In this document: positions 1 through 64,000 of the stretch, piece after piece
How the letters are laid out: each line of letters begins with the position of its first letter
Numbering within the stretch: the stretch's first letter is position 1
Assembly (NCBI RefSeq): GCF_900108095.1
Contig: NZ_FNWL01000002.1
Location: forward strand, 1,082,691 to 1,146,690
DNA length: 64,000 nt
Direction of reading: 5' to 3'
Origin: Natronorubrum sediminis
GTDB taxonomy: Archaea; Halobacteriota; Halobacteria; Halobacteriales; Natrialbaceae
Made by a program: the position numbers and the translations under genes
The notes under the pieces: model-generated
The model's database searches: none
What the model was told of the DNA's origin: nothing
What the model saw: the letters and a program-made list of their open reading frames with translations, nothing else

Positions 1-84
1 TGTTCGTGCGAGCAGGACGCGTTTCGGATGTTCGTGCGAGCAGGACGCGTTTCGGATGTTCGTGCGAGCAGGACGCGTTTCGGA
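1..84. repeat. three tandem 28-bp direct repeats
   Basis: Three identical copies of a 28-bp unit lie head to tail at 1-28, 29-56 and 57-84 with no spacer. The unit begins TGTTCGTGCGAGCAGG and ends CGTTTCGGA. The array starts exactly at the window edge, so more copies may lie upstream. With no spacers this is a tandem repeat and not a CRISPR array. It could be a replication or protein-binding iteron or a slippage product; the sequence does not decide. Confidence 0.9.
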
Positions 85-104
85 GTGCGTACCGCGAAAG
101 CCCC

Positions 105-138
105 TGGGCCGCTCGAGTCACAGCCCTCGAGCGGCCCA
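105..138. other. perfect 13-bp inverted repeat
   Basis: TGGGCCGCTCGAG at 105-117 is the exact reverse complement of 126-138, separated by an 8-nt loop (TCACAGCC). A perfect 13-bp GC-rich stem is unlikely by chance at this spacing. It may act as an RNA hairpin near a transcript end or as a dyad binding site. There is no T-run immediately after it. Confidence 0.75.
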
Positions 139-263
139 GCCCCTTTCAGTCCCACCCGGCGGTGGTTGGTCGCCACTGCAGACACAACGCCGGCCGTTCC
201 ATACACCTGCGAGTAGAACACTGCGGAAGACACGCAGCATCCGCGAGCAAATCGAGCGGTTCA

Positions 264-302
264 CCGCCGGAGCGGGGTGAAACCCCGTGACGGCGGCCTT
301 TT
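264..302 (+). terminator. GC-rich hairpin followed by TTTT
   Basis: CCGCCG at 264-269 pairs with CGGCGG at 291-296. Inside it, after a 3-by-3 internal loop, CGGGGT at 273-278 pairs with ACCCCG at 282-287 around a GAA loop. The stem is followed by CC and four T residues (299-302). That layout resembles an intrinsic terminator on the plus strand for whatever lies left of the window. It could also be part of a longer structured RNA, because another hairpin follows directly. Confidence 0.5.
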
Positions 303-358
303 GGCATCGACGGGTTTTGCCGGGGTTGAGGCTGGCGTCGTAGACGCCAGCCGATGCC
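303..358. other. nested hairpin element
   Basis: An outer pairing of GGCATC (303-308) with GATGCC (353-358) encloses a perfect 10-bp stem, GGCTGGCGTC at 330-339 with GACGCCAGCC at 343-352, and a 3-nt loop. Two nested perfect pairings suggest a selected structure. Candidates are the end of an IS200/IS605-type element, a small RNA or a terminator for the converging stress-protein gene. No transposase is visible in the window. Confidence 0.5.
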
Positions 359-497
359 CCCAGTAAAAGAGGTTGCTGTGTTGAACGATCACTCCAGTCG
401 CGGATCGAACCGAACCTCGCGCGACATTCGTGCTATATATTCATCACGACACTTGGGAGAGATGCGCTGATTGGGTGGAAATCCTCCCTGTCGATAA

Positions 498-941
498 TTA
501 GCTCGAGTGAGCGCTCGAATTCGTAATGAACACGGGAATATCGCCGAATCTGACGATATGGTCCGTAGTGCTTCCGAGGGCCATCCGGTGGACTCCACCC
601 CGGCCGCGCGTCGCCATCACAACGAGGTCTGCGTCGACGTCGTCGGCGTACTCGAGCAGTTCGTCCTCCGGCGGCCCCTCGAGTACCGTCCCGGTCACCT
701 CGAGTTCGGAGGCGTCGGCCCGGTCGACGATCGCGTCGACGGCCTCCTGTGCTCGTTCGCCCATCGCCTCTTTTGCGCTCGCAGCGTCCCCCGGGAGCCG
801 AAGGTCGCTCAGCGGCCCGGTGTCGGCGACGCAGACGACGTGAACCGCCGCGTCGTGGATACTCGCGAGTTCGAGGCCAGTCTGGGCGGCGGCTTCGGCG
901 TGCTCGCTGCCGTCGGTCGGGAGCAAGATCGTGTCGAACAT
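498..941 (-). CDS. universal stress protein, UspA family
   Basis: The 147-residue product begins with the family hallmark MFDTILLPTDGS and ends with the nucleotide-binding region TRGRGGVHRMALGS followed by a final beta strand. Such proteins are soluble, dimeric and often ATP-binding, with regulatory or stress roles that are usually undefined. The first glycine of the G-x2-G-x9-G-S loop is alanine here, so ATP binding is plausible but not certain. The start is the ATG at 941: the frame stays open upstream, but only this start gives the canonical N-terminus. It lies about 100 bp downstream of the ABC ATPase gene on the same strand. Confidence 0.9.
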   Translation of the reverse strand: MFDTILLPTDGSEHAEAAAQTGLELASIHDAAVHVVCVADTGPLSDLRLPGDAASAKEAMGERAQEAVDAIVDRADASELEVTGTVLEGPPEDELLEYADDVDADLVVMATRGRGGVHRMALGSTTDHIVRFGDIPVFITNSSAHSS

Positions 942-1039
942 CGAGCGAACGTACGAGGAGTGCAGGCAAAGGTTTCCCGGAGCCGTGAGGTCACGAAATC
1001 TACCTGGTGCCACTATATCACGAACGCCATCCGGTGGCG

Positions 1040-1804
1040 TCAGGCCGCGTCCTCGAGGACGGATCGATACTGGGCGACGACGTCCGCGTCGGGAGAGCCG
1101 TCGTATCGAAGCTCGCCGTCGACGACGACGGTCAGGCGGTCGAACTGCTCGGCGAACGACGCCACGTTGTGCGTCGAGACGACGACCGTCCGGCCGTCCG
1201 CGCGATACTCCTCGAGAAAGCTCGTAATACGACGCCGCGAGTAGTCGTCGACGTCGGCCAACGGCTCGTCGAGCAAGAGGAACTGCGGGCGCTTGATCAG
1301 CGCCAACCCGAGGTCGAGTTTCGTGCGGAACCCGCCCGATAGCTCGTCGGCCCGACGGTCCGCAACGGGCTCGAGTCGGAGTTCCTCGAGTAGCGTCTCG
1401 AGCCACGAGTCGGGCGGCGGATCGTCGGCGAACCCCCGGAACACCTCGAGGTTCTCTCTGACCGTCAAGGCGGGGTAGAAACGGGGCTCCTGAAAGCTGT
1501 AGCCGACGGTCGCGTCTTCGGGAACCGATACTCGCCCGCTCGAGGGGCGAGTCAACCCGGCCAGTATCGCGAAGAGCGTCGTCTTGCCGGAGCCGTTCGG
1601 GCCGATGAGGCCGTGGAACGTGCCCGGGTGGATGGCGACGGAGAGATCCTCGAGCGCCGTCGTGTCGCCGTAGCGTTTCGTCACGTCGACGAGCGCGAGT
1701 GAGTCCGCCGAGGACGGAGACGAGGCTGTCGACTCCTGTGGCGCGTTTGGGTGCTCGGGCTGGTGATCCACGCTGTCGTCGTGTTCTGAGTGCGTGTCAC
1801 CCAC
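1040..1804 (-). CDS. ABC transporter ATP-binding protein
   Basis: This 254-residue cytoplasmic ATPase has Walker A GPNGSGKT (68-75), a Q-loop near 105, signature LSGG (155-158), Walker B LLLDEP (176-181) and an H-loop histidine near 212. About 35 residues of acidic, low-complexity sequence precede the ABC fold. It starts with GTG three bases after the permease stop, so the two are surely co-transcribed and probably form one transporter. The substrate is unknown. An ABC-2 permease partner points to export, for example of a drug, lipid or polysaccharide, but the sequence does not decide. Confidence 0.9.
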   Translation of the reverse strand: MGDTHSEHDDSVDHQPEHPNAPQESTASSPSSADSLALVDVTKRYGDTTALEDLSVAIHPGTFHGLIGPNGSGKTTLFAILAGLTRPSSGRVSVPEDATVGYSFQEPRFYPALTVRENLEVFRGFADDPPPDSWLETLLEELRLEPVADRRADELSGGFRTKLDLGLALIKRPQFLLLDEPLADVDDYSRRRITSFLEEYRADGRTVVVSTHNVASFAEQFDRLTVVVDGELRYDGSPDADVVAQYRSVLEDAA

Positions 1805-1807
1805 GAG

Positions 1808-2872
1808 CTATCGCCTCCGTTTGTAGACGACGAGTGCGAGTTGTAACGCGAGGAGCGACGCGACGGCGCTCACGGCCAGCCAGAGCAGGTGATCCGTGTA
1901 CAGCGAGACCGGCGCGTCTCGTATCATCGCGCTCCTGGTCGTCACCGTCGAGTAGTACGTCGGCAGGGCGCGGGAGATCGTCCCCTGTATCGACGAGAAG
2001 AAGCCAGTGGGGTAGACCAGACTCGAGAACCCGAAGACGGCGAGCGCGAGGCCGAGGTTGACGAACAGGGCGGCTTTTCGCAAACCGAGGGCGAACGTCA
2101 CGGCCAGTCCGAGCGCGGCCAGGTAGACGTAGGTGAGCCCAAAGGAGGCGATCGACAGCGCCGAGAGGAGCGTAATATCGTACTCGAGCCACGCGGCGAC
2201 GCCGGCGACCGTCGCGGCTGGAATCGCGAGCGCGAGGCCGTAGAACAGCAGCTTGCTCGCCACGACGGTCTCGAGGCGGGTTTCGGTCTGGAGACGGTCG
2301 AGGACGAGTCGCTCGGAGCGGACCTGATACGGCAGATAGACTAGCGCGAAGAGGGTGAGAAACGCGAACGCGCCCGTCGGAACGAGGAATTCGGCGAGCG
2401 TCCGTTCCTCGCCGATGGTCTCGTGCTCGACGGTGACGTCGGATTCGACCAGCGCGTCGAGTTCGGACTCGGCGACGCCGACGGTCTCGTTGACCGGCTC
2501 TTCGAACGGCACGAACGCGCGATCGGAGACGACCGTCACGTTCGCGTCCGTCTCCTCGTCCATCACGCCACCCGGAACGTGGACGACCAGATAGACCTCC
2601 TCGCGCTGGAGTCCATCTCGAGCCTCCGCTGGGGAGTCGTACTCGACTGGCGACGTGAACCCGGCCATACCGGCTTCGGCGATGGCGACATCGTCCTCGG
2701 TCGCGTCGTCCTCGGCGACGACGCCGACCGGCACGTCGCGCGGAATCGTCTGTTCGAAAACGGCCGTGCCAGCGACGATGCCACCGGGGAGCAACACGAG
2801 CAAAATGACGATCAAACCCAGATTCCGTCTGGCGGTGATCGCTTCCGTTCGAAGCAACGCGACCAGATCCAC
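1808..2872 (-). CDS. ABC-2 type transporter permease
   Basis: The 354-residue membrane protein has a first transmembrane helix at about 17-39, a large external domain to about 160, then five further hydrophobic helices in the C-terminal half. This is the ABC-2 permease layout. It starts with GTG, six bases after the upstream lipoprotein stop, and is followed after 3 nt by its ATPase. The gene order lipoprotein, permease, ATPase suggests one exporter operon with an externally anchored accessory lipoprotein. The transported molecule cannot be read from the sequence. Confidence 0.85.
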   Translation of the reverse strand: MDLVALLRTEAITARRNLGLIVILLVLLPGGIVAGTAVFEQTIPRDVPVGVVAEDDATEDDVAIAEAGMAGFTSPVEYDSPAEARDGLQREEVYLVVHVPGGVMDEETDANVTVVSDRAFVPFEEPVNETVGVAESELDALVESDVTVEHETIGEERTLAEFLVPTGAFAFLTLFALVYLPYQVRSERLVLDRLQTETRLETVVASKLLFYGLALAIPAATVAGVAAWLEYDITLLSALSIASFGLTYVYLAALGLAVTFALGLRKAALFVNLGLALAVFGFSSLVYPTGFFSSIQGTISRALPTYYSTVTTRSAMIRDAPVSLYTDHLLWLAVSAVASLLALQLALVVYKRRR

Positions 2873-2878
2873 TCGCGC

Positions 2879-3958
2879 TCACACTCCCTCGAGCACGGCG
2901 AGTAACGCGGCGACCGCGTCGGCGTCGCCCTGATAGACGATCGAAACGACCGTCTCCTCGCGCTCGAGCGTAGCCTCGTCGGACGCGTCGCTCAGTTCGT
3001 CGTCCAGTTCCCCGAGCGCCGAGAGCCCACCCTGCAGGACGGTCTCGAGTTGTTCGGCGTCGCTGTCGTCGTCGACGTGAAAGTCGAGTTCGAGGTCGAC
3101 CGTCTCGTCGTCGATCGTGTCGTACTGGAGGCCGATGGCGTCGATTTCCTCGAAAATATCGTCGTTACCGCCGGCGAGAAACGCAAATTCGTCCGGAAGC
3201 GGCGAGCCGTCGGGCACGGCGGCGACTGTGACGGGACCGTCGTTGGCACCGTCGTACGCGCTCCGGATCGAGCCCGAAATCGCCTCCTCGTCCCCGGCGT
3301 GGGTCTCGAGTGCCGCGTCGACACCATCCTCGTCACCGACGACGTATCGGCCGTCACCGAGAACGCCGAGAACGGGTGGCTCGTCGCCGCCTCCGTCTCC
3401 GTCTCCACCGTCACCGTCACCGTTCGCGACCGACACCGGTTCGTAGCGCTCGGCGTCGCCCCCGGCGGACTCGGATTCGTACTCGAGGTCGGTCGTCTCC
3501 TCGAGCGACGCGACGACGTCGTCCTCGCTCCAGTCGCCGTCGACGATGATGGTTTCTTGGGCTGCCGCCGCTGCTACCTCCTCCTCGGTGGCGTCGCTCG
3601 AGATTGCGTCGACGTCGCCGAAGAGGACCACTTCGTTCGCCTCGAGCGGATCGAGGCCGGTTCGATCTTCGAAGGCGACGATCGCCTCCGTCGCACGCTC
3701 GGAACCGAACGCGTCGAGGCCCTCGAGTGCCGACTCGAGGTCCGTTTCGCTCGCCTCGCCGTCTGCAACGGCCTCGACGTCGAGATGGGCGAGCAGCGTC
3801 GTTTCGCCGGGGACGGCGTCGACGAGCGAGGACGCAGCGTCCGTGTTGTCGAGAAAGCCGGTACAGCCCGCCGTCGCGGTGATCGCCGCGGCGCTCGCGG
3901 CGAGGAGCGACCGTCTCGAGAGGGAGGCGTCACGGGCCCGTTCCGAGGGAGTCAACAT
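2879..3958 (-). CDS. Tat-exported lipoprotein of unknown function
   Basis: The N-terminus carries a twin-arginine signal (SRRSLLAASAA) and a lipobox ending in TAGC, so the mature protein is probably lipid-anchored outside the cell. The remainder is very acidic, with a Gly/Asp-rich linker around the middle (GDGDGGDGDGGGDEP). I recognise no catalytic motif. The ATG at 3958 is preferred over an upstream in-frame GTG because it gives a signal peptide of normal length. The stop lies 6 bp before the ABC permease start, so this is the first gene of the transporter operon. It might be a solute-facing or regulatory component. Confidence 0.8.
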   Translation of the reverse strand: MLTPSERARDASLSRRSLLAASAAAITATAGCTGFLDNTDAASSLVDAVPGETTLLAHLDVEAVADGEASETDLESALEGLDAFGSERATEAIVAFEDRTGLDPLEANEVVLFGDVDAISSDATEEEVAAAAAQETIIVDGDWSEDDVVASLEETTDLEYESESAGGDAERYEPVSVANGDGDGGDGDGGGDEPPVLGVLGDGRYVVGDEDGVDAALETHAGDEEAISGSIRSAYDGANDGPVTVAAVPDGSPLPDEFAFLAGGNDDIFEEIDAIGLQYDTIDDETVDLELDFHVDDDSDAEQLETVLQGGLSALGELDDELSDASDEATLEREETVVSIVYQGDADAVAALLAVLEGV

Positions 3959-4073
3959 ATTGGCATGTCTCGGCGCCACAGACCATTAACGGTTCGCCCG
4001 TAAGCGGCCGTTTCAGTCCGCATTCGTGGTGAGTCAACGCTCGATGAAAGAGTGTCAGAGGCGACGTTCGCTT

Positions 4074-5303
4074 TCAGCGCAGTTGCTGTTTCGCGAACCG
4101 GGCGAGCAGTGGTACGTCGCTGGGGCTGAGCAGTTTCAAAATGGCACGGAGGCTCCCGCTGTTAGCCTTCGCGAGCGTCTCTTCGTTCAGACGATTCAGG
4201 TCGGCCATGAATTTGTCGTAGCGCTCGTTCGAGGCGAGATAGAGCAGTTGGGTCATGTGCTGGCGTTTCTTGACGGCGGGCGCGACATCCCGGTGCCAGA
4301 GCGTCTCGTAAACCTCGAGATTCTCCGCCGACGGTTCGATCTGACCGTGTTTGAGACAGGCGTCTGCGGCGACTGCAGCGACGCGTGCGGATTGCATGCC
4401 CTTGTTGATCCCCTCACCCCAGAGCGGGTCGATCGTCGGGACGGTGTCGCCGATGGCCATGAACCGGTCGGTGTGTATCTGGCCCGGCGGCTGGATGTGC
4501 GCGGAGCCTCGGTGTTGCTTGCCCTCGAGTCGCTCGGCGTTTTCGAATCGCGGATCCGTCTCGAGCCAGTGATCGAGGTAGTCGTCGATCGCAAAGTCGT
4601 CTCGTGCGTACTGGTTGTGACTGCCGTTCTGGATGTAACAGAGGCCGACCTTGGCGGTATCCTCGCCGGTGTGGAAGATCCAGGAGTAGCCGCCGGGAGC
4701 GATTTCGTGGTCGAGTCGGAGCATCATCGCGTCGTGGAGGTCGGCGAATCCGGGGCGGTCGATGTCGATGCCCTCGAACTCGTACTCGATGCCGATCGCG
4801 TGGTTCTCGCGCTCGAGTTCGACGACGTCGAGTTGTTTCGCGAGCGGTGCGGCGGGCCCCGTCGCGTCGATGACGATGTCGCCGTAGACTTCCTGGTCGC
4901 CGTTGTACGTGACGCCGACGATCTCGCCGTTTTCCATGATCGGGCCCGTTACGCGGGCGTCGAATCGATACTCTGCACCCTCGGCCCGGCTGTCTTCGAC
5001 GAGGAATCGCTTGAAGTCGGCGAACTCGAGGACGGCACCGGGTTGTTCGCGAACGTAGTAGTTGGTCGGGGACTCGAGGACGACGTTCTCAGTGTACTGC
5101 ATGACGACATCGTCGGGGATCCCGAAGGAGGCCATCATGGACGGGAACGTCCCCGCAGTTGACTTGTTACTCTGGCGCGGGAACCCGTCCTCGGATTCGG
5201 TCTCGAGAACGACGACCTCGTAGCCACGGGTAGCGAGGTCGCGAGCACACTGGCCGCCCGCTGGACCAGCACCTGCGATAACCACGTCGTAGCGGTTGTT
5301 CAT
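4074..5303 (-). CDS. geranylgeranyl reductase family flavoprotein, probable archaeal lipid saturase
   Basis: The 409-residue protein has an N-terminal FAD dinucleotide fold (GAGPAG, 11-16), an ATGP segment at 147-150 and the second FAD contact AIGD at 283-286 followed by GEGINKGM. The segment QSNKSTAGTFPSMM is typical of archaeal geranylgeranyl reductases, which saturate the isoprenoid chains of membrane lipids. It is therefore a good candidate for digeranylgeranylglycerophospholipid reductase, although other members of this family reduce different polyprenyls. A second, more divergent relative lies at 47533-49020. The gene appears to have its own promoter. Confidence 0.75.
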   Translation of the reverse strand: MNNRYDVVIAGAGPAGGQCARDLATRGYEVVVLETESEDGFPRQSNKSTAGTFPSMMASFGIPDDVVMQYTENVVLESPTNYYVREQPGAVLEFADFKRFLVEDSRAEGAEYRFDARVTGPIMENGEIVGVTYNGDQEVYGDIVIDATGPAAPLAKQLDVVELERENHAIGIEYEFEGIDIDRPGFADLHDAMMLRLDHEIAPGGYSWIFHTGEDTAKVGLCYIQNGSHNQYARDDFAIDDYLDHWLETDPRFENAERLEGKQHRGSAHIQPPGQIHTDRFMAIGDTVPTIDPLWGEGINKGMQSARVAAVAADACLKHGQIEPSAENLEVYETLWHRDVAPAVKKRQHMTQLLYLASNERYDKFMADLNRLNEETLAKANSGSLRAILKLLSPSDVPLLARFAKQQLR

Positions 5304-5330
5304 ACCGCGAGACTGTTTCGAAGCCTCATT

Positions 5331-5340
5331 AGTTTATTCA
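5331..5340 (-). promoter_or_regulatory. TATA-like element of the reductase gene
   Basis: On the minus strand the sequence TGAATAAACT lies about 28-37 nt upstream of the reductase ATG at 5303, inside otherwise GC-rich DNA. That spacing fits a haloarchaeal TATA box driving a transcript with little or no leader. Confidence 0.45.
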
Positions 5341-5584
5341 GTTCCGACGGAGAGACTGATCGTTCACACATACCATCTCGGAGATGCGGAACCGTACTAT
5401 CGACCTCTCCGCGTATCCGGACTCGTCGGTGCGACGGTTCCGCTGCCCCTAATTCGACGGTCGAGCGTCTCGACGACATCGCTCTCTGAGTCGGGTAGTC
5501 GGTTACCTCGGACGGACGGGCTGCTCGAGTGTCACCGACGGATCGTCTACGCACTCGACGACGAGTACGGCTCACCAGTATCGC

Positions 5585-5995
5585 TCAGCGAACGATCGTC
5601 ACGGGGGCGGGTGCCCGGCGTGCGATTTGTTCGGCGACGCTCCCCAACAGGACGCGAGAGACGCCCGATCGGCCGTGACTGCCGACGACGACGCGATCGA
5701 CATCGTGCTCGCTAACGTAGGTGACCACGGACGATGCCGGCGGACCAACCAGGAGTTCTGTCCGCACCTGTTGTGGACGGTCGGCCACCCGATCACGGAC
5801 TTGCTCGAGCAACGCCTCGCCGTGTTCGCGAAGCCGTTCTTGCATCGAGTCCGTCCCGAAGTGGGCGAATTCACCGTAGCCACTCTGACTGGGGTCGACG
5901 GCGTGGACGACGACGATGTCGTCGGCTTCCTCGAGCGCGTACTCGAGTGCTGCCCATCCGGGTTCGGAGTCGTCGAGTGCCACCAGCAACACCAT
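5585..5995 (-). CDS. universal stress protein, UspA family
   Basis: The 136-residue protein starts MVLLVALDDSEPG and carries a complete ATP-binding loop, G-x2-G-x9-G-S in GSHGRSGVSRVLLGS, near the C-terminus. Unlike the stress protein at 498-941, all loop glycines are present, so nucleotide binding is likely. The ATG at 5995 is chosen because it gives the conserved family N-terminus; the upstream extension is Arg-rich and unlike a haloarchaeal protein. It is divergent from the NrfD-type gene at 6199, and the 200-bp gap may hold promoters for both. Confidence 0.88.
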   Translation of the reverse strand: MVLLVALDDSEPGWAALEYALEEADDIVVVHAVDPSQSGYGEFAHFGTDSMQERLREHGEALLEQVRDRVADRPQQVRTELLVGPPASSVVTYVSEHDVDRVVVGSHGRSGVSRVLLGSVAEQIARRAPAPVTIVR

Positions 5996-6198
5996 GTTGA
6001 ATGAGTAGTAACGAGTATACTTGAGTCCCTTGGTAGCATTGGTCACAGTTGCGCGTCCGGAGACGTGACGAGTACGAATAACGGAGTGACGAGTGCGAAC
6101 TCCGGAGGTGGAGAGACGACGACGCGCGCTTCGTGCTTGCATGACCAACGGATGGAATCACACCAATCGCAAGAGTATGTTTGTGAAGTTCAACCACG

Positions 6199-7548
6199 AT
6201 GAGCACGAAAACGCCACGGAAGGCCGACATTCTTCGACCGATACAGAACACGTCGACGACCTACTTCGTGTTAGTTGCCGTTGCCGGGCTAGCGTTCGCC
6301 CTCTTTCTCGTCGGGTGGATCTACCAGCTCTATCAGGGAATGGTCGTTACGGGACTCTCGGATTGGGGATCCGGTGGCGGCGTGACGTGGGGCGTCTACA
6401 TCGGCGCGTTCATCTGGTGGGTCGGCATCGCCCACGGCGGGATCATCCTCTCCGCTGCGGTTCGGTTGCTCGGCATGGAGCGGTACATGCCGGTCGCTCG
6501 CCTCGCCGAGTTGTTGACCCTCGCCGGCCTCTCCGCGGCTGGCTTCTTCATCGTCGTCCACCTCGGCCGACCAGATCGGATGGTCACGAGCGTCCTCGGT
6601 CACTACCACATCACCGTTCACGCGTCACCGCTGGTGTGGGACGTGACCGTCATCACGGCCTACTTCGTGTTGACGGCGACGTACCTCGCGTTGACGATTA
6701 GATACGACGTGAGTCGGTTACGCGACGACCTGCCAGACACCCTCGATCCAATTTACTCGCTCGTGACGTTCGGCTACACCGAGGCGGAAGACGAAGTCGT
6801 CCAGCGAATGGTGTGGTGGCTCGCCCTCGCGATCATCATCATGGCGCCACTCCTGCTCCACGGCGGCGTGATCCCGTGGCTGTTCGCCGTGATCCCGGCG
6901 ATACCCGGCTGGTTCGGTGCCGTCCAGGGCCCACAGTTCCTGACCATCGCCCTCACCTCCGCGATCAGCGGCGTCATCCTCCTCTCGTTCGCGTTCCGGC
7001 GGGCCTACGATTGGGACCACATCATCACCGACGACATCTTCCGCGGCCTGCTCCTCTGGCTCGGCTTCTTCAGCCTCCTCTTTCTCTGGCTCCAGTTGCA
7101 ACAGCGAGTGACCGGCGGGTTCGCCGCGCCGACCGACACCGCACAGATTTCGGCCGCCACGCTCGAGCACCCGATCTACATCGTCTCGATGGGTCTCGTC
7201 GCCGTCGTGCTCGCGTTTATCTTCGCGCAGGCAATCCGCCCGGCGCTGTTCACCAAGGGTCGAGCCGTCGTCGCCGGCCTCGCGGTGCTCACGGCCACGT
7301 TGCTCGAGAAAATCCTCTTCGTCGTCGAGGGGTTCATGTACCCGACGTTCGACATCTACGGCGCGACCCCCGGCGAGTACTTCCCGAGTTTTATCGAGTT
7401 CGCGTCGATCACCGGAACGATCGGCATGGTAATGTTGTTCTTCTTGCTCGTCGCAAAAGTCATCCCGGTCGTCGAACTCCACGCGATCGAACACCTCCAA
7501 GAACGCGACCACGGCCACGAGCGCGAGCAGATCACGCACGACGATTAG
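6199..7548 (+). CDS. NrfD/PsrC-type membrane quinone-interacting subunit, orphan
   Basis: The 449-residue protein has about ten hydrophobic helices and the NrfD-family signature around GVYIGAFIWWVGIAHGG and HLGRPDR. In known complexes such subunits sit in the membrane, bind (mena)quinone and exchange electrons with a ferredoxin-like partner. No iron-sulfur or molybdopterin subunit is next to it: the neighbours are a stress protein and an acyl-CoA-synthetase-like gene. It is also longer than the NrfD protein at 55923-57044. It may assemble with subunits encoded elsewhere or serve in an alternative quinone-oxidoreductase complex. Confidence 0.85.
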   Translation: MSTKTPRKADILRPIQNTSTTYFVLVAVAGLAFALFLVGWIYQLYQGMVVTGLSDWGSGGGVTWGVYIGAFIWWVGIAHGGIILSAAVRLLGMERYMPVARLAELLTLAGLSAAGFFIVVHLGRPDRMVTSVLGHYHITVHASPLVWDVTVITAYFVLTATYLALTIRYDVSRLRDDLPDTLDPIYSLVTFGYTEAEDEVVQRMVWWLALAIIIMAPLLLHGGVIPWLFAVIPAIPGWFGAVQGPQFLTIALTSAISGVILLSFAFRRAYDWDHIITDDIFRGLLLWLGFFSLLFLWLQLQQRVTGGFAAPTDTAQISAATLEHPIYIVSMGLVAVVLAFIFAQAIRPALFTKGRAVVAGLAVLTATLLEKILFVVEGFMYPTFDIYGATPGEYFPSFIEFASITGTIGMVMLFFLLVAKVIPVVELHAIEHLQERDHGHEREQITHDD

Positions 7549-7629
7549 GCCAAGTGTATCGACTATTTGATGGTTGAGCCGGCACCGTCGTCAACGGTAG
7601 CGTCGTCGGGCCCGACGCCATTCGACGAT

Positions 7630-7634
7630 AAAAA
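7630..7634 (-). terminator. T-run after the small minus-strand gene
   Basis: On the minus strand five T residues occur about 30 bp beyond the stop codon of the 47-residue gene. Archaeal termination commonly uses such runs without a stem. Confidence 0.3.
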
Positions 7635-7663
7635 CGAGTCGAGGTCGTTCGGGACGGTCACCC

Positions 7664-7807
7664 TCAGATGCCTTCCTGCAAGAATCTGCCTTCGGTCTCG
7701 TAGATGGACACCAGTTCCTCGATGAACTCCTCGTGGGTTTCGTCCTCCTCAAGGTGACCGTCGAGTCGCTCCTTCAGGTCGTCGCTAATTTCGATGGTGT
7801 GAGTCAT
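7664..7807 (-). CDS. small acidic protein, possible antitoxin-like fold
   Basis: The 47-residue protein (MTHTIEISDDLKERLDGHL at its start) has one beta strand followed by two predicted helices, a layout like small ribbon-helix-helix or VapB-type proteins and like a small family widespread in haloarchaea. The composition is strongly acidic, as expected for the host. The ATG at 7807 is chosen because upstream sequence in frame is Arg-rich and lacks haloarchaeal bias. No toxin gene is adjacent, so an antitoxin role is only a possibility. Confidence 0.7.
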   Translation of the reverse strand: MTHTIEISDDLKERLDGHLEEDETHEEFIEELVSIYETEGRFLQEGI

Positions 7808-8000
7808 GGTGGAGCGCGTCGTCACCTTCCACGCGAGCCACGAGCAAATACGTCGGGCGCGCAATTGCAGCGTTTGCACGTCGATCCGTCTGCTGGCGGT
7901 CGGCGGCCACCTCGAGACGTGATGACCGCCAGCGGCGACGATTTTCCGGTGGAATTCGTTCGACGCAATTACTTTGTGTTCGTTCGTGATTGTCGTGTCT

Positions 8001-9674
8001 ATGGTTACCACTGATCAAGACGGGTTCCCCGCGGGCGTCCAATCGGAGCCGTCATTCCCGCTGGGACGGCGGCCACTCCACGAGTACGTCGCCCATCACG
8101 CCACCGAGACGCCGGAGCGAGTCGCCATCACCTACTACGGCACCGATCTGACCTATCGCGACCTCGAGTCGGCCATCTCGTCGTTCGCGACGTGGCTCGA
8201 CGAGCAAGGATACGAAGCGGGCGAAACGCTCCTCCTGTGTCTGCAGAACTGCCCGCAATACGTGATCGCCTACTACGGGGCACAACGACTCGGAATGCGG
8301 GTAAGCCCGTGCAGCCCGATGGCCAAAGAACACCGACTCTCCTACCAACTCGAGGACGGCGACGCCAGAATCGCCGTCGCGGGCGACACCCACGCCTCGC
8401 TGTTTGAGGGCGTTCGGGAGGAAACGCCCCTCGAGCAGGTCGTCTACACGCGTTTCGAGACGTTTCTCCCAGACGAGCCGGTGCCGGAGATCCATCCCGA
8501 GATGACCGACGCGGTCGCGATGGACCGACAGCCTCCCGCTGACGACATCTTCTACTTCGACTCGGTGCTGGAGGAGACCCCTGCCGATCCGCCGACAGTC
8601 GACGTGGCGATGGACGACATCTGCCTGCTGCAGTACACGTCCGGGACGACGGGGCTGCCGAAGGGCTGCATGCACAGCTACGAGAACGTGCTCTTCGCTG
8701 CCGCCACCTCCTCGGCGCTGACCGACCGAGACGGCGGGACGCGCCACCTCGCCGTGATGCCCGTCTTCCACGTCGCCGGCAAGCTCAACGCCGTCGACTC
8801 GCCGATGATTCAGGGCGGGACGTCCATCCTCCTGACGCGCTACGAAGCCGAGGCCTACCTCGACGCGCTCGAGGCGCACGATCCGGATAACGGCTGGATC
8901 ACCACCCCGATGGTCCGCGAGCTATTGGAAACGTTGGGGGCCGAAGACGACAACCGAGAGATCGACTCGCTCGAGTCGATGCCGGTGACGAGTTTTGGCC
9001 AGTCGCTGACGGACGACCTCTGTGCGCGCTGGGCCGACGCCACCGGCGCGGAGATGTACGAGGCGGCCTACGGACTGACCGAAACGCACACGCGAGACAC
9101 GTTCACCAATGAACTCGGCCTCGTCGAAGAGGGGTTCGTCGGCAAACCCGTCTACGAGACCGATATCGTGATCCGCGATTGGGAGACCCACGAGGAACTC
9201 CCTCAGGGAGAGACCGGCGAGATCACGGTGAAGACGCCCTCGCTGTTCGAGGGCTACCTGAACAAGCCCGAGGAGACCGAGGCGGCGATGCACGAGGATT
9301 ACGTGCTCACGGGTGATATCGGCCGGTTCACCGAGGACGGCCACCTCTACTTCCTCGGGCGACAAAAGTACATGATCAAGTCGAGTGGCTATTCAATCGC
9401 TCCAGCCGAGGTCGAGGAGGTGCTGAAGACCCATCCCGGAATCGAGAACGCCGCCGTCGGCGGCCGCAACCACGAGACGAAGGGGTCGGAGGTCGTCGCG
9501 GGGGTGGTCGTCTCCGACGAGTCGTTGAGCGCACAAACAATCGTCGAGTGGGCCGAAGACCACCTCGCAGCGTACAAGCGACCGCGGGACGTCGTCGTCC
9601 TCGAGGAGTTGCCCGTCACGAATCTCGGAAAGCTGGATCGGGAAGGACTCGCCGACGTGCTCTCAGAAGAATAA
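8001..9674 (+). CDS. AMP-binding acyl-CoA synthetase-like enzyme
   Basis: The 557-residue protein is an ANL-superfamily adenylate-forming enzyme. It has the phosphate loop YTSGTTGLPKG (212-222), the YGLTET motif (357-362), TGD (437-439), the hinge region near GRQKYMIKSSG (453-463) and the C-terminal catalytic lysine in NLGKLDRE (K544). Enzymes of this type activate a fatty or aromatic acid with ATP and then form the CoA thioester in the cytoplasm. The exact acid cannot be told from sequence. The start at 8001 gives a short, acidic N-terminus. The gene seems monocistronic. Confidence 0.9.
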   Translation: MVTTDQDGFPAGVQSEPSFPLGRRPLHEYVAHHATETPERVAITYYGTDLTYRDLESAISSFATWLDEQGYEAGETLLLCLQNCPQYVIAYYGAQRLGMRVSPCSPMAKEHRLSYQLEDGDARIAVAGDTHASLFEGVREETPLEQVVYTRFETFLPDEPVPEIHPEMTDAVAMDRQPPADDIFYFDSVLEETPADPPTVDVAMDDICLLQYTSGTTGLPKGCMHSYENVLFAAATSSALTDRDGGTRHLAVMPVFHVAGKLNAVDSPMIQGGTSILLTRYEAEAYLDALEAHDPDNGWITTPMVRELLETLGAEDDNREIDSLESMPVTSFGQSLTDDLCARWADATGAEMYEAAYGLTETHTRDTFTNELGLVEEGFVGKPVYETDIVIRDWETHEELPQGETGEITVKTPSLFEGYLNKPEETEAAMHEDYVLTGDIGRFTEDGHLYFLGRQKYMIKSSGYSIAPAEVEEVLKTHPGIENAAVGGRNHETKGSEVVAGVVVSDESLSAQTIVEWAEDHLAAYKRPRDVVVLEELPVTNLGKLDREGLADVLSEE

Positions 9675-9702
9675 CCAGCAATCAGCGGTGGAGAGACAGC
9701 CC

Positions 9703-10551
9703 TTAGGAGACGTCGACGTACCCGGCGAACGTCGCGGCCGCAAACGCGAGCAACACCAGCGCGAAGAGAACGTTCTTCGCGATTTCCATCCGGAGGCGAC
9801 CGACGAGGTCGCCGACCGAACCGTTTGCGAGGACGAGTGACGCGCTCGAGCCCTCGGTGAGCGTCAGGCCGTTCTCGCCCATCTCGAGTTCGCCGTGTGC
9901 GATCACCTGATCGCCGTCGTCGATCCGACTAACCTGAAATCTCGAGCGTTCGCCGGTGCTGAGGGGGCCAACGTTGATATCGACCGGTAAGTCCGGCCCG
10001 ATGTCCCGCGGATCGTCGATTCGCGTGTCGATATCTGGCTCGCCGAGGTGGAGTCCGGCCGAATCCCACGGGTCGGCCGTTCCGAAGGTGGCACCGCCGG
10101 GCATGAGTTCCTTCGTCGCGTCCGGATCGAGTGCTACCGTTCCCGCCTCGGATTCGATCTCGAGGTCGCCGACCTCGAGGCCGCCGCGTTCAGTCGACCA
10201 CTTGTAGCGTCGCCCTCGACGACCGGAGCCTGAACTCGAGGTCCCCCGTCGCTTGCGTTTTCGCCGGCGAATGCGCCAGGCGACCACGCCGGCGTCGGCG
10301 TCGGCTGTACCGTCAGTGCCGTCAACGTCGTCAGTGCGTGCTGCATCGCCTCTCGGGTCCGGAGTCGGTGCCGATTCGCTGACTCGGGCCCGCCCGGTGA
10401 GCGTCACCGTCTCGCCGGGTTGCATCGTCGGCGTCGCATCGGGATCGACGCTCGAGATCGTCCGATACTGACTGACGTACGTCCAGGTGTTCCACAGGAA
10501 AAACAGGGCGACAGCTGCCAACACGCCGCCGAATGCGGTTGTGAGGACCAT
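9703..10551 (-). CDS. membrane protein with GIDE/BAM-like domain (tentative)
   Basis: The 282-residue protein has a transmembrane helix at each end (about 5-24 and 258-280) enclosing a soluble domain. A variable Asp/Gly- and Arg-rich insert interrupts this domain. The pattern of TVTLTGRARV early and YKWSTERGG, then GTVALDP later resembles the beside-a-membrane domain of GIDE/MUL1-type proteins, which in eukaryotes are linked to a RING finger. There is no RING finger here. Homologues of this domain without a ligase do occur in prokaryotes, so the role is unknown. Confidence 0.6.
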   Translation of the reverse strand: MVLTTAFGGVLAAVALFFLWNTWTYVSQYRTISSVDPDATPTMQPGETVTLTGRARVSESAPTPDPRGDAARTDDVDGTDGTADADAGVVAWRIRRRKRKRRGTSSSGSGRRGRRYKWSTERGGLEVGDLEIESEAGTVALDPDATKELMPGGATFGTADPWDSAGLHLGEPDIDTRIDDPRDIGPDLPVDINVGPLSTGERSRFQVSRIDDGDQVIAHGELEMGENGLTLTEGSSASLVLANGSVGDLVGRLRMEIAKNVLFALVLLAFAAATFAGYVDVS

Positions 10552-10635
10552 CGTTTGCAGTGGTATTATCGATACACTATAAGTTACCCGAATGTAGTAA
10601 GTGACCTGTCACGTTCGTACGACGGTCGCGAGTGG

Positions 10636-11412
10636 CTACTCGAGTGACTGATCACGCCAGGTCGTCCAGTCGTAGAGTCGCTCGAGTTCGCCGCCTTGCT
10701 GGCGGATCGCGACGGCGGTGGTGAACAGGAACGCGCCGACGAGCGTCGTGCCAACGATCCAGGTGGCGTCGGCGAGCGCCCCGTAGCTCGAGAGGTAGCC
10801 AGTCACCAGGTCGACGACGACGATGGCGACGAGACAGACGATCGCCGGAAGGAGGTGGCGCGTCAACGCCGCGAGCGTCGTCCCCTCGTGGACGCGAACG
10901 GTCTGGACGCCGTAGTGAATCGCCCACGCCGACGCAAGTACCCAGCCGACGGCGACGACGGGTCTCGTCCACGCACTCTCGAGTAAGAACGTGCCCCACC
11001 AGGCGACGACGAAGAGAGCGATCACGGCGACGTCAGCCCAGCCGGGAAGGAGTTGCGAACGCTCGTCTCGGGCCCGTTCGGCGTGGTACATCGCCCGGAT
11101 TGCCAGCGTGAGAAAGAGGATACAAAACAGGATGGCTCCGTCGCCGAACAGCGGAATCCACGCCGACTCGAGGAAGACGCTCCCGATGCTGGCTCCAGCG
11201 TAGACGACTGCTGCGCCGAGGCCGATCGACAGGTACCACTGTGCACCGCTGACGTCCGCTGCGAGAACGTCTCGAACGTAGATAGACGTGTAGTACAACA
11301 AGACGAGCGCGCCGAATGCGATCGCGAGCGACGCGAACAGGTGGCCGAACGCAACCGTCGTCTCCGGATCGTTCGCGTCGAACGTAGTCGACGTCGCGAG
11401 CAGCGACAACAT
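10636..11412 (-). CDS. polytopic membrane protein, about seven helices, unknown
   Basis: The 258-residue protein has about seven hydrophobic helices spread over its length, ending in a short polar tail (LYDWTTWRDQSLE). I do not recognise the family. Charged residues are concentrated in the loops and there are no obvious retinal, haem or metal ligands. It is divergent from the aminotransferase gene, whose start lies 150 bp away, and tandem with the GIDE-like gene, about 85 bp upstream of it. Confidence 0.75.
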   Translation of the reverse strand: MLSLLATSTTFDANDPETTVAFGHLFASLAIAFGALVLLYYTSIYVRDVLAADVSGAQWYLSIGLGAAVVYAGASIGSVFLESAWIPLFGDGAILFCILFLTLAIRAMYHAERARDERSQLLPGWADVAVIALFVVAWWGTFLLESAWTRPVVAVGWVLASAWAIHYGVQTVRVHEGTTLAALTRHLLPAIVCLVAIVVVDLVTGYLSSYGALADATWIVGTTLVGAFLFTTAVAIRQQGGELERLYDWTTWRDQSLE

Positions 11413-11566
11413 TAGTTACGTGTTGGTTCGGCCGTCGATAAAACCCTATCCCCAGTTACCGTTCGCCGGGAAGACCGCGACGGGTGACTGGTCGGGCACG
11501 GGAAGAGTCGGACGCGGGAACAGTCGGGCACAGGGATCTAACGTGTGGCACTCGAAGGTGTTCTCG

Positions 11567-12685
11567 ATGGAACCACTGGACCTTCGCGAGACGATTCCTG
11601 CCCTCGAGTCGGGGACGTACCTCAACTGGGGTGCCGGCGGGCCGAGTCCCACTCGCGTCGTCGATGCCGTCGAATCGAGTCTCGAGCATCACGAGTACGA
11701 GGCCCCGACGCGCGAGGGGATGTATCCCGCTGCGTTCGACGCCTACGACGACGCCCGAAACGCGGTTGCCGACCTCCTCGGTGCCACTGTCAAGGAGATC
11801 GCCCTCACACAGAGCACGACGGATGGCATCAATCGCGTCGCGGGTGCACTCGAGTGGGACGACACTGACGTCGTCGTCCGAACCGACCTCGAACACTCCT
11901 CGGGCATCCTGCCGTGGCAACGACTCGAGCGCACGCGAGGTGTCGAGGTCCGCGAACTCGAGACCGAAAACGGCCGGCTGGATCTCGGGGACGTGAAATC
12001 GGCGGCGAGCGACGCGACGCTCTTGTGCGTGAGTTCGCTCACCTGGACCCACGGCACCCGATTGCCGATCGAATCGATCGTCGACGTGGCACACGACGCC
12101 GGCGCGCTCGTCCTCGTCGACGCCGTGCAGGCACCCGGACAGGTCCCAGTCGACGTCCACCAGTGGGGTGCAGATTTCGTCGTCGCCGCGGGCCACAAGT
12201 GGCTCCTAGGCCCCTTCGGAGGCGGATTTCTCTTCGTGCGCGGAGGACTCGAGCGAGAACGGTCGCTTCGGCCGGCAGCCATCGGCTACCGAAGCGTCGC
12301 CGAGGAAAACGCCGTCGACTACGAGTACGCACCGGGGGCGAAACGCTTCGAGGTCGGAACGGCGAGTCCAGCACCGTACGCAGGGCTAAGCGAGGCGATC
12401 GACTGTTTCGATGAAATCGGCATCCGGACGATCGAACGGCGAATCGAAGCGCTCACCGATCGGCTCAAAGACGGGCTTCGCGACGACCGACTGGTGAGTC
12501 CGCGCGAATTCGAATCCGGCCTCGTAACGATTTCCGTCGACGACGCGGAAGCGACCGTCGAGCGTCTCGCCGATTCGGGAGTCGTCGTTCGAATGCTTCC
12601 CAATCTCGAGGCCGTTCGGGCGTCGGTCCACGCGTACAACACGAACGCGGAGATAGACGCGTTGCTCGAGGCGCTGAGCGAGTAA
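11567..12685 (+). CDS. class V aminotransferase, cysteine desulfurase-like PLP enzyme
   Basis: The 372-residue protein has the fold-type I PLP signature: substrate-side TQSTTDGINR, the cofactor-contacting D185 and Q188 in VDAVQAPGQ, and the Schiff-base lysine K211 in AAGHKWLLGP. Related enzymes include cysteine desulfurases, isopenicillin-N epimerases and kynureninase-type enzymes. No catalytic-loop cysteine typical of a desulfurase is evident, so a different amino substrate is likely. The ATG at 11567 is preferred over a longer frame because the upstream part has no family similarity. Confidence 0.85.
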   Translation: MEPLDLRETIPALESGTYLNWGAGGPSPTRVVDAVESSLEHHEYEAPTREGMYPAAFDAYDDARNAVADLLGATVKEIALTQSTTDGINRVAGALEWDDTDVVVRTDLEHSSGILPWQRLERTRGVEVRELETENGRLDLGDVKSAASDATLLCVSSLTWTHGTRLPIESIVDVAHDAGALVLVDAVQAPGQVPVDVHQWGADFVVAAGHKWLLGPFGGGFLFVRGGLERERSLRPAAIGYRSVAEENAVDYEYAPGAKRFEVGTASPAPYAGLSEAIDCFDEIGIRTIERRIEALTDRLKDGLRDDRLVSPREFESGLVTISVDDAEATVERLADSGVVVRMLPNLEAVRASVHAYNTNAEIDALLEALSE

Positions 12686-12697
12686 TTGGCCAGTCGA

Positions 12698-13201
12698 TCA
12701 GGAACTCTCAGAGGACTCGTCGCTGGCCGCTGCCGCGGCTTCGACGAGCGTCTCGCGACTCTCGAAGTACGCCGGCGCGTCGTGGTCGGCTTCGAAGTGG
12801 ATCACGCGCTCTAACGCGGTTCCGCCGTCGTCGAACTCAGATTGGAGTTCCTCGGCGAGGTCGGTATAGTTCGCGGCGAGGTCCTGAAAGGCCTGCATTC
12901 GCGCCTGTTTCGCTTCCACGAGTAGTTGCTTCTCCTCGACGTCGCGCTCGAGTTCCTCGAGTTCTTCGAGGTCGAGGTCACCGGGACCGGCGGGTGTCGA
13001 TGGGCCGTCGACGCCCTCCACGCCGGTCGCGTGGTCCTCGAGTCGCGTGCGGAGTTCGGCCATCTCCTCGTCGATTTCGGTGAGCAACTCGTCCGCTTCC
13101 TCGCGCATCGTCTCGACGCGTCCCGAGAGCAAGCCGGCCTGCGTGTGACAGTACTCGACGAGTTCCTCGATAGCGACTGTCTGGCCGGAATCGTCGCTCA
13201 T
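12698..13201 (-). CDS. coiled-coil protein of unknown function
   Basis: The 167-residue acidic protein consists mainly of Glu/Leu-rich heptads (about 20-55 and 75-130) broken by a Pro/Gly segment near GVDGPSTPAGPG. This predicts a helical hairpin of two coiled coils. No enzymatic motif or membrane segment is seen. It converges with the aminotransferase gene, 12 bp between stops. The ATG at 13201 is chosen since the upstream in-frame sequence is basic and Cys-rich. I do not recognise the family. Confidence 0.75.
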   Translation of the reverse strand: MSDDSGQTVAIEELVEYCHTQAGLLSGRVETMREEADELLTEIDEEMAELRTRLEDHATGVEGVDGPSTPAGPGDLDLEELEELERDVEEKQLLVEAKQARMQAFQDLAANYTDLAEELQSEFDDGGTALERVIHFEADHDAPAYFESRETLVEAAAAASDESSESS

Positions 13202-13396
13202 ACCGTCCCGTTCGGGCTTCCGACCGAAGACACTTTGGTCTGGACGGCAGACGCCGAATAGAGTCGGCAGACGCCGGAATGCGACGAATTGGGCGACTGT
13301 GTTGGCCCGACAGCGGTGCGAATCGGCGCGTCTTCGGGTGTCGAATGCGACGACCGTCACCGGGCGATTCATTAGTCAGAAAACACGATAGAACGT

Positions 13397-14047
13397 ATGG
13401 TCCGGCGCTCTCTCCCTGCGGTCGTCCTCACCCTCCTAGCGCTCGTTCCCTCGAGCGCCGCCGCACAGAACGGTGCGACTGCACCCCGAACGCTCGCGGA
13501 AATCCTCGTCGTGATGGGGGTCTACGCCGTCATCACGTTCGGTGTCGGATTGCTCTTACTGGCCGTCTCGCAGTCGTACGTCCGCGGCGTCGGGACGCAC
13601 ATGAGGCGACACACGCTCCGGTCGTTTCTCCTCGGCCTCGGCGCGTTCGTCGCCAGTTTCGTGGCCGTTTTCGCCGGCATGTTCCTCATCACCGGAATAA
13701 CGGCACTCGGCGCGCCCGACACGGTCAGCGTCGCCCTCATGCTCGCGCTGGTGTTCGCGTTCTTCGGGTTCTGGCTCCTCATCTTGCTGGCAGACGCTCT
13801 CGCGATTATCGTCGTCGGTGCACTCGTCCTCGGGTGGGTTCGCTCGAGTCCGGACCCGAACCTGTGGCTCGGACTTGTCGTCGGTATCCTCGTCGTGCAC
13901 CTCGTCTACTTGATCCCGCTGGTCAACATCCTCGTCATCCTCGTCCTCCCGACTATCGGCATCGGCGCGATGATCGATTCGTGGCTGCGCACTCGAGACG
14001 AACCGTCGGCCGAGTCGGAATCACAGGGGTCTGTGACGGGCGACTAA
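13397..14047 (+). CDS. multi-pass membrane protein with signal-like N-terminus
   Basis: The 216-residue protein begins with a Sec-type signal or signal anchor (MVRRSLPAVVLTLLALVPSS, then AAAQ). Four to five further helices follow, with an acidic cytoplasmic or external tail at the C-terminus. The region around GALVLGWVRSSPDPNLWLG separates the last helices. There is no motif I can assign. It is followed by a convergent DUF192 gene. Confidence 0.75.
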   Translation: MVRRSLPAVVLTLLALVPSSAAAQNGATAPRTLAEILVVMGVYAVITFGVGLLLLAVSQSYVRGVGTHMRRHTLRSFLLGLGAFVASFVAVFAGMFLITGITALGAPDTVSVALMLALVFAFFGFWLLILLADALAIIVVGALVLGWVRSSPDPNLWLGLVVGILVVHLVYLIPLVNILVILVLPTIGIGAMIDSWLRTRDEPSAESESQGSVTGD

Positions 14048-14125
14048 CTCGAGGAACGCGAAGAGTGAGGTGACGAGTCATCGGTGTGATCGAAACTCGC
14101 GTCGGAGTATAACTCTCGCCTCGGA

Positions 14126-14740
14126 TCACAGTTCGAAATTGAGAACGTCGCCCTCCTCGACGCCGTTCTCAGCGGTCCACTCGTAGACGACCTCCAGAAC
14201 GTACTGTCCACGGCCGGAGTAGGTCTGTTCGGAGCCGTCCTCCTCAGACTCGGGTTCCGGTGCGTGGGAGAGACTGGTGATGACGCCCTCGTCGTCGGCG
14301 AACACAATGTCGATTCCGAACGACATTTCCGGCATGCCAAACGTCCGGTCTTCGACTGATTCGTAGACGAACAACATCCCCCGGTCTTCGGAGAGCGTTT
14401 CGGTGTCGCTCAGCCCGAGTTCTTGCAGGTCCGGCGTATCCGCAATAGCTGCCGTTACCTCACCCAGTTCGTCCCCATCGGCGGTCGTCACGAGCACGTC
14501 GGTCGACTCGTACTCCGAGTGGACTTCCGTCGTCTCGTCGTCGTTCGAACCCACATCTTCCGTCTCATCGTCGTTCGAATCCGGGTTATCCGTCGGATCA
14601 TCATCATTGTCGCCGCTGTTATCGTCGTCGTTGTCGTCGTTGCCGCCGGTACATCCTGCGAGTCCGACGGACCCGAACGTCGCGACGAGTCCCGTAAGCA
14701 GCGTTCGTCGGTCCGCAGTTGCCGAGCGTCGTGCAGTCAT
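14126..14740 (-). CDS. DUF192 domain lipoprotein
   Basis: The 204-residue protein has a twin-arginine-like region (ARRSATADRRTLL), a lipobox ending LAGC near residue 30, then an Asn/Asp-rich linker of about 45 residues. A C-terminal DUF192 domain follows, recognisable from RGMLFVYES, FGMPEMSFGIDIVFAD and YVLEV. DUF192 proteins are small exported beta-rich proteins of unknown function. The ATG at 14740 is chosen because it puts the signal at the N-terminus. The acidic linker probably lifts the domain off the membrane in high salt. Confidence 0.85.
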   Translation of the reverse strand: MTARRSATADRRTLLTGLVATFGSVGLAGCTGGNDDNDDDNSGDNDDDPTDNPDSNDDETEDVGSNDDETTEVHSEYESTDVLVTTADGDELGEVTAAIADTPDLQELGLSDTETLSEDRGMLFVYESVEDRTFGMPEMSFGIDIVFADDEGVITSLSHAPEPESEEDGSEQTYSGRGQYVLEVVYEWTAENGVEEGDVLNFEL

Positions 14741-14966
14741 TACGAGTCGATACCGACCACGGAGGATTCCATAACTGTTTGTCAGAAACATCGTGACCGT
14801 CATCAGCGGGTCGGTACCGGACCACGGGTTCCGTCCGGCAAAATGTGCTAACACAGTCCACGCTACCGGGCTTCCAGACGCGTTAAGTCCTTCCGGCCAC
14901 TGACTCACGCACAGTGAATCGAGCGTTCCGTCGCGACCCAATTCGATCACCACTCACCACCTACAT

Positions 14967-17930
14967 ATGAGCAAAGACTACATCGAGGTGCGAGGTGCAG
15001 AGGAGCACAACCTCAAAGACCTCGACGTCACGGTTCCCCGCGAGGAGTTCACCGTCGTCACCGGCCTCTCGGGATCGGGGAAATCCTCGCTGGCGTTCGA
15101 AACGATCTACGCCGAAGGACAGCGTCGCTACATCGAGAGTCTCTCGGCGTACGCCCGGAACTTCCTCGGACAGATGGACAAACCGCAGGTCGAGACCGTC
15201 GAAGGACTCTCGCCGGCGATCTCGATCGATCAGAAGAACGCCGCGAACAACCCCCGTTCGACGGTGGGGACCGTCACGGAACTCCACGACTATCTCCGTC
15301 TCCTCTACGCCCGCGTCGGCACCCCCCACTGTCCCGACTGCGGCCGCGAAGTCGGCGAGCAGTCCGCCCAGAACATGGTCGAGCGCATCCTCGAGTTACC
15401 CGAGGGAACGCGAGCGAAACTCGCCGCACCCGTCGTTCGCGACCAGAAGGGTGCCTTCGAGGACCTCTTCGAGGAACTCGTCTCGGAGGGGTACTCCCGC
15501 GTCGAAATCGACGGCGAGGAGTACGACCTTACCCTCGACGACCCCGACCTGGACGAGAACTTCGACCACACCGTCGATGTCGTCGTCGACCGCGTGAAGG
15601 TAGACACCGAGGCCCGTCCGCGGATCATCGACAGCGTCGAAACGGCGCTCGAGGAAGCCGAGGGCGTCCTCAAGGTCATTCTGCCCGACGCACCCGAGGA
15701 GGTCGCGTCCGATCTGGGCGAGGCGGCCCGCCGAACGGGTGCGCTTGGCGACGAGACCGAGGAAGACGACCGGTTCGTCGTCGAGTTCTCGAAGGACCTC
15801 GCGTGTACTCACTGCGGGATCGACGTGCCCGAGATCGAGACGCGTTCGTTCTCCTTCAACTCACCTCACGGTGCCTGTCCGGAGTGTGAGGGACTCGGCG
15901 AGACGAAAGAGATCGACGAAGGACTGGTCATCCAGGACGAATCCAAGTCGCTCAAGCACGTCTTCGAGCCCTGGAGCTACAACCGCTCGTACTACCAGAC
16001 GCGACTCGACGCCGTCGCCGAGCACTTCGACCTCTCGCTGTCGACGCCGTTCGAAGACCTCGAGGAGGATACCCAGCAGGCCTTCCTCTACGGCACCAGC
16101 GACAAGGTGACCTTCGAGCGAAGTACCCGAAACGGCACCCGACGCAAGCAAAAACGCTTCGAGGGCGTCATTCCGAACCTCGAGCGTCGATACCTCGAGA
16201 CCGACTCCGATTCGACCCGCGAGCACATCGAGGACTACATGTCGGCGACGGAGTGTCCGTCCTGTGACGGCACCCGTCTCAAGGCGGCGAGTCGGGCCGT
16301 GTTCATCGACGGGACCGCAATCACCGAGATCAACGGGCTGAGCATCGGCGACGCCTTGGCCCACTTCGAGTCGATGGAAGCCGACCTCACGGAGCGCGAG
16401 AAAGTCATCGCCGAGGAGATTTTGAAGGAGATTCGGGCCCGCCTCGGCTTCATGGTCGAAGTCGGCCTCGAGTACCTCACCCTCGACCGGGAAGCCGCGA
16501 CCCTCTCGGGTGGTGAGAGCCAGCGTATTCGGCTCGCGACGCAGATCGGGTCCGGGCTGGTCGGGGTGCTCTACGTCTTGGACGAGCCCTCGATCGGCCT
16601 CCACCAGCGGGACAACGACCGACTGCTCGATACCTTAGAAGAGCTTCGAGACATCGGAAACACCCTCCTCGTCGTCGAACACGACGAAGAGACGATGCGC
16701 CGTGCGGACAACGTCATCGACATGGGCCCCGGTCCGGGCAAACGCGGCGGCGAGGTCGTCGCCAATGGCTCCGTCGAGGACGTCAAAGACTGTGAGGAGT
16801 CCATCACCGGCGACTACCTCTCCGGCCGCCGGCAGATTCCGGTTCCGGACGAACGCCGCGACCCGGCGGGCGCGCTGACCATCCGCGGCGCTCGCCAGCA
16901 CAACTTAGCCGACCTCGACGTGGACATTCCACTGGGCAACTTTACCGCGATTACAGGCGTCTCTGGCTCCGGCAAATCGACGCTCATGCACGAGGTGTTC
17001 TACAAGGGCCTCGCCCGCCAGATGAACGACAACACGAGCGTCATTCCGGGCGACCACGACGGCCTCGAGGGCCTCGAGGAGATCGAAACCGTCCGACTGA
17101 TCGACCAGTCTCCGATCGGTCGCACACCTCGATCGAATCCGGCCACCTACACCAACGTCTTCGACTACATCCGCGACCTGTTCGCCGAGACGAAACTCGC
17201 GAAACAGCGTGGCTACGAGAAGGGACGCTTCTCGTTCAACGTCAAGGGCGGGCGCTGCGAGGAGTGTGGCGGCCAAGGAACCGTCAAAATCGAGATGAAC
17301 TTCCTCAGCGACGTCTACGTCCCCTGTGAGGAGTGTGACGGCGCGCGCTACAACGACGCGACCCTCGACGTCACCTACAAGGGCAAGACGATCGCCGACG
17401 TGCTCGAGATGGAGGTCGACGAGGCCTACGAGTTCTTCGAGTCGAACTCCCAGATCCGTCGCCGGCTGAAACTCCTGAAGGACGTCGGACTCGACTACAT
17501 GACCCTCGGCCAGCCGTCGACGACGCTTTCCGGTGGTGAGGCCCAGCGGATCAAGCTGGCCGAAGAACTCGGGAAGAAGGACACCGGCGAGACGCTGTAC
17601 TTGCTCGACGAGCCGACGACCGGACTGCACCACGAGGACGAACGAAAACTCATCGAGGTGCTCCACCGGCTGACCGACAACGGCAACACCGTCGTCGTCA
17701 TCGAACACGAACTCGACCTCGTGAAGAACGCCGACCACATCATCGACCTCGGCCCCGAAGGCGGCGAACACGGCGGCGAACTCGTCGCGACGGGAACGCC
17801 GGAAGAAGTCGCCCGACTCGAGGACTCACACACCGGTCGGTACCTGCGCGACCTGCTGCCGAAAATCGACCTCGATGGCCCACGCGGCGAGCGCGTCGAA
17901 CCCGTGACGGCGCCGATGGACGACGACTGA
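14967..17930 (+). CDS. uvrA: excinuclease ABC subunit UvrA
   Basis: The 987-residue protein is a full-length UvrA, the damage-recognition ATPase of nucleotide excision repair that loads UvrB onto DNA. It has two ABC modules. The first Walker A is GLSGSGKS (33-40) and the second, GVSGSGKST, is near residue 664. Zinc-binding CxxC pairs occur near 120 (CPDC), at CTHC with CPEC, and at CEEC with CEEC. Two signature segments (LSGGE) precede Walker B LDEP motifs. Bacterial-type UvrABC was acquired by haloarchaea and is now general there. No uvrB or uvrC lies in the window. Confidence 0.98.
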   Translation: MSKDYIEVRGAEEHNLKDLDVTVPREEFTVVTGLSGSGKSSLAFETIYAEGQRRYIESLSAYARNFLGQMDKPQVETVEGLSPAISIDQKNAANNPRSTVGTVTELHDYLRLLYARVGTPHCPDCGREVGEQSAQNMVERILELPEGTRAKLAAPVVRDQKGAFEDLFEELVSEGYSRVEIDGEEYDLTLDDPDLDENFDHTVDVVVDRVKVDTEARPRIIDSVETALEEAEGVLKVILPDAPEEVASDLGEAARRTGALGDETEEDDRFVVEFSKDLACTHCGIDVPEIETRSFSFNSPHGACPECEGLGETKEIDEGLVIQDESKSLKHVFEPWSYNRSYYQTRLDAVAEHFDLSLSTPFEDLEEDTQQAFLYGTSDKVTFERSTRNGTRRKQKRFEGVIPNLERRYLETDSDSTREHIEDYMSATECPSCDGTRLKAASRAVFIDGTAITEINGLSIGDALAHFESMEADLTEREKVIAEEILKEIRARLGFMVEVGLEYLTLDREAATLSGGESQRIRLATQIGSGLVGVLYVLDEPSIGLHQRDNDRLLDTLEELRDIGNTLLVVEHDEETMRRADNVIDMGPGPGKRGGEVVANGSVEDVKDCEESITGDYLSGRRQIPVPDERRDPAGALTIRGARQHNLADLDVDIPLGNFTAITGVSGSGKSTLMHEVFYKGLARQMNDNTSVIPGDHDGLEGLEEIETVRLIDQSPIGRTPRSNPATYTNVFDYIRDLFAETKLAKQRGYEKGRFSFNVKGGRCEECGGQGTVKIEMNFLSDVYVPCEECDGARYNDATLDVTYKGKTIADVLEMEVDEAYEFFESNSQIRRRLKLLKDVGLDYMTLGQPSTTLSGGEAQRIKLAEELGKKDTGETLYLLDEPTTGLHHEDERKLIEVLHRLTDNGNTVVVIEHELDLVKNADHIIDLGPEGGEHGGELVATGTPEEVARLEDSHTGRYLRDLLPKIDLDGPRGERVEPVTAPMDDD

Positions 17931-18018
17931 GACAATCGGATCACCTGTTTTTGTCGAATACCCGAGGTCTCGAGACGATCCGAACGGTTAACCAAACCGA
18001 CCGACGAACTGTCGGGAA

Positions 18019-18438
18019 ATGAGCGAACAGAAAGGGGTGATCAAACACGGACTCGCCGGTGGGGGGTTCGTGACGCTACTGTTGGCCGGACTCTTCGTCG
18101 TCGGACTCGGCGTCCCGACGAGCGTGTCGATGGTCGGTATCGTCCTCTGGCTCGTTCTCGTCGGTGTCACGATGCTCGTCGCCGGTCTCCGAGAGCGAGT
18201 CATCCTCGGGCCGACGACGCTGGAGTGGCCACGAGTCGCTGCCATCTCGATCACGATACTGACGCTCGGATGGGTGACGATCAGTCTCGCGGGCATCCTC
18301 ACCGGACAGACGATGACCGGCCTCGGTTCACTCGAGGCCGTCCTGACGCTCGGAATGGCGGCGTACTTCGGCTGGTTCGCCCGCGAGTGTTGGGTCGGCG
18401 GGGACTGGATCGACGACGCGACGTTCACGGTCGAGTGA
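18019..18438 (+). CDS. small four-helix membrane protein, unknown
   Basis: The 139-residue protein has four hydrophobic helices (about 15-33, 37-56, 72-93 and 103-121) with short loops and a soluble acidic tail containing DWIDDATF. It starts 88 bp after uvrA on the same strand, preceded by a T-run at about 17948-17952, so it may be transcribed separately. No family recognised. Confidence 0.7.
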   Translation: MSEQKGVIKHGLAGGGFVTLLLAGLFVVGLGVPTSVSMVGIVLWLVLVGVTMLVAGLRERVILGPTTLEWPRVAAISITILTLGWVTISLAGILTGQTMTGLGSLEAVLTLGMAAYFGWFARECWVGGDWIDDATFTVE

Positions 18439-18492
18439 GTTGTCGAAACTCGTTAGCGGAGAGCCAAGGCCGTTGCAATCGTATGGTCATCT

Positions 18493-18852
18493 ATGGGTGA
18501 CCCGAGCCCCGACGACCGACTCGAGGAGACCACAGAGAAACCGAATCGAGCGCCTCCCGAAGACGATCCGACGGACTCGTTCGATCTCGAGCACGCCCAG
18601 CGCGTCCGGGTGGGCGTTACTCGCGGCGAGAGCGACCTCGAGGTCGGGCCGCCACGAGAGTATCCCGATCGAGCGGACGTTTCCGTGCGTCCGGAACCGA
18701 CCGACGACCACCGAATCGTCCTCAGTATCGACGCGATGGCGGGCGATCACGCCACGGGCCACGCCGACATCGAACTGACGCCAGCGGAAGCCCGGACGTT
18801 AGGCGACCGCCTCGAGGAAACTGTTCGGTGGATGAGCGACGCTGACAAGTGA
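18493..18852 (+). CDS. small acidic haloarchaeal protein, unknown
   Basis: The 119-residue, very acidic, soluble protein has a disordered N-terminal third followed by a compact region with ELTPAEARTLGDRLEE, predicted alpha-helical. It has no cysteines or catalytic signature. Codon and amino-acid bias match the host. It follows the four-helix protein by 54 bp and may share its transcript. I do not recognise the family with confidence. Confidence 0.7.
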   Translation: MGDPSPDDRLEETTEKPNRAPPEDDPTDSFDLEHAQRVRVGVTRGESDLEVGPPREYPDRADVSVRPEPTDDHRIVLSIDAMAGDHATGHADIELTPAEARTLGDRLEETVRWMSDADK

Positions 18853-19064
18853 CCACTCAAACTGTGCGTCTCTCCCGAGCGACGAACCGAGCGACCGCCG
18901 TTTTCGTTTTGAGTCGCGATCGCAATTGCAAGAGCATGCGTGTATTTGTCAATCACCCATACTGTAATAGATATTTGTGGTTTTGGTTTCCATTGTTAAC
19001 CCATTATATTTCTGAACGAATACATTAATGAGGGATGGGGAGCCATGAGAGCCCGTGATACACC

Positions 19065-20546
19065 GTGGGTGCTGACGATTTCAAATTAATTAACGAAAAG
19101 GTGGGGCCGGGGATAGCGATTGCATTGTTAATCGGGACGGCGCTCGGAATGAGTATCTTTCTCGTTCCGACGCAGATGGCTGCCGAAGCTGGACCGAGTA
19201 TTATACTCGCAATTTTGTTGGCAATTATTCCGATGGCACTCGGGGTCTTGCAACTCCTTCAACTCGGCGGGGCGATTCCCGTCGCGGGCGGGGCGTACGT
19301 CTACGGCTCGAGGCTCGTCGGACCGTTCTGGGGCTTTCTCAACATTATGCTTCCCGTCGTGGCCGTCTGGGCGTACCTCCTCTTCGCTGCCCTCGGATTC
19401 GCCCAGTACCTGCCGTACTTCCTCGAGTTAATCGGATACGGTATCGACGTGAACACGACCCTCGCGGTGTGGGCGATCCTCGGATTCTTCCTCGCCGTGA
19501 ACTACGTCGGCATTCGAGTGGCGGCGAAGGCACAGATCGCCCTCGTCGCCGTGTTGATCGCGGGAATGCTCACGTTCATCGTCGGCGGCCTTGCCTCGTT
19601 CGACCCGGCGAACTTCGACCCGTTGTTCCCAGACGGTGAGGGCCAGCCCTTCGAGGACGGACTCGCACCGTTCTTCCTCGCGATCGTCCTCCTGTACATC
19701 CCCTATCAGGGATTCGCGATGATCATCGAAATCGGCGAAGAACTCGAGGACCCGGTGAAGAACATCCCGCGCGTCCTCGCGGTGGGAATGTCGTTCGTCG
19801 CCGTGTTGTCGGTCGTCCTCGTCGTCGCGCTGATCGGTGGTGGGTCGTGGGAGGCGGCCGTCGGTGCCGACGGTGACCCCGTCGAGGGCGCACTCGCAGC
19901 CGTCGGCGAGGAGTTCGGTACGCTGCCCACCGCCGGAGTCGTGTTGATCGCCGTGGCCGCGCTGGTCGCTGCGGCGACGACCGTCAACACGCTCTACACG
20001 TCCTACTCGCGAACGGTTATGCGCGCCTCGCGTGATAACCTCCTGCCCGGCTTTTTCGCGGGCATTCACGACCGATTCGACACGCCACACCGCGCCGTTA
20101 TCTTCATGGGCGTGCCGCCCCTCGCCGTCGCGCCGTTTATCGGCTACCTCGACGAATTCACCGGCCCGGAGTTCATCGACTGGCTGGTCGTCATCGTCGT
20201 CACCGGCACGTTCCTCTCCTTTATGATCAGCGGCCTCGCCCTGTGGAACCTCCCCAAGAAGTATCCACAACGCTACGAGTACTCGGTCTACAAACTGCCG
20301 CTACCGGTGCTCAAACTCGTCGCCGTCGGCAACATCGTCATGTCGTTCGTGTTCATGGTGCTCGTCGCCGCGAGCGCACCAACCGCGTTGATCGTCGTCG
20401 TCGTCTTCGCGATTCTCTCGGCGATCGGCTACGTCTACCAGGTTCGGACGCTCGAGCGAAACGGCACCAACCTCCGCGAAGAGATGTCGTCGCTGCACCA
20501 CCACGAGGGGGGTCCCCTCCAGACGAGCGAGAGCGACGACGACTAA
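19065..20546 (+). CDS. APC-family amino acid or polyamine permease
   Basis: The 493-residue membrane protein has about twelve helices. It begins with the APC superfamily helix-1 pattern GPGIAIALLIGTALGM and has the conserved G-A-Y segment PVAGGAYVYGSRL, where substrate carboxylate is bound in LeuT-fold carriers. Known members move amino acids by proton or sodium symport or by exchange; the substrate here is unknown. It uses a GTG start at 19065 after an AT-rich region (18931-19030) that is the likely promoter area. The C-terminal tail is acidic and His-rich (SSLHHHEGG). Confidence 0.88.
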   Translation: MGADDFKLINEKVGPGIAIALLIGTALGMSIFLVPTQMAAEAGPSIILAILLAIIPMALGVLQLLQLGGAIPVAGGAYVYGSRLVGPFWGFLNIMLPVVAVWAYLLFAALGFAQYLPYFLELIGYGIDVNTTLAVWAILGFFLAVNYVGIRVAAKAQIALVAVLIAGMLTFIVGGLASFDPANFDPLFPDGEGQPFEDGLAPFFLAIVLLYIPYQGFAMIIEIGEELEDPVKNIPRVLAVGMSFVAVLSVVLVVALIGGGSWEAAVGADGDPVEGALAAVGEEFGTLPTAGVVLIAVAALVAAATTVNTLYTSYSRTVMRASRDNLLPGFFAGIHDRFDTPHRAVIFMGVPPLAVAPFIGYLDEFTGPEFIDWLVVIVVTGTFLSFMISGLALWNLPKKYPQRYEYSVYKLPLPVLKLVAVGNIVMSFVFMVLVAASAPTALIVVVVFAILSAIGYVYQVRTLERNGTNLREEMSSLHHHEGGPLQTSESDDD

Positions 20547-20709
20547 CGGATCGACAGATTTCGAGACTGCCCGTGATTACCACGTCGTCGTTCGACGAAG
20601 CCGGTCGCGACACGTACTACTCGTCGCAAGACCCGTGAGTCGGTTTCACTCGAGGCAGCCACGAAGGCAGAAGATCCGTCCCTCAGACCGTGACAACCGA
20701 AAAAGCCCG

Positions 20710-21114
20710 TTACTCGGGACTCGGCGTCTGCGCGTGAGAGAGGTACGAAGCCAGATCGGACGTCGTCAGAATGCCGATGACACCCTCGTCGTCGTCCACG
20801 ATCGGGAGGTGATGGAATCCCTCTTCGACCATCGTGTCGGCGGCGTCGCGAATACTCTCCTGTGCGCGTCCCGTCGTGACGTTCTGGCTCATGTACGTCG
20901 ACACCGGCGTCTGATCCTTCGGCTTGCGCTCGGCGACGATCTGCACGAAGTCGGTCGTCGTCAGGATTCCCTCGAGTCCCCCGTCGTCGTCGACGACGAT
21001 GACCGAACCGATCTCGTTCGCGAGCATCTCCTGTGCGGCATCTTCGACCAGCGTCTCCGGCGAAACGGTCGTCAGTGACGACGACATGACGCGAGCGACG
21101 AAAATATCGTCCAT
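20710..21114 (-). CDS. tandem CBS-domain protein
   Basis: The 134-residue cytoplasmic protein is made of two CBS modules (about 8-60 and 72-130), each ending with a GILTTxDL-type strand-helix. CBS pairs bind adenine nucleotides or S-adenosyl compounds and act as energy or ionic-strength sensors. There is no fused effector domain. It is divergent from the split AddB operon, with 144 bp between the two starts carrying a TATA-like box for each. Confidence 0.9.
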   Translation of the reverse strand: MDDIFVARVMSSSLTTVSPETLVEDAAQEMLANEIGSVIVVDDDGGLEGILTTTDFVQIVAERKPKDQTPVSTYMSQNVTTGRAQESIRDAADTMVEEGFHHLPIVDDDEGVIGILTTSDLASYLSHAQTPSPE

Positions 21115-21136
21115 ACGGATGTGTGCTCGGTCACTC

Positions 21137-21145
21137 CTATAAGAA
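21137..21145 (-). promoter_or_regulatory. TATA-like box of the CBS-domain gene
   Basis: On the minus strand TTCTTATAG lies 23-31 nt upstream of the ATG at 21114, the usual distance for a haloarchaeal leaderless promoter. Confidence 0.5.
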
Positions 21146-21218
21146 TTTGCTATGCGGAACCATCGCATAGTCGGTCCGCTGCCGACGCCGGCAACCGAGA
21201 CGCCGCGAGACGACGCAC

Positions 21219-21227
21219 GTTTATATA
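21219..21227 (+). promoter_or_regulatory. TATA-like box of the helicase-nuclease operon
   Basis: GTTTATATA occurs 32-40 nt before the ATG at 21259 and is the only AT-rich stretch in the region. It is the likely promoter of the three overlapping repair genes, giving a leader of about 10 nt or less. Confidence 0.55.
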
Positions 21228-21258
21228 CGAACATCGCACAAGTCGGTCATATCAATCG

Positions 21259-23577
21259 ATGGCGTCTCAGGAACCCACCCTCCAGGGGACGTGTACGCTC
21301 CTTGCTGAACCCTGCTCGAGCGACGCTCTCTTCGACCACATCGCGACGGAGTACGCCGCACTCGTAGACGAGTACGAGCCACAGAACGTGTTGGTCCTAA
21401 AGCGCCACCCGGCGGGCCTCGAGAACCTCACCGAAGCGCTCGCAGCCGCCTCGACAACGGACGACACGCCGAAATCACCGCGCGTCGAGTCGCTGCCCGA
21501 ACACGCCTCGAAAGTGCTCGAGGAGTACGACCCGACGCTGGATCGACTCGAGTACGAAGAACGGATCGAACTCATCTCGCTCGTGATTGACGGCGCGAGT
21601 CGCGACATCCCGGCGTACCTCGAGCGCGCAAGTGACCACGAGAGTTTCGCTCGTGACGTTGGCCAGTTGCTGCTCGAGGCGACCCGCCAACAGTTGGGAC
21701 TCACGGACGTCGAAGCCGAGGAGCCACGCGAGTCGCTGGCGTTTCTCTACGCGATGAACGACCGGTTCCACGCGGTACTCGAGGAGCGAGGGTACGTCGA
21801 GCGTGCAGACGTGGTTCCACAAACGGTCGATCTGCTCGAGGACGACGTCGAGGGGCTGCAAACGCGAGTAACGGACTCGATCGATGCCGTCCTCGCCGTC
21901 GAGTTCGAGGAGTACCGCCAACTCGATCGGCGGTATCTCGCCGCGCTTTCCGAAGACACTGCACTCGTCTGTCTGGGCGAGCGCCACGCCAGCGTCGAGC
22001 GGACTCGAGTCGAACCGGGTTGTATCGAAGATCACGTCGGGGACGGACTGACGGTCGAGATTCTCGATCCGCGACGCGATTGCAGGGAGACCATGCCCGC
22101 CAGCCGTTCGCCACAGCAGGCGGTCAGTCGCTTCCTCGCGACTGGCGCGTGTCCCCAGGAGTCGGCTGACGCCGTGTCTCGATCTGAGGGAACGGAACTC
22201 GAATCGGCGACCGCCGATGGCGTGTTCCGAATTCGAACGCAGACGGCAGCCGAGCAGGTGAGCACCGTCGCGAGCGAAATTCAGGCGCTTCGCGATCGAC
22301 ACGGCTGGGGATTCGAGAAGTTCGCAGTCGCCGTCCCCCGAATCGAACGGGTCCCCGAAACCAGACGACGGCTTCGAGAGGCAGGGATTCCGACGGCGAC
22401 GATCGGGACGCCCTCGCTCGCGGAGGACCCAGTGGTACACGAACTCTACGCGTTCGTGACGGTACAGTGTAAACGAGACCGCCACTCCGGCCGCGTCGAT
22501 GCCGAACTCGCTACGGAAAATGTTCACGAACGGACGGGTTCCGACCAGCGTGCTCGAGGTCCGATCGATCCACGGGATCCGACGACGGAGCCGAGTGACA
22601 TGGCTCTCGAGCGACTGCGTGCTCGAGTCGACGGACTCTCCCTCGAGACCGTCGAGTCGTGTTCACACTCGAGGGTCTCCCGCTCGCTCGAGCGCTGGAT
22701 TCGACGGACGGATCTCAAGGGTCGAATCACACGCGAGGAGAAGTGGGTCGACGCCCGCGAACAGTTCGCCAGTCTCCGGCGCGTGCTCGAGATTGCTCGC
22801 TTCGTCGAGGAGACCGACCTGGTCGGTCCCGACTGGCAGGGCTTGCGGCGGATGCTCCGCCGGACGATCCAGTACGACGCACCCTACGTCCACGCTGTCG
22901 ACGCCCAGCCACCGACCGGCGGCGTCACGGTCTGTGCGATCGACGATCTGAAGTACGACACGCGAGAGGCAGTCTTCGTGCTCGATCTGATCGACGACGC
23001 CTATCCCGGCGAGCAGTTTCTCACGCAACTGTTTCCGACGGCGTGGGTTCGGGAGATGCCGACGTATCCGGCCGTAACCAACCCGTCCGTCGAGGACGTC
23101 ACGGCGACGTTCGCCAGCGCGGATCCGGATGGCATTGGCGATCCGTTCGAAGCCTACCACGCCCAACGCTCGCGTCGACGCCTCGCACTCGGAGCTCGCG
23201 CGGCACGGTCGGCGCTCTACTGTTGTTCGTTCGAACGCGGTGCGGGCGGCCTCGATCGGACACACGACGAATCTCGGTACCTGCAACTGCTCGAGTCCGC
23301 ACGCGGTAGTGATCTCCCGACCGTCGAACCCGAGACGACGGCAGCGATCCACGGCGAGCAAAACGCACTCGAGGCCCTGCTCGCCCAGCCACACGGCGAA
23401 CTCGAGCGAATCGTTCGGGAGGCAAGTACGGGCGGCGACGCCGACCTCGCCACCACGGAAGAACTGTTCGAAGAGATCGCACTGGTCCTCGCACACGAGG
23501 AAATCGACGACGGACTGGCCGATGCCGTCCGCTCACAGTTCGAGTTCGCCGCCGGCGAGGTGATTCGTAATGAGTGA
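21259..23577 (+). CDS. AddB/RecC-like protein, inactivated helicase scaffold
   Basis: The 772-residue protein resembles the helicase-like part of AddB. An N-terminal strand-helix-strand sits where a Walker A loop would be, but the sequence is LLAEPCSSDALFD, with no GxxxxGK. Motif-IV-like FAVAVPRIE is followed by RRRLREAGIP (about 350-390). A motif-V-like strand near 557-585 has DLKYDTREAVFVLDL, and a motif-VI-like helix near 640-658 has LGARAARSALY. ATP hydrolysis is therefore unlikely. In RecBCD and AddAB, degenerate partners of this kind split duplex DNA or scan for Chi. Its stop overlaps the next start by 8 nt. The start is the ATG after the TATA box. Confidence 0.7.
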   Translation: MASQEPTLQGTCTLLAEPCSSDALFDHIATEYAALVDEYEPQNVLVLKRHPAGLENLTEALAAASTTDDTPKSPRVESLPEHASKVLEEYDPTLDRLEYEERIELISLVIDGASRDIPAYLERASDHESFARDVGQLLLEATRQQLGLTDVEAEEPRESLAFLYAMNDRFHAVLEERGYVERADVVPQTVDLLEDDVEGLQTRVTDSIDAVLAVEFEEYRQLDRRYLAALSEDTALVCLGERHASVERTRVEPGCIEDHVGDGLTVEILDPRRDCRETMPASRSPQQAVSRFLATGACPQESADAVSRSEGTELESATADGVFRIRTQTAAEQVSTVASEIQALRDRHGWGFEKFAVAVPRIERVPETRRRLREAGIPTATIGTPSLAEDPVVHELYAFVTVQCKRDRHSGRVDAELATENVHERTGSDQRARGPIDPRDPTTEPSDMALERLRARVDGLSLETVESCSHSRVSRSLERWIRRTDLKGRITREEKWVDAREQFASLRRVLEIARFVEETDLVGPDWQGLRRMLRRTIQYDAPYVHAVDAQPPTGGVTVCAIDDLKYDTREAVFVLDLIDDAYPGEQFLTQLFPTAWVREMPTYPAVTNPSVEDVTATFASADPDGIGDPFEAYHAQRSRRRLALGARAARSALYCCSFERGAGGLDRTHDESRYLQLLESARGSDLPTVEPETTAAIHGEQNALEALLAQPHGELERIVREASTGGDADLATTEELFEEIALVLAHEEIDDGLADAVRSQFEFAAGEVIRNE

Positions 23578-24637
23578 CAGTCCAGATACGCCGACGCCGA
23601 CGCAGACCGGGTCACCAGCCAGTATCGAGCGTATCCACGTCGACGGACTCACGACCTCCGTTCGCTGTCCACGCAAGTACGAGTTAGCCCACGAACACGA
23701 CCTCGAGTCGACCAGCGACGAGACGACGGCTGAGGACCGAGTCGATCTCCTCAGAGGTTCGATCTGTGCAGCGTTACGAACCGGAGACACCGATCCGGAT
23801 CGGCTCCTCGACGCTGCCACGACCGCGCTCGAGGAACGCTGGAACGACCACGACGAACGGTTTCACTCGCGCGAACAACGCCGCCACGTGCGCCGAGTAC
23901 TCGAAGCGACGCTCGAGGCGTACGTCGACCGGATCGGCGTCGAACACGCCGAAGGGATCGTCCGGCTCACGAGCGAGACGAACGGCGAGGTGATCGGACC
24001 GACCCTCCCGCTCTCGAGTCGCGTGTCGCTGCCAAAATCGGAAGCGGGTGACGCGAGCGTGGCACTCGAGTCGACCGTCGACTACCTCACCGCGGACGGA
24101 CGTTCCGTCGTCGGCGTTCGGTTCGTCCCGACGCTTGCCCCGCTGGGTCGCCTTCGGTACCGACCCGAGTGGGAGGGAGATATCGCAGACCAGTTCCACG
24201 ATCACTTCGATCCCGAAGCGGACGTCTTCGAACCGGGATTCGTCGGTTCGCTGTTCGAGACGGCTGGCGTCGTCGACGGGCTTCGCACCCGCTGTGAGCA
24301 GTTAGGGCTCGAGGACCGAACGTGTCGGTACGTACAGATACCGGTCGCCGATCGCTCGCAGACGACGGTAAACTGGGTCCAGGAGTCGGTCGAGGCGAGT
24401 ATCGAGCCACACGATCTGACCGATCGCTACATCGACCACCACACGTACGGGATGACGCACGAACATCGAAATCGGGCGGTCGACGACCGACTCGCGGCCG
24501 CCGTAGCGCGAATCGTCGACGGGAAATTCGAACCGGAAACGCGCTGGGAATCGATCTCGAGTGCGTCCTGTCCGGAGTGTGGCTACTCGGTCTGCTGTCA
24601 GGAGTATCTCGCCTCGGAGGTTCGATTCGATGGGTGA
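23570..24637 (+). CDS. Fe-S nuclease-fold protein like the AddB C-terminal domain, probably catalytically dead
   Basis: The 355-residue protein has a cysteine in VRCPRKYELAHE (C33) and a C-terminal C334-x2-C337-x5-C343 set. This matches the split four-cysteine pattern that holds a 4Fe-4S cluster in AddB and Cas4 nucleases. The PD-(D/E)xK core should lie around 155-185. There the strand STVDYLTADG keeps an acidic residue, but the following strand reads VVGVRFVP where E-x-K or DYK is expected, so cleavage is doubtful. With the preceding gene it would amount to 1,127 residues, close to a whole AddB. Both ends overlap neighbours by 8 nt. Confidence 0.7.
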   Translation: MSDSPDTPTPTQTGSPASIERIHVDGLTTSVRCPRKYELAHEHDLESTSDETTAEDRVDLLRGSICAALRTGDTDPDRLLDAATTALEERWNDHDERFHSREQRRHVRRVLEATLEAYVDRIGVEHAEGIVRLTSETNGEVIGPTLPLSSRVSLPKSEAGDASVALESTVDYLTADGRSVVGVRFVPTLAPLGRLRYRPEWEGDIADQFHDHFDPEADVFEPGFVGSLFETAGVVDGLRTRCEQLGLEDRTCRYVQIPVADRSQTTVNWVQESVEASIEPHDLTDRYIDHHTYGMTHEHRNRAVDDRLAAAVARIVDGKFEPETRWESISSASCPECGYSVCCQEYLASEVRFDG

Positions 24638-27600
24638 GAAACCTCGCGAACCGCGGGGCAATCAACAGGACGTGATCGATAGCACGGCCGCCTGTACCTC
24701 CGTCGATGCCGGTGCAGGGACGGGGAAGACGACTACGATGCTCATGCGACTCGAGCAGGCGATCGAACGAGGCGACGTCGATCCCGCGGACGTGCTGGTG
24801 TTGACGTTCGCGAACGAAGCCGCGAGCAGTATTCGAAGTGCGGTCAGTGATCGCCTCGACCCGGAGACGGCCGCCGCGATCGACATCAATACCTACCACT
24901 CGTTTTGTTACGGGCTGGTCCGCGAGTACGCCTACTACCTCGGCTACTCACCCGAGTTCGACGTCGTCACCGAGCGGACGCGACGCCGGATCGTGAGTCG
25001 CTTGCTCGCCGAGAACGAGTACGACTTCGCGACGACGATGGGACGTGGTGAGCCGTCACCCGACGACGTCACCGCTGCCGTCGACCGGTTCATCCAGTCG
25101 ATGAGTCAGGAGGATATCACCCCGGCCCAACTGGACGACCAGCTTCCCGCCGTCCGAACGCTCGAGCTCTGTCACGAGTTCGTCCTCTGGCTCGAGGAAA
25201 CCGCCGATGAGCGCCTCTCGTTCGACAACGAGGCACTGTTGTACTTCAACCGAGACGAACACCTCGAGGGGGCAGAATCCGCACTCGTCGACTACGGGAA
25301 GCTGATCACGTTCTGTCGCGAAAAGATCGCGGAAGCCCCCGCCGCGTTTCGCGGCGACGAGTTCGTCCGCCAGATCGATCACTACCTCACGCTCCTCCAA
25401 CAGAGCGTGACGAACACGATCGACGCGCTCACACTCGAGGAGCCGACGACGAAACAGCTCCCGCGAGCGCTCTTTGGAAACGAAATCTGGCGCGGCGCGA
25501 CTGGTCGACTCGAGCAAAGTCCCTTCGGCAGGCTAAAGCACTACGTCGAGTTCGTGCGTCTCGCGCGCCACTACACGGCCGTCTACGCCGATTACCACGC
25601 GACTCTCGAGGACGAGCGAATGTTGGACTTCGACGAACTCGTGCGGACGGCGACGACGCTGGTTACCGACGACGGCGTCGCAGACGAGATCACGAGCCAG
25701 TGGACCCAGGTCTACTGCGACGAATTTCAGGACACAGACAGGACCCAGTTCCGACTCATCACCGAACTCACGGACGGCCCCGATCGGCCCGATTTGCTCG
25801 CGATCGGCGACAAGGACCAGTCGATCTACGGCTGGCGTGGCACCGACCGCGAGGGCCTCGACAGACTTGCGACGGTCTACGACGACCACGAATCCTACGA
25901 ACTCGAACTCAACTTCCGCTCGAAACAGGAGATTTTGGCCCTAACGAACCACTGCGACTACGGCCCACAGGCCTCGAAGACGCTCCGAGAAGCCGACAGA
26001 GGAGCGTCGTCAGCACCGGCGGACGAACCCGACGCTGACTCTCTCTCCGAACCTGCACTCGAGCACGACCGTGACCTCGAATCGCCGACCGGCGGCGAGA
26101 GCCGTGGCGACGGGTCGGCCGTCGACCGCGTCGTCAAAGTCGAGAGCGACGAGATCGATCGATCGACGGCCGAACAGGTCGGGACGACGGTCTCGAGGCT
26201 GTTGAACGGCGACGCCGACGGCGTGCCACAGCGCTCGCTCGAGGACATCGCGGTAATCGTCCGGACGAATCGACACGCACAGGCCGTCGCCGCGGAGTTG
26301 AACACCCGTCAACTCCCCTACGAAATATCCGGCTCGGCCTACGGGGAGGTGTCGCCGGGACTGCAAACGCTCCTGTCGTATTTCCGCGTACTCGTCGATC
26401 CTGCCGCAGACGCCCACTTGCGCCGGGTGTTGCTCTACCGATATCGGGTGAGCGAAGCCGACCTCGCGACGTTGCAGCGTCGAGACGGAACGCTGTACGA
26501 CGCCGTGATGGGGCTCGAGTCAGATGCTGATGCCGGTGACGGCGCAGACGTCGATGGTGACGCAGACGGCGATGATGACGCAGACGCCGGTGCTGATACG
26601 CGCCTCGAGAGCAGCCTCGAACGACCCGACCGCGTCCACAACGCACGGACCCACCTCGAGGAACTCGAGACGTTGCGGGACGTCTACCCGCTCTCCGGGT
26701 TCGTCGGCCGATTTCGGGAGGTGACGCGACTCGAGTGGTACTGCACGAGCGACGAGCGCGACGAACTCGGTCGCCTCGAGCGTTTCGTCGAGTCGTACAC
26801 CGCAGATTCGGTGGTCCAGACGGTGACGCCGGCGTTCGTCGACGCACTCGAGCGCACGCTCCAAAGTGGCTCGAGCGATCGGACGCGGGGCACCCAATCT
26901 ACGGATTCCATCGACGTGATGACGGTCCACCAGGCGAAAGGCCTCGAGTTCGACACCGTGTTGGTGCCGTATCTCTCCGACGAGGAGTGGTGCGTCGAAC
27001 GTGATTACGCCCGACGGGCACGCTACCAGCTACTGGCGGCGACGCTCAACGACGACATCGACTCGCCGCTGTGTGCGGATCTCGCGGCCGAAACGGTCGG
27101 CGAGGAGTGGCGAGTCCTGCACGTCGCACTCACTCGAGCGGAGAATCACCTCTTCGTCTTCGGTTCGACGTACGACTACGACGGCGAGGACGAGGAGCTC
27201 GGCGCGTCGACCGCCGATGCGTGTTTAACGGACGGCCTCGAGTGGTCGGTCACCGGCGAGCAAATGACCCTCTGGGAATCGCTCACCGAGAGTTTCGAAC
27301 GCGTTAGGGAGTCGTTTCCCGAGACAGTCGCCGACAGGACCGACGAAATCGCCGACTCTGCCCAGCGAACGCCTGGAACGATCACCTACTACTCCGGCTA
27401 CGACGACCGGACCGCCGAGCCACTCGAGACCCAGGCGGCCATCGAAACGGTTCACGACCTCGGGCGGATGCTCCGGGACGGCACGTTGTTGCCAGCAGCC
27501 GACGCGGCGAGTGCGACTGGCGACGGTGGTGTGAGTGGAACTGGCGAAACCGGTAGTCGAACGGACGACGTTCGAGCGACTGAAACAGCAGCCGAAACGC

Positions 27601-28553
27601 CGAGTTCGAAGACGGACCGACGAGTGCCGAGCGAACGGCGGCTTTCGTCGCTGACTGGTGAAACCGTTCGATTCCCCGTCGACACGCTCGCTAACGCGAC
27701 CGACGTCCCCGCCGCCTTGCGCCACAGCTACACCTCGCTTGCGACCCACGAGACGTGTCCGCGAAAGCACTACCTCGATCACGTCGTTCACGCGATCGGC
27801 GATTCGTCCGTTCGGACACTCGAGGATGGGACACCCCTCGAGTCTTACTCTGAAGACGACGGGACCGTATCTGCCGATACCGCCGTCCCACGCCTCGTCG
27901 GGACGATTTTCCACGACGTTGCAGAGGAGGCGTTCTATCGAAACGACGCCACTCGAGACGACTGGCGAGAAGTCGCGATCCGGCAACTGACGGCGAGGGG
28001 CGTCCTCGAGCATCGAGAGCGCGTGCTGGAGTGTGTGGATCGGTACTTCGACGCGAGTGCGCCCGCGTTCGACGATCCGGTTCACGAGTGGGAGCCACTC
28101 GCCGCGGAAGTGCCGTTTACCCTCGCTGACGTGCCGAACGTCCGCGGTGACGTGGTCGGATTCATCGACTCGGTGCGACGGACCCCAGAGGGTGACCTCG
28201 TCGTGCTCGACTACAAGGCGACAGCCGAACGAATTTCGCCGTCCGAGGCGTCCCAACTGGCGTTGTACGTCCGAGCGTGTGAGCAGGCGTTCGACGAGCC
28301 AGTGACGGCTGCTGGCTACGTTTACGTCGGTCCCGTCGACGGCCCACGCGTCGATCTCTTCATGCCCGAGGAACTCCCCCCGTGGTCGAGCGTTCACCAG
28401 ACGCTTGAGGCGGCTGACGACCCCTCGTTCGCCGAAACGACGACCGGCGAGCACTGCCAGTACTGTCCACATCGGTCGCTTGGCTGTGCACCAGAGGAGT
28501 TCGTCGACGACCAATTGGAGAGTGGATTGGCCGAGTCGACAGGGGACGATTGA
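24630..28553 (+). CDS. AddA-like UvrD-type helicase fused to RecB-type nuclease
   Basis: The 1,307-residue protein has a complete SF1A helicase: Walker A GAGTGKT (28-34), DEFQD near 362, GDKDQSIYGWRG near 392, NFRSKQEI, MTVHQAKGLEFD near 763 and VALTRAENHLF near 831. The C-terminal nuclease starts at TCPRKHYL (about 1042), has GFID then LVVLDYKA (about 1176-1197) and QLALYVRA, and ends with C-x2-C-x6-C near 1275-1286. The last set and the earlier Cys could hold an iron-sulfur cluster, which classical AddA lacks. An Asp/Ala/Gly insert sits near 630-660. The protein should unwind and degrade broken duplex ends. The start overlaps the previous gene. Confidence 0.88.
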   Translation: MGEKPREPRGNQQDVIDSTAACTSVDAGAGTGKTTTMLMRLEQAIERGDVDPADVLVLTFANEAASSIRSAVSDRLDPETAAAIDINTYHSFCYGLVREYAYYLGYSPEFDVVTERTRRRIVSRLLAENEYDFATTMGRGEPSPDDVTAAVDRFIQSMSQEDITPAQLDDQLPAVRTLELCHEFVLWLEETADERLSFDNEALLYFNRDEHLEGAESALVDYGKLITFCREKIAEAPAAFRGDEFVRQIDHYLTLLQQSVTNTIDALTLEEPTTKQLPRALFGNEIWRGATGRLEQSPFGRLKHYVEFVRLARHYTAVYADYHATLEDERMLDFDELVRTATTLVTDDGVADEITSQWTQVYCDEFQDTDRTQFRLITELTDGPDRPDLLAIGDKDQSIYGWRGTDREGLDRLATVYDDHESYELELNFRSKQEILALTNHCDYGPQASKTLREADRGASSAPADEPDADSLSEPALEHDRDLESPTGGESRGDGSAVDRVVKVESDEIDRSTAEQVGTTVSRLLNGDADGVPQRSLEDIAVIVRTNRHAQAVAAELNTRQLPYEISGSAYGEVSPGLQTLLSYFRVLVDPAADAHLRRVLLYRYRVSEADLATLQRRDGTLYDAVMGLESDADAGDGADVDGDADGDDDADAGADTRLESSLERPDRVHNARTHLEELETLRDVYPLSGFVGRFREVTRLEWYCTSDERDELGRLERFVESYTADSVVQTVTPAFVDALERTLQSGSSDRTRGTQSTDSIDVMTVHQAKGLEFDTVLVPYLSDEEWCVERDYARRARYQLLAATLNDDIDSPLCADLAAETVGEEWRVLHVALTRAENHLFVFGSTYDYDGEDEELGASTADACLTDGLEWSVTGEQMTLWESLTESFERVRESFPETVADRTDEIADSAQRTPGTITYYSGYDDRTAEPLETQAAIETVHDLGRMLRDGTLLPAADAASATGDGGVSGTGETGSRTDDVRATETAAETPSSKTDRRVPSERRLSSLTGETVRFPVDTLANATDVPAALRHSYTSLATHETCPRKHYLDHVVHAIGDSSVRTLEDGTPLESYSEDDGTVSADTAVPRLVGTIFHDVAEEAFYRNDATRDDWREVAIRQLTARGVLEHRERVLECVDRYFDASAPAFDDPVHEWEPLAAEVPFTLADVPNVRGDVVGFIDSVRRTPEGDLVVLDYKATAERISPSEASQLALYVRACEQAFDEPVTAAGYVYVGPVDGPRVDLFMPEELPPWSSVHQTLEAADDPSFAETTTGEHCQYCPHRSLGCAPEEFVDDQLESGLAESTGDD

Positions 28554-28599
28554 GCTGTAGAATCGCTCGCTGTAGGGCCGGCAGTTCTCGACTGGCCGC

Positions 28600-29019
28600 T
28601 CACAGCGACATGAGCACGACGGCGAGGACGGCGAACACGATTCCGAGACCGTTTCTGACAGTCAGTGACTCCTCGAGCGCAACGATACCGATGATCGAGC
28701 TCACTGCAATGAACAGCCCGTAAATTGGAACGACAACGCTGACGGGACCGAGTTCGAGTGCGCGGTAGTACGCTAGGAGCCCGATCGCGAGGAGGGCACC
28801 CCAGGCGACGATGTGGGGCGTCTTCGGGTGCGAGAGATACGGGCGAGGGGAGACACCCTGGTAGAGCAACAGTCCACCGAGGAGCCCGAGCATGATGGTG
28901 TTCGAGAGGAAGACCGCCATCGTACTCGGAACCGTCTCCATCGCGACCTTGAGCAATGGAGCGACCAGACTGTACGCGACGAACGCGATCACCGAGAGCG
29001 CGAGGTACTCTCGTTCCAT
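28600..29019 (-). CDS. half-size EamA/DMT transporter subunit B
   Basis: The 139-residue protein has five hydrophobic helices and one EamA unit, with the conserved LGPVSVVVPIYGLF and ALEESLTVR near its end. Typical EamA carriers have ten helices made by duplication, so this is half length and should dimerise. The gene starts inside the stop of its partner (TAATG, 1-nt overlap), so the two are translationally coupled and probably form a heterodimer. The substrate is unknown; family members export metabolites or amino acids. Confidence 0.85.
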   Translation of the reverse strand: MEREYLALSVIAFVAYSLVAPLLKVAMETVPSTMAVFLSNTIMLGLLGGLLLYQGVSPRPYLSHPKTPHIVAWGALLAIGLLAYYRALELGPVSVVVPIYGLFIAVSSIIGIVALEESLTVRNGLGIVFAVLAVVLMSL

Positions 29020-29438
29020 TAGCTCTCACCCGCAGTGAGGACGATCGCGAGGACCGCACAGCCGATTCCGGCCGCCCGTGTCACCGACATCGACTCCTCG
29101 AGAAAGAGGATTCCCAACACCGAACTGCCGACGATGAACATGCCGAATATCGGCACGACGACGCTAACGGGCCCGGTCTCGAGTGCGGCCGTGTACGCCA
29201 AAATCCCCGCCGTGAGAAACGCGCCGGCGATGTAGATGTAACCGGCCTCGAGCGAGACCACGAGCGATGGATCGGCACCGCCAGTCACGATCAGTACGCT
29301 GCTCGCAATCGCGAGAAAGACGAGCGTCGAGAGGAACAATCCCGGCGTTGCCGGAACGTCTTGCATCACGACGCTCGTGAGCGGCGCGACGAACGAGTAC
29401 GCGAGGAGTGCTATCAGAACCCACAGTAAATACTCCAT
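29019..29438 (-). CDS. half-size EamA/DMT transporter subunit A
   Basis: This is a 139-residue, five-helix protein and clear paralogue of its downstream neighbour. It has the matching ETGPVSVVVPIFGMF and LFLEESMSV segments. Equal length and 1-nt overlap suggest a recent tandem duplication that became an obligate pair, as in dual small-multidrug-resistance-type pumps. Upstream is a short AT-containing gap before the divergent Nudix gene. Confidence 0.85.
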   Translation of the reverse strand: MEYLLWVLIALLAYSFVAPLTSVVMQDVPATPGLFLSTLVFLAIASSVLIVTGGADPSLVVSLEAGYIYIAGAFLTAGILAYTAALETGPVSVVVPIFGMFIVGSSVLGILFLEESMSVTRAAGIGCAVLAIVLTAGES

Positions 29439-29543
29439 ACAACGTCACTGCTATCGAATCAGTATAAACACCACGGGCAATCCGTCACGCCCACCCCCTT
29501 CGACGCCGTTCCCGACGACCGGGTCGAAGTGCGATGGTGACGG

Positions 29544-29550
29544 TTTATCT
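29544..29550 (+). promoter_or_regulatory. TATA-like box of the Nudix gene
   Basis: TTTATCT is centred 26 nt upstream of the ATG at 29573. It supports choosing that ATG over an in-frame upstream ATG at 29534, which would put the TATA box inside the coding sequence. Confidence 0.5.
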
Positions 29551-29572
29551 TCACTCGAGCGAACACTCCCGT

Positions 29573-30082
29573 ATGACCGAGACGACGCTGTGTTTTCCGC
29601 GACGGACTCGCGAGAGCACTGGTGAATCTATTGAAGAAGTGCTCCTCATCGAAAAACGGCGAGGGCTCGGCGACGGCCTGTACAACGGACCCGGCGGCAA
29701 ACTCGAGGCCGGTGAAACGCCACGCGAGTGTGCAACAAGAGAGACGCGAGAGGAGGTCGACCTCGAGGTCGATCCGGCGGATCTGGAGAAGGCGGGAGAA
29801 CTCACCTTTCTGCTCGACGGCGAGCGCCACTCGGTCTGTCACGTCTTTCGAACGCGGTCGTTTTCGGGCGAACCGACGACGACCGCGGAGGCGAGACCGA
29901 CGTGGACCCCCGTCGACGACGTTCCCTACGATCAGATGTGGGACGACGACCACCTTTGGCTCCCGGGCGTCCTCGAGGGGAACACTGTCGTCGGCGACTT
30001 TCACTTCGAAGGCGGGAAGCCACTGGACGAAGCCGAATTCGTCGAGTACGACCTCAAGTGGAACGTCTCGTTCGACGAGTGA
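29573..30082 (+). CDS. Nudix hydrolase, MutT/8-oxo-dGTP diphosphatase-like
   Basis: The 169-residue enzyme has a full Nudix box starting at the glycines of GPGGKLEAGETPREC and continuing RETREEVDL. This binds the metal and hydrolyses a nucleoside diphosphate linked to another group. The segment KRRGLGDGLYNGPGGK is like MTH1-type 8-oxo-dGTP or 2-oxo-dATP hydrolases, so cleaning oxidised nucleotides is the likely role. Substrate choice within the family cannot be certain. The gene stands alone between transporter and lipoprotein genes. Confidence 0.85.
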   Translation: MTETTLCFPRRTRESTGESIEEVLLIEKRRGLGDGLYNGPGGKLEAGETPRECATRETREEVDLEVDPADLEKAGELTFLLDGERHSVCHVFRTRSFSGEPTTTAEARPTWTPVDDVPYDQMWDDDHLWLPGVLEGNTVVGDFHFEGGKPLDEAEFVEYDLKWNVSFDE

Positions 30083-30162
30083 TCGAGACGATTTCGCCCG
30101 ACGACGGGATTCTCCTCCGTTCAGGTTTGCATAAAATCTACAGCAATTATCGATCCACAAAT

Positions 30163-30172
30163 CTTTTATAAG
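30163..30172 (+). promoter_or_regulatory. TATA-like box of the repeat lipoprotein gene
   Basis: CTTTTATAAG lies 27-36 nt before the ATG at 30199 within an AT-rich stretch (30126-30182). It supports the ATG at 30199 over an in-frame upstream ATG at 30175. Confidence 0.5.
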
Positions 30173-30198
30173 AAATGAAAATACGAAGGCGTGCAACG

Positions 30199-30786
30199 AT
30201 GACTGATCTTACCCGCCGACGAACGATTGCTGCAGCGGCAGTTGGAACTGTTGGCGCAATCGCCGGCTGTGTCGACGATCTCGCGAATGGAGACGACGAC
30301 ACTGACGACGCCGGTAGCGGTGACGACGACGCGGACGACGGCAACGGAAACGGAGGGGACCAAGAAGTCATCGACGAGGATATCGACGAAATCTCGGCAG
30401 ACGGCGACGTCGAAGTGCAGGCCGATATCGAAATCGACGGTCCGATCGACGCCGACGGCGACGTCTACCTCGAGGAAGATGCAGACGTAGACGGAGACGT
30501 CGAGGCAGGCGGTGCTGTAACGACCGAACCCGATGTCGATATCGACGGCGGTATCGATGCCGGTAGCGACGTCGACCTCGGTGAAGACACCGATGTCGAT
30601 GGCGATATCACCGCAGGCGGGTCCGTGACGACCGATGCTGACGTCGATATCGACGGTGATGTCGACGCAGATGGCGACGTCGAACTCGGCCCCGACAACG
30701 ACGTCGACGGCGACGTCAGCGGTGAAACGGTCGAACAAGGCGACGGCACCGACGTTCAAGGTGACGTCGAGGAAGCAGACGGCTAA
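30199..30786 (+). CDS. Tat lipoprotein with beta-helix-like acidic repeats
   Basis: The 195-residue protein has a twin-arginine signal (TRRRTIAAAAVG) and a lipobox ending AIAGC at C24, then an Asp-rich linker to about residue 55. After that come three 36-residue repeats (58-93, 94-129, 130-165) and a partial fourth, built from short turns such as DVDIDGDV and AGGSVTT. Hydrophobic V and I recur every second or third residue, as in bactofilin-type or hexapeptide beta-helices. Two 18-residue coils per repeat fit the 36-residue period. It is probably an extracellular, lipid-anchored rod. The next gene shares its signal-peptide region. Confidence 0.8.
   Translation: MTDLTRRRTIAAAAVGTVGAIAGCVDDLANGDDDTDDAGSGDDDADDGNGNGGDQEVIDEDIDEISADGDVEVQADIEIDGPIDADGDVYLEEDADVDGDVEAGGAVTTEPDVDIDGGIDAGSDVDLGEDTDVDGDITAGGSVTTDADVDIDGDVDADGDVELGPDNDVDGDVSGETVEQGDGTDVQGDVEEADG
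30370..30693 (+). repeat. three in-frame 108-bp repeats
   Basis: Units at 30370-30477, 30478-30585 and 30586-30693 encode 36 residues each. The last two are closest, with most positions identical at protein level; the first is more diverged. This suggests growth by tandem duplication of a two-coil structural unit. Confidence 0.75.
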
Positions 30787-31148
30787 CGTCGCTCGCACCG
30801 ACCGTCGATTCGACCGTTTTACGCCTTCATTTTCGCGTGCTGGCACCTCCCACCAGATGGATAGGAACCCGCCATCAGCGTCGACTCCGAATCGCGAATG
30901 GGACGGTAGACGACACCAAGACGACCAAGACGATACTATTGTACTAACTGGAACGGTTCACACACTGATCGCCGAACCCGTTGACGGTCAACTGTGCACT
31001 GACGGACAGTGGCTACTGTCGGTCAATTCAGGTCCCCACTCGAGAAACCACCTTTAGGAACCACGAGCGGACCAGTACCCGCGGATTTACTCGAGTGAGT
31101 ATCGGCTGAATACTCTTTTACCCGTTCGTGGTACGACGGACCGAGAGA
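30787..31148. other. intergenic region, no gene seen
   Basis: There is no open frame with haloarchaeal acidic bias here. The last part (about 31110-31125, AATACTCTTTTACC) is the likely promoter of the Asp-rich lipoprotein gene that starts at 31149. I see no repeats, tRNA or strong hairpins. Confidence 0.5.
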
Positions 31149-31655
31149 ATGACAGAGACCACTCGTCGCCGAACGATCGTCACAGTCGTCGTCGGAACTA
31201 TCGGAACACTCGCAGGCTGTGTAGACACAACGTTCGACGACGATCCCGACGAGGAGGGCGAAACCGAGGACAATATCTTTGGAGACGACGCTGGCGACGT
31301 CGGTAACGGAAACGAATCTGACAGTGACGACGATGAGGACGATGACGGTGAAGATGGTGAAGACGGCGAAGACGATGATGACGAGGACGAAGACGACGAT
31401 GAGAGCGATGACGAGAGCGAGGACGATGATGACGATGATGACGACGACGATGATGAGGATGACGATGATGAGGATGACGATGATGAGGATGACGACGATG
31501 ACGACGACGATGATGAGGATGACGACGATGATGAGGATGACGACGATGATGAGGATGACGACGATGACGACGATGACGACGAGGACGACGACGATGACGA
31601 CGATGACGACGACGATGATGACGACGACGAGGACGACGACGATGATGACGACTAG
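31149..31655 (+). CDS. Tat lipoprotein with a long poly-Asp/Glu tail
   Basis: The 168-residue protein starts with a twin-arginine signal (TTRRRTIVTVVVGTIGTLAGC), closely similar to the lipoprotein at 30199, followed by CVD after the lipobox. From about residue 57 to the end it is almost only Asp and Glu with a few Ser and Gly, with no hydrophobic core. It cannot fold as a globule and is probably an anchored, highly charged brush outside the membrane. It may bind cations or water, but there is no direct evidence. The start ATG at 31149 places the signal correctly. Confidence 0.75.
   Translation: MTETTRRRTIVTVVVGTIGTLAGCVDTTFDDDPDEEGETEDNIFGDDAGDVGNGNESDSDDDEDDDGEDGEDGEDDDDEDEDDDESDDESEDDDDDDDDDDDEDDDDEDDDDEDDDDDDDDDEDDDDDEDDDDDEDDDDDDDDDEDDDDDDDDDDDDDDDEDDDDDDD
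31318..31652 (+). repeat. GAY/GAR triplet-repeat tract
   Basis: About 335 bp consist almost entirely of GAC, GAT and GAG triplets in frame, including repeated 15-bp blocks such as GATGAGGATGACGAT. The tract encodes the acidic tail. It is prone to replication slippage, so length differences between strains are expected. Confidence 0.85.
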
Positions 31656-31702
31656 AAAAGATTCGCTAAAACGGTTCCCGCCCGCTCACTCCGCGCCAGC
31701 GC

Positions 31703-32674
31703 TCAGGGCGTGAGGACGACTTTCCCGGCACTTTTGCGGTCTTCGATATATTGGTGGGCGTCTGCTGCGTCCTCGAGTGCGAACGATTCGCCGAGGACGA
31801 CCTCGAGGTCGCCGTCGGTCAGCCCCTGCGTGAGTTCCGGAACGGCCTTCATAACCGTACTGGGATCGTGGACCGATGCCTGACCGAGGTGAAAGCCCTT
31901 GATAGTCTTGTTCTCGAAGAGCAGTCTCCGATTTTCGATCTCGCCGGGGACACCACTGGCGACGCCGTAGGTGACCATCCGGCCGAAGTGCGTCATTGCA
32001 TCGAGGCTGCGCTCGAAGACGTCGTCGCCGACGCTCTCGAGGACGAGATCGACGCCCTCTCCGTCGGTTTCGTCCTCGACAGTCTCGCGGAAGTCGGTCT
32101 CGGTGTAATTGATCGGGTGATCGCAGCCTAACTCGGCTGCGAGGTCGAGTTTCTCCTGCGTACTCGCCGTTCCGAACACCTCCGCACCTGCATCAGACGC
32201 GAGTTGCACCGCTGCCGTGCCGACGCCGCCCGCCGCAGCTTGAATCAACACCGACTCGCCCTCCTCGAGGCCGCCCCACTCGAACAAACAGCTGTGGGCG
32301 GTCAGAAACTGAACGGGGAAACCGGCAGCTTCCGCGAAACTCATCTCCTCGGGAATCGGGAACAGCATCTGTGCGTTCGCCGTCGCGTACTCGGCGTAGC
32401 CACCGGTGTTGAGCATCGCGACGACGCGGTCACCCTCCTCGAGGTCAACTCCGTCGCCAGTGGCGTCGATCGTGCCTGCGGCCTCCATTCCGGGTACGTA
32501 GCCCTCGTCGGGTCCGCCCGGGTAGACCCCACGGCGTTGCATGATGTCGGCGAAGTTGATCCCTGCCGCTTCGACTTCGATGCGGACCTCGCCTGCGCCT
32601 GGTTCGGGGACGTCGGCGTCGATTACCTCGAGTTGGTCGCTGTCTCCGTATTCAGACACCTGAATGGCCTTCAT
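31703..32674 (-). CDS. NADPH:quinone oxidoreductase-like MDR enzyme
   Basis: The 323-residue protein is a medium-chain dehydrogenase/reductase of the zinc-free quinone reductase branch. Features are GINFADIMQRRG, the nucleotide-binding loop AAAGGVGTAAVQLA, and YGVASGVPG near the C-terminal half. No structural or catalytic zinc cysteines are present. It likely reduces quinones or enones with NADPH in the cytoplasm; the physiological substrate is unknown. The ATG at 32674 is the conserved family start, and the upstream extension is not. It is divergent from proS. Confidence 0.85.
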   Translation of the reverse strand: MKAIQVSEYGDSDQLEVIDADVPEPGAGEVRIEVEAAGINFADIMQRRGVYPGGPDEGYVPGMEAAGTIDATGDGVDLEEGDRVVAMLNTGGYAEYATANAQMLFPIPEEMSFAEAAGFPVQFLTAHSCLFEWGGLEEGESVLIQAAAGGVGTAAVQLASDAGAEVFGTASTQEKLDLAAELGCDHPINYTETDFRETVEDETDGEGVDLVLESVGDDVFERSLDAMTHFGRMVTYGVASGVPGEIENRRLLFENKTIKGFHLGQASVHDPSTVMKAVPELTQGLTDGDLEVVLGESFALEDAADAHQYIEDRKSAGKVVLTP

Positions 32675-32811
32675 AGGTTCTAGTGGGCGACACACCTGCA
32701 TAAAGTCCCGAGAACCGGAGTGAACGAGTCGGTCGTTGTCGCTCACGCTCAATGTCACGAGCCATCTCCCCTTCGTATGGTTTAAGAGCGCGCTGACTGC
32801 ATAGCGAAACA

Positions 32812-34293
32812 ATGAGCGACGAGAGCCAGGAACTCGGGATCACCGAGTCGAAATCGCACAAACCGGGCGAGTGGTACGCCGAAGTCGTCAAGAAGGCGGA
32901 CCTCGCCGACTACGCGCCGATGGGCGGCTTCATCGTCACGAAGCCCCGCGGCTACGCACTCTGGGAAGCCATTCAGGACGCCCTCGACGGCTGGTTCAAA
33001 GAGACCGGCGTCGACAACGTCTACTTCCCGATGTTCATCCCCGAAAGCTTTCTCGAGCGCGAGAAGGATATCGTCGAAGGCTTCGACCCCGAAGTCGCGT
33101 GGGTGACCCAGGGCGGTCACGACGAACTCGAGGAGCGCCTCGCCGTCCGCCCGACGAGCGAGTCGATCATCGCGCCGTTCATGGCCGACTGGACGCGCAG
33201 CCACCGCGACCTGCCGATGCGAATCAATCAGTGGTGTTCGGTGGTTCGCTGGGAAGCGACGGAGACGAAGCCGTTCTTCCGGACGAAGGAGTTCATGTGG
33301 CAGGAGGGTCACACCGCCCACGCGAGCAACGAGGGCGCGTGGGAGGAAGTCTGGACCCGGCTCTCGCAGTACGAACGCGTCTACGAGGAGGTGCTGGCGA
33401 TTCCGGTGTTGCGCGGGAAGAAGCCAGAACACGACAAGTTCCCCGGCGCGGATACGACGACGACCGTCGAGGCGCTCATGCCCGACGGCAAGTCCGTTCA
33501 GGGCGCGACGAGTCACAACCTCGGTCAGAGCTTCGCCGAGGCATTCGACATCACGTTCTCGGGCGAAGACGAGGAAGACCGAACCGCCTACACCACGTCG
33601 TGGGGGCTCTCCTGGCGGGCGCTCGGCGCGCTCATTATGACGCACTCCGACGATCAGGGACTCGTCTTGCCGCCGACGGTCGCCCCGACGCAGGTCGCGA
33701 TCGTTCCGATCTGGCAAGAAGATACGAAAGACGACGTCCTCGAGTACGCTGCCAGGATCGCCGAGGAACTCGAGGAGGCCGGCTTCCGCGTCGAACTCGA
33801 CGACCGCGACGAGCGAAATCCCGGCTTCAAGTTCAACGAACACGAACTCAACGGCGTTCCCCTGCGACTGGAAATCGGTCCCTACGAGGTCGAGGACGAC
33901 GAGGTGACGCTGGTTCATCGACCGGACAACGAAGAGGCCGTCGAGGACCGGAGCGAAATCGTCGACGCCGTCGACACACACCTCGACGACGTCTTCGACA
34001 AGTTGTACGACGAGGCAAACGAAAATCTCGAGGAGAACGTCCGCGAAGCCTACTCACCGGAGGAAATTCTCGGCACGATTGGTAAGCACGGCGGTTACGT
34101 GAAGACGTCGTGGTGTGGCGACGAGGCGTGTGAGGAAGCGATCAAGGAGAAAATCGCCGCCGAAATCGTGATGCAACCACTCGAGGATGAAGGTGGGGAG
34201 ACGGCGGGCGAGGTCCCCGAACCAGACCGCGAGGAGTGTGGCGTCTGCGGTGACCCCGCAGATCAGATCGCGTACTTCGCCAAATCCTACTGA
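32812..34293 (+). CDS. proS: prolyl-tRNA synthetase, archaeal/eukaryotic type
   Basis: The 493-residue class II synthetase attaches proline to tRNA-Pro. It has the catalytic motifs RPTSES (motif 2 region start), RTKEFMWQEGHTAHA and GLSWRALGALIMTHSDDQGLVLPP (motif 3), cut here by normal spacing, then an anticodon-binding domain (VAIVPIWQ). A C-terminal zinc-type domain contains CGDEAC and CGVCGDP. It lacks the bacterial editing insertion, as expected for the archaeal form. It is essential and seems monocistronic, with a TATA-like GGTTTAAG about 30 nt before the ATG. Confidence 0.97.
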   Translation: MSDESQELGITESKSHKPGEWYAEVVKKADLADYAPMGGFIVTKPRGYALWEAIQDALDGWFKETGVDNVYFPMFIPESFLEREKDIVEGFDPEVAWVTQGGHDELEERLAVRPTSESIIAPFMADWTRSHRDLPMRINQWCSVVRWEATETKPFFRTKEFMWQEGHTAHASNEGAWEEVWTRLSQYERVYEEVLAIPVLRGKKPEHDKFPGADTTTTVEALMPDGKSVQGATSHNLGQSFAEAFDITFSGEDEEDRTAYTTSWGLSWRALGALIMTHSDDQGLVLPPTVAPTQVAIVPIWQEDTKDDVLEYAARIAEELEEAGFRVELDDRDERNPGFKFNEHELNGVPLRLEIGPYEVEDDEVTLVHRPDNEEAVEDRSEIVDAVDTHLDDVFDKLYDEANENLEENVREAYSPEEILGTIGKHGGYVKTSWCGDEACEEAIKEKIAAEIVMQPLEDEGGETAGEVPEPDREECGVCGDPADQIAYFAKSY

Positions 34294-34484
34294 CGTCGAC
34301 ACGATTCGGCCGATGTTCGGTTTCGAAAACGAGCGTACGATTCCAAAGTGACGATATCGATGCTTTCGAGGCTTCACTGTGCACTCGACACGGAATCGAA
34401 GCGAGCGGATCGCCCCAAATTCGTGTTTGCCATTCTCACCCTTACCTAACTCTTTAACCCAATACTGCTTACGGCTGGCATCTA

Positions 34485-34565
34485 AACGAAGAAATGTGGT
34501 GTTCACTCTGGTGGGTGAGCACTACGTGCCTCTGACACATTCTGCCCTCGTCGGGCAGTTTTCCT
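34485..34565 (+). ncRNA. candidate small RNA with two hairpins and T-tail
   Basis: Two stems follow each other. GTGTTCAC at 34499-34506 pairs with GTGAGCAC at 34515-34522 (8 bp, one G-U). CTGCCC at 34542-34547 pairs with GGGCAG at 34553-34558 and is followed at once by TTTT, a terminator-like end. A TATA-like CTCTTTAACCC lies at 34450-34460, at the right distance to start a transcript near 34485. The ends are estimated. It may be a free sRNA or an upstream leader; the gltB promoter lies further downstream, which favours a separate RNA. Confidence 0.45.
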
Positions 34566-34742
34566 CGACTCGAGTACCGACTATCCGATACGTGACACTC
34601 GAATTCTGATTGTCTGCTCACAGTGGTGGAGAAGTGTACAATATCTAATACGGGTAAACGGACCGCACTGAGTCACCCGGATTGAGTGGTCAGTAACCAA
34701 CGATAAATCGTGATGATCGATAGACCTTATATCCGATAATAT

Positions 34743-34757
34743 GTGTATATAATACAC
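34743..34757 (+). promoter_or_regulatory. gltB TATA region overlapped by a perfect palindrome
   Basis: GTGTAT-ATA-ATACAC is a perfect 6-bp inverted repeat with a 3-nt centre. It coincides with the TATA box about 50-64 nt before the gltB ATG. A dimeric regulator bound here would block transcription, so nitrogen- or amino-acid-responsive repression (for example by an Lrp/AsnC-type protein) is an attractive inference. Confidence 0.5.
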
Positions 34758-34770
34758 TTAGCCATTATGG

Positions 34771-34799
34771 AGTAGCCTCATATAGCAGTTTTCGCTACT
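34771..34799 (+). promoter_or_regulatory. hairpin in the gltB leader
   Basis: AGTAGC at 34771-34776 pairs with GCTACT at 34794-34799 across a 17-nt loop, ending 7 nt before the gltB start codon. It may influence translation start. The stem is short, so chance cannot be excluded. Confidence 0.35.
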
Positions 34800-34806
34800 G
34801 GAGTGT

Positions 34807-37800
34807 ATGCCACAGCCACAGATAGCGTCATCCACCGAGCGTTCACAGGGGCTCGCAGACCCTTCGGACGAGCGGTCGAACTGCGGCGTCGGCGTCGTCA
34901 TGGACCTCACTGGGGATGGGGGTCACGACGTCGTCGCTGACGGACTCGAACTACTGCGGAATCTCGAACATCGAGGGACGACCGGCGCAGAGAAAAACAC
35001 CGGCGACGGGGCAGGAATTATGCTCCAGACGCCTCACGCATTCTTCGACGACGTTCTCGAAACGACGCTCCCCGACACCTATGCGGTCGGTTCGCTCTTT
35101 CTTCCACGAGACGACAGCGCACGCGAGGAAATCGTCTCGACCGTCGAAGAAACGCTCGAGACGTACGGTCTTGAGGTCCTCGAGTGGCGAAACGTTCCGA
35201 CCGACAACGCCGACCTCGGCGCAACCGCCGTCGAATCCGAACCCGACGTCAGGCAACTCGTCGTCGCACCCGTGGACGATATCGGTAGCGACGATTTCGA
35301 CCGACGCCTCTACGTCGGACGGCGCGCACTCGAGACGGCGGTCGACGAGAGCGATATCAACGGCAACGACCGATTCTACGTCTGCTCGCTCGATTCGGAC
35401 ACGATCGTCTACAAGGGCTTGCTCAAGGGCGTGCAGGTCCCATCGTACTATCCAGATCTCACCGACGACCGTCTCGAATCGACGTTCGCGATGGTCCACG
35501 AGCGCTTCTCGACGAACACGCTCGGTGCCTGGCACCTCGCACACCCCTACCGAAACGTCATCCACAACGGCGAGTTCAACACCATTCAGGGCAACATCAA
35601 CTGGATGCGCGCCCGCGAGACCGACATCGAGAGCGACGTCTTGGACGATCTCGACGCCGTTAAGCCGATTATCGACGATCCGGGGCAATCTGACACCGCG
35701 AGCGTCGACAACGCGCTCGAACTCCTCATGCAGGACGGCCGGGACCTCGAGCACGCACTGCGGATGCTCGTTCCCGAAGCCTGGCGCGGTGACGACGCGA
35801 TGGATCAAGATCGGAAGGACTGGTACGACTTCCACGCCTCGCTCGTCGAGCCGTGGGACGGTCCCGCACTCGTCGCGGCAACCGACGGCGAGCGCGTCGG
35901 TGCCGTCCTCGACAGAAACGGTCTCCGACCGTGTCGCTACGACGTGACGACCGACGACCGTCTGATCATGGCGAGCGAAGCCGGTGCACTCGAGCCCGAA
36001 CCCGAGGAAATCAAAGAACGAGGGCGACTCCAGCCCGGTCAGTTGTTCCTCGCCGACCCGAACGAGGGACGCGTCATCCCCGACGACGAAGTCTTCGAGG
36101 ATCTCACCGACGACCGCTACGGCGAGTGGGTCGAGCAAGAGCAAGTCTCACTTGAGGAGATTCGGACGGCCGACGACAGCGAACCTCGCCAGCCAGTCGA
36201 TGGCCTGCGAGACCAGCAAGCCGCCTTCGGCTACACGCACGACGAACTCGAGAACATGATCGAGCCGATGACCCAGAAGGGGAAAGATCCCGTCGGCTCG
36301 ATGGGCGACGACACGCCGCTGTCCGTGCTCACCGAGTTCAACCGGCCGCTGTTTTCGTACTTCAAACAGCTCTTCGCACAGGTCACGAACCCGCCACTCG
36401 ACTACATCCGCGAAGAACTCGTGACGAGTCTCGAGAGCCGACTCGGCTACCAGCGAAACCTGCTGACCGAATCGCCCGAGCACGCTCGCCAACTCGTCCT
36501 CGACTCGCCGATCCTGACCGATTCCGAACTCGAGTCGATCCGGGAGTGTGAGACGAACGATATTACGGCCGCAACGATCGACATCACTTACGAACGGGCG
36601 AGCGAGGTGCCCGGACGCGACCTCGAGGCTGCACTCGAGCGCGTCCGTGAAGACGCCGTCGAAGCCATCGAATCGGGACACGACGTGCTCGTGTTGTCCG
36701 ACCGAAACGTCTCCGCGGACCGAGCGGCGATTCCGAGCTTGCTCGCGACCGGTGGCGTTCACCACCACCTCGTGCGCAACGGCCTGCGAAATCACGTCGG
36801 ACTCGTCGTTGAGTCCGCCGACCCACGAACCGTCCACCACTTCGCGACGCTCGTCGGCTACGGCGCTGGGGCGGTCAACCCGTACCTCGCCTACCAGACG
36901 ATCGACGACCTCACCGCCGGCCCCGACGGCGCGGATACCGAGGTCGCCATCGACGCCTACGTCGGTGCAGTCGAAGACGGCCTCCTAAAGATCATGGCCA
37001 AGATGGGGATCTCGACGGTCGAGAGCTACCAGGGCGCACAGATCTTCGAGGCCGTCGGACTCGACTCTGACCTCGTCGCCGAGTACTTCGAGGGAACCGA
37101 AAACCGAACCGAGGGAATCGGACTCGTCGAAATAGAGGCAGACGTCCTCGAGCGCCACGACGCGGCATTCGCCGAGGACGAGTCTACCCTCGACCGACAG
37201 GGCGAGTTCGAACACCGATCCGATGGTATCACTCACCAGTGGAACCCACAGACCGTCGGCGCGCTCCAACAGTCCGTTCGCTCGAACGACTACGAACGCT
37301 ATCAGGAGTTCGCCGAACTCATCAACGACCAACAACAGGACCTCCAGACGCTTCGCGGATTGCTCGAGTTCGATTCCGATCGAGACTCGGTCCCCATCGA
37401 GGACGTCGAGCCGATCAAGGACATCGTCCAGCGCTTCTCGACGGCGGCGATGAGTCTCGGCTCGCTCTCGCCGGAAGCCCACGAGAACAACTCGATCGCG
37501 ATGAACCGAATCGGCGGCAAGTCCAACTCCGGTGAGGGCGGAGAGCCACCGGAACGCTTCGACACCGAACGCGAGTGTAACGTCAAGCAGGTTGCCTCCG
37601 GGCGATTCGGCGTCACCTCGACGTACCTCTCCTCGGCGGACGAACTTCAGATCAAGATGGCCCAGGGTTCCAAGCCCGGCGAAGGTGGCCATCTTCCCGG
37701 CGAGAAGGTCAACGAGATGATCGCCCACGTCCGGAAGTCGACGCCCGGCGTCGGCCTCATCTCGCCGCCACCGTTGCACGATATCTACTCGATCGAGGAC

Positions 37801-39357
37801 CTCAAACAGCTGATCTTCGATCTGAAAGCGGCAAACGAGGAGGCGGACATCAACGTCAAACTCGTTTCCGAGGCCGGCATCGGTACGGTTGCCGCCGGCG
37901 TCGCGAAGGCGAACGCCGACGTGGTCCACATCTCGGGTCACTCCGGTGGCACTGGGGCCTCTCCGCGGACCTCGATCAAGAGCGCTGGACTCCCCTGGGA
38001 ACTCGGCCTCGCGGAAGCCAACCAGATGCTCTGTCAGACCGGCCTTCGCGGCCGCATTCGCGTCTCCGCGGACGGCGGGATGAAGACCGGACGGGACGTC
38101 GCGGTCGCCGCTTTGCTCGGTGCCGAGGAGTACATTTTCGGGACGTCCTCGCTCGTCACGGGTGGCTGCGTGATGGCTCGGCAGTGTCACAAGAATACCT
38201 GCCCGGTCGGCGTCGCGACCCAGCGCGAGGACCTGCGCAAACGGTTCCCCGGCGAACCCGAACACGTCATCAACTACATGACGTTCATCGCCCAGGAACT
38301 GCGCGAGATTATGGCCGAACTCGGATTCCAAACGGTCGACGAAATGATCGGCCACGTCGAGGTGCTCACCCAACGCGAGAACGTCGAGCACCCGAAAGCG
38401 CGCAAGGTCGACCTCGCTGCGGTCCTCGCAGATCCCGGCAGCGACGTGCGCCGGAAGATCCGCGAGCAAGATCACGAACTCGAGGAGCAACTCGATCGCG
38501 ACCTCATCGAAGCGGCAGCGAACGCTATCGAAAACGAGGAGCCAGTGACGCTCGAGACAGAGGTTTCGAACGTCGATCGAACTGTCGGTGCGATGCTCTC
38601 CAATCGCATCACGAGTCGGTACGGCGAGCCCGGATTGCCAGCGGATACGATCACGGTCGACGCGGAGGGGACGGCCGGACAGAGTTTCGGTGCGTTCCTC
38701 GCGAGTGGCGTCTCGATGCACCTAGACGGCAGCGCGAACGACTACGTCGGCAAGGGCCTCTCCGGCGGAAAGATCACCCTCCGAACGCCGGAGACGGCGA
38801 CTTACGATCCGGCCGAAAACATTGCGATCGGTAACGTCGCACTGTACGGTGCGACCGACGGCGAGTTGTACGTCAACGGCGTCGCCGGCGAACGATTCGC
38901 GGTCCGCAACTCGGGGGCCAAAGCCGTCGTCGAAGGCGTCGGCGATCACGGCTGTGAGTACATGACCGGCGGCGTCGTCGCCGTGTTGGGCGAAACGGGC
39001 ACGAACTTCGCGGCCGGCATGTCCGGCGGCGTTGCCTACGTCTACGACCCCGACGGCGAGTTCGCCGACCGCGCGAACACTGGGATGGTTTCGCTCCACG
39101 ACGAACTCGAGGAGAAAGACGAGGAGATGCTGCGTCGCCTGGTCGAGAACCACGTCGCCTACACCGGTTCCGAGCGAGGCGACCTCCTCCTCGAAAACTG
39201 GGAGCGCACGCTCGAGGCCTTCGTGAAGGTCATGCCAGAAGCCTACCACGAAGCGATTACCGAGCAGGGAAGTGACGACGTTCGCGCCGAACTGCCTGGC
39301 ACGCCCGAGGCCGGAATCGAAGCCGAGTCGGCTAATTACGCTGCAAGCGACGACTGA
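34807..39357 (+). CDS. gltB: glutamate synthase large subunit
   Basis: The 1,516-residue enzyme makes glutamate from glutamine and 2-oxoglutarate. Cleavage of a short propeptide would expose the catalytic Cys26 (SNCGVGVV) of the glutaminase domain. The central part and FMN-binding domain include GEGGEPPERF and GAEEYIFGTSSLV. A C-x5-C-x4-C set in CVMARQCHKNTC near residue 1120 holds the 3Fe-4S cluster, and a C-terminal glycine-rich beta-helix follows. No small subunit gene is adjacent, so a ferredoxin-dependent reaction is likely. Expression is probably controlled at the palindromic TATA region. Confidence 0.97.
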   Translation: MPQPQIASSTERSQGLADPSDERSNCGVGVVMDLTGDGGHDVVADGLELLRNLEHRGTTGAEKNTGDGAGIMLQTPHAFFDDVLETTLPDTYAVGSLFLPRDDSAREEIVSTVEETLETYGLEVLEWRNVPTDNADLGATAVESEPDVRQLVVAPVDDIGSDDFDRRLYVGRRALETAVDESDINGNDRFYVCSLDSDTIVYKGLLKGVQVPSYYPDLTDDRLESTFAMVHERFSTNTLGAWHLAHPYRNVIHNGEFNTIQGNINWMRARETDIESDVLDDLDAVKPIIDDPGQSDTASVDNALELLMQDGRDLEHALRMLVPEAWRGDDAMDQDRKDWYDFHASLVEPWDGPALVAATDGERVGAVLDRNGLRPCRYDVTTDDRLIMASEAGALEPEPEEIKERGRLQPGQLFLADPNEGRVIPDDEVFEDLTDDRYGEWVEQEQVSLEEIRTADDSEPRQPVDGLRDQQAAFGYTHDELENMIEPMTQKGKDPVGSMGDDTPLSVLTEFNRPLFSYFKQLFAQVTNPPLDYIREELVTSLESRLGYQRNLLTESPEHARQLVLDSPILTDSELESIRECETNDITAATIDITYERASEVPGRDLEAALERVREDAVEAIESGHDVLVLSDRNVSADRAAIPSLLATGGVHHHLVRNGLRNHVGLVVESADPRTVHHFATLVGYGAGAVNPYLAYQTIDDLTAGPDGADTEVAIDAYVGAVEDGLLKIMAKMGISTVESYQGAQIFEAVGLDSDLVAEYFEGTENRTEGIGLVEIEADVLERHDAAFAEDESTLDRQGEFEHRSDGITHQWNPQTVGALQQSVRSNDYERYQEFAELINDQQQDLQTLRGLLEFDSDRDSVPIEDVEPIKDIVQRFSTAAMSLGSLSPEAHENNSIAMNRIGGKSNSGEGGEPPERFDTERECNVKQVASGRFGVTSTYLSSADELQIKMAQGSKPGEGGHLPGEKVNEMIAHVRKSTPGVGLISPPPLHDIYSIEDLKQLIFDLKAANEEADINVKLVSEAGIGTVAAGVAKANADVVHISGHSGGTGASPRTSIKSAGLPWELGLAEANQMLCQTGLRGRIRVSADGGMKTGRDVAVAALLGAEEYIFGTSSLVTGGCVMARQCHKNTCPVGVATQREDLRKRFPGEPEHVINYMTFIAQELREIMAELGFQTVDEMIGHVEVLTQRENVEHPKARKVDLAAVLADPGSDVRRKIREQDHELEEQLDRDLIEAAANAIENEEPVTLETEVSNVDRTVGAMLSNRITSRYGEPGLPADTITVDAEGTAGQSFGAFLASGVSMHLDGSANDYVGKGLSGGKITLRTPETATYDPAENIAIGNVALYGATDGELYVNGVAGERFAVRNSGAKAVVEGVGDHGCEYMTGGVVAVLGETGTNFAAGMSGGVAYVYDPDGEFADRANTGMVSLHDELEEKDEEMLRRLVENHVAYTGSERGDLLLENWERTLEAFVKVMPEAYHEAITEQGSDDVRAELPGTPEAGIEAESANYAASDD

Positions 39358-39373
39358 TCGGTAGCGTCGATCG

Positions 39374-39388
39374 TTTTCGACTGTTTTT
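39374..39388 (+). terminator. T-runs after gltB
   Basis: TTTT at 39374-39377 and TTTTT at 39384-39388 follow the gltB stop by 17-31 bp. This is the stemless archaeal termination pattern, just before the convergent gene ends. Confidence 0.45.
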
Positions 39389-39398
39389 GGTCCGAACG

Positions 39399-40001
39399 TT
39401 ACTCACGTCCCAGCGTATGGAACTCGTCGTTCGGTCGCATCTCCGCGAACATCGCCAGTCGATTGCTCAGGTTGTAGAAGGCCGTGACGGCACCGATATC
39501 CCAGATCGCCTCCTCGCTGAACCCCGCCTCGCGAAGGGCCTCGAGATCCGCTCGCTCGACGTCGGTCGGTCGTTCGGTGAGTTTCACGGCGACGTCTAAC
39601 ATCGTTCGATGCGCCTCGCCGATATCTGCGGTCCGATAGTTGGCGACGAGTTGATCGGCCAGCAGCGGGTCGTCAGCGTAGATTCGAACGAGCGCGCCGT
39701 GGGCCACGTTACAGTAGTAACAGTGGTTGACGCCGGAGACGGCGACGACGATCAGTTCTATCTCCTCGCGCTCGAGGGCGGTGTCTTCGACGAGCGCGTC
39801 GTGGTACTCGAAAAAGGCCCGAAAGTGTGAGGGCTTGTACGCCATCGCGGCGAAGACGTTCGGCGTGAATCCCGCACGTTCCGTCTCGTCTTCGATGCGC
39901 TCGCGGAGGTCGTTCGGGAGGTTCTCGAGGTCGGGAACGGGGAAACGGGCCATCGCATCGTCGTTCAGTACCGGATCGTCGGTGGTTTCGTGTTCGGACA
40001 T
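39399..40001 (-). CDS. peroxidase-related AhpD/carboxymuconolactone decarboxylase family protein
   Basis: The 200-residue, all-helical protein has the AhpD-type redox site C94-Y-Y-C97 followed by H101 (NHCYYCNVAHGA). In relatives it works with a thiol relay in peroxide or alkyl-hydroperoxide reduction. The two cysteines suggest thiol-disulfide exchange and not the decarboxylase reaction of the founding family. The ATG at 40001 is preferred over a TTG three codons upstream. It converges with gltB. Confidence 0.85.
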   Translation of the reverse strand: MSEHETTDDPVLNDDAMARFPVPDLENLPNDLRERIEDETERAGFTPNVFAAMAYKPSHFRAFFEYHDALVEDTALEREEIELIVVAVSGVNHCYYCNVAHGALVRIYADDPLLADQLVANYRTADIGEAHRTMLDVAVKLTERPTDVERADLEALREAGFSEEAIWDIGAVTAFYNLSNRLAMFAEMRPNDEFHTLGRE

Positions 40002-40184
40002 AGCTACCAATTCACAATGGAGGACAATAACTCATGGTGGGCGATTGGTCGGTCGATAGCAGGGTTGCCACCGCGTGGACGACCGACTCGGTGCTCGAGG
40101 GCGACGGAACGGTCAGTTGAATCGACGCGCGATCTGACCCGCCGACAGGAAAAACACATAGCCCACCGGTGAGTTAGATGGCGT

Positions 40185-41246
40185 ATGTTCGAGAAGTCGA
40201 CGTGGATTCGCCTGCCGCGAAACGTCGTCGTCGGTCATGGCGTCATCGATCAGGTCGTCGACGTCGTCGACGAGTTACACCTGCAGGGTCGCCCGCTGTT
40301 CGTCACGAGTCCGACCCCGCGCGAGGTCGCCGCGGATCCGATCGCCGCGCAGTTCGAAGCCGCGGGCATCGATCCGGTAATCGTCACGGTCGAAACGGCG
40401 TCGTTCGACGCCGTCGAGCGCATTATCGAGACGGCCGAGGCGGAGGAGGTGACGTACCTCGTCGGGATCGGTGGCGGGAAGGCGATCGATATCGCCAAGA
40501 TGGCGAGTCACCACCTCGAGATGGGCTTTTGTTCGGTTCCGACGGCGGCCAGTCACGACGGAATCGTGAGCAATCGCGGCTCGGTTCCGGACGGCGATAC
40601 GCGCCACAGCGTCGCAGCGAAGCCGCCACTGGCGGTTGTCGCCGACACGAGCGTGCTGGCGCAGGCACCGTGGGAGTTGACGACGGCGGGGTGTGCCGAC
40701 ATCATCTCGAATTACACCGCGGTGATGGACTGGCGGCTGGCGAAGCGGCTCAAGGACGTCGAGTACTCCGAGTACGCCGCAGCACTGTCAGAGATGACGG
40801 CCGAGATCCTCGTCGGAAACGCCGACCTCGTCCGCCCCGGCATCGAGGAGTCGGCGTGGATCGTGAGCAAGGCGCTCATGTCCTCGGGCGTCGCGATGAG
40901 TATCGCGGATTCCTCGAGACCGGCAAGCGGTGCAGAACACCTCTTTTCGCACCAACTCGATCGATTGGAGCCAGACGCCGCGCTCCACGGCCATCAAGTC
41001 GGCGTCGGATCGATCATGACGGCGTACCTTCACGGCGGCGAAGACGGCATCTGGCGAGACATTCACGACGCACTCGACAGCATCGACGCGCCGACGACGG
41101 CGGCGGAACTCGGCATCGACGACGAGACCGTTCTCGAGGCGCTAACGACCTGTCACGAGATTCGCGATCGCTACACGGTACTGGGCGACGGGATGAACGA
41201 GCGAGCGGCACGCGAAGTCGCGACGGTGACGGGAGTAATCGAGTAA
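40185..41246 (+). CDS. egsA: sn-glycerol-1-phosphate dehydrogenase
   Basis: The 353-residue enzyme reduces dihydroxyacetone phosphate to sn-glycerol-1-phosphate, the first step of archaeal lipid backbones. It has the nucleotide loop GIGGGKAID (94-102) and zinc ligands consistent with D172, H252 and H268/H270 (GAEHLFSH and LHGHQVG). This marks the window as archaeal. Neighbouring genes are unrelated to lipid synthesis, but two geranylgeranyl-reductase-family genes are elsewhere in the window. Confidence 0.96.
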   Translation: MFEKSTWIRLPRNVVVGHGVIDQVVDVVDELHLQGRPLFVTSPTPREVAADPIAAQFEAAGIDPVIVTVETASFDAVERIIETAEAEEVTYLVGIGGGKAIDIAKMASHHLEMGFCSVPTAASHDGIVSNRGSVPDGDTRHSVAAKPPLAVVADTSVLAQAPWELTTAGCADIISNYTAVMDWRLAKRLKDVEYSEYAAALSEMTAEILVGNADLVRPGIEESAWIVSKALMSSGVAMSIADSSRPASGAEHLFSHQLDRLEPDAALHGHQVGVGSIMTAYLHGGEDGIWRDIHDALDSIDAPTTAAELGIDDETVLEALTTCHEIRDRYTVLGDGMNERAAREVATVTGVIE

Positions 41247-41309
41247 TCGAGTGAGAGTGAGAGAGGGTCGTCGGTCGGTGAGAAACTCGAGTTCCGAACC
41301 GGTGTCGGG

Positions 41310-42335
41310 TCAGTACTCTTCCATCCAGGTCCCCTTTGGGCCGGAAATCGTGAGGTGGATCGCAGCGATTCCGCCGATTCCGAGGTGGAGCCAGTACGTC
41401 GTTACTCGGTAGAGAATCGCCGCGGCAGTCGCCGTATCGCCGGCGATGCCAACGACGCCGACGAGCAAGCTTGCGAGGACGACTTCGATTCCGCCGGTTC
41501 CGCCGGGGAGGGGCACGATACCGCCCAACGAGGCGAGGGGCGCACAGAGAAGGGCGACCGCGACCGGTGTGTCGACGCCGAGTGCGAGCAACGAAAAGTA
41601 AAGCGGTAACGCGTTGAACACCCACCCAACGATGGCGATTGCGATAGCGACCCCGAGTGTTCGACGAGACGCCTGCAACACCTCGAGCGTCTGGAAGAAG
41701 CCGCCGATTCGTTCCGTCAACGTTCCCTCGATGGTCGGCACTCGAGGGAGTTTCTCGACGATCGATTCGATCCACGAAGCGAGCGAAATCGAGAGCGTTC
41801 GAGCCAGGCCGCGATTGAGCGCGACGATGAATATTCCGATGGCGAGGACGGTGCTCCCGCTGGCGATGGCGATACTCGTCGTGACCGTCTCGGTCGTCCC
41901 GATCGTGACGGTGAGCAAGACGAAACCGACGCCCGCGACGACGAGACTCGCGAAAAAGTTGAACGCTTCCCCGACGGCGACGACGGCGAGGTTGTCTTCG
42001 AACTCCGAGTCGGAGTTCGTCGCGAGCAGGTACGCCATCACCGGGGTTCCAGTCGACCGACCCCACGGCAGCGCGCTTCGCGCGAAGTATCCCGAGAGAA
42101 ACGCGCTCACGAAGCCACGGCCTCGAGCAGCGCCGTCGATCGGGTCGAGGAGGCGCTTGACGACGCCAGCGCGAAAGGCGAGCATGGCGAGACCGGTACA
42201 AAACGCCCCCGCGAGTGCGCCGGGATGGGCTTCGTGAATGTTCTCGAGGACGTCGTCCCAGCCGACACCGTAGACGAAGAGTGCGACTACCGCTACGGCG
42301 ACAGCGAATCCAGCTGCCGCACGCCAGCGGCGCAT
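41310..42335 (-). CDS. flippase-like LPG-synthase transmembrane domain protein
   Basis: The 341-residue membrane protein has about eight helices. The conserved patterns are ALPWGRSTGTP near residue 90 and PLPGGTGGIEVVL near 290, typical of the UPF0104/lysylphosphatidylglycerol-synthetase transmembrane family. In bacteria the domain flips lipids; archaeal homologues occur with glycosyl or lipid synthesis. There is no soluble synthetase domain. It converges with egsA. Confidence 0.85.
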   Translation of the reverse strand: MRRWRAAAGFAVAVAVVALFVYGVGWDDVLENIHEAHPGALAGAFCTGLAMLAFRAGVVKRLLDPIDGAARGRGFVSAFLSGYFARSALPWGRSTGTPVMAYLLATNSDSEFEDNLAVVAVGEAFNFFASLVVAGVGFVLLTVTIGTTETVTTSIAIASGSTVLAIGIFIVALNRGLARTLSISLASWIESIVEKLPRVPTIEGTLTERIGGFFQTLEVLQASRRTLGVAIAIAIVGWVFNALPLYFSLLALGVDTPVAVALLCAPLASLGGIVPLPGGTGGIEVVLASLLVGVVGIAGDTATAAAILYRVTTYWLHLGIGGIAAIHLTISGPKGTWMEEY

Positions 42336-42503
42336 TGTCGAAAGTACCGTGGGGCGGCGGGTTAACGCACGCTAAATCGGTAAGGTTGGCCGTTTGTTGG
42401 ATCGTAAACCGGTTCGTCGATTTTGTGTCGGCTCGGACGATCAGACGAACCCGATTCGAATTCGAGTGAACACACTCAAGACGGCCGCTCACGACCTTCG
42501 TAT

Positions 42504-43232
42504 ATGACTCTCGTCGAGGCACTACACGCCGAGGGGAACACGACGTGTGTCGTCGGGGCTGGAGGAAAGAAGTCGACGCTCTACGCACTCGCCGATCGAC
42601 TCGAGCGAGCGATCGTCACTGCGACGGTTCGCATTCCGCCGTTCGAAGACCACGTCAGCGAAGTTCGGGTTGCCGAACGGCCACTGGAGGCAATGAATTC
42701 GAACCCGGCGTGGCCGATCGGACTCGTTCGAGCGCAGGAACGTTCCGATCGGTATCGCGGCTACGAACCCGCAGTGATCGACGAACTCGCCGCCGAGATA
42801 GACGACGACGTGAGCGTCGTCGTCAAGGCCGACGGGGCACGAACGAGATGGTTCAAGGCACCCGCGGACGACGAGCCACAGCTCCCGGCGACGGCCGATG
42901 TCGTCGTTCCGATCGCGAGCGCGAAAATCGTTGGCGAGTCCCTGGACGACGAACACGTTCACCGACCCGAGCGAGTCGAGAGGGTGACGGGACTCGAGCG
43001 AGGCGAGGAAATTTCGACGACGGACGTCGCGACCGTCCTCTCGAGCGATCGAGGCGGGTTCTGTGACGTTCCCGATGGAGCGACGGTGATTCCGGTGATC
43101 AACATGGTCGACGATTCGGCACTCGAGGACACTGCACGGGAGATTGCTGGCGAGGTACACGAGCGACGGGACGTGTCCCAGGTTGTGTTGACGTGTCTCC
43201 TCGAAGAAGAACCCGTCGTAGCCATCGTCTGA
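42504..43232 (+). CDS. yqeC: YqeC-like putative molybdenum hydroxylase accessory protein
   Basis: The 242-residue protein has an N-terminal P-loop-like segment VVGAGGKKSTLYALA, then VVVKADGARTRWFKAP and GGFCDVPDGATVIPVINMVDD. These are characteristic of the YqeC family. In bacteria that family is genetically linked to selenium-dependent molybdenum hydroxylases, with unknown biochemistry. Here it stands beside a membrane protein gene and a CxxC protein; no hydroxylase or selenium gene is near. The ATG at 42504 yields the conserved start. Confidence 0.8.
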   Translation: MTLVEALHAEGNTTCVVGAGGKKSTLYALADRLERAIVTATVRIPPFEDHVSEVRVAERPLEAMNSNPAWPIGLVRAQERSDRYRGYEPAVIDELAAEIDDDVSVVVKADGARTRWFKAPADDEPQLPATADVVVPIASAKIVGESLDDEHVHRPERVERVTGLERGEEISTTDVATVLSSDRGGFCDVPDGATVIPVINMVDDSALEDTAREIAGEVHERRDVSQVVLTCLLEEEPVVAIV

Positions 43233-43410
43233 ATAGGCTGTGGCGGCCGCTCGAACGATCGTTCCAGTAGCGTCCTCGTCTCGAGCCCGTCAACAGACTC
43301 GTGATTGTGTGTGAGCGTCGATTTCTCGGGTAGTACACTCTCGAGTCGATAGGAGGTGAGTGGGCTGGCGAACGGAGCGGTTCGTTTGCTGCGCTCCGTA
43401 ATGGTCATGT

Positions 43411-43431
43411 CCGTCCGATAGTAACGGACGG
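43411..43431. promoter_or_regulatory. inverted repeat just before a start codon
   Basis: CCGTCCG at 43411-43417 and CGGACGG at 43425-43431 form a perfect 7-bp inverted repeat with a 7-nt centre, ending two bases before the ATG at 43434. It could be an operator or an RNA hairpin that hides the start. Confidence 0.5.
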
Positions 43432-43433
43432 GT

Positions 43434-43832
43434 ATGCAGATGGAACTGCGGGTGTGCAAACAGTGCCATACGGGCGAGCACGGGAACGAACGAAAGACGG
43501 CGATTACGCAGGACATGGTCGCCTGTGCCGAACAAATTCGTGAGTACAAAGATATCATCGGCCTCGATGCGGTGTACATTACGAAAGTCGAAGCCGGGGA
43601 CGCGGGTGGTGCAGAAGCCCTGGACGTGATCGTTGCGGGCATTCAAGACGACACGGTGACGCTCCAGGACACGCAACTGGTAATCGAGGACAACGACGAG
43701 AGCATCCTCGTCTACCCGGATCACGACGACATCATCGAGGTGCTGACTCGCAACCTCGATCAGATCAGCGAACAGACGCGTCAAGACGTCTCCGTCGAAC
43801 TCTCGGCTGAGACGGCGGAGCTAATCACGTAA
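43434..43832 (+). CDS. small CxxC protein, possible redox partner, unknown
   Basis: The 132-residue acidic protein begins with a CKQC pair (8-11), followed by H and a further C near 31 (VACAEQIRE). The rest mixes alpha and beta without known motifs. The cysteines could bind zinc or form a thiol-redox site. It lies 190 bp upstream of the large iron-sulfur protein on the same strand, so a role with it is possible. The start could also be the ATG at 43440. Confidence 0.65.
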   Translation: MQMELRVCKQCHTGEHGNERKTAITQDMVACAEQIREYKDIIGLDAVYITKVEAGDAGGAEALDVIVAGIQDDTVTLQDTQLVIEDNDESILVYPDHDDIIEVLTRNLDQISEQTRQDVSVELSAETAELIT

Positions 43833-44019
43833 CCCACCCCTGTCCAGCCGGTGGCAACCCTTTGGCGACACTCCCGCCTGGTAGATCGTCCGACCTTCCA
43901 ATAATAACGATAATCAATCTTTATCATAGAATTCGATGGGTTCAATCGACTTTTAGCCGTAGTGTTGTATAGCTGTTAGTTGGTGATCACGACAGGTTTA
44001 CAGACCCCCTTTTCCTTAT

Positions 44020-46158
44020 ATGCGAGCAATGAACAAGGGTGCGTTTGTGTGTTCCTGTGCTGGAACCTGTGATATCGACCTCGAGGAGGCGCGCGAACAG
44101 ATCGAGGACGTCGAGGTGGCGGCGAGTTCGCGCTTGCTCTGTCAGGACAAACTCGACGCGTTCGAGACGGTGATCGACGAGTACGAACTCGACGAGATGA
44201 CCGTCACGTGCCCGGAAGCGAAAGCCCAGGAGAAGATCACGGCGGCAGCCGAGAATCAAGGCCTCTACCCCGAATCCGTCCAGTTCGTCGATCAGCGTGA
44301 AGGGGCTGGCTGGGTGCACGACGAACAGACCGCGACGGCCAAAACGGCACGCCTCGTGAACGCGGCGCAGGCCGGCAGCCAGACGGAGTCGCTGCCGCGC
44401 TCGAGCATCCACCGAGCGGAGTACGACGTCGTCGTCGTGGGCGACCCGGATGCGGCCGCGGCGATCGCTGACTCCGCGGACGTGACCTTGCTCGCGAACG
44501 GCAAAGAGCTAGCCGGCACCGACGCGGACCTCGAGAACGTCGACGTAGAGCGGGGGCGCGTCGTCGACGTCGACGGCACGTACAGTGAGTTCGAGATCAC
44601 CGTCCGTGCTCGAGTGACGGACGACTGTATCTCCTGTATGAAGTGCGTCCACGAGGGGCCGGACGGAATGGTGACGCGGTACCCAGTCGACATCGATCCG
44701 GATGCACCGGTGGGCGAGTGGGTGAACGTTTGTCCGACGGACGCCATCGAGATGGGCGGCGTCGAGCGGACGTTCGAGTGCGACCAGGTGATCTATCCCG
44801 GCGGCGACGACGGCACCATCGGTGGGCAACGGGGCTTTCATACCACAGTCGACGCGGCGACGATCGACGAGGTCGAACGCTTACTCGGCGGGTTCGAAGT
44901 GCGGGACTTCCTCGACCTCGAGATGGACGTCTGTGCGTCGGGAACCGCCGGCGAGATGGGCTGTAACGAGTGTGTCGAGGCCTGTCCACACGGTGCAGTC
45001 GAGCGCGCGGCGATCGACGAGGTCGAGTTCCACCTCGATAGCTGCCAGAACTGCGGTGCCTGTACCAGCGCCTGCCCGACCGGGGCGACCAGCCTCGACG
45101 AACCGAGCAACGAGCGGATCGCCCGCGAGGTCGAAGCGCTGCTCTCTTCGGACGACGACGGCGGCTTCGTCAGCGGTCTCCTCGGGGGCTCGAGTGCGAG
45201 CATCGAGACACCGATCGTCGCGTTCGTCTGCTCGGAGCAAGCCGGCGACGCACTGCGTGAGTACGGCCGGATGGCGGCGGCGGGACGCGCAGATATCGAG
45301 TACCCGCCGATCCTCCCCGTCTCGGTCAACTGCGCCGACACGGTCGGCGAGGCGCACGTGCTCCACGCGCTGGCCGCCGGCGCGGACGGCGTGGCCATCG
45401 TCGGCTGTGGCGGCAGTTGTCTGCACTCCGGCCCGGACCCGAAAGCCGAACTCGTCGAGCGAGTAAACCAGGCCACGACGGATCTCGGCCTGGGCGAGCG
45501 CGTCTCGTTCTTCGCCCCCGATCCGACCGACCCGGACGCCTTCGTCGAGGAGGTCTCGGAGTTCGCCGAGGTCGAACTCGAGGCGTCGCCGGTTCCTGCC
45601 GGCGAGCACGAGGCGACGGGCCAGATCGACGCGGAGCGACCGAATCCCGACTTCGACAACCACGGCTGGGCGCTCGAGAGCGTCCGCGCGATCCTCGAGC
45701 ACGCGGAGCCACAGCAAGCGGTCATCCGCGGGCTGAAGGACTTCGGCATCGTCGAGGTCGGCGACGGCTGTACGCTCACGCCGACGTGTACGAACTACTG
45801 TCCGACCGACGCGCTTCGGCGGACGGACGACGGCCTCGAGTTCAACCACGAGCGCTGTGTCAACTGTGAACTCTGCGAGGAGGTCTGCGTCGAAGGCGTT
45901 ATCGAGGTCGAAGAGGGCCTCGACCTCTCGCTCCTGCCCGAAAATAGGGACGACGAGGTGGATCCCGCGTGGACTGAGGTCCACGAGGGGACCATGCAGG
46001 CGTGTGCGGGCTGTGGTCGGGAGTTCACGAGCGAGGCGACCGTCGCCGCGATCGAAGATCGAATCGGCGAGCGCGTCGCCGAACTCTCGCCGACGGCCGA
46101 CAGGAGCATTATCGAGTACTGTCCGGAGTGTCGAGCGAACTTGCTCCACGAGCGCTAA
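44020..46158 (+). CDS. HdrA/MvhD-like multi-cluster iron-sulfur protein without FAD motif
   Basis: The 712-residue protein starts like HdrA (GAFVCSCAGTCDID and REGAGWVHDE). Where the FAD fold GxGxxG is expected it has VVVVGDPDAAAA (137-148). Ferredoxin domains follow (C203/206/209/238, C315/318/322, C342/345/348/352). An MvhD/FlpD-type domain (398-515) has C404, C438, C463 and C467 for a 2Fe-2S centre. More clusters lie near 584-623, with a CxxC/CxxC pair at the end. Such proteins pass electrons between formate or hydrogen enzymes and disulfide or other acceptors. A downstream ATG at 44029 is equally possible. Confidence 0.8.
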   Translation: MRAMNKGAFVCSCAGTCDIDLEEAREQIEDVEVAASSRLLCQDKLDAFETVIDEYELDEMTVTCPEAKAQEKITAAAENQGLYPESVQFVDQREGAGWVHDEQTATAKTARLVNAAQAGSQTESLPRSSIHRAEYDVVVVGDPDAAAAIADSADVTLLANGKELAGTDADLENVDVERGRVVDVDGTYSEFEITVRARVTDDCISCMKCVHEGPDGMVTRYPVDIDPDAPVGEWVNVCPTDAIEMGGVERTFECDQVIYPGGDDGTIGGQRGFHTTVDAATIDEVERLLGGFEVRDFLDLEMDVCASGTAGEMGCNECVEACPHGAVERAAIDEVEFHLDSCQNCGACTSACPTGATSLDEPSNERIAREVEALLSSDDDGGFVSGLLGGSSASIETPIVAFVCSEQAGDALREYGRMAAAGRADIEYPPILPVSVNCADTVGEAHVLHALAAGADGVAIVGCGGSCLHSGPDPKAELVERVNQATTDLGLGERVSFFAPDPTDPDAFVEEVSEFAEVELEASPVPAGEHEATGQIDAERPNPDFDNHGWALESVRAILEHAEPQQAVIRGLKDFGIVEVGDGCTLTPTCTNYCPTDALRRTDDGLEFNHERCVNCELCEEVCVEGVIEVEEGLDLSLLPENRDDEVDPAWTEVHEGTMQACAGCGREFTSEATVAAIEDRIGERVAELSPTADRSIIEYCPECRANLLHER

Positions 46159-46279
46159 ACCAGCGACGACGCGAAAACCGAGATCGGCGTCGTATTCTGA
46201 CTCTGATTCGCCCCCAATTACGAGGAGAGTCACGTCCGTCTGTGTGACAGTTGTGATTGGGACAAATCAAAGAGCTCTC

Positions 46280-47044
46280 TCAGTCCCCGCCCACGACTTC
46301 TTCGTCGGATTCGATTTCGAACGTTCCCTGCCCACCGATCTCGAGGTCGGCTTCCTCGTTGGTAACGGTAATCGTGGCAGTCGCCGTCTCCGTCACGGTC
46401 AAGTCTCCCTGCTCTGGGACGACGACCTCGAGAGTAGCCTCTAGCTCACGGACGGTCGTCTCGCCATCTTCCGGCGCTTCGAAGTCGGTCAGATCGATTT
46501 CGGAGTGGTCGGCGACGGAGACCGGCTGTGATTCGCCGAACACGTCCTCCCACGTGAAGGCCTCGGACCCGGTCGTTCCCTCGACCTGCTCAGTTCCGGC
46601 CGCTACCTCTTCGGACTCGGTCGTTTCGGTTGGCTCCTCGCCGCCGGTCCAGTCACCACCGTCTCCACCGTCCGTGCCCGCGAGGAGAATAGCGAAATCC
46701 AGTTCGCGGTCGTCGTCAAATCCGGACCACTCGACGATCAAGCGATTGTCGTCGTCCTCGAGTTCTTCGCTGTCTTCGATTTCGTCGGGGTCACCGAACG
46801 TAACCGCGTCGACGGTACCGTCTTCAGTCGTGATTTCTGCCGAGTTAGCGATCCACTCCTCAGGGTTGTCGACGGCGAGCGCTGGCTGGCTACCCCACCA
46901 CAGATAGCCTAGTCCTGCACCGCTTACACCGGCGGCGACTGCGGCACCTTTTCCGAAGTTGCGACGGGTGAGCATCGATTCGCCCGACGATTCGGCTTCG
47001 CTTGCTGACTGTGCGTTCGAACTGGGTGTGGAATCGAATTCCAT
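46280..47044 (-). CDS. Tat-exported acidic protein, unknown
   Basis: The 254-residue protein has a twin-arginine signal in LTRRNFGKGAAVAAG at about 25-40, after an unusual 24-residue acidic leader. A hydrophobic stretch through LGYLWWGSQPALA follows, and the rest is a very acidic beta-rich domain. There is no lipobox cysteine, so it is secreted or held by the signal. I recognise no function. A TATA-like element lies about 30 bp upstream. Confidence 0.75.
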   Translation of the reverse strand: MEFDSTPSSNAQSASEAESSGESMLTRRNFGKGAAVAAGVSGAGLGYLWWGSQPALAVDNPEEWIANSAEITTEDGTVDAVTFGDPDEIEDSEELEDDDNRLIVEWSGFDDDRELDFAILLAGTDGGDGGDWTGGEEPTETTESEEVAAGTEQVEGTTGSEAFTWEDVFGESQPVSVADHSEIDLTDFEAPEDGETTVRELEATLEVVVPEQGDLTVTETATATITVTNEEADLEIGGQGTFEIESDEEVVGGD

Positions 47045-47532
47045 GATGAACGACCCGACAGGGAATGATAAAGTTATATTTCTACAGGATGAAATAAAGG
47101 GTTGGCTACTTCAGTTGTTCATCGACGAACACGGAGGATATGACTCACTGAAATGGAGTACGGTCCGCGAACGTCGGGGTCGATATCCACTCCAGAAGCG
47201 ATTACCCTCACTCGCCTGAGGACAACTGCCGCGAGACGCAGCGAGCACCGATTTCGATCAGCGCCGTCGTTCGCGACTCCCGCTTTTCGGGTCGACGGTT
47301 TCAGCCGGTGCAATCGATGGTTCAGCGGGCGGACAGGCGAAAGGAATTTGCCACGATCGGGGTCGAATCGGACGTATCGTTCGAGTTTCTCGCGGTCGTC
47401 GCTCGAAGGCGCTACACCCGCGCTACGCAAATTATGTTAGCCCTACAACAATACTCGCGAGCGAAACGACGAGCGTAACTCGAGTTGCCTCGAGCCAGCG
47501 TGTCCCGATCACCCACTCGACCCAGTCGGGTT
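47045..47532. other. 488-bp intergenic region, no gene seen
   Basis: Short frames on both strands here are basic or mixed in composition and unlike haloarchaeal proteins, so I reject them. The left part (47065-47095) is AT-rich and includes AAGTTATATT at 47071-47080, the probable minus-strand promoter of the Tat protein gene. The rest shows no repeats or RNA genes. Confidence 0.5.
47071..47080 (-). promoter_or_regulatory. TATA-like box of the Tat protein gene
   Basis: On the minus strand AATATAACTT lies 27-36 nt upstream of the ATG at 47044, the normal haloarchaeal position. Confidence 0.5.
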
Positions 47533-49020
47533 TCAGTACTTGTGCTCGCTCGAGGGGAGACCGAGGCTCTCGTAAAATTTCAGATCGATGTGGTTGCGCT
47601 CGGCGAGCCACCCCTCGAACGTGGAACGATCTTCCGGATAGGACTCGTAGTGGTGTTCGTACGCGGAGACGTAGTTGCGCGTCTTCCGCACGGTGCGGAC
47701 GGCCTCGAGTAGTTCGCCCGTGCTCACGTCGAGTGCGTCGAAGGTGTTCTTGCGGTACTCCGAAACAAAGTTTCTGAGGACGCCGGTTCCCACGAGAAGT
47801 TTGCTCTTGAGACTATCAACTTCCGTCGAGGTGCCGACGATCTCTCGGAGTTCTTTTTCGGGAAGCAACGCAGTGAGCGCCCGAAGGAGGTTTACCTCGA
47901 TGGAACTCGCGGCGACGTTGTAGGCGTCCCACGATGCGAGTTTCGCGGCTTCACCGTGCTCGCGGAACAGCCAGCGGTTGTGCTCCCAGAGTCCGGCTTC
48001 GGAGACGTCTCCGTCTTCGACAGCCTCGGCGGCGGCACGTCCGGCGGAGTAGCCGGAGTACGCTGCTCCACGAATACCTTTGCCCGTTATCGGGTGTGTC
48101 GTTCCCGCCGCACCGCCCGCAGCCAAGTAGCCAGGGGCGACCATCGAATCTAGGGGCCGACGGAGCGCAATCGCTGCGCCGAGTTTGTTCGTTTTGCCGA
48201 ACCGCTCAGCGACTGTTGCACCCTGGTACTCGGGACGGTTCTCGATGTCGCGGCGCAAGCGGTCGGCGAGCGGAATCGGGCTCTTGTTCATCTGGAACCC
48301 TAATCCGACGTTGATTTGCGTCGGCGTCCGGGGGAAGTACCAGATGTAACCCATCTCTTCTAAGGGCTTCCCGACGATGGCGTTGTGATACTCGACTGGC
48401 TGTTCGGTCTCGATGATCTCGCGGTAGGCCGACCCGAAGTGGGTGTAGTGTGGGACCTCGAACGTCGGCTCACCGGGCGTGTCGAGTCCGTCGAAATCGA
48501 CCATGTCCTGGAGGATCGACTGCGCGCCTGCGGTGTCGATCAAGACGTCACACTCGTAGGTCACCGGCTCGCCGTCGCGAATCGCCTTGACGCCGGTGAC
48601 GCGACCGTTCTGGGTCACTTCGTTGACCACCGTGTCGTAGTGTTGCTCCACGCCTCGGTCGGCGGCCTGCTCGAGGAGTCGCTGCCCGAACTCGTAGCGG
48701 TCGACGACGTTACTGCCCGTCTCGTAGGGCAAGACTTTCCGCACGCCGAGTTCCTCGTCCCAGTACTCGATCTGATCGATGTTGTTGTCGACGAGGACTG
48801 ACTCGTCGTCAGCGATAGCGGCCATGTCGATCGGCCCCGGGTAGTGGCCTGGATCTCGAGGACTCTTGATCGCGTCGCCACAGGCGATGAACCCGCCTTG
48901 TTCGCGGGGTTTGCGTTCTAGTTGAACGACGTCGATCCCTTCGACCGCCGCTGTGGCCGCCGCAAAACAGCCCGCTATCCCGCCCCCGACAACGATCACG
49001 TCATACTGGTTTCGCACCAT
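47533..49020 (-). CDS. geranylgeranyl reductase family flavoprotein, divergent member
   Basis: The 495-residue FAD protein has GGGIAG (12-17), then the family-like GGFIACGDA and, in the second half, AAGGAAGTTHPITGKGIRGA, the FAD-phosphate contact. It resembles geranylgeranyl reductases and FixC-type quinone-linked flavoproteins, but is clearly different from the 409-residue member at 4074-5303 and is longer. It may act on respiratory quinone side chains or another isoprenoid, or pass electrons within this redox region. The ATG at 49020 gives the dinucleotide fold at the N-terminus. Confidence 0.8.
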   Translation of the reverse strand: MVRNQYDVIVVGGGIAGCFAAATAAVEGIDVVQLERKPREQGGFIACGDAIKSPRDPGHYPGPIDMAAIADDESVLVDNNIDQIEYWDEELGVRKVLPYETGSNVVDRYEFGQRLLEQAADRGVEQHYDTVVNEVTQNGRVTGVKAIRDGEPVTYECDVLIDTAGAQSILQDMVDFDGLDTPGEPTFEVPHYTHFGSAYREIIETEQPVEYHNAIVGKPLEEMGYIWYFPRTPTQINVGLGFQMNKSPIPLADRLRRDIENRPEYQGATVAERFGKTNKLGAAIALRRPLDSMVAPGYLAAGGAAGTTHPITGKGIRGAAYSGYSAGRAAAEAVEDGDVSEAGLWEHNRWLFREHGEAAKLASWDAYNVAASSIEVNLLRALTALLPEKELREIVGTSTEVDSLKSKLLVGTGVLRNFVSEYRKNTFDALDVSTGELLEAVRTVRKTRNYVSAYEHHYESYPEDRSTFEGWLAERNHIDLKFYESLGLPSSEHKY

Positions 49021-49148
49021 TTGGTACTGTTCGTGTCTTCGGAAAAGCGGAACGTAACTCTTGCTTTTGCGATAGTGGTGTGAGTGAGCACGCAACCCAA
49101 CGGTGAACTGGTACGGTCTCTCCTTCGAACGCGACGCGAGTTCACGGG

Positions 49149-49337
49149 TTACTTGTCCTCGAGTTCCTCGACGCGGCGCTCGAGCGCCGAGATTCGCCGC
49201 TCGTAGCCCCGTTTCGCGTCCAGGAAGTTGTAGACGGCGACGACGATCAGCAACGGAACCGCCAGGTAGATGAGTGCCATGCCGAGCAAGACCAGAAGTT
49301 CCGGCCCGCCGGGAATGGGAACGACCAGTGGGTGCAT
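49149..49337 (-). CDS. small single-pass membrane protein with coiled coil
   Basis: The 62-residue protein has one hydrophobic helix (about 14-40) and a C-terminal Glu/Arg/Leu heptad region (RRISALERRVEELED) likely to dimerise in the cytoplasm. Such small haloarchaeal proteins often pair with larger membrane complexes. Its neighbours are the AOR-like operon upstream and the flavoprotein gene downstream, all on the minus strand. Function unknown. Confidence 0.7.
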   Translation of the reverse strand: MHPLVVPIPGGPELLVLLGMALIYLAVPLLIVVAVYNFLDAKRGYERRISALERRVEELEDK

Positions 49338-49396
49338 ACGAAATCGTAGCCGACCAAGAAATATAGATTCTTTGACTAGTCGCGCAGTGACAGGGG

Positions 49397-50323
49397 TTAT
49401 TCGGCGTGTTCGATCTCCCAGTCAGCGTTCTCGGCGGCCGTCTCGAGCGGGACGAACTCCCAGTCGGCGGCCTCCGCGATCCACTCGTCGCCGGCCGTGC
49501 CGACGAGGACCATTCGCTCCGCGTAGAACATCGACTCGGGGGTGATATCGACGAGTCGCTGATCCGGGCCGTTCTCCGAGCCGCCGAAGAAGTCCAGTTC
49601 GATAGTGTGATCGCGCTGGAACTTCCGGATCGCCGGGGTAGAGACCTTGCCGACGATGCCGATCCAGTCGGACCAACTGCGGGCGTCGGCGATACAAAAG
49701 CGCGGGTCCTCGAGTCGGTTGATCGCCTCGTAGGTCATCGCGAGCGTCATGTCGTCCGCCTCGGTCTCCTCGCCGTGATTCGTCGTTCGCTGTGAGGACT
49801 CACTCGAGTCCGTCGCCGTCGGCTCGTCCGCGTTCGCACTCGAGGATGTACTACTCGAGGAGGAGGGGGAGCCACCGCCGGACCCACCTTTGGATTCTGG
49901 AACGCCGACTGGTCCAGACGGCCCGCCGGGGACTTTCGGCGTCCTGGGAGCTGCGGACTCGTCGTCGCCCGAATCGTCAGCGTCGACAGCAGAATCGGAC
50001 CCGTCGGCGTCGACGGCCGAATCCGAATCGTCGGGATCGTGAACGTCCGCGCTCGCTTCGGCGCTTGCTGGTGAATCGCCACTCGCCACCCCGACTTCGT
50101 CGCTGGCTGGGATCTCGTCACCGTCCGGCGCTTTCGGTACCTCGCTCGAGTCCCCATCGCCAGCGTCGGTCGCCGACGACTCGGCGCTGGTCCAGCGTGG
50201 CTCCGGTTCGTCCTCCGGGTCGCCTTCGCCACGCCAGAGCCAGTCGCCGTAGTTGGCGTCGCTTTCTTGGTCGTCTGCCGAGTCGTCGACTGTCATCTCG
50301 TCGAGGTCGATGCTGTCGGTCAT
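49397..50323 (-). CDS. acidic haloarchaeal protein with conserved C-terminal domain, AOR partner
   Basis: The 308-residue protein has a long disordered Asp/Ser/Pro-rich N-terminal half. It is followed by a folded domain of about 110 residues starting at DDMTLAMTYEA and containing DARSWSDWIGIVG and ERMVLVGTAGDEW. A similar domain is found in other haloarchaeal proteins of unknown role. The start overlaps the stop of the AOR-like gene (ATGA), so the two are translationally coupled and the product is a likely partner or maturation factor of that enzyme. Confidence 0.75.
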   Translation of the reverse strand: MTDSIDLDEMTVDDSADDQESDANYGDWLWRGEGDPEDEPEPRWTSAESSATDAGDGDSSEVPKAPDGDEIPASDEVGVASGDSPASAEASADVHDPDDSDSAVDADGSDSAVDADDSGDDESAAPRTPKVPGGPSGPVGVPESKGGSGGGSPSSSSSTSSSANADEPTATDSSESSQRTTNHGEETEADDMTLAMTYEAINRLEDPRFCIADARSWSDWIGIVGKVSTPAIRKFQRDHTIELDFFGGSENGPDQRLVDITPESMFYAERMVLVGTAGDEWIAEAADWEFVPLETAAENADWEIEHAE

Positions 50324-52119
50324 TGTCGAGTACCTCCGTCTTGGGGTTGTGAATCTGCCGCGCTGGGAATCGGCGTCGCCTCGTCGGGAACGTCCGCAAG
50401 GCCCAGTCTGCGAAGTAAATCTCGCGTCGGGCGACCCTGGTGGTCCCACTCGCGCTGTGCGTAGTAGTGATCGAGTAGCGCGTCGAACGACGGGCGGTCG
50501 ACGGCCGAGTCCGTACTCGAGTCGTCCGCGAACGGTTCCGTCAATGGCGACGGGAGTTCGTCGTCCCCTCGCGTGAAGCCCTCGCGGACGTTGAACAGTC
50601 GGACAAGCGTCCAGACGCGTTCACCGACCTGCGTGAGCTCCTCTGGCTCGAGGTCGTACCCAACGGCCTCGAGCCACTCCGCGCCGTCGTCGACGCGCAA
50701 CACGTCCTCGAGGAAGTCGTCCGCGATCAGACTCCAGAGGAGCGCCCGGTGGTTTTGCTCGGCGACGACTGCGGTTGCACGGTCTCGGACGCTTCGTTGG
50801 GAACCGGAGACCGGTTCGATTTCGACCGGGCGGGCGCGTCGGTGACAGCCGCCGCGGTCGCTCGTCGCGTACGCGAGCGCCATCGTCTCCGCGCTGCGCG
50901 GGTCGTACGAAGAGAGTTCCATCCCTTTCACGGTCGGGATCAAGTCGTCGCCGCCGAATCGCTCCACCGCACCGTCGACACCTTCCGCGAGGGCGTCACC
51001 GAGTGGAGTCGAGCGATGGGCGATCTCCTCGATGAGTTCGCGGGCGGCGTGCTCGTCGCCGAAGGAGAGGTCGCGTTCGATTAGCCCCTCCTCGCTGGCA
51101 CGGACCGCCCACGCGACCGCGTTGCCTGCGGTGATCACGTCGAGGGCGAGATGATCGCAGATCGCGCCGAGGGTCGCGACGGCGTCGAAATCGTCGATTC
51201 CGAGCCCCGCGCCGAGGACGATCGGTGTCGCCCCGCGGGGGACGCTCTCGCCTTCCTCGCTGTCGACGCGGAAGCCGCCCGGCACGGCGTCGTCCGGCCG
51301 CTCGCGCCCGGTCGATGCCTCGCGTGCTCGTTCGATACCGATGGCGTCCGCTCCCTCGAAGCTCCCCTCCTGCCAGCCTCGAGTCGGGAGCACGCCCACT
51401 TCGTTGGCGAAGTCGACCGTCTCGAGCGTGTCGCTCGCCGCGAGCCACTGTCCGGCGTCGCTCTCGGCGAACGCGTCGTCGTATTGGTTTCGCAGCGCGT
51501 CTAAGCCGTCGGGCGCGTCGTCGTGGGCGACCACGGCTTTCAGGTTCTTCGAGCCCATAACGGTGCCCGCGCCGCCACGGCCCGCGTGGTGGTCGCCCCC
51601 GTCAGATGCGATCGTTGCGTACTGAACGCCCTGTTCTCCCGCGGGTCCGATGCACGCGAGCGCACCGTCCGGAAACTGCGCGTCCGTTTCAGCGGCGTCG
51701 AGTCCCCACACGTCCGCTGCGGGTTCGAGCGTCGCGTCGCCGTCGGCGACCGATAAGACGACTGGCTCGTCGGCCTCGCCGGTGACGAGAATTCCGAGGT
51801 GGTTCTCGAGCGACCCGGCGAGACGGCCCGGGAACGTGCCGCCGCCGTAGGAGTCCAGAAAGGCCCCCGTCAGCGGCGATTTCGTGATCGCCGCGTACCG
51901 CTGTTCGCCCGGCGTGAATCCGGTCAGCGGGCCGAGCATGAACAACAAGACGTTCTCCGGACCGGCTGGATCGGTCCCCGCCTCGAGTTCCTCGTAGAGG
52001 TATCGCGCACCGATTCCTTTGCCCCCGACGTACTCCTCGAGCCATCGCTCGGGAATCGCGTCGCTGCTCACGCGTGGTGCCGAGAGATCGACTCGCAGGA
52101 TTCTATCTGGCCGGGGCAT
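50320..52119 (-). CDS. aldehyde ferredoxin oxidoreductase homologue lacking the Fe4S4 cysteines
   Basis: The 599-residue protein has the family fold: EQRYAAITKSPLTG, HHAGRGGAGTVMGSKNLKA, the pterin-contact D-x-x-x-L-D at 322-327, and an MELSSYDPRS region with RGGCH (H426). The usual C-x2-C-x3-C segment is replaced by DDAVPGGFRV (about 276-285), and the fourth ligand region D-x-x-G-L-C reads NHRALLW. Only three cysteines occur in the whole protein. A tungstopterin site may persist without its electron-relay cluster. The ATG at 52119 is chosen over a GTG one codon upstream. Confidence 0.85.
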   Translation of the reverse strand: MPRPDRILRVDLSAPRVSSDAIPERWLEEYVGGKGIGARYLYEELEAGTDPAGPENVLLFMLGPLTGFTPGEQRYAAITKSPLTGAFLDSYGGGTFPGRLAGSLENHLGILVTGEADEPVVLSVADGDATLEPAADVWGLDAAETDAQFPDGALACIGPAGEQGVQYATIASDGGDHHAGRGGAGTVMGSKNLKAVVAHDDAPDGLDALRNQYDDAFAESDAGQWLAASDTLETVDFANEVGVLPTRGWQEGSFEGADAIGIERAREASTGRERPDDAVPGGFRVDSEEGESVPRGATPIVLGAGLGIDDFDAVATLGAICDHLALDVITAGNAVAWAVRASEEGLIERDLSFGDEHAARELIEEIAHRSTPLGDALAEGVDGAVERFGGDDLIPTVKGMELSSYDPRSAETMALAYATSDRGGCHRRARPVEIEPVSGSQRSVRDRATAVVAEQNHRALLWSLIADDFLEDVLRVDDGAEWLEAVGYDLEPEELTQVGERVWTLVRLFNVREGFTRGDDELPSPLTEPFADDSSTDSAVDRPSFDALLDHYYAQREWDHQGRPTRDLLRRLGLADVPDEATPIPSAADSQPQDGGTRQ

Positions 52120-52141
52120 CACACGATGTTGGCGGTGTAGC

Positions 52142-52151
52142 TAAATTAAAT
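52142..52151 (-). promoter_or_regulatory. TATA-like box of the AOR-like operon
   Basis: On the minus strand ATTTAATTTA lies 23-32 nt before the ATG at 52119. Directly next to it, two TGTCAC copies at 52151-52156 and 52159-52164 form a short direct repeat in the upstream element position. Confidence 0.5.
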
Positions 52152-52275
52152 GTCACGGTGTCACAGACGAGTGACTAAAAGTCTACAAAAGATAGGCGAG
52201 ATTGTATGGAACTATAATCAAAATAAGCGCCATCATTAGTTGAGTAACCAATAGTAGTAGATCCCATCCGATGTC

Positions 52276-52288
52276 TTTATACTATATA
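52276..52288 (+). promoter_or_regulatory. TATA-like box of the formate dehydrogenase-like operon
   Basis: TTTATACTATATA is centred about 25 nt before the ATG at 52306, so the transcript should be leaderless. The surrounding 100 bp are distinctly AT-rich. Confidence 0.55.
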
Positions 52289-52305
52289 CACATGTATGAG
52301 TTCCT

Positions 52306-55302
52306 ATGTCACGGGCATCACTAGACCTCGATCGGCGAGGCTTCCTTAAAGCCGGCGTCGGTGGAAGCCTTGCAGCGGCGGTCGGGGGACGAACCCTGTT
52401 GCAGCGAGACAGTGAAGACGGTGAACCGCTCGACCCAGACGCAGCGGACGAACTGGTGAAGACGGTCTGTACGCACTGTTCGGTCGGCTGTGGTGTACAC
52501 ATGGCCGTCGAAGACGACGCCGTCATCGGACAGGAAACCTGGGACGACAATCCGGTCAATCAGGGCGGTCTCTGTTCGAAAGGGGCGTCACTAACCCAGT
52601 CCGTCAACTCCGAACAGCGCCTGAAGGAGCCGCTGAAACTCGAGGACGGCGAGTGGGTGCAGATGGATTGGGACGAGATTCTGCCGGAGATTACCGAACG
52701 CCTCAACGACATTCGAGAGGACGTCGGTCCCCACGGCACGATGTGGGTCGGCTCCGCGAAACATTCGAACGAAGCGGCGTACCTCATCCGAAAGCTCTCG
52801 GCGCTCTACGGCACGAACAACATCGACCATCAGGCGCGAATCTGTCACTCGACGACCGTCGAGGGCATCGCGAACACCTGGGGCGTCGGTGCGATGACGA
52901 ACAACTCGAACGATATGGCGAACGTCGATGTCAACCTGATCATCGGCCACAATCCCCTCGAGAGCCACCCCGTCGCCTGGCAGTACTTCCAGGACGCACA
53001 GGAAAACGGCGGGAAACACATCGTCGCCGAGCCACGATACACGAAGACGGCGGCGGCCTCGGACGACTACTTCCACTTCCGTTCGGGAACCGACGTCGCG
53101 TTCATCTACGGTCTCATCTACCACATCGTCAACAATCTCGAGGCACACGACGAGGAGTTCATCGAGAGTCGCGTCATGGTCGAGACGTGGGAAGAGTTCC
53201 GCGACGACGTGTTGCCGGAGTACGACCTCGAGACGGTCTCCGACATCTGTGGAACGCCAGTCTCGGACCTCGAGGAACTCGCGGAGGAACTCGCCGACGC
53301 CGACGTGAGTTGCGTCGAGTGGGCGATGGGTGGCACCCAGCACAACAACGCGACGGGCAACGTTCGAGCGTACGCGATGTTGAACCTCGCACTGGGCCAC
53401 TCCGCACAATCCGCGGGTGGCACGCCGATTTTCCGCGGCCACGACAACGTACAGGGTGCGACCGACCTCGGCGTCGACGCCGGGAACACGCCCGGGTACT
53501 ACGGACTCGACCAAGGGGCGTGGGAGCACTGGGCTAACGTCTGGGACCAGACGGAGAGCACCTCGGGCGACCTCACGTACGACGAACTGGCAGATCGGTA
53601 CCACGATACGGAGCTGATGGAGAAAAACGGCTTCACCGTCGCCCGCTGGTACGAAGGCGTCCTCGACGACGAGTGGGAAATTTACCAGCCCGATCCGTTG
53701 CAGGCAGCCGTCTTCTGGGGCCACGGACTCGCCTCCCTGACGGAGTACAAGAAGGTCAGAGAAGCCGTCAACGAACTCGACTTCATCGTCAACATCGACG
53801 TCTTCCCGAACCAGGTCGCCGAACTCGCCGATAGCGACACGGACGTCTACATGCTGCCGGCCGCGACGAACATCGAGGAAGCCGGCAGCGTCGTGAACAC
53901 GGGACGACAACTCCAGTGGCGCTCGAAAGCGATCGAGCCCCGACACAACTCCAAAGCCGACTGGGAGTTGCTCTGTGAGTTCGCCGACCACCTCGGTTTC
54001 GGCGAACACTTCGACTACGACGAGGTCGAAGACGTTACCCGCGAGATCAACTTCGGCGTCCGTTCGGTCGGCTACATCGGCCAGACGCCCGAACGTCTCA
54101 AGGCCCACCAACAGAATGCAGACCTCTTCGATCCGGAAGACCTGCGGGCCGATTTCGACGAACTCGACGTCGACGAAGACGACGTCGACGGCGTCCAGGA
54201 CGGCGACGTCTACGGACTGCCGTGGCCGTGTTGGCACGACGAACACCCCGGAACACCGATTCTCTACGACTCCTCGCTACACCCCTCCGACGGTGGGATG
54301 GACTTCCGATCCAACTGGTGGGACGACGCCGTAGACGAAGACGACCCGGAGATCCCGCCGGAAGACCACCTCCGCGATCCGTTCACGCCGGAGTGGTCCG
54401 ATCAGGAACTCGAGGGCGTCCCACAGTACCCGCTTTTCACCACGGTACTGCCGGACCCCGAGAATCCATCGGAAGCAACGATTCCGATCGAAGGCGCGTT
54501 CGACGAGGAGACGTCCGTCGCGGACGTCGCCCAACAACTCGACGAGGAAGGCTACGACGTCGACCTCGAGCGCTACGAGGAGTTCGACAACCCACAGCCC
54601 GACGCGCCGTGGGGTCGCGGTCGAGCCCGGATGAAAGCCTGGAACCTCACCGACGAGATTCCGGTCCACCGCGAACCCGCGGTCACGCCACGACCGGATC
54701 TCGTCGACGAGTACCCGTGTAACGACCGAACCGAAGACCACTGGCGCGTCGAACTCGACAACGCACAGGTTCAACAAGACAACATCGACGCCGTCGACGA
54801 CCACGACCTCGTCCTCACGTCCGGACGACAGGTCGAGCACAAGGGTGCCGGGGCAGTCACCCGGAGCACGCAGGGAACCGCCTCGCGCGCGCCGATGATG
54901 TACCTCGAGATCCACCCGGAGGTCGCCGAGGAGCAACTCGACGGCGTCGAGGAGGGCGAGTGGATCGTCGTCGAGACGCCACACGCCGAGATGGTCGTGC
55001 AGGCGCGGCCAACCGAACGAGTCGCAACGGATCACGCCTTCGCGCCGTACCACTGGAGTGGGATCCTCGAGGGCGAGAAGATGACGGATCGGTTCGGCGG
55101 CGAGATGGAGGGACTCGAGCCGCTGGTGATCGGCGAGTCGATCAACGCTGGGACGGCCCCAGCGTACGATCGCGAGACCCAGATGCAAGAGTCGAAGGTG
55201 ACGCTGTGTAGCGTCCGACTGGCCGAGGACGACGAGGTTCCGGACCTCTCACAGCGCCAACTCGACTGGCAGGAACAGCGAATCAATCGACACAAGCGAT
55301 AG
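52306..55302 (+). CDS. formate dehydrogenase-like molybdopterin catalytic subunit, Tat-exported
   Basis: The 998-residue protein has a twin-arginine signal (DRRGFLKAGVGG, RR at 10-11). The 4Fe-4S site uses C55, C58, C62 and C90, and the active-site pair C180-H181 lies in DHQARICHS. In formate dehydrogenases this is Sec/Cys-His, so a Cys-ligated Mo or W enzyme is likely. Bis-MGD binding segments (IIGHNPLESHPVAW and AEPRYT) and a C-terminal beta domain follow. An acidic insert around 640-760 lengthens it. Formate oxidation outside the membrane is probable; another substrate is possible. Confidence 0.85.
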   Translation: MSRASLDLDRRGFLKAGVGGSLAAAVGGRTLLQRDSEDGEPLDPDAADELVKTVCTHCSVGCGVHMAVEDDAVIGQETWDDNPVNQGGLCSKGASLTQSVNSEQRLKEPLKLEDGEWVQMDWDEILPEITERLNDIREDVGPHGTMWVGSAKHSNEAAYLIRKLSALYGTNNIDHQARICHSTTVEGIANTWGVGAMTNNSNDMANVDVNLIIGHNPLESHPVAWQYFQDAQENGGKHIVAEPRYTKTAAASDDYFHFRSGTDVAFIYGLIYHIVNNLEAHDEEFIESRVMVETWEEFRDDVLPEYDLETVSDICGTPVSDLEELAEELADADVSCVEWAMGGTQHNNATGNVRAYAMLNLALGHSAQSAGGTPIFRGHDNVQGATDLGVDAGNTPGYYGLDQGAWEHWANVWDQTESTSGDLTYDELADRYHDTELMEKNGFTVARWYEGVLDDEWEIYQPDPLQAAVFWGHGLASLTEYKKVREAVNELDFIVNIDVFPNQVAELADSDTDVYMLPAATNIEEAGSVVNTGRQLQWRSKAIEPRHNSKADWELLCEFADHLGFGEHFDYDEVEDVTREINFGVRSVGYIGQTPERLKAHQQNADLFDPEDLRADFDELDVDEDDVDGVQDGDVYGLPWPCWHDEHPGTPILYDSSLHPSDGGMDFRSNWWDDAVDEDDPEIPPEDHLRDPFTPEWSDQELEGVPQYPLFTTVLPDPENPSEATIPIEGAFDEETSVADVAQQLDEEGYDVDLERYEEFDNPQPDAPWGRGRARMKAWNLTDEIPVHREPAVTPRPDLVDEYPCNDRTEDHWRVELDNAQVQQDNIDAVDDHDLVLTSGRQVEHKGAGAVTRSTQGTASRAPMMYLEIHPEVAEEQLDGVEEGEWIVVETPHAEMVVQARPTERVATDHAFAPYHWSGILEGEKMTDRFGGEMEGLEPLVIGESINAGTAPAYDRETQMQESKVTLCSVRLAEDDEVPDLSQRQLDWQEQRINRHKR

Positions 55303-55312
55303 GTGAACGAAA

Positions 55313-55915
55313 ATGAGCACACAAGATTCCAACGGTGGACCGGCACGAGTCATTCCCAACTGGGAGTCCTGTATCGACTGTGGGGCGTGTGAGGTCGCGT
55401 GTCAGCGGACGTGGGACCTCCCGCCAGAGTCAGATCGAATACAGGTCGTTGCCATCGAGCACGGGACGGACAACGAGACGAACAAGCCGATGCAGTGTTA
55501 CAACTGCGCGGAAGCGCCCTGTATCGACGTCTGTCCGACGGAGGCGCTTCACTACACGGACAACGGCAGCGTCCGCGTCAGCGGCGACAAGTGTATCGGC
55601 TGTCACTACTGTGGCGTCGGCTGTCCATTCGGCGCACCGCAGTTCCCCGACGGCGAGGTTCCAGAAGCACAGGAATCCGAACCGCTGGGGGCCCGCGGAA
55701 ACGGTCTGATGGACAAGTGTACGACCTGCGAACCGCGCCAGGAGAACGACCTCGAGCCGGCGTGTTCCTCCGAGTGTCCGACGGACGCCTTGCTGTTTGG
55801 CACGCCAGAGGAGCTCTCCGAAAAGCTCGACGAAGACGGCGTCTCGACGCCGTTCAACGAAGAGTCCGCACAGATCATCTTCGGCGATGACGCGGACGAG
55901 GTTATGGGGGACTAG
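55313..55915 (+). CDS. four-cluster ferredoxin-type electron transfer subunit
   Basis: The 200-residue protein has four cysteine groups for 4Fe-4S clusters: CIDCGACEVAC, CYNCAEAPC with CP, CIGCHYCGVGCPF, and CTTC with CSSEC. This is the DmsB/NrfC/FdhB type. It lacks its own signal peptide and would travel with the catalytic subunit by the Tat route. Spacing of 10 bp to the catalytic gene and 7 bp to the membrane gene shows one operon. A GGTGA-like ribosome site precedes the ATG. Confidence 0.92.
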   Translation: MSTQDSNGGPARVIPNWESCIDCGACEVACQRTWDLPPESDRIQVVAIEHGTDNETNKPMQCYNCAEAPCIDVCPTEALHYTDNGSVRVSGDKCIGCHYCGVGCPFGAPQFPDGEVPEAQESEPLGARGNGLMDKCTTCEPRQENDLEPACSSECPTDALLFGTPEELSEKLDEDGVSTPFNEESAQIIFGDDADEVMGD

Positions 55916-55922
55916 ATCACCG

Positions 55923-57044
55923 ATGCCAACTGAAGTCACGTACGGTCTACCGTACGACCAATGGAACTGGCGTATCGGCGTCTACATCGCCATGATCGGG
56001 ATCGCGGGCGGTGCCTACCTGACCGGGTACATTGCCGACTTGCTCGCCGAAAAACGCGACTCGAGACAGTACGGACAGGTCGCCAAGTTCGGCTACCTCG
56101 TCGGGTTGGGTGGGTTGGCCATCGGGCCGCCGGTCTTGCTTTCACACCTCGCGGCACCGTTCCGTGCCATGATGATCCCGCTGACGATGACGAATCTGGG
56201 CTCGTGGATGTCCATCGGCGCGTACATGCTGATGGGCTTCGGTCTGGGGACTTCGGTAATGTTCCTCTGGCTCGCGTTCGGGACGAACCGACCACACGCC
56301 CGAACGCTGGGCTCGAGTAACGAGGTTGCAGCCGACGGCGGCGAAGACGTCGCAGCCGACGGTGGCCCGGCCAAAGCCGCAACCAGCGACGAAACGGCTG
56401 GTGGCTTCCGCGGCGCTGCGAACAAGGTCGGCCTCATGAACCTCCTCGACAGTATCGCGGACTACACCCGTCCGTCCCGGCGAAACCGACTCGTCGTCGG
56501 TGCCCTCTTCGGGATCTTCGCGGCCGGCGTGTTGGTCTACTCCGCGATGGCCTACGGCTCCGGTTCGACCGAACGGGTCGCACTCTGGGACCCGACGTTC
56601 TTGCTCCCAGTGCAGATCCTCACCGGCCTCGGTGCCGGACTCACCGTCGCAGTCGGCCTCGCCGCGCTCGCGGAGCGTGACGTCAGTCGACCGATCCAGA
56701 ACTGTTCGCTCGGCGCAGCCGGCTTGCTCGCAGGCGGACTCGTCGCGGTTGCCGCGACGCTGTTCCTCTTGCCCGAGCAGATTCCGGCAGCCCAACCAGC
56801 AGTCGACAACCTGACGTCGGCCTACGCACTCGAGTTCGTCGGCATCGCGCTCGTCGGCGGCCTGATCGTCCCGATCGCGCTCTCGATCGCTGGGACACTC
56901 GGCGTACGTCGTGACGCGCTCTCTGACTCCGGTGCCGTCGGAGCCTACGTCGCCGCGGCCGCGCTGGTCGTCGCCGGCAAACTCGCGCTCGCGCTCAGCT
57001 ACCTCATGGCCGCCGAGTTCACGCCGATGCCACTCCCAGTATAG
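55923..57044 (+). CDS. NrfD-type membrane anchor subunit
   Basis: The 373-residue protein has about eight to nine hydrophobic helices with the NrfD-like IGVYIAMIGIAGGAYLTG near the start and a Gly/Asp-rich cytoplasmic loop around 130-165. It should anchor the formate dehydrogenase-like complex and hand electrons to menaquinone. No haem-ligand pattern of the FdnI cytochrome type is seen. The start at 55923 gives the expected polar N-terminus MPTEVTYGLP. Confidence 0.88.
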   Translation: MPTEVTYGLPYDQWNWRIGVYIAMIGIAGGAYLTGYIADLLAEKRDSRQYGQVAKFGYLVGLGGLAIGPPVLLSHLAAPFRAMMIPLTMTNLGSWMSIGAYMLMGFGLGTSVMFLWLAFGTNRPHARTLGSSNEVAADGGEDVAADGGPAKAATSDETAGGFRGAANKVGLMNLLDSIADYTRPSRRNRLVVGALFGIFAAGVLVYSAMAYGSGSTERVALWDPTFLLPVQILTGLGAGLTVAVGLAALAERDVSRPIQNCSLGAAGLLAGGLVAVAATLFLLPEQIPAAQPAVDNLTSAYALEFVGIALVGGLIVPIALSIAGTLGVRRDALSDSGAVGAYVAAAALVVAGKLALALSYLMAAEFTPMPLPV

Positions 57045-57096
57045 ACCGGTCGATTTCCGAACCAACTGATTTCCCTTCCGAAGACGATACCTACCG

Positions 57097-57765
57097 ATGA
57101 CACAGCCGAGCAACACGACTGGCGAACTCGCGGAACTCTACGCGTTCGTCTCGAGCGTACTCGCAGATCCGCCCGACGAGATCGCCGTCGAACGACTTTC
57201 GACAGAACAGTTTCCCGCAGAGGCCTCCCCGCAGTCACTCGAGAATGGGTTCCGACTGCTCCGCCAGTGGCAAGCCGACGTGGACGAGCCAAGCAAGATA
57301 GCCGACGAACTCAAACGAACACACACGAAGCTCTTCGTCGGTCCGCGACCCAGGCTCCAGATTTACGAGTCCTGGTACGCAGACGACTACCTCGGCCAGC
57401 CCCTCGCGGCCGTCAAGAGCTCCTACCGAGATCTGAACATCCACCCGACGGAGGACCTCAAGGAAGAAGCAGACCACGCCGCCGTCGAGTTAGCTGCCCT
57501 TCAGACGCTCGCTCGAGACGGCGACGACGAGCACCGACGCGCGTTCCTCATGGCCCACGGCTGGTGGCTGACGGACCTCGCGACGGATCTCCAGGAGATG
57601 GTCGACGACACGTTCTACGAGGCCATTGGCTGGCTCGTCGAGGGCATCGTCGACCTCGACTGTTACCTGCTCAGTCTCGATCCGAACGACCTCGAGCGCG
57701 GGTACGACGATAGTCCGTACACGCCGATCGAGCCGTCGTTCAAAGCGCCGTTCGAAGATCAGTAA
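57097..57765 (+). CDS. TorD/DmsD-family maturation chaperone
   Basis: The 222-residue, all-helical protein matches TorD-type chaperones with THTKLFVGPRPRL followed by YESWYADDYLG (around 80-105), and later LMAHGWWLTDLA. These bind the Tat signal of a molybdoenzyme and help cofactor insertion before export. Its place 52 bp after the NrfD gene makes the catalytic subunit at 52306 the likely client. No sulfurtransferase FdhD gene is in the window. Confidence 0.92.
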   Translation: MTQPSNTTGELAELYAFVSSVLADPPDEIAVERLSTEQFPAEASPQSLENGFRLLRQWQADVDEPSKIADELKRTHTKLFVGPRPRLQIYESWYADDYLGQPLAAVKSSYRDLNIHPTEDLKEEADHAAVELAALQTLARDGDDEHRRAFLMAHGWWLTDLATDLQEMVDDTFYEAIGWLVEGIVDLDCYLLSLDPNDLERGYDDSPYTPIEPSFKAPFEDQ

Positions 57766-58327
57766 CGTCGGTGAAGCCGCGTTCGGAATCGCGTTTTTCG
57801 TTTTTGCCGCGAGAGAATCGTTCCGTCTCCACCGAACTCGAGTTTCGGAACAAGAGCACTCGTCGCAGAGCGTTCTCGGTCGTCGAGTCGGTGACGGTCA
57901 GTCGTCACATTTGTGGCCCCTCCGCTCACGCGAAACGAGATGGTCTCGACAATCTCACTATCCCGGGACACCGTTTCTCGGTAGTGGCCCTAGCACACTC
58001 GGATTCGGCTGACTGAGAAGCGAGAGTCTGGAACGAAACCCGTCGGTGGGGTCGCTCAGCACAGCAATCGCTGGACAGGGTGGTGATGGGACGGCCCGCC
58101 TTAGGTGACCGAGCGAAAGTGATTCGACAGCGGTCGTATTCCGCTATTTCGGCTGTCCCTGGAGCCCCAATATCCACTTTCGCTCTACTCATGGCTCGGG
58201 TTCATACCCTCGAGAATCCTCTAGATAGCGAGGCGAACGAGATGAGCAACCACCCTCAAACAGAGACGACTGCACTCCGTTCCTCCGAACGCGATCGACT
58301 ACGAGTTTCGGTTCTTCGGGTGAGAAC
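57766..58327. other. 562-bp intergenic region
   Basis: No gene with haloarchaeal bias is seen. The left end has T-runs that may terminate the operon. On the right a tiny frame (58242-58331, 29 residues, [12 protein letters not shown] at its start) ends in an ATGA overlap with the ABC gene and could be a coupled leader peptide. Support for that is weak. Confidence 0.45.
57794..57805 (+). terminator. T-runs ending the formate dehydrogenase-like operon
   Basis: TTTTTCGTTTTT lies about 28 bp after the chaperone gene stop, the typical oligo-T terminator of archaea. Confidence 0.5.
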
Positions 58328-59482
58328 ATGACGGAACGCGAATCGACGGGAAACAGCGCTGATCTCACAGAAGCCTCGAGTTCCGCAGAGACGGGACCGG
58401 CCAACACGAGTCGGAACCAATCGTCGGCGAGGGCCCGCGAAGACCGGCCTCGAAATCGCTCCGCCGGTGAGAAGGCCGATGGTACCTTCGATAGCGAACC
58501 GACGGTCGAGAGCGTCCCATTGGCAATTGAGACCAGCGGTCTCCGCAAACACTTCGGCGAGACGAAAGCCGTCGACGGAATCGACCTGAGCGTTCCCGCC
58601 GGCAGAATTTACGGGCTTTTGGGACCGAATGGCGCGGGGAAGACGACCACGATCCGCATGCTCGCGACGTTGTTGCGCCCCGACGCCGGATCGGCGAGGG
58701 TACTCGGTCACGACGTCGTGAGCGACGCCGATTCAGTGCGATCCAGAGTGAGCCTGACCGGCCAGTTCGCGTCGGTGGACGAGGATCTCACTGGGAACGA
58801 GAACCTCCTCCTGTTGGCTCGGTTGTTGGGCTACTCGAGGTCGCGAGCCAAGGAACGAACTGCCGAACTGATCGACGCCTTCGGCCTGACCGAGGCGGCG
58901 ACGCGTCAGGTGAAAACGTACTCCGGCGGCATGCGACGACGACTCGACATCGCGGCGAGCATCGTCGTCACCCCGGATTTGCTCTTCCTCGACGAACCGA
59001 CGACCGGACTCGATCCCCGAAACCGAAATCAGGTCTGGGACATTATCCGAGCTCTCGTCAACAACGGGACGACGGTGCTCCTGACCACGCAGTACCTCGA
59101 CGAGGCCGACTACCTGGCGGATCGAATCGCCGTCATCGACGCCGGAAAGATCATCGCCGAGGGAACGCCGAGCGAACTCAAGTCCTCGGTCGGATCGGGC
59201 GTACTGAACGTCCGATTACGCGATTCTGAGCGAAGGGCGGACGCCAAACGGTTGCTCGCCGACGTACTCGAAACACCCATCGAACTCGAGTCCGATCCGG
59301 CGGCGCTGTCGGCGCGAATTTCCGACGCCGAAAACGCTGCGAACGCGTTCGCGGTACTCTCTCGATCCGGGATCGAGGTAACCGATTTCGCGCTCGGTCA
59401 GCCGAGTCTCGACGAGGTTTTCCTCGCACTGACCAATCGTCCGGCGACCGGCGAATCGACCGACGGAGGTAATTCTCGATGA
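58328..59482 (+). CDS. DrrA-like ABC transporter ATP-binding protein
   Basis: The 384-residue ATPase has Walker A GPNGAGKT (99-106), a [12 protein letters not shown] signature, [13 protein letters not shown] Walker B and a C-terminal domain ending LDEVFLALT, as in daunorubicin-type exporters. About 63 residues of polar, disordered sequence precede the ABC fold, longer than the family norm. It overlaps the permease gene by 4 nt. The pair should export a hydrophobic compound; the substrate is not defined. Confidence 0.9.
59465..59470 (+). promoter_or_regulatory. strong ribosome binding site of the permease gene
   Basis: GGAGGT lies 8 nt before the ATG at 59479, inside the end of the ATPase gene. 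This is one of the few clear Shine-Dalgarno sites in the window and fixes the internal-gene start. Confidence 0.6.
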
Positions 59483-60315
59483 CGACCTCGAGCGAGCCCG
59501 ACGAGGCGGACGTCGAGATGCTCCGATCGGCAGTGGCGACCGGTGAGCGGCCGGACGGACCGAACGCCGTCTCCTCGTCGCTCACGTTCGGCTGGCGGGC
59601 GTTGTTGAAGATCAAGCACGTCCCCGAACAGCTGTTCGACGTGACCGTCTTCCCGATCATGTTCCTGTTGATGTTCACGTACCTGTTCGGCGGGGCGCTC
59701 GCCGGTTCGACGGGCGCGTATCTGCAGGATCTCCTGCCGGGTATCCTCGCGATGACGGTCGTATTCATCACGATCTACACGGGCGTCACGCTGAACAACG
59801 ACATCGACAAGGGCGTCTTCGATCGGTTCCGGACGCTACCAATCTGGCAACCGTCGGTCATCGTCGGCGCGCTGCTCGGCGATGCGGTCCGGTATACGAT
59901 CGCGTCGACGCTCGTGATCGTCCTCGGTCTGGTACTCGGGTTCCGTCCGGAAGGCGGTGTAGTTGGAGTGCTGGCGGCGGTCACATTGTTGCTCGTCTTT
60001 TCCTTTAGCCTGTCGTGGATCTGGACCGCACTCGGGTTCGTCATGCGCTCGCCCGAGTCGCTCATGGGCGTGAGCATGATGATCCTGTTCCCGCTCACGT
60101 TCGTCAGCAACGTGTTCGTCGACCCCGAAACGATGCCAGGTTGGCTCGAGGCGTTCGTCGAAATCAACCCCGTCAGTCACCTCGTGACGGCGATGCGCGG
60201 GTTGATGCACGGCACTGCGACGGCCGGAGAGATCGGCATCGTGTTGGCCATGTCCGTCGTACTCGTCGTCGTCTTCGGCCCGATCACCATGTACCTCTTC
60301 CGAACGTCGACGTAA
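59479..60315 (+). CDS. ABC-2 type export permease, DrrB-like
   Basis: The 278-residue membrane protein has six helices after a polar N-terminal 40 residues. It carries the ABC-2 pattern [19 protein letters not shown] and, late, [19 protein letters not shown], typical of DrrB and other drug-export permeases. The start is set by a strong ribosome site and overlap with the ATPase gene. It likely forms a homodimer with two ATPase copies. Confidence 0.9.
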
Positions 60316-60414
60316 CTCCCCGCCGTCCGATCGTTTTCGGCGGCGCAGTTGTGATGGCGTCAGGAACTTTCGTCGGGGCGGATCGCTCCGTCTTCGGAAA
60401 GCGAGGGGTGTGAC

Positions 60415-61308
60415 TCACTCGAGCATGAATTCTTCCAAAAAGTCGTACACTCGAGTCATGTCGCTGTCGAAGCCTTTCTTCGTCTTCGCGTAGCCCGCGA
60501 GGTCGCGGGTGAGGTGACCGAGGAGCATCGGGACCTGTTGTTCGCCCGCGAATTCCGAGAGCAGCCGCATGTCCTTCTCCATGAGGCCGATTTTGAAGCC
60601 CATATCGTACTCGCCGGTGAGCACGTAGTTCGGAATCTTGTCCTGATTCGCGCTGTTTCTCCCGCTGGAGACGCTGAAGACGTCGACGAGCGTCTGTCTG
60701 TCGAGGCCCGCTGCGTCGCCGAGGATCACCGCCTCGGAGGTCGCCAGCAGCGCGATGTTCGAGAGGTAATTGTTGAGGAGTTTGACCGCGTGACCGTGGC
60801 CGACGCCGTCGCCGACGTGGAAGATGTCCGAGCCGATGACTTCGAAGAGCGGTTCACACGCCTCGAAGACCGCCTCGTCGCCGCCGACGATGATCGACAG
60901 CGTTCCGGCATTCGCACCGGAGGACCCGCCGCTGACGGGCGCACCCAACACGTCGATATCCCGGTCACTGAGTCGGTCTTCGATCGCTTCCGTCGTCCCC
61001 GGCGTCGAGGTGGTGAGATCGACGAGGATCGTCCCCTCCTCGAGGTCGGCTTCGATTTCCTCGACGACCGCGTCGACGTTGTCCGGACCCGGAAGCGAGA
61101 GGAAGACGACCTCCGCGCCCTCGACTGCGTCCGCGGTGGACGTCGCCGCCGTCGCGCCGGCGTCGGCGATTGCCTCGAGTGCGTCGTCGTCGAGGTCGTA
61201 CGCCGTTAGGTCGTGGCCCGCCGAAACCAGGTTTTTCGCCATCGGTCCGCCCATCGAGCCGAGTCCGATGAATCCAAGAGAAGACACATCCGTGTATCTC
61301 GCGACCAT
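60415..61308 (-). CDS. beta-hydroxyacid dehydrogenase, 3-hydroxyisobutyrate dehydrogenase family
   Basis: The 297-residue enzyme has the N-terminal NAD(P) loop GFIGLGSMGGPMAKNL, the substrate segment DAPVSGGSSGANAGTL-like (here GAPVSGG) and the catalytic lysine in GHAVKLLNNYL. Family members oxidise 3-hydroxyisobutyrate or reduce tartronate semialdehyde or succinic semialdehyde; the exact substrate is open. A GTG at 61287 would start closer to the usual family N-terminus and is a good alternative to the ATG at 61308. Confidence 0.85.
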   Translation of the reverse strand: MVARYTDVSSLGFIGLGSMGGPMAKNLVSAGHDLTAYDLDDDALEAIADAGATAATSTADAVEGAEVVFLSLPGPDNVDAVVEEIEADLEEGTILVDLTTSTPGTTEAIEDRLSDRDIDVLGAPVSGGSSGANAGTLSIIVGGDEAVFEACEPLFEVIGSDIFHVGDGVGHGHAVKLLNNYLSNIALLATSEAVILGDAAGLDRQTLVDVFSVSSGRNSANQDKIPNYVLTGEYDMGFKIGLMEKDMRLLSEFAGEQQVPMLLGHLTRDLAGYAKTKKGFDSDMTRVYDFLEEFMLE

Positions 61309-61395
61309 CGCAAAACTGTTTGGGACGGGAGTCTGTCGATCGGTTCGCTCGACGAGCAGCGCTCGGATCGACTGAAAGGGATGTGGTTTCGAGGG

Positions 61396-63240
61396 TTATA
61401 CGTGCTCGTCGAGGAAGTCGACGATCTCAGTATAGGCTTCGATCCGGTTCTCGAGTTTCGAGAAGCCGTGGCCCTCGTCGTCGAAGATGAGCGTGCGAAC
61501 GGGGACGCCCTGTTCGGCCGCCTGCTCGGCGATCTGTTCGGCTTCACCGACGGGCACGCGCGGGTCGTTCTCGCCGTGGAGGACGAACAACGGCGAATCG
61601 ATGTGTTCGACGTTGTTGATCGGCGAAATCTTCTCGAGGAACTCGCGGTCCTCGGCGAGGCTGCCGTACTCGGCCTCTCGAAGCTCTCGACGCCAGTCTC
61701 CGGTGTTCTCGAGGAACGTGACGAAGTTCGCGATGCCGACGACGTCGATGCCGGCGGCCCACAGGTCGGGGTACTCGGTCAGCGACGCGAGCACCATGAA
61801 CCCGCCGTAGGAGCCACCCTTCGCGACGATTCGGTCGGAGTCGACTGCGGGATGGTCCTGGAGCCACTCGACGCAGGCCTCGATATCAGCGACGGAATCC
61901 ATCCGCTTTTCGACGTCGTCGAGGGCAGCGTACTCAGCGCCGTAGCCCGCCGACCCGCGGACGTTCGGCTCGAAGTAGGCGTAACCCCGATCGAGGAAGT
62001 ACTGCTTGACGCTCGAGAAAGAGGGGCGACGTTGGCTCTCGGGGCCGCCGTGGATGTCGACGATAACCGGCGTGGTCCCCTCCTCTCGGTCGTCGGGGAG
62101 TGTCAGAAAGCCAGGTACCTCCAATCCGTCGAAACTCTCGACGTGGACGAGATCGGACGCGTCGAACGTCTCTCGAGGAATTCCGGCCGTCGGGGCGTCG
62201 GTCCAGCGCTCTGTCTCGCCGGTTTCGATATCGACGACGAAGACGTTCGTGTTGACCGTGTCGCCGCTGGTCGAGAGCGCGAAGCGTTCCGCGTCGGGGT
62301 CGAAGCTGACGCCGCCCGCGATCCCGCCCAGCAGGTCGGGTTCCGGGAACGTCTCGAACGCGGTCGGATCGTTCGCGTCGAACTCGCCGACCGTCAGTTC
62401 GGTGTAGCCCTCGACGTTTCGCGAGTAAACGAACCGGCCCGTCTCGTCGTCGAGCGCGATGCCGTCGACGTTCCACTCTCCTCCCTCGACGACCGTCTCG
62501 AGGCCGCCCGTCTTCGAGTCGCTTCCCGACTCGCGCTCGAGGTCGAGATACGCCAGATACAGCGTGTCCGCGTCGCCCTCGTCGGTGACGAGGTAGAGTC
62601 CAGTTCCGTCGGGTGCCCAACTGGCGCTCTGGTATCGGACGTTACCCTCGTGGGGTGTCAGGTGCTCGAGTTCGGGTTCCTCAGCTTCGAGGTCGAGCAC
62701 GTAGAGGTCCTGATCGAAGTTCGAGTACGCCTGCGAGACGAGCAGCCGCGAATCGTCGGGGCTCCACCCCGAAAGCGAGAGCCAGCCGTCGCCTTCGTAG
62801 ACGAGCGTCGCCTCGTCACCCGTCTCCGTCCGATCCTGAACGTAGATGTCGAAAACCGACTCGTCGCGTCGGTTCGAGGCGAACGCGAATCGCTCGCCGT
62901 CGTGGCTCCAGCCACCCCAGCGGTGTTTCGCGTCCGGCTTGGCCGTGAGGTTCGTGATCTCGCCGGTGTCGGCGTCCAATTTGAATAGCTGCGCACGTTC
63001 GTTGCCGCCTTCGTCCATCCCAAAGACTACTTCCGGACGCTCCGGCGACCACGACGCGAACGTTACGCGTTCGTCGTAGAACGTCCGTTGCTCGGGCCAG
63101 GCCCGGGGCTCCTCGAGCGTCCAGAGCTGGCCGGTTCCGGTCGTGTTCATCAGAAACGAGAGGCACTCGCCGTCGGGGCTAAAGGACGCGCCGTACGCGC
63201 TGCGGATGTTGAGGTAGCGTTCGATCTCGTAGCTGCCCAT
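61396..63240 (-). CDS. S9-family serine peptidase, acylaminoacyl-peptidase-like
   Basis: The 614-residue protein has an N-terminal beta-propeller (about 1-350, with repeated W-S-P-D and FxxSPDG blades). A C-terminal alpha/beta hydrolase follows. The catalytic triad is S477 in GGSYGGF, D559 in GENDPRVP and H591 in EGHGFSK; VDIHGGPE supplies the oxyanion region. Such enzymes cut short peptides after the propeller filters size. No signal peptide, so cytoplasmic. The ATG at 63240 is preferred over a GTG three codons earlier. Confidence 0.93.
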   Translation of the reverse strand: MGSYEIERYLNIRSAYGASFSPDGECLSFLMNTTGTGQLWTLEEPRAWPEQRTFYDERVTFASWSPERPEVVFGMDEGGNERAQLFKLDADTGEITNLTAKPDAKHRWGGWSHDGERFAFASNRRDESVFDIYVQDRTETGDEATLVYEGDGWLSLSGWSPDDSRLLVSQAYSNFDQDLYVLDLEAEEPELEHLTPHEGNVRYQSASWAPDGTGLYLVTDEGDADTLYLAYLDLERESGSDSKTGGLETVVEGGEWNVDGIALDDETGRFVYSRNVEGYTELTVGEFDANDPTAFETFPEPDLLGGIAGGVSFDPDAERFALSTSGDTVNTNVFVVDIETGETERWTDAPTAGIPRETFDASDLVHVESFDGLEVPGFLTLPDDREEGTTPVIVDIHGGPESQRRPSFSSVKQYFLDRGYAYFEPNVRGSAGYGAEYAALDDVEKRMDSVADIEACVEWLQDHPAVDSDRIVAKGGSYGGFMVLASLTEYPDLWAAGIDVVGIANFVTFLENTGDWRRELREAEYGSLAEDREFLEKISPINNVEHIDSPLFVLHGENDPRVPVGEAEQIAEQAAEQGVPVRTLIFDDEGHGFSKLENRIEAYTEIVDFLDEHV

Positions 63241-63453
63241 ACACCCCACACTTCCTTCGACGCGGTAGTGGTTTTGGTTGCCACCCCGCTGCGAGGGCGA
63301 GTGCGAAGCGTTCGCTGGCTCCTACTGGTCGACCAGTAATACCGGCTTCAGTCGGAACTGCACAGTGTACGTGAACGATACTCGAGCGAACCGATCCGTC
63401 CGAGTGGTTTCGGAACGGGTAACAAAGCGTCTCGAGTCACCCAGAGAAGAGTG

Positions 63454-64000
63454 ATGGACGATACGGGCGAGAGACGGGACGAAAGCGACAGCGATCGATC
63501 GACGGCAGCCGTCCTGATCACCGTGGTGGTCGTCCTCGTCGCGTTCGGGTTGACGATGGCGATCGTGGGGGCCGGATTTTCACCCGGCGACGGCTCTCCG
63601 GAGACGAACAGCAGCGACGAAAATCCGATAGACGGCGGTGAGGACGACTCCGAGGACGAACCGGTCGACCTCGAGGAGGAACTCGAGAACGTTACGGACG
63701 ACGAGAACGGCACCGACGGGCTGGATAGCGTCGGTATCGACGACGACGCGGACAACGAGACTGACGACAACGCGGACACGGACGGGAACGAGACCGACGA
63801 CGATGACGCAGACGATGCACTCGAGGAGGAGAGCGATGACGATGCCGAGGATGACGCAGACGACGCGGACGAGGAAGATGCTGACGACGTGGACGGAGAT
63901 GAGACGGACGACGGCGACACCGATGCATCGGACGATGACGCGGACGATGATGCCGACGCAGACGATGGTGACGACGCGGACGACGACCAGGCCGACAGCG
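63454..64000 (+). CDS. acidic membrane-anchored protein, truncated by the window end
   Basis: From the ATG at 63454 the frame is open to the window end (182 codons, no stop). After a polar start with MDDTGERRDES comes one hydrophobic helix (about 19-47, AAVLITVVVVLVAFGL). A long outer tail follows, of Asp, Glu, Asn and Thr with many DAD and DDDA runs. It has no cysteine and no enzymatic motif. It is reminiscent of the acidic lipoprotein at 31149 but is anchored by a helix. The C-terminus is missing, so a later folded domain cannot be excluded. Confidence 0.75.
   Translation, partial: MDDTGERRDESDSDRSTAAVLITVVVVLVAFGLTMAIVGAGFSPGDGSPETNSSDENPIDGGEDDSEDEPVDLEEELENVTDDENGTDGLDSVGIDDDADNETDDNADTDGNETDDDDADDALEEESDDDAEDDADDADEEDADDVDGDETDDGDTDASDDDADDDADADDGDDADDDQADS

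Follow-up and report, generated by a model that had tools for sequence, protein, structure and literature searches.

The locus raises the question of whether an archaeon encodes a DNA-end helicase-nuclease of the class of AddAB, AdnAB and RecBCD, which the literature examined presents as bacterial machines; a review of repair in Haloferax has H. volcanii resecting ends via Mre11-Rad50 and does not name a RecBCD-class enzyme. Within the window, a stretch of 64,000 nucleotides from Natronorubrum sediminis, three genes (g1, g2 and g3) overlap on the same strand. We put the probability at roughly 70% that their products belong to a single DNA-end helicase-nuclease of the AddAB/AdnAB class, with the AddB-type subunit divided between two polypeptides. 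The genes, their junctions and a promoter candidate lie as follows.

21220-21227, forward strand: TATA-like box TTTATATA, 32-39 nt 5' of the g1 start codon
21259-23577, forward strand: g1, 772 aa, AddB N-terminal-like degenerate SF1 helicase scaffold without Walker A
23570-23577, forward strand: overlap of g1 stop and g2 start, ATGAGTGA, 8 nt
23570-24637, forward strand: g2, 355 aa, AddB C-terminal-like PD-(D/E)XK fold with a Cys4 set, catalytically degenerate in the window copy
24630-24637, forward strand: overlap of g2 stop and g3 start, ATGGGTGA, 8 nt
24630-28553, forward strand: g3, 1307 aa, UvrD-family SF1A motor with an intact PD-(D/E)XK nuclease and a Cys4 set

An earlier note on this DNA had reported 8-nt overlaps between the three genes, and at both junctions the coordinates are exact. 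The order g1-g2-g3 was identical in all 109 copies analysed, with overlaps of 8 or 4 nt nearly throughout, a recurrence that is beyond chance. AT-rich boxes occupy the position equivalent to TTTATATA in most of the near relatives inspected. No fused g1-g2 reading frame was found among the 109 copies, every one of which has two genes. Depending on the copy, the g1/g2 junction shares either 8 or 4 nt, such that the frame of g2 relative to g1 differs, which favors reinitiation over a frameshift fusion; a programmed frameshift joining g1 and g2 was ruled out because the two junction types demand different shifts. Translation of the overlapping genes would probably be coupled through termination-reinitiation, giving balanced subunits.

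The trio is indivisible wherever it is present. Among 61 relatives, g1 occurred in 32 genomes and g2 in the identical 32, while g3 passed a strict cut-off in 30 of the 32 and was confirmed by direct reading in the remaining two. The conservation across haloarchaea that the earlier note had called for thus holds in that the three genes always occur together, but not as a general property of the group, as 140 of 391 haloarchaeal genomes carry them. A copy is found in 89 of 101 genomes of the Natrialbaceae family, and the majority of haloarchaea outside that family are without one. NurA-family genes were present in all 59 sampled haloarchaeal genomes, which indicates that the trio is not required as the sole end-resection system and rules it out as a substitute for a missing NurA. 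Searches of phage genomes and viral contigs recovered no relatives of the trio and, at the sensitivity of those searches, give no support to a viral origin.

The absence of Walker A from g1 and its degenerate helicase motifs had been noted before, and the former extends to 109 of 109 homologues; motifs II (EFEE), III, IV, V and VI (RRRLALGARAA) are still recognizable. AddB was the best PDB match of the g1 profile (E = 9.7e-7). The AlphaFold2 model of g1 is confident (pLDDT 84.9), and its residues 9-762 align to Bacillus subtilis AddB 2-768 (Z 22.6-23.2, 610-624 residues). Plain UvrD-type helicases gave slightly higher Z values than AddB but with fewer residues aligned, and AdnA 22-783 fits the model as well as AddB. 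Matches to the g1 profile outside Halobacteria were rejected as fused AddB proteins, being single-chain UvrD-PD-(D/E)XK proteins matched via the shared helicase core.

No significant PDB match was obtained for g2 by sequence alone, and structure or profiles were needed to place it; PADLOC returned no matches for g1 or g2. In its confident AlphaFold2 model (pLDDT 90.7), residues 12-353 align to AddB 776-1138 at the top of the match list (Z 15.0), and AdnA 784-1039 fits equally well. With g1 on the first and g2 on the second of the two AddB segments, the pair tiles AddB end to end, and their combined length is the 1,127 residues given earlier (772 + 355). The earlier note had named AddB-like folds of g1 and g2 as support, and a g1 fold unlike AddB/RecC or a failure of the three genes to be conserved together as refutation; both models are AddB-like, and the idea withstands both refuting conditions. 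As far as the models go, AdnA accounts for the g1/g2 split as well as AddB does. This exact tiling, together with the strict co-occurrence and coupled overlaps, makes it very unlikely that the genes are co-transcribed only, with g3 working on its own as a helicase-nuclease and the other two proteins serving as regulators or scaffolds for something else, even though monomeric UvrD-Cas4-like enzymes exist.

The residues of g2 that bear on cluster binding and catalysis are:

23666-23668, forward strand: C33 codon, first Fe-S ligand candidate (CPRKYELAH)
24080-24082, forward strand: D171, sole Asp retained at a catalytic position
24119-24127, forward strand: R184-F185-V186, replacing D-Y-K of active relatives and destroying the nuclease site
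24569-24598, forward strand: C334-x2-C337-x5-C343, remaining Fe-S ligand candidates

The split cysteine set, which the first reading had picked out, is kept in 58 of 59 non-redundant homologues. With R184 and V186 in place of D and K, g2 of the window copy is, judged by its residues, a degenerate nuclease. The corresponding features of g3 are:

24660-27158, forward strand: helicase region, UvrD_N to UvrD_C
24711-24731, forward strand: Walker A, GAGTGKT
27726-28478, forward strand: PDDEXK_1 nuclease domain
27756-27758, forward strand: C1043, first of the Cys4 set
28167-28169, forward strand: catalytic D1180
28209-28217, forward strand: catalytic D1194-Y-K1196
28455-28487, forward strand: C1276-x2-C1279-x6-C1286

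Earlier description of g3 as a full SF1A motor with an intact nuclease agrees with its domain matches (UvrD_N, UvrD_C and PDDEXK_1), and Walker A, the H-D-D-K catalytic set and the four cysteines (C1043/C1276/C1279/C1286) are intact in 59 of 59 non-redundant homologues. The g3 Cys4 set and the loss of catalytic residues in g2 are additions to what had been noted. Matches of g3 were to UvrD/PcrA, AdnB (E = 4e-61), AddA (3e-56) and RecB (1e-37); it fails the curated addA model TIGR02785 (129 bits against a cut-off of 707.65 bits) and also scores far under the curated recB cut-off. Its nuclease segment had no significant PDB match as a single sequence. Assignment of g3 as Gabija GajB was rejected, the GajB-model matches being confined to the helicase core. 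The proposed division of AddB into a scaffold and an Fe-S module stands as a structural split, but g3 as well as g2 carries the Fe-S signature and the window's g2 nuclease is degenerate; of the earlier interpretation overall, the structural claim is supported, and the spread across haloarchaea, the g2/Fe-S assignment and the end-resection label call for correction.

Profile comparison aligned g1 to the g3 helicase (E = 1.1e-12) and g2 to the g3 nuclease (E = 3.4e-9), motif on motif. Such homology of g1 and g2 to the two halves of g3 also fits a convergent AddAB-like machine, in which, after duplication of an archaeal UvrD-PD-(D/E)XK fusion, one of the copies decayed and was split into g1 and g2. 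This origin is possible but doubtful: g3 is similar to proteins of the UvrD-Cas4 fusion branch (PMC5704561), and single-chain proteins from the same phylum but outside the class match the g3, g1 and g2 profiles in order, yet the best PDB profile match of g1 is AddB, not a UvrD monomer, and the structural match between g1 and AddB runs past the UvrD core to residue 762. Such ancestry is in any case common to all AddA, AddB, AdnA and AdnB genes.

The trio family divides into two clades, a division newly found here. The sister clade (13 of 59 representatives) has two nucleases, with the H-D-D-K catalytic residues of g2 intact, whereas the window's clade (46 of 59) has the g2 active site destroyed and the cysteines kept; the loss of the catalytic set maps as one change on the tree. 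Copies of the two-nuclease clade sit on megaplasmids and in defence islands, next to type II and type III-like restriction genes, BREX-5 pglZ and Mrr- and McrB-like genes, and in six loci the trio is directly behind an Argonaute-phospholipase D (pAgo+PLD) operon, the PLD stop lying 5 nt before g1. The window's clade occupies a stable chromosomal block near uvrA with conserved housekeeping neighbours, including FolP and NUDIX genes, and no specific defence genes were found near its loci. PADLOC 'mads' matches near this clade were rejected as defence evidence, their sources being UvrA and other ABC-type ATPases. Two neighbours in the window illustrate the context:

14967-17930, forward strand: uvrA; 17/45 loci of the window's clade have a homologue at an identical offset
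20710-21114, reverse strand: CBS-domain gene, divergent and upstream of the trio; 38/45 loci of the window's clade retain it

These settings bear on whether the trio is an antiviral effector throughout, that is, an end- or signal-activated helicase-nuclease destroying foreign DNA, with the chromosomal Natrialbaceae form as domesticated defence and not a repair enzyme. The company kept by the two-nuclease clade, the patchy distribution across the class and the defence association of UvrD-Cas4 fusions (PMC5704561) are consistent with this, but the conserved housekeeping surroundings of the window's clade and its retention in most Natrialbaceae genomes speak against it, and we consider it rather unlikely. 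The earlier note's label of an end-resection machine may apply to the trio; with the sister clade tied to antiviral islands, foreign-DNA degradation is at least as likely there as end resection. A more specific and still speculative scheme, which we think improbable, would have the sister-clade trio act in the Argonaute-PLD antiviral pathway as a split AddAB that unwinds and degrades invader DNA, feeding Argonaute single-strand guides or targets, the window's clade then being a domesticated single-nuclease version for chromosomal DNA-end processing.

The AddAB/AdnAB-class machine that we prefer builds on what the analysis shows of sequences, folds, the state of the catalytic residues, co-occurrence and genomic setting; that the proteins form a complex and contain Fe-S is inferred, as are polarity, the assignment of strands and the role. 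The motor would be g3, an SF1A 3'-5' helicase pulling one strand, with its C-terminal nuclease cutting the emerging strand. As a motor-less, helicase-shaped scaffold, g1 would part the duplex and steer one strand as AddB and RecC do, and g2 would be a nuclease-fold cap docked on g1 and stapled by an Fe-S cluster, helping to keep the broken end in place. The g2 of the window's clade would not cut, leaving g3 as the sole processing nuclease in a RecBC-like arrangement; in the sister clade, with H-D-D-K of g2 retained, the machine could cut both strands, as AddAB does. The chromosomal clade may process DNA ends in general, and the defence-island clade may destroy foreign DNA. A haloarchaeal representative of the class with a two-gene AddB, in one- and two-nuclease forms, amounts to a natural experiment on the purpose of the second nuclease and the Fe-S fold, connects the AddAB-type class to Argonaute-based defence, and supplies genes open to testing in haloarchaeal hosts.

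Among known systems, HerA-NurA differs in that its FtsK-HerA ATPase and NurA domains are absent from the trio, NurA being encoded elsewhere in the genome, and the Gabija (GajAB) arrangement of a UvrD helicase GajB with an OLD-family GajA is not that of the trio. UvrD-Cas4 fusion helicase-nucleases, which are defence-associated (PMC5704561), appear from sequence to share the domain order of g3 alone, a single-chain UvrD helicase with a Cas4-like Fe-S nuclease, and part of the trio family shares their defence-associated contexts; the fusions are described as stand-alone or two-gene pairs, without the g1 scaffold and g2 partner. In haloarchaeal pAgo-PLD (APAP) systems (PMC11442185), the ago-PLD operon is that found 5 nt upstream of six sister-clade trios. 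The trio is outside the described system, whose description merely notes 'a helicase-encoding gene' near some operons (PMC11442185), and most copies, the window's included, are without APAP.

RecBCD has a RecB-like motor-nuclease and a motor-less helicase-shaped scaffold, as does the trio, and the one active nuclease of the window's clade offers a working analogy to RecBC. RecC, however, is one chain, g2 keeps candidate Fe-S cysteines, and a RecD-type SF1B motor is absent from the operon, g2 having a PD-(D/E)XK fold and not a helicase. The mycobacterial AdnAB (PDB 6ppj, 6ppr, 6ppu, 7sjr, 9np6) has AdnA and AdnB folds that the trio matches, and AdnB is the best-scoring heterodimer subunit for g3; AdnA is a single chain and each subunit carries motor and nuclease, whereas the trio divides g1 from g2, g1 is without Walker A and the window's clade has a catalytically degenerate g2.

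AddAB of the B. subtilis type (PDB 3u44, 3u4q, 4ceh, 4cei, 4cej) shares with the trio an SF1A motor-nuclease and a helicase-shaped partner whose last part is a nuclease domain with an Fe-S site, a candidate one in the trio. The trio differs in being archaeal, in having two polypeptides where AddB is one, in the extra Cys4 set of g3, in the distance of g3 below the addA cut-off and, in the window, in the dead site of g2, which leaves one active nuclease where AddAB has two. A haloarchaeal Chi is not known. Like AddA, g3 combines an SF1A helicase, Walker A and a C-terminal PD-(D/E)XK nuclease, and the helicase-shaped domains followed by the nuclease domain of AddB are matched by g1 followed by g2. 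AddB and g2 also have in common, at the level of sequence, the four-cysteine signature of the iron staple (an N-terminal C and C-x2-C-x5-C), and the sister-clade trio, like AddAB with its one active site per strand, has two intact nucleases.

The trio comprises g1, which resembles the N-terminal part of AddB without a Walker A motif, g2, which resembles its C-terminal part with a nuclease fold and four cysteines, and g3, an SF1A motor joined to a PD-(D/E)XK nuclease. The window lies on a haloarchaeal chromosome (G000:C2:1082691-1146690), with Natronorubrum species as the closest named relatives. On re-reading, the features that the earlier note had listed were correct: the motif content, the TATA-like box and the 8-nt overlaps at both junctions (ATGAGTGA for g1/g2, ATGGGTGA for g2/g3).

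32-39 nt ahead of the g1 start, forward strand: TATA-like TTTATATA
21259-23577, forward strand: g1, 772 aa
23570-24637, forward strand: g2, 355 aa
24630-28553, forward strand: g3, 1307 aa

Among Pfam, NCBIfam and PADLOC families, g1 matched nothing above noise, g2 matched PDDEXK_1 (E 6e-6), and g3 strongly matched UvrD-helicase, UvrD_C and PDDEXK_1. PLSDB/RefSeq label each gene singly ('DNA helicase UvrD', 'PD-(D/E)XK nuclease family protein' and 'ATP-dependent DNA helicase', respectively), so that the trio is already catalogued yet unrecognised as one machine. An acidic low-complexity insert in g3 (DADAGDGADVDGDADGDDDADAGAD, window ~26520-26610) falls where the relatives' alignment consensus is gapped.

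We searched the whole PDB with a 21-row g1 profile and found B. subtilis AddB as the top match (E 9.7e-7), with UvrD/PcrA next. AlphaFold2 models built from 59-row alignments were of good quality (pLDDT 84.9 for g1, 90.7 for g2); residues 9-762 of the g1 model covered AddB 2-768 (Z 22.6-23.2, 610-624 residues, rmsd ~6), and residues 12-353 of the g2 model covered AddB 776-1138 (Z 15.0, 280 residues, first in the list), with Foldseek by itself likewise placing AddB first for g2. Plain UvrD helicases matched the g1 model with Z 26, but only to about residue 690 and over roughly 410-530 residues. Thus, g1 and g2 tile AddB end to end, the break separating the helicase-like part from the nuclease, and the proposal that AddB is split over these two genes was largely right. 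AdnA fits equally, g1 on residues 22-783 and g2 on 784-1039, and the two are therefore inseparable by fold. The g3 profile matched PcrA/UvrD first, followed by AdnB (4e-61), AddA (3e-56) and RecB (1e-37). In a profile comparison, g1 was homologous to the g3 helicase half and g2 to the g3 nuclease half, and their motifs lined up (EFQDTD/EFEEYRQLD, TVHQAKGLEF/CAIDDLKYDTREAVF and LDYKAT/VRFVPT). Two loci outside Halobacteria (L180:4018-10512 and L181:4240-10666) encode a single-chain UvrD-PD-(D/E)XK-Cys4 protein; the uncharacterised 1090-aa reading frame close behind it may be its partner.

Across 61 relatives, g1 was found in 32 and g2 in exactly those 32, while g3 passed a strict cut-off in 30 of them and was identified by direct reading in the remaining 2, which carry a more distant form of the trio. 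In the 109 copies analysed in detail, the three genes were always adjacent and in constant order. Within the class, g1 occurred in 140 of 391 genomes and 51 of 86 genera; by hand count of the class listing, these were 89/101 genomes of the window's own family vs. 51/290 elsewhere. The expectation that the three genes always co-occur in haloarchaea therefore held for co-occurrence and failed for universality: the trio is one unit, though not a universal one. Phage records and viral contigs yielded no copies, and neither did any genome outside haloarchaea at pattern sensitivity. The g1/g2 overlap was 8 nt in 72 copies, 4 nt in 33 and other in 4; since the frame of g2 relative to that of g1 differs between the 8-nt and 4-nt junctions, they argue against fusion of g1 and g2 by frameshifting. 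Termination-reinitiation at the overlaps probably keeps the subunits in balance.

A Walker A motif near the N terminus was missing in 109/109 g1 proteins and detected by a simple pattern in 107/109 g3 proteins. Among 59 non-redundant trios, g3 kept its nuclease residues (H-D-D-K) and four cysteines in all, and g2 retained its four cysteines in 58. The g2 nuclease residues H/D/D/K were present in 13 (one without the H); in the other 46 they were destroyed, as in the window, which has R-F-V in place of D-Y-K. A single change on the maximum-likelihood tree of g3, whose root sits on a very long branch, divides the intact and destroyed states. The tree does not prove their order, and loss in the 46 is a simpler reading than gain because the other PD-(D/E)XK proteins examined (g3 and the outgroup) are active by sequence. 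The AddB Fe-S cluster is described as serving structure and the binding of DNA ends (Yeeles 2009 as cited in PMC4176176; PMC4824097), a role with which cysteines kept after apparent loss of catalysis would agree.

The two clades differ in genomic context. Of the 45 Natrialbaceae loci in the degenerate-g2 clade, 38 had a divergent CBS gene upstream and 17 had uvrA at a distance of ~6 kb upstream, with NUDIX, FolP and tRNA-synthetase genes as further neighbours; the window has the same arrangement.

14967-17930: uvrA
20710-21114: CBS gene

Beyond g3, two abutting 139-aa EamA-like half-transporters (28600-29438, reverse strand) likely form a paired small multidrug-type exporter, and two neighbouring lipoprotein-like genes (30199-30786 and 31149-31655, both forward strand) have similar signal sequences, the first with a regular repeat of type DVDIDGDVDADG.

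Surroundings of the two-nuclease clade were variable and included many defence genes. All plasmid copies with g2 read had D-Y-K (6/6), and neighbours of these and related loci comprised long Argonaute + PLD, restriction methylases/helicases, BREX-5 pglZ, Mrr-type endonucleases and McrB-like ATPases. Immediately upstream of the two-nuclease trios at L137, L141, L142, L147, L150 and L153 (~5 kb upstream of g1) and at L204:4151-8995 are genes for a long Argonaute (888-895 aa) and a PLD-family protein; at six loci, which come from different genera, the stop codon of the PLD gene is 5 nt before g1. Argonaute and PLD together have been demonstrated to act as a defence system of haloarchaea, APAP, whose authors mention only a helicase gene near some operons (PMC11442185); possibly, Argonaute, PLD and trio are one operon joining APAP to a split AddAB. 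An AAA ATPase with DUF4143 (557-568 aa, PADLOC PDC-S01-like), a possible regulator, lies divergently upstream of the trio or its Argonaute operon at L131:8028-9731 and nine other two-nuclease loci. Just upstream of a two-nuclease trio on a Natrinema zhouii plasmid is a pair annotated 'DNA repair exonuclease' and 'AAA family ATPase' (L205:4209-8454), Mre11/Rad50-like by name.

The bacterial RecBCD class serves both repair and defence. For the window's clade, a housekeeping role in processing DNA ends is favoured by its stable synteny on the chromosome and its near-universal presence in the family. For the sister clade, defence is favoured. End resection is unlikely to depend on the trio alone, because NurA-family (PF09376) matches occurred in 59/59 sampled Halobacteria genomes. 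The Haloferax volcanii control also had a match, although a review reports HerA and NurA absent from H. volcanii (PMC7776575). The match in the window's own genome is as follows.

G000:C2:1201102-1202046: NurA-family (PF09376) match

In AddAB, AdnAB and RecBCD, a motor-nuclease pairs with a helicase-shaped partner in a channelled machine, which loads on DNA ends, unwinds the duplex and cuts its strands. By analogy, g3 would be the motor-nuclease and g1 plus g2 the partner, re-forming an AddB subunit non-covalently, with the predicted Fe-S fold of g2 retained for its part in stability and end binding. Cutting in the window's clade would fall to g3 alone, a RecBC-like arrangement. That the trio works like AddAB is the best-supported reading. 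Searches of one literature library gave no account of the trio as an AddAB relative, or of AddAB in haloarchaea, an absence that is weak evidence. We class the trio as a novel AddAB/AdnAB-type variant, archaeal and encoded by three genes, that has one-nuclease and two-nuclease forms. We would not place it in AddAB proper, since AddAB proper has a single-chain AddB where the trio has separate g1 and g2, a curated addA cut-off that the trio does not reach, and a second active nuclease that is missing in the window's clade.

Follow-up and report, generated by a model that had tools for sequence, protein, structure and literature searches.

A haloarchaeal branch of the aldehyde ferredoxin oxidoreductase family without Fe4S4 ligands, its association with YqeC and formate dehydrogenase, and a possible role in cofactor maturation

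The AOR-family gene and its surroundings

The window (the whole stretch of DNA that was analysed, 64,000 nucleotides from Natronorubrum sediminis) contains at 50320..52119 on the minus strand a gene of the aldehyde ferredoxin oxidoreductase (AOR) family, whose coding region specifies a protein of 599 aa followed by a stop codon, with a GTG one codon upstream as an alternative start. A Pfam scan of the protein returned only the two AOR domains, AFOR_N (3.1e-60, 203.8 bits) and AFOR_C (7.6e-94, 315.4 bits), both above the curated cut-off, and no FdhD-NarQ domain. The AOR fold is predicted to extend across the entire chain: the model, which was built from 35 sequences (pLDDT 78.0, pTM 0.83, with low confidence in the metal-site loops 229-273, parts of 290-306, 395-405 and 423-431), matched 9mqx_D (Z 39.7, 557 aligned residues, 2.9 Å) and 1aor_A (Z 38.0, 556 aligned residues, 2.8 Å) in a structure search. 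The Pfam AOR family has four members in the source genome, the window protein included, and the three paralogues (L085, L086 and L087) retain all four cluster cysteines in the alignment. The model of the canonical paralogue L087, for which 21 closely similar sequences served as input, reached a pLDDT of 43.5 and a pTM of 0.38.

The stop codon of the AOR-family gene overlaps (ATGA) with the start of a gene for a 308-aa DUF7124 protein (49397..50323, minus strand; Pfam PF23439); this copy of DUF7124, start-stop coupled to the AOR-family gene, has a long acidic N-terminal extension. A formate dehydrogenase (FDH) operon (52306-57765) runs divergently from the AOR-family gene on the plus strand. 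It encodes an FDH-type Mo/W-bisPGD catalytic subunit with a RICH motif (52306..55302; TIGR01591, 442 bits, below the cut-off of 666), a 4Fe-4S electron-transfer subunit (55313..55915; profile matches), an NrfD-like membrane protein of uncertain start (55797..57044; weak match to TIGR03148, 1.1e-5), and a TorD/NarJ-type chaperone (57097..57765; profile matches). On the other side, also on the plus strand, lie the genes for YqeC (42423..43229; TIGR03172, 161.9 bits, cut-off 73.05) and for an HdrA/FlpD-like multi-cluster iron-sulfur protein (44020..46158; profile matches). The latter has several 4Fe-4S motifs and stands beside FDH, of which it is a possible electron partner.

Lost and retained residues

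Residues are numbered according to Pyrococcus (Pfu) AOR, to which the window protein was aligned, unless its own numbering is given. The first search of haloarchaeal genomes yielded 68 relatives, two of which (L064 and L066) are broken in frame and were omitted from residue counts; the remaining 66, the window protein and further sets of five and two members make up the 74 clade sequences, and partial sequences occur among the clade loci (L036, L042 and L069). The comparison set of 26 comprises Pfu AOR, 15 other AORs from related genomes (including the three paralogues mentioned above), and 10 further relatives.

The first-pass annotation had stated that all four Fe4S4 cysteines are replaced in the window protein. 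This holds for the entire clade, in which none of the 74 members has a ligand cysteine at any of the four positions, while all four are present in 26/26 comparison proteins, so that a sequence error is not the cause. As annotated, the CxxCxxxC loop (Cys288/291/295) is replaced by DDAVPGGF (residues 276-283 of the window protein; 51271..51294, minus strand), and the segment aligned to Pfu 284-305 is devoid of cysteine throughout the clade. The fourth site had been placed at NHRALLW; it is situated just past this motif in SLIADDF, within the stretch WSLIADD (residues 462-468; 50716..50736, minus strand), where D467 takes the place of Cys494 (Asp in 73/74) and W462 that of the pterin-site residue Asp489 (Trp in 73/74).

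A second loss had been overlooked, and the earlier account was thus incomplete. The GPEYE motif with the catalytic Glu313 is replaced by VPRGA (residues 293-297; 51229..51243, minus strand), and the position of Glu313, which is Glu in all 26 comparison proteins, is occupied by Ala, Gly or Ser in 74/74 clade members. The two preceding residues of the motif are exchanged as well (Glu311 to Arg in 73/74, Tyr312 to Gly in 74/74), and the replacement residues R295, G296, W462 and D467 are fixed across the clade. The metal-site motif RGGCH (residues 422-426; 50842..50856, minus strand) is kept, as had been noted, with Cys447 and His448 present in every one of the 74 sequences, and so are Thr243 (74/74) and Tyr427 (73/74). 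Of the AOR active-site residues listed in PMC13328260, namely Thr243, Glu313, Tyr427 and His448, the clade has thus lost Glu313 and kept the other three.

The absence of both Glu313 and the cluster speaks against redox catalysis of the AOR type, and that the clade no longer performs it is much surer than the maturation role considered below. One of the three options in the annotation was a new electron path. It is quite unlikely that the protein still works in this way as a redox or other pterin-using enzyme, for example by oxidizing a substrate and handing the electrons directly to clusters in FDH or in the HdrA-like protein. The retention of Thr243, Tyr427 and His448 and the cluster-rich partners encoded nearby would fit such an enzyme; however, the catalytic glutamate is gone in all 74 members, the HdrA-like gene is near only 21/73 clade loci, and the strongest genomic tie is to YqeC, a cofactor-maturation gene. 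Of the other two options, the evidence favours a non-redox role for the pterin fold and not a cluster supplied by a partner.

The partner in question was the coupled downstream protein, and it is very unlikely to supply a cluster. DUF7124 was ruled out as a donor by its cysteine content (one in the window protein, 0-2 across the 14 copies counted) and because it adjoins only 22/75 clade loci. It is encoded in 194/194 genomes; at least two copies were found in 68/102 genomes with the clade versus 17/92 without it, so an extra copy is enriched with the clade, yet the family is general. A cluster assembled from displaced cysteines is likewise unlikely and was rejected on counts: the window protein has three cysteines in total, which had been correctly listed as C156, C321 and C425, and one clade member has just two; moreover, many AORs that do bear the Fe4S4 cluster have Cys at these positions too.

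Origin, age and selection

In a maximum-likelihood tree of 45 sequences, the 29 cysteine-free ones form a single branch with a support of 100/100, and their closest group is the cysteine-bearing pair L073 and L074. The median dN/dS is 0.20 (range 0.07-0.39; 141 pairs with more than 75% identity), indicating purifying selection. A cysteine-free clade under selection, which the first-pass annotation had proposed to look for, therefore exists. The fixed new residues together with this dN/dS look like altered function rather than decay. It is extremely improbable that the gene is a decaying pseudogene or a product of faulty sequencing, or that other cysteines or DUF7124 rebuild the cluster: two of the 68 loci (L064 and L066) are indeed broken in frame, but 74 other members exist, the dN/dS is 0.20, and the cysteines are too few in the proteins concerned (three in the window protein, two in one member, 0-2 in DUF7124).

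The cysteine-bearing sister (L073, L074 and L114-L117; 42-44% identity) has Tyr93, His182 and His183 in common with the clade according to the alignment, but differs from it by the presence of the four cysteines and Glu313; all ligands and Glu313 are kept in L114-L117 as well as in the outlier L108 from a genome outside the order (G392). The cluster-bearing L108 already has Tyr93 and Trp489 and is thus an intermediate for the pterin-site change. Taken together, the shared residues of the sister and Trp489 of L108 show that part of the pterin-site change preceded cluster loss. In a sample of 246 genomes of the phylum, no clade member was found among the six matches outside the order with E <=1e-90, all of which keep the four cysteines. 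The ligand loss is real and ancient, and it occurred in one step.

No gene for YqeC, FdhA or MobA was found around the cysteine-bearing sister in the 2/2 loci tested. The neighbours at the sister loci resemble genes of aldehyde or alcohol metabolism, as judged by eye from sequence starts.

Association with YqeC and formate dehydrogenase

Co-occurrence was analysed in 194 genomes of Halobacteriales, each at least 90% complete, of which 102 contain the cysteine-free AOR relative after two genomes with the sister only (G083 and G154) had been removed from 104. YqeC was present in 102/102 genomes with the clade versus 22/92 without it, and an FDH-alpha match at 1e-100 in 102/102 versus 54/92. In the 12 genera in which the clade is variable, YqeC was found in 40/40 genomes with the clade versus 13/38 without it, and none of 20,000 within-genus shuffles reached the observed nesting; therefore, genus-level relatedness is not the explanation of the tie. 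A strong FDH match (135 genomes when the limit is set at a rounded exponent of 200, and 137 with the curated cut-off) was present in 93 of the 102 clade genomes and lacking in 9. The tightest companion of the clade is thus YqeC.

The stricter nesting with YqeC (102/102) than with strong FDH matches (93/102), together with the adjacency of MobA in 16/75 loci, would be expected if the protein were a store or sensor of pterin, tungsten or molybdenum that is not specific for FDH. The chance of this is slim, however, as FDH genes are in the fetched flank of 41/75 loci and an FDH-alpha match occurs in all 102 genomes.

In the flanks retrieved for 75 clade loci there were genes for YqeC (42), an FDH-type catalytic subunit (41), DUF7124 (22) and MobA (16). 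At least one of YqeC, FdhA and MobA was found in the flank of 62/75 clade loci versus 1/13 canonical AOR loci, a comparison of unequal flank lengths (4-6 kb at the canonical control loci, 8 kb at most clade loci); without L106 and L107, which had been chosen because FDH was already seen beside the gene, the count is 60/73. In these two loci the genes form an array in the order YqeC, MobA, a protein without an assigned family, FdhA and AOR, with one extra ORF in between in L107, and the FdhA and AOR ORFs are only a few bases apart. Throughout the clade, however, gene order and orientation differ among loci, and the subtype of the linked FDH varies, with 77-81%, 42-46% or 30-34% identity to the FDH of the window. 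The RxCH motif, which we take to be the Cys/Sec-His pair of FDH, was intact in 8/8 linked FDHs examined.

The adjacency in L106 and L107, the FDH linkage in 41/75 loci and the replacement of Asp489 by Trp in 73/74 members could also mean that the protein is a structural or regulatory subunit of an FDH complex, in which the AOR fold persists as a scaffold without the ability to bind any pterin. This is unlikely. A fixed subunit would not be expected to show such variation in gene order, orientation and FDH subtype, Thr243, Tyr427 and His448 of the metal site remain (74, 73 and 74 of 74), and Trp489 is found also in the cluster-bearing L108.

On a larger scale, YqeC lies within 10 kb of the clade gene in 68/102 genomes, and in 23/102 neither YqeC nor FDH (among the matches listed) lies within 20 kb, FDH proximity being a lower bound since the distances rest on part of the FDH positions. 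Cassettes of YqeC and FdhA without a clade AOR also exist, and their FdhA is 81-85% identical to the linked FdhA.

Formate dehydrogenase maturation and FdhD

In other organisms, FdhD sulfurates bis-MGD and delivers it to FDH, according to the accounts in PMC6239281, PMC13197769 and PMC12140954. With the models TIGR00129 and PF02634, FdhD was found in 0/194 Halobacteriales genomes and in 8/14 control genomes; 156 of the 194 genomes have an FDH-alpha match at 1e-100. Haloarchaeal FDH is therefore matured by something else, or needs nothing dedicated.

To FDHs without YqeC and clade AOR, 12 loci were assigned; L152, which lacked a known FDH position, gave nothing, and the other 11 yielded FDHs with an intact RxCH motif in genomes in which YqeC, the clade AOR and FdhD were all not found. 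The clade protein is thus not required for every haloarchaeal FDH, and these FDHs weaken the notion that it is an essential replacement of FdhD. Deletion of yqeC alone is reported in PMC11448449 to have no phenotype in C. difficile.

PMC2276186 describes YqeC and SelD as a maturation system for selenium-dependent molybdenum hydroxylases, to which the present case is similar in that YqeC is the tightest companion of the clade. It differs in that SelD was above the cut-off in only 15/102 genomes with the clade AOR (17/194 overall), and in that the AOR-linked YqeC stands beside FDH genes and not beside SelD (positions judged by eye). A selenium role was rejected as not general on the basis of these SelD counts.

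Discussion

By sequence descent and predicted fold, the clade belongs to the AOR family. With tungsten oxidoreductases of this family (Pfu AOR, 1AOR; Haloferax WOR83, 9Q1T; and 9MQX) it shares the Pfam domains, the fold over the whole predicted chain (Z 38-40) and Thr243, Tyr427 and His448; it differs by the lack of the Fe4S4 ligands and of Glu313 and by the neighbouring genes for YqeC, FDH and MobA. The simple WOR class is characterized in PMC13328260 by a tungstopterin site and one [4Fe-4S] cluster; as the clade lacks this defining cluster, its members should not be classed with the WOR enzymes. FdhD and FdsC are presented in PMC6239281 as FDH-specific chaperones that bind sulfurated bis-MGD. 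A likeness to them is proposed only in so far as the clade protein would be an accessory linked to FDH genes, whereas a sequence relation was not found in the Pfam scan; the clade is not part of the FdhD family, though it may be FdhD-like in its work.

A fold that is built for two pterins but has lost its redox wiring, and that occurs only where YqeC occurs, is a natural candidate for a part in FDH maturation. The proposal, based on conservation and gene linkage, is that the clade protein is a non-redox accessory that handles a (bis-)pterin cofactor in FDH maturation together with YqeC, and with MobA where it is linked. The starting point would have been a cluster-bearing AOR in a halobacterial ancestor; on one branch the four cluster cysteines and Glu313 disappeared, but the fold was preserved, as was the greater part of the metal-site shell (Thr243, Tyr427, Cys447, His448 and the RGG loop). 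To judge from its conservation, this shell would still meet a metallopterin, and to judge from the linkage, the protein would act together with YqeC, either upstream of FDH or on FDH itself. More speculatively, it might hold the Mo/W-bis-pterin cofactor as the terminal sulfido ligand is put in place, or carry it to FdhA, a job that would overlap with that done elsewhere by FdhD.

It should be noted that several observations temper this proposal, namely the FDHs in genomes without the clade protein, the cassettes without the AOR, the 23/102 genomes without linkage, the unsettled function of YqeC, and the putative nature of pterin binding. The maturation role is therefore given not quite an even chance of being correct. 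Its most specific version, in which a dead tungsten AOR has come to serve as carrier or assembly platform for the bis-pterin, sulfurating the FDH cofactor and delivering it in concert with YqeC, and is thus a metallocofactor chaperone, is rather doubtful.

In the open-access full-text literature, judged from titles and the starts of abstracts (subscription papers and preprints lay outside this scope), no cluster-less AOR tied to FDH or YqeC was found. The clade breaks the rule that an AOR is a pair of metal-pterin and Fe4S4 cluster, as it is large, under selection and without both the cluster and the catalytic glutamate. For annotation this means that its members should not be counted as aldehyde oxidoreductases; public plasmid records label the clade protein after its AOR domain. 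Because the clade is tied to YqeC and FDH in genomes that gave no FdhD match, the role of YqeC and the source of the sulfido ligand of FDH become testable by halophile genetics. If the proposal is true, a redox enzyme was turned into a metallocofactor chaperone in haloarchaea.

Two further observations concern the gene neighbourhoods. A protein family of about 185-216 aa recurs in the YqeC-MobA-FdhA cassette, at 15/75 clade loci and at several loci without the AOR; copies are found at L106:6442-6996, L045:12303-12860 and L044:12488-13135, and the L044 copy has no Pfam match.

The second observation is that relatives of the gene are carried on plasmids. An exception to the FDH context is the Halostagnicola larsenii plasmid (L140), in which an aldo/keto reductase gene adjoins the AOR relative, a formaldehyde dehydrogenase gene is located farther away, and neither FDH nor YqeC is annotated within 9 kb. 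In Haloterrigena turkmenica (pHTUR02, L138) and Halobellus limi (L139), megaplasmids carry the AOR relative together with fdhF. They also bear genes for BCCT transporters and a Rid protein, with either glyA or a formate-tetrahydrofolate ligase gene, a context that suggests one-carbon (perhaps betaine) breakdown feeding formate.
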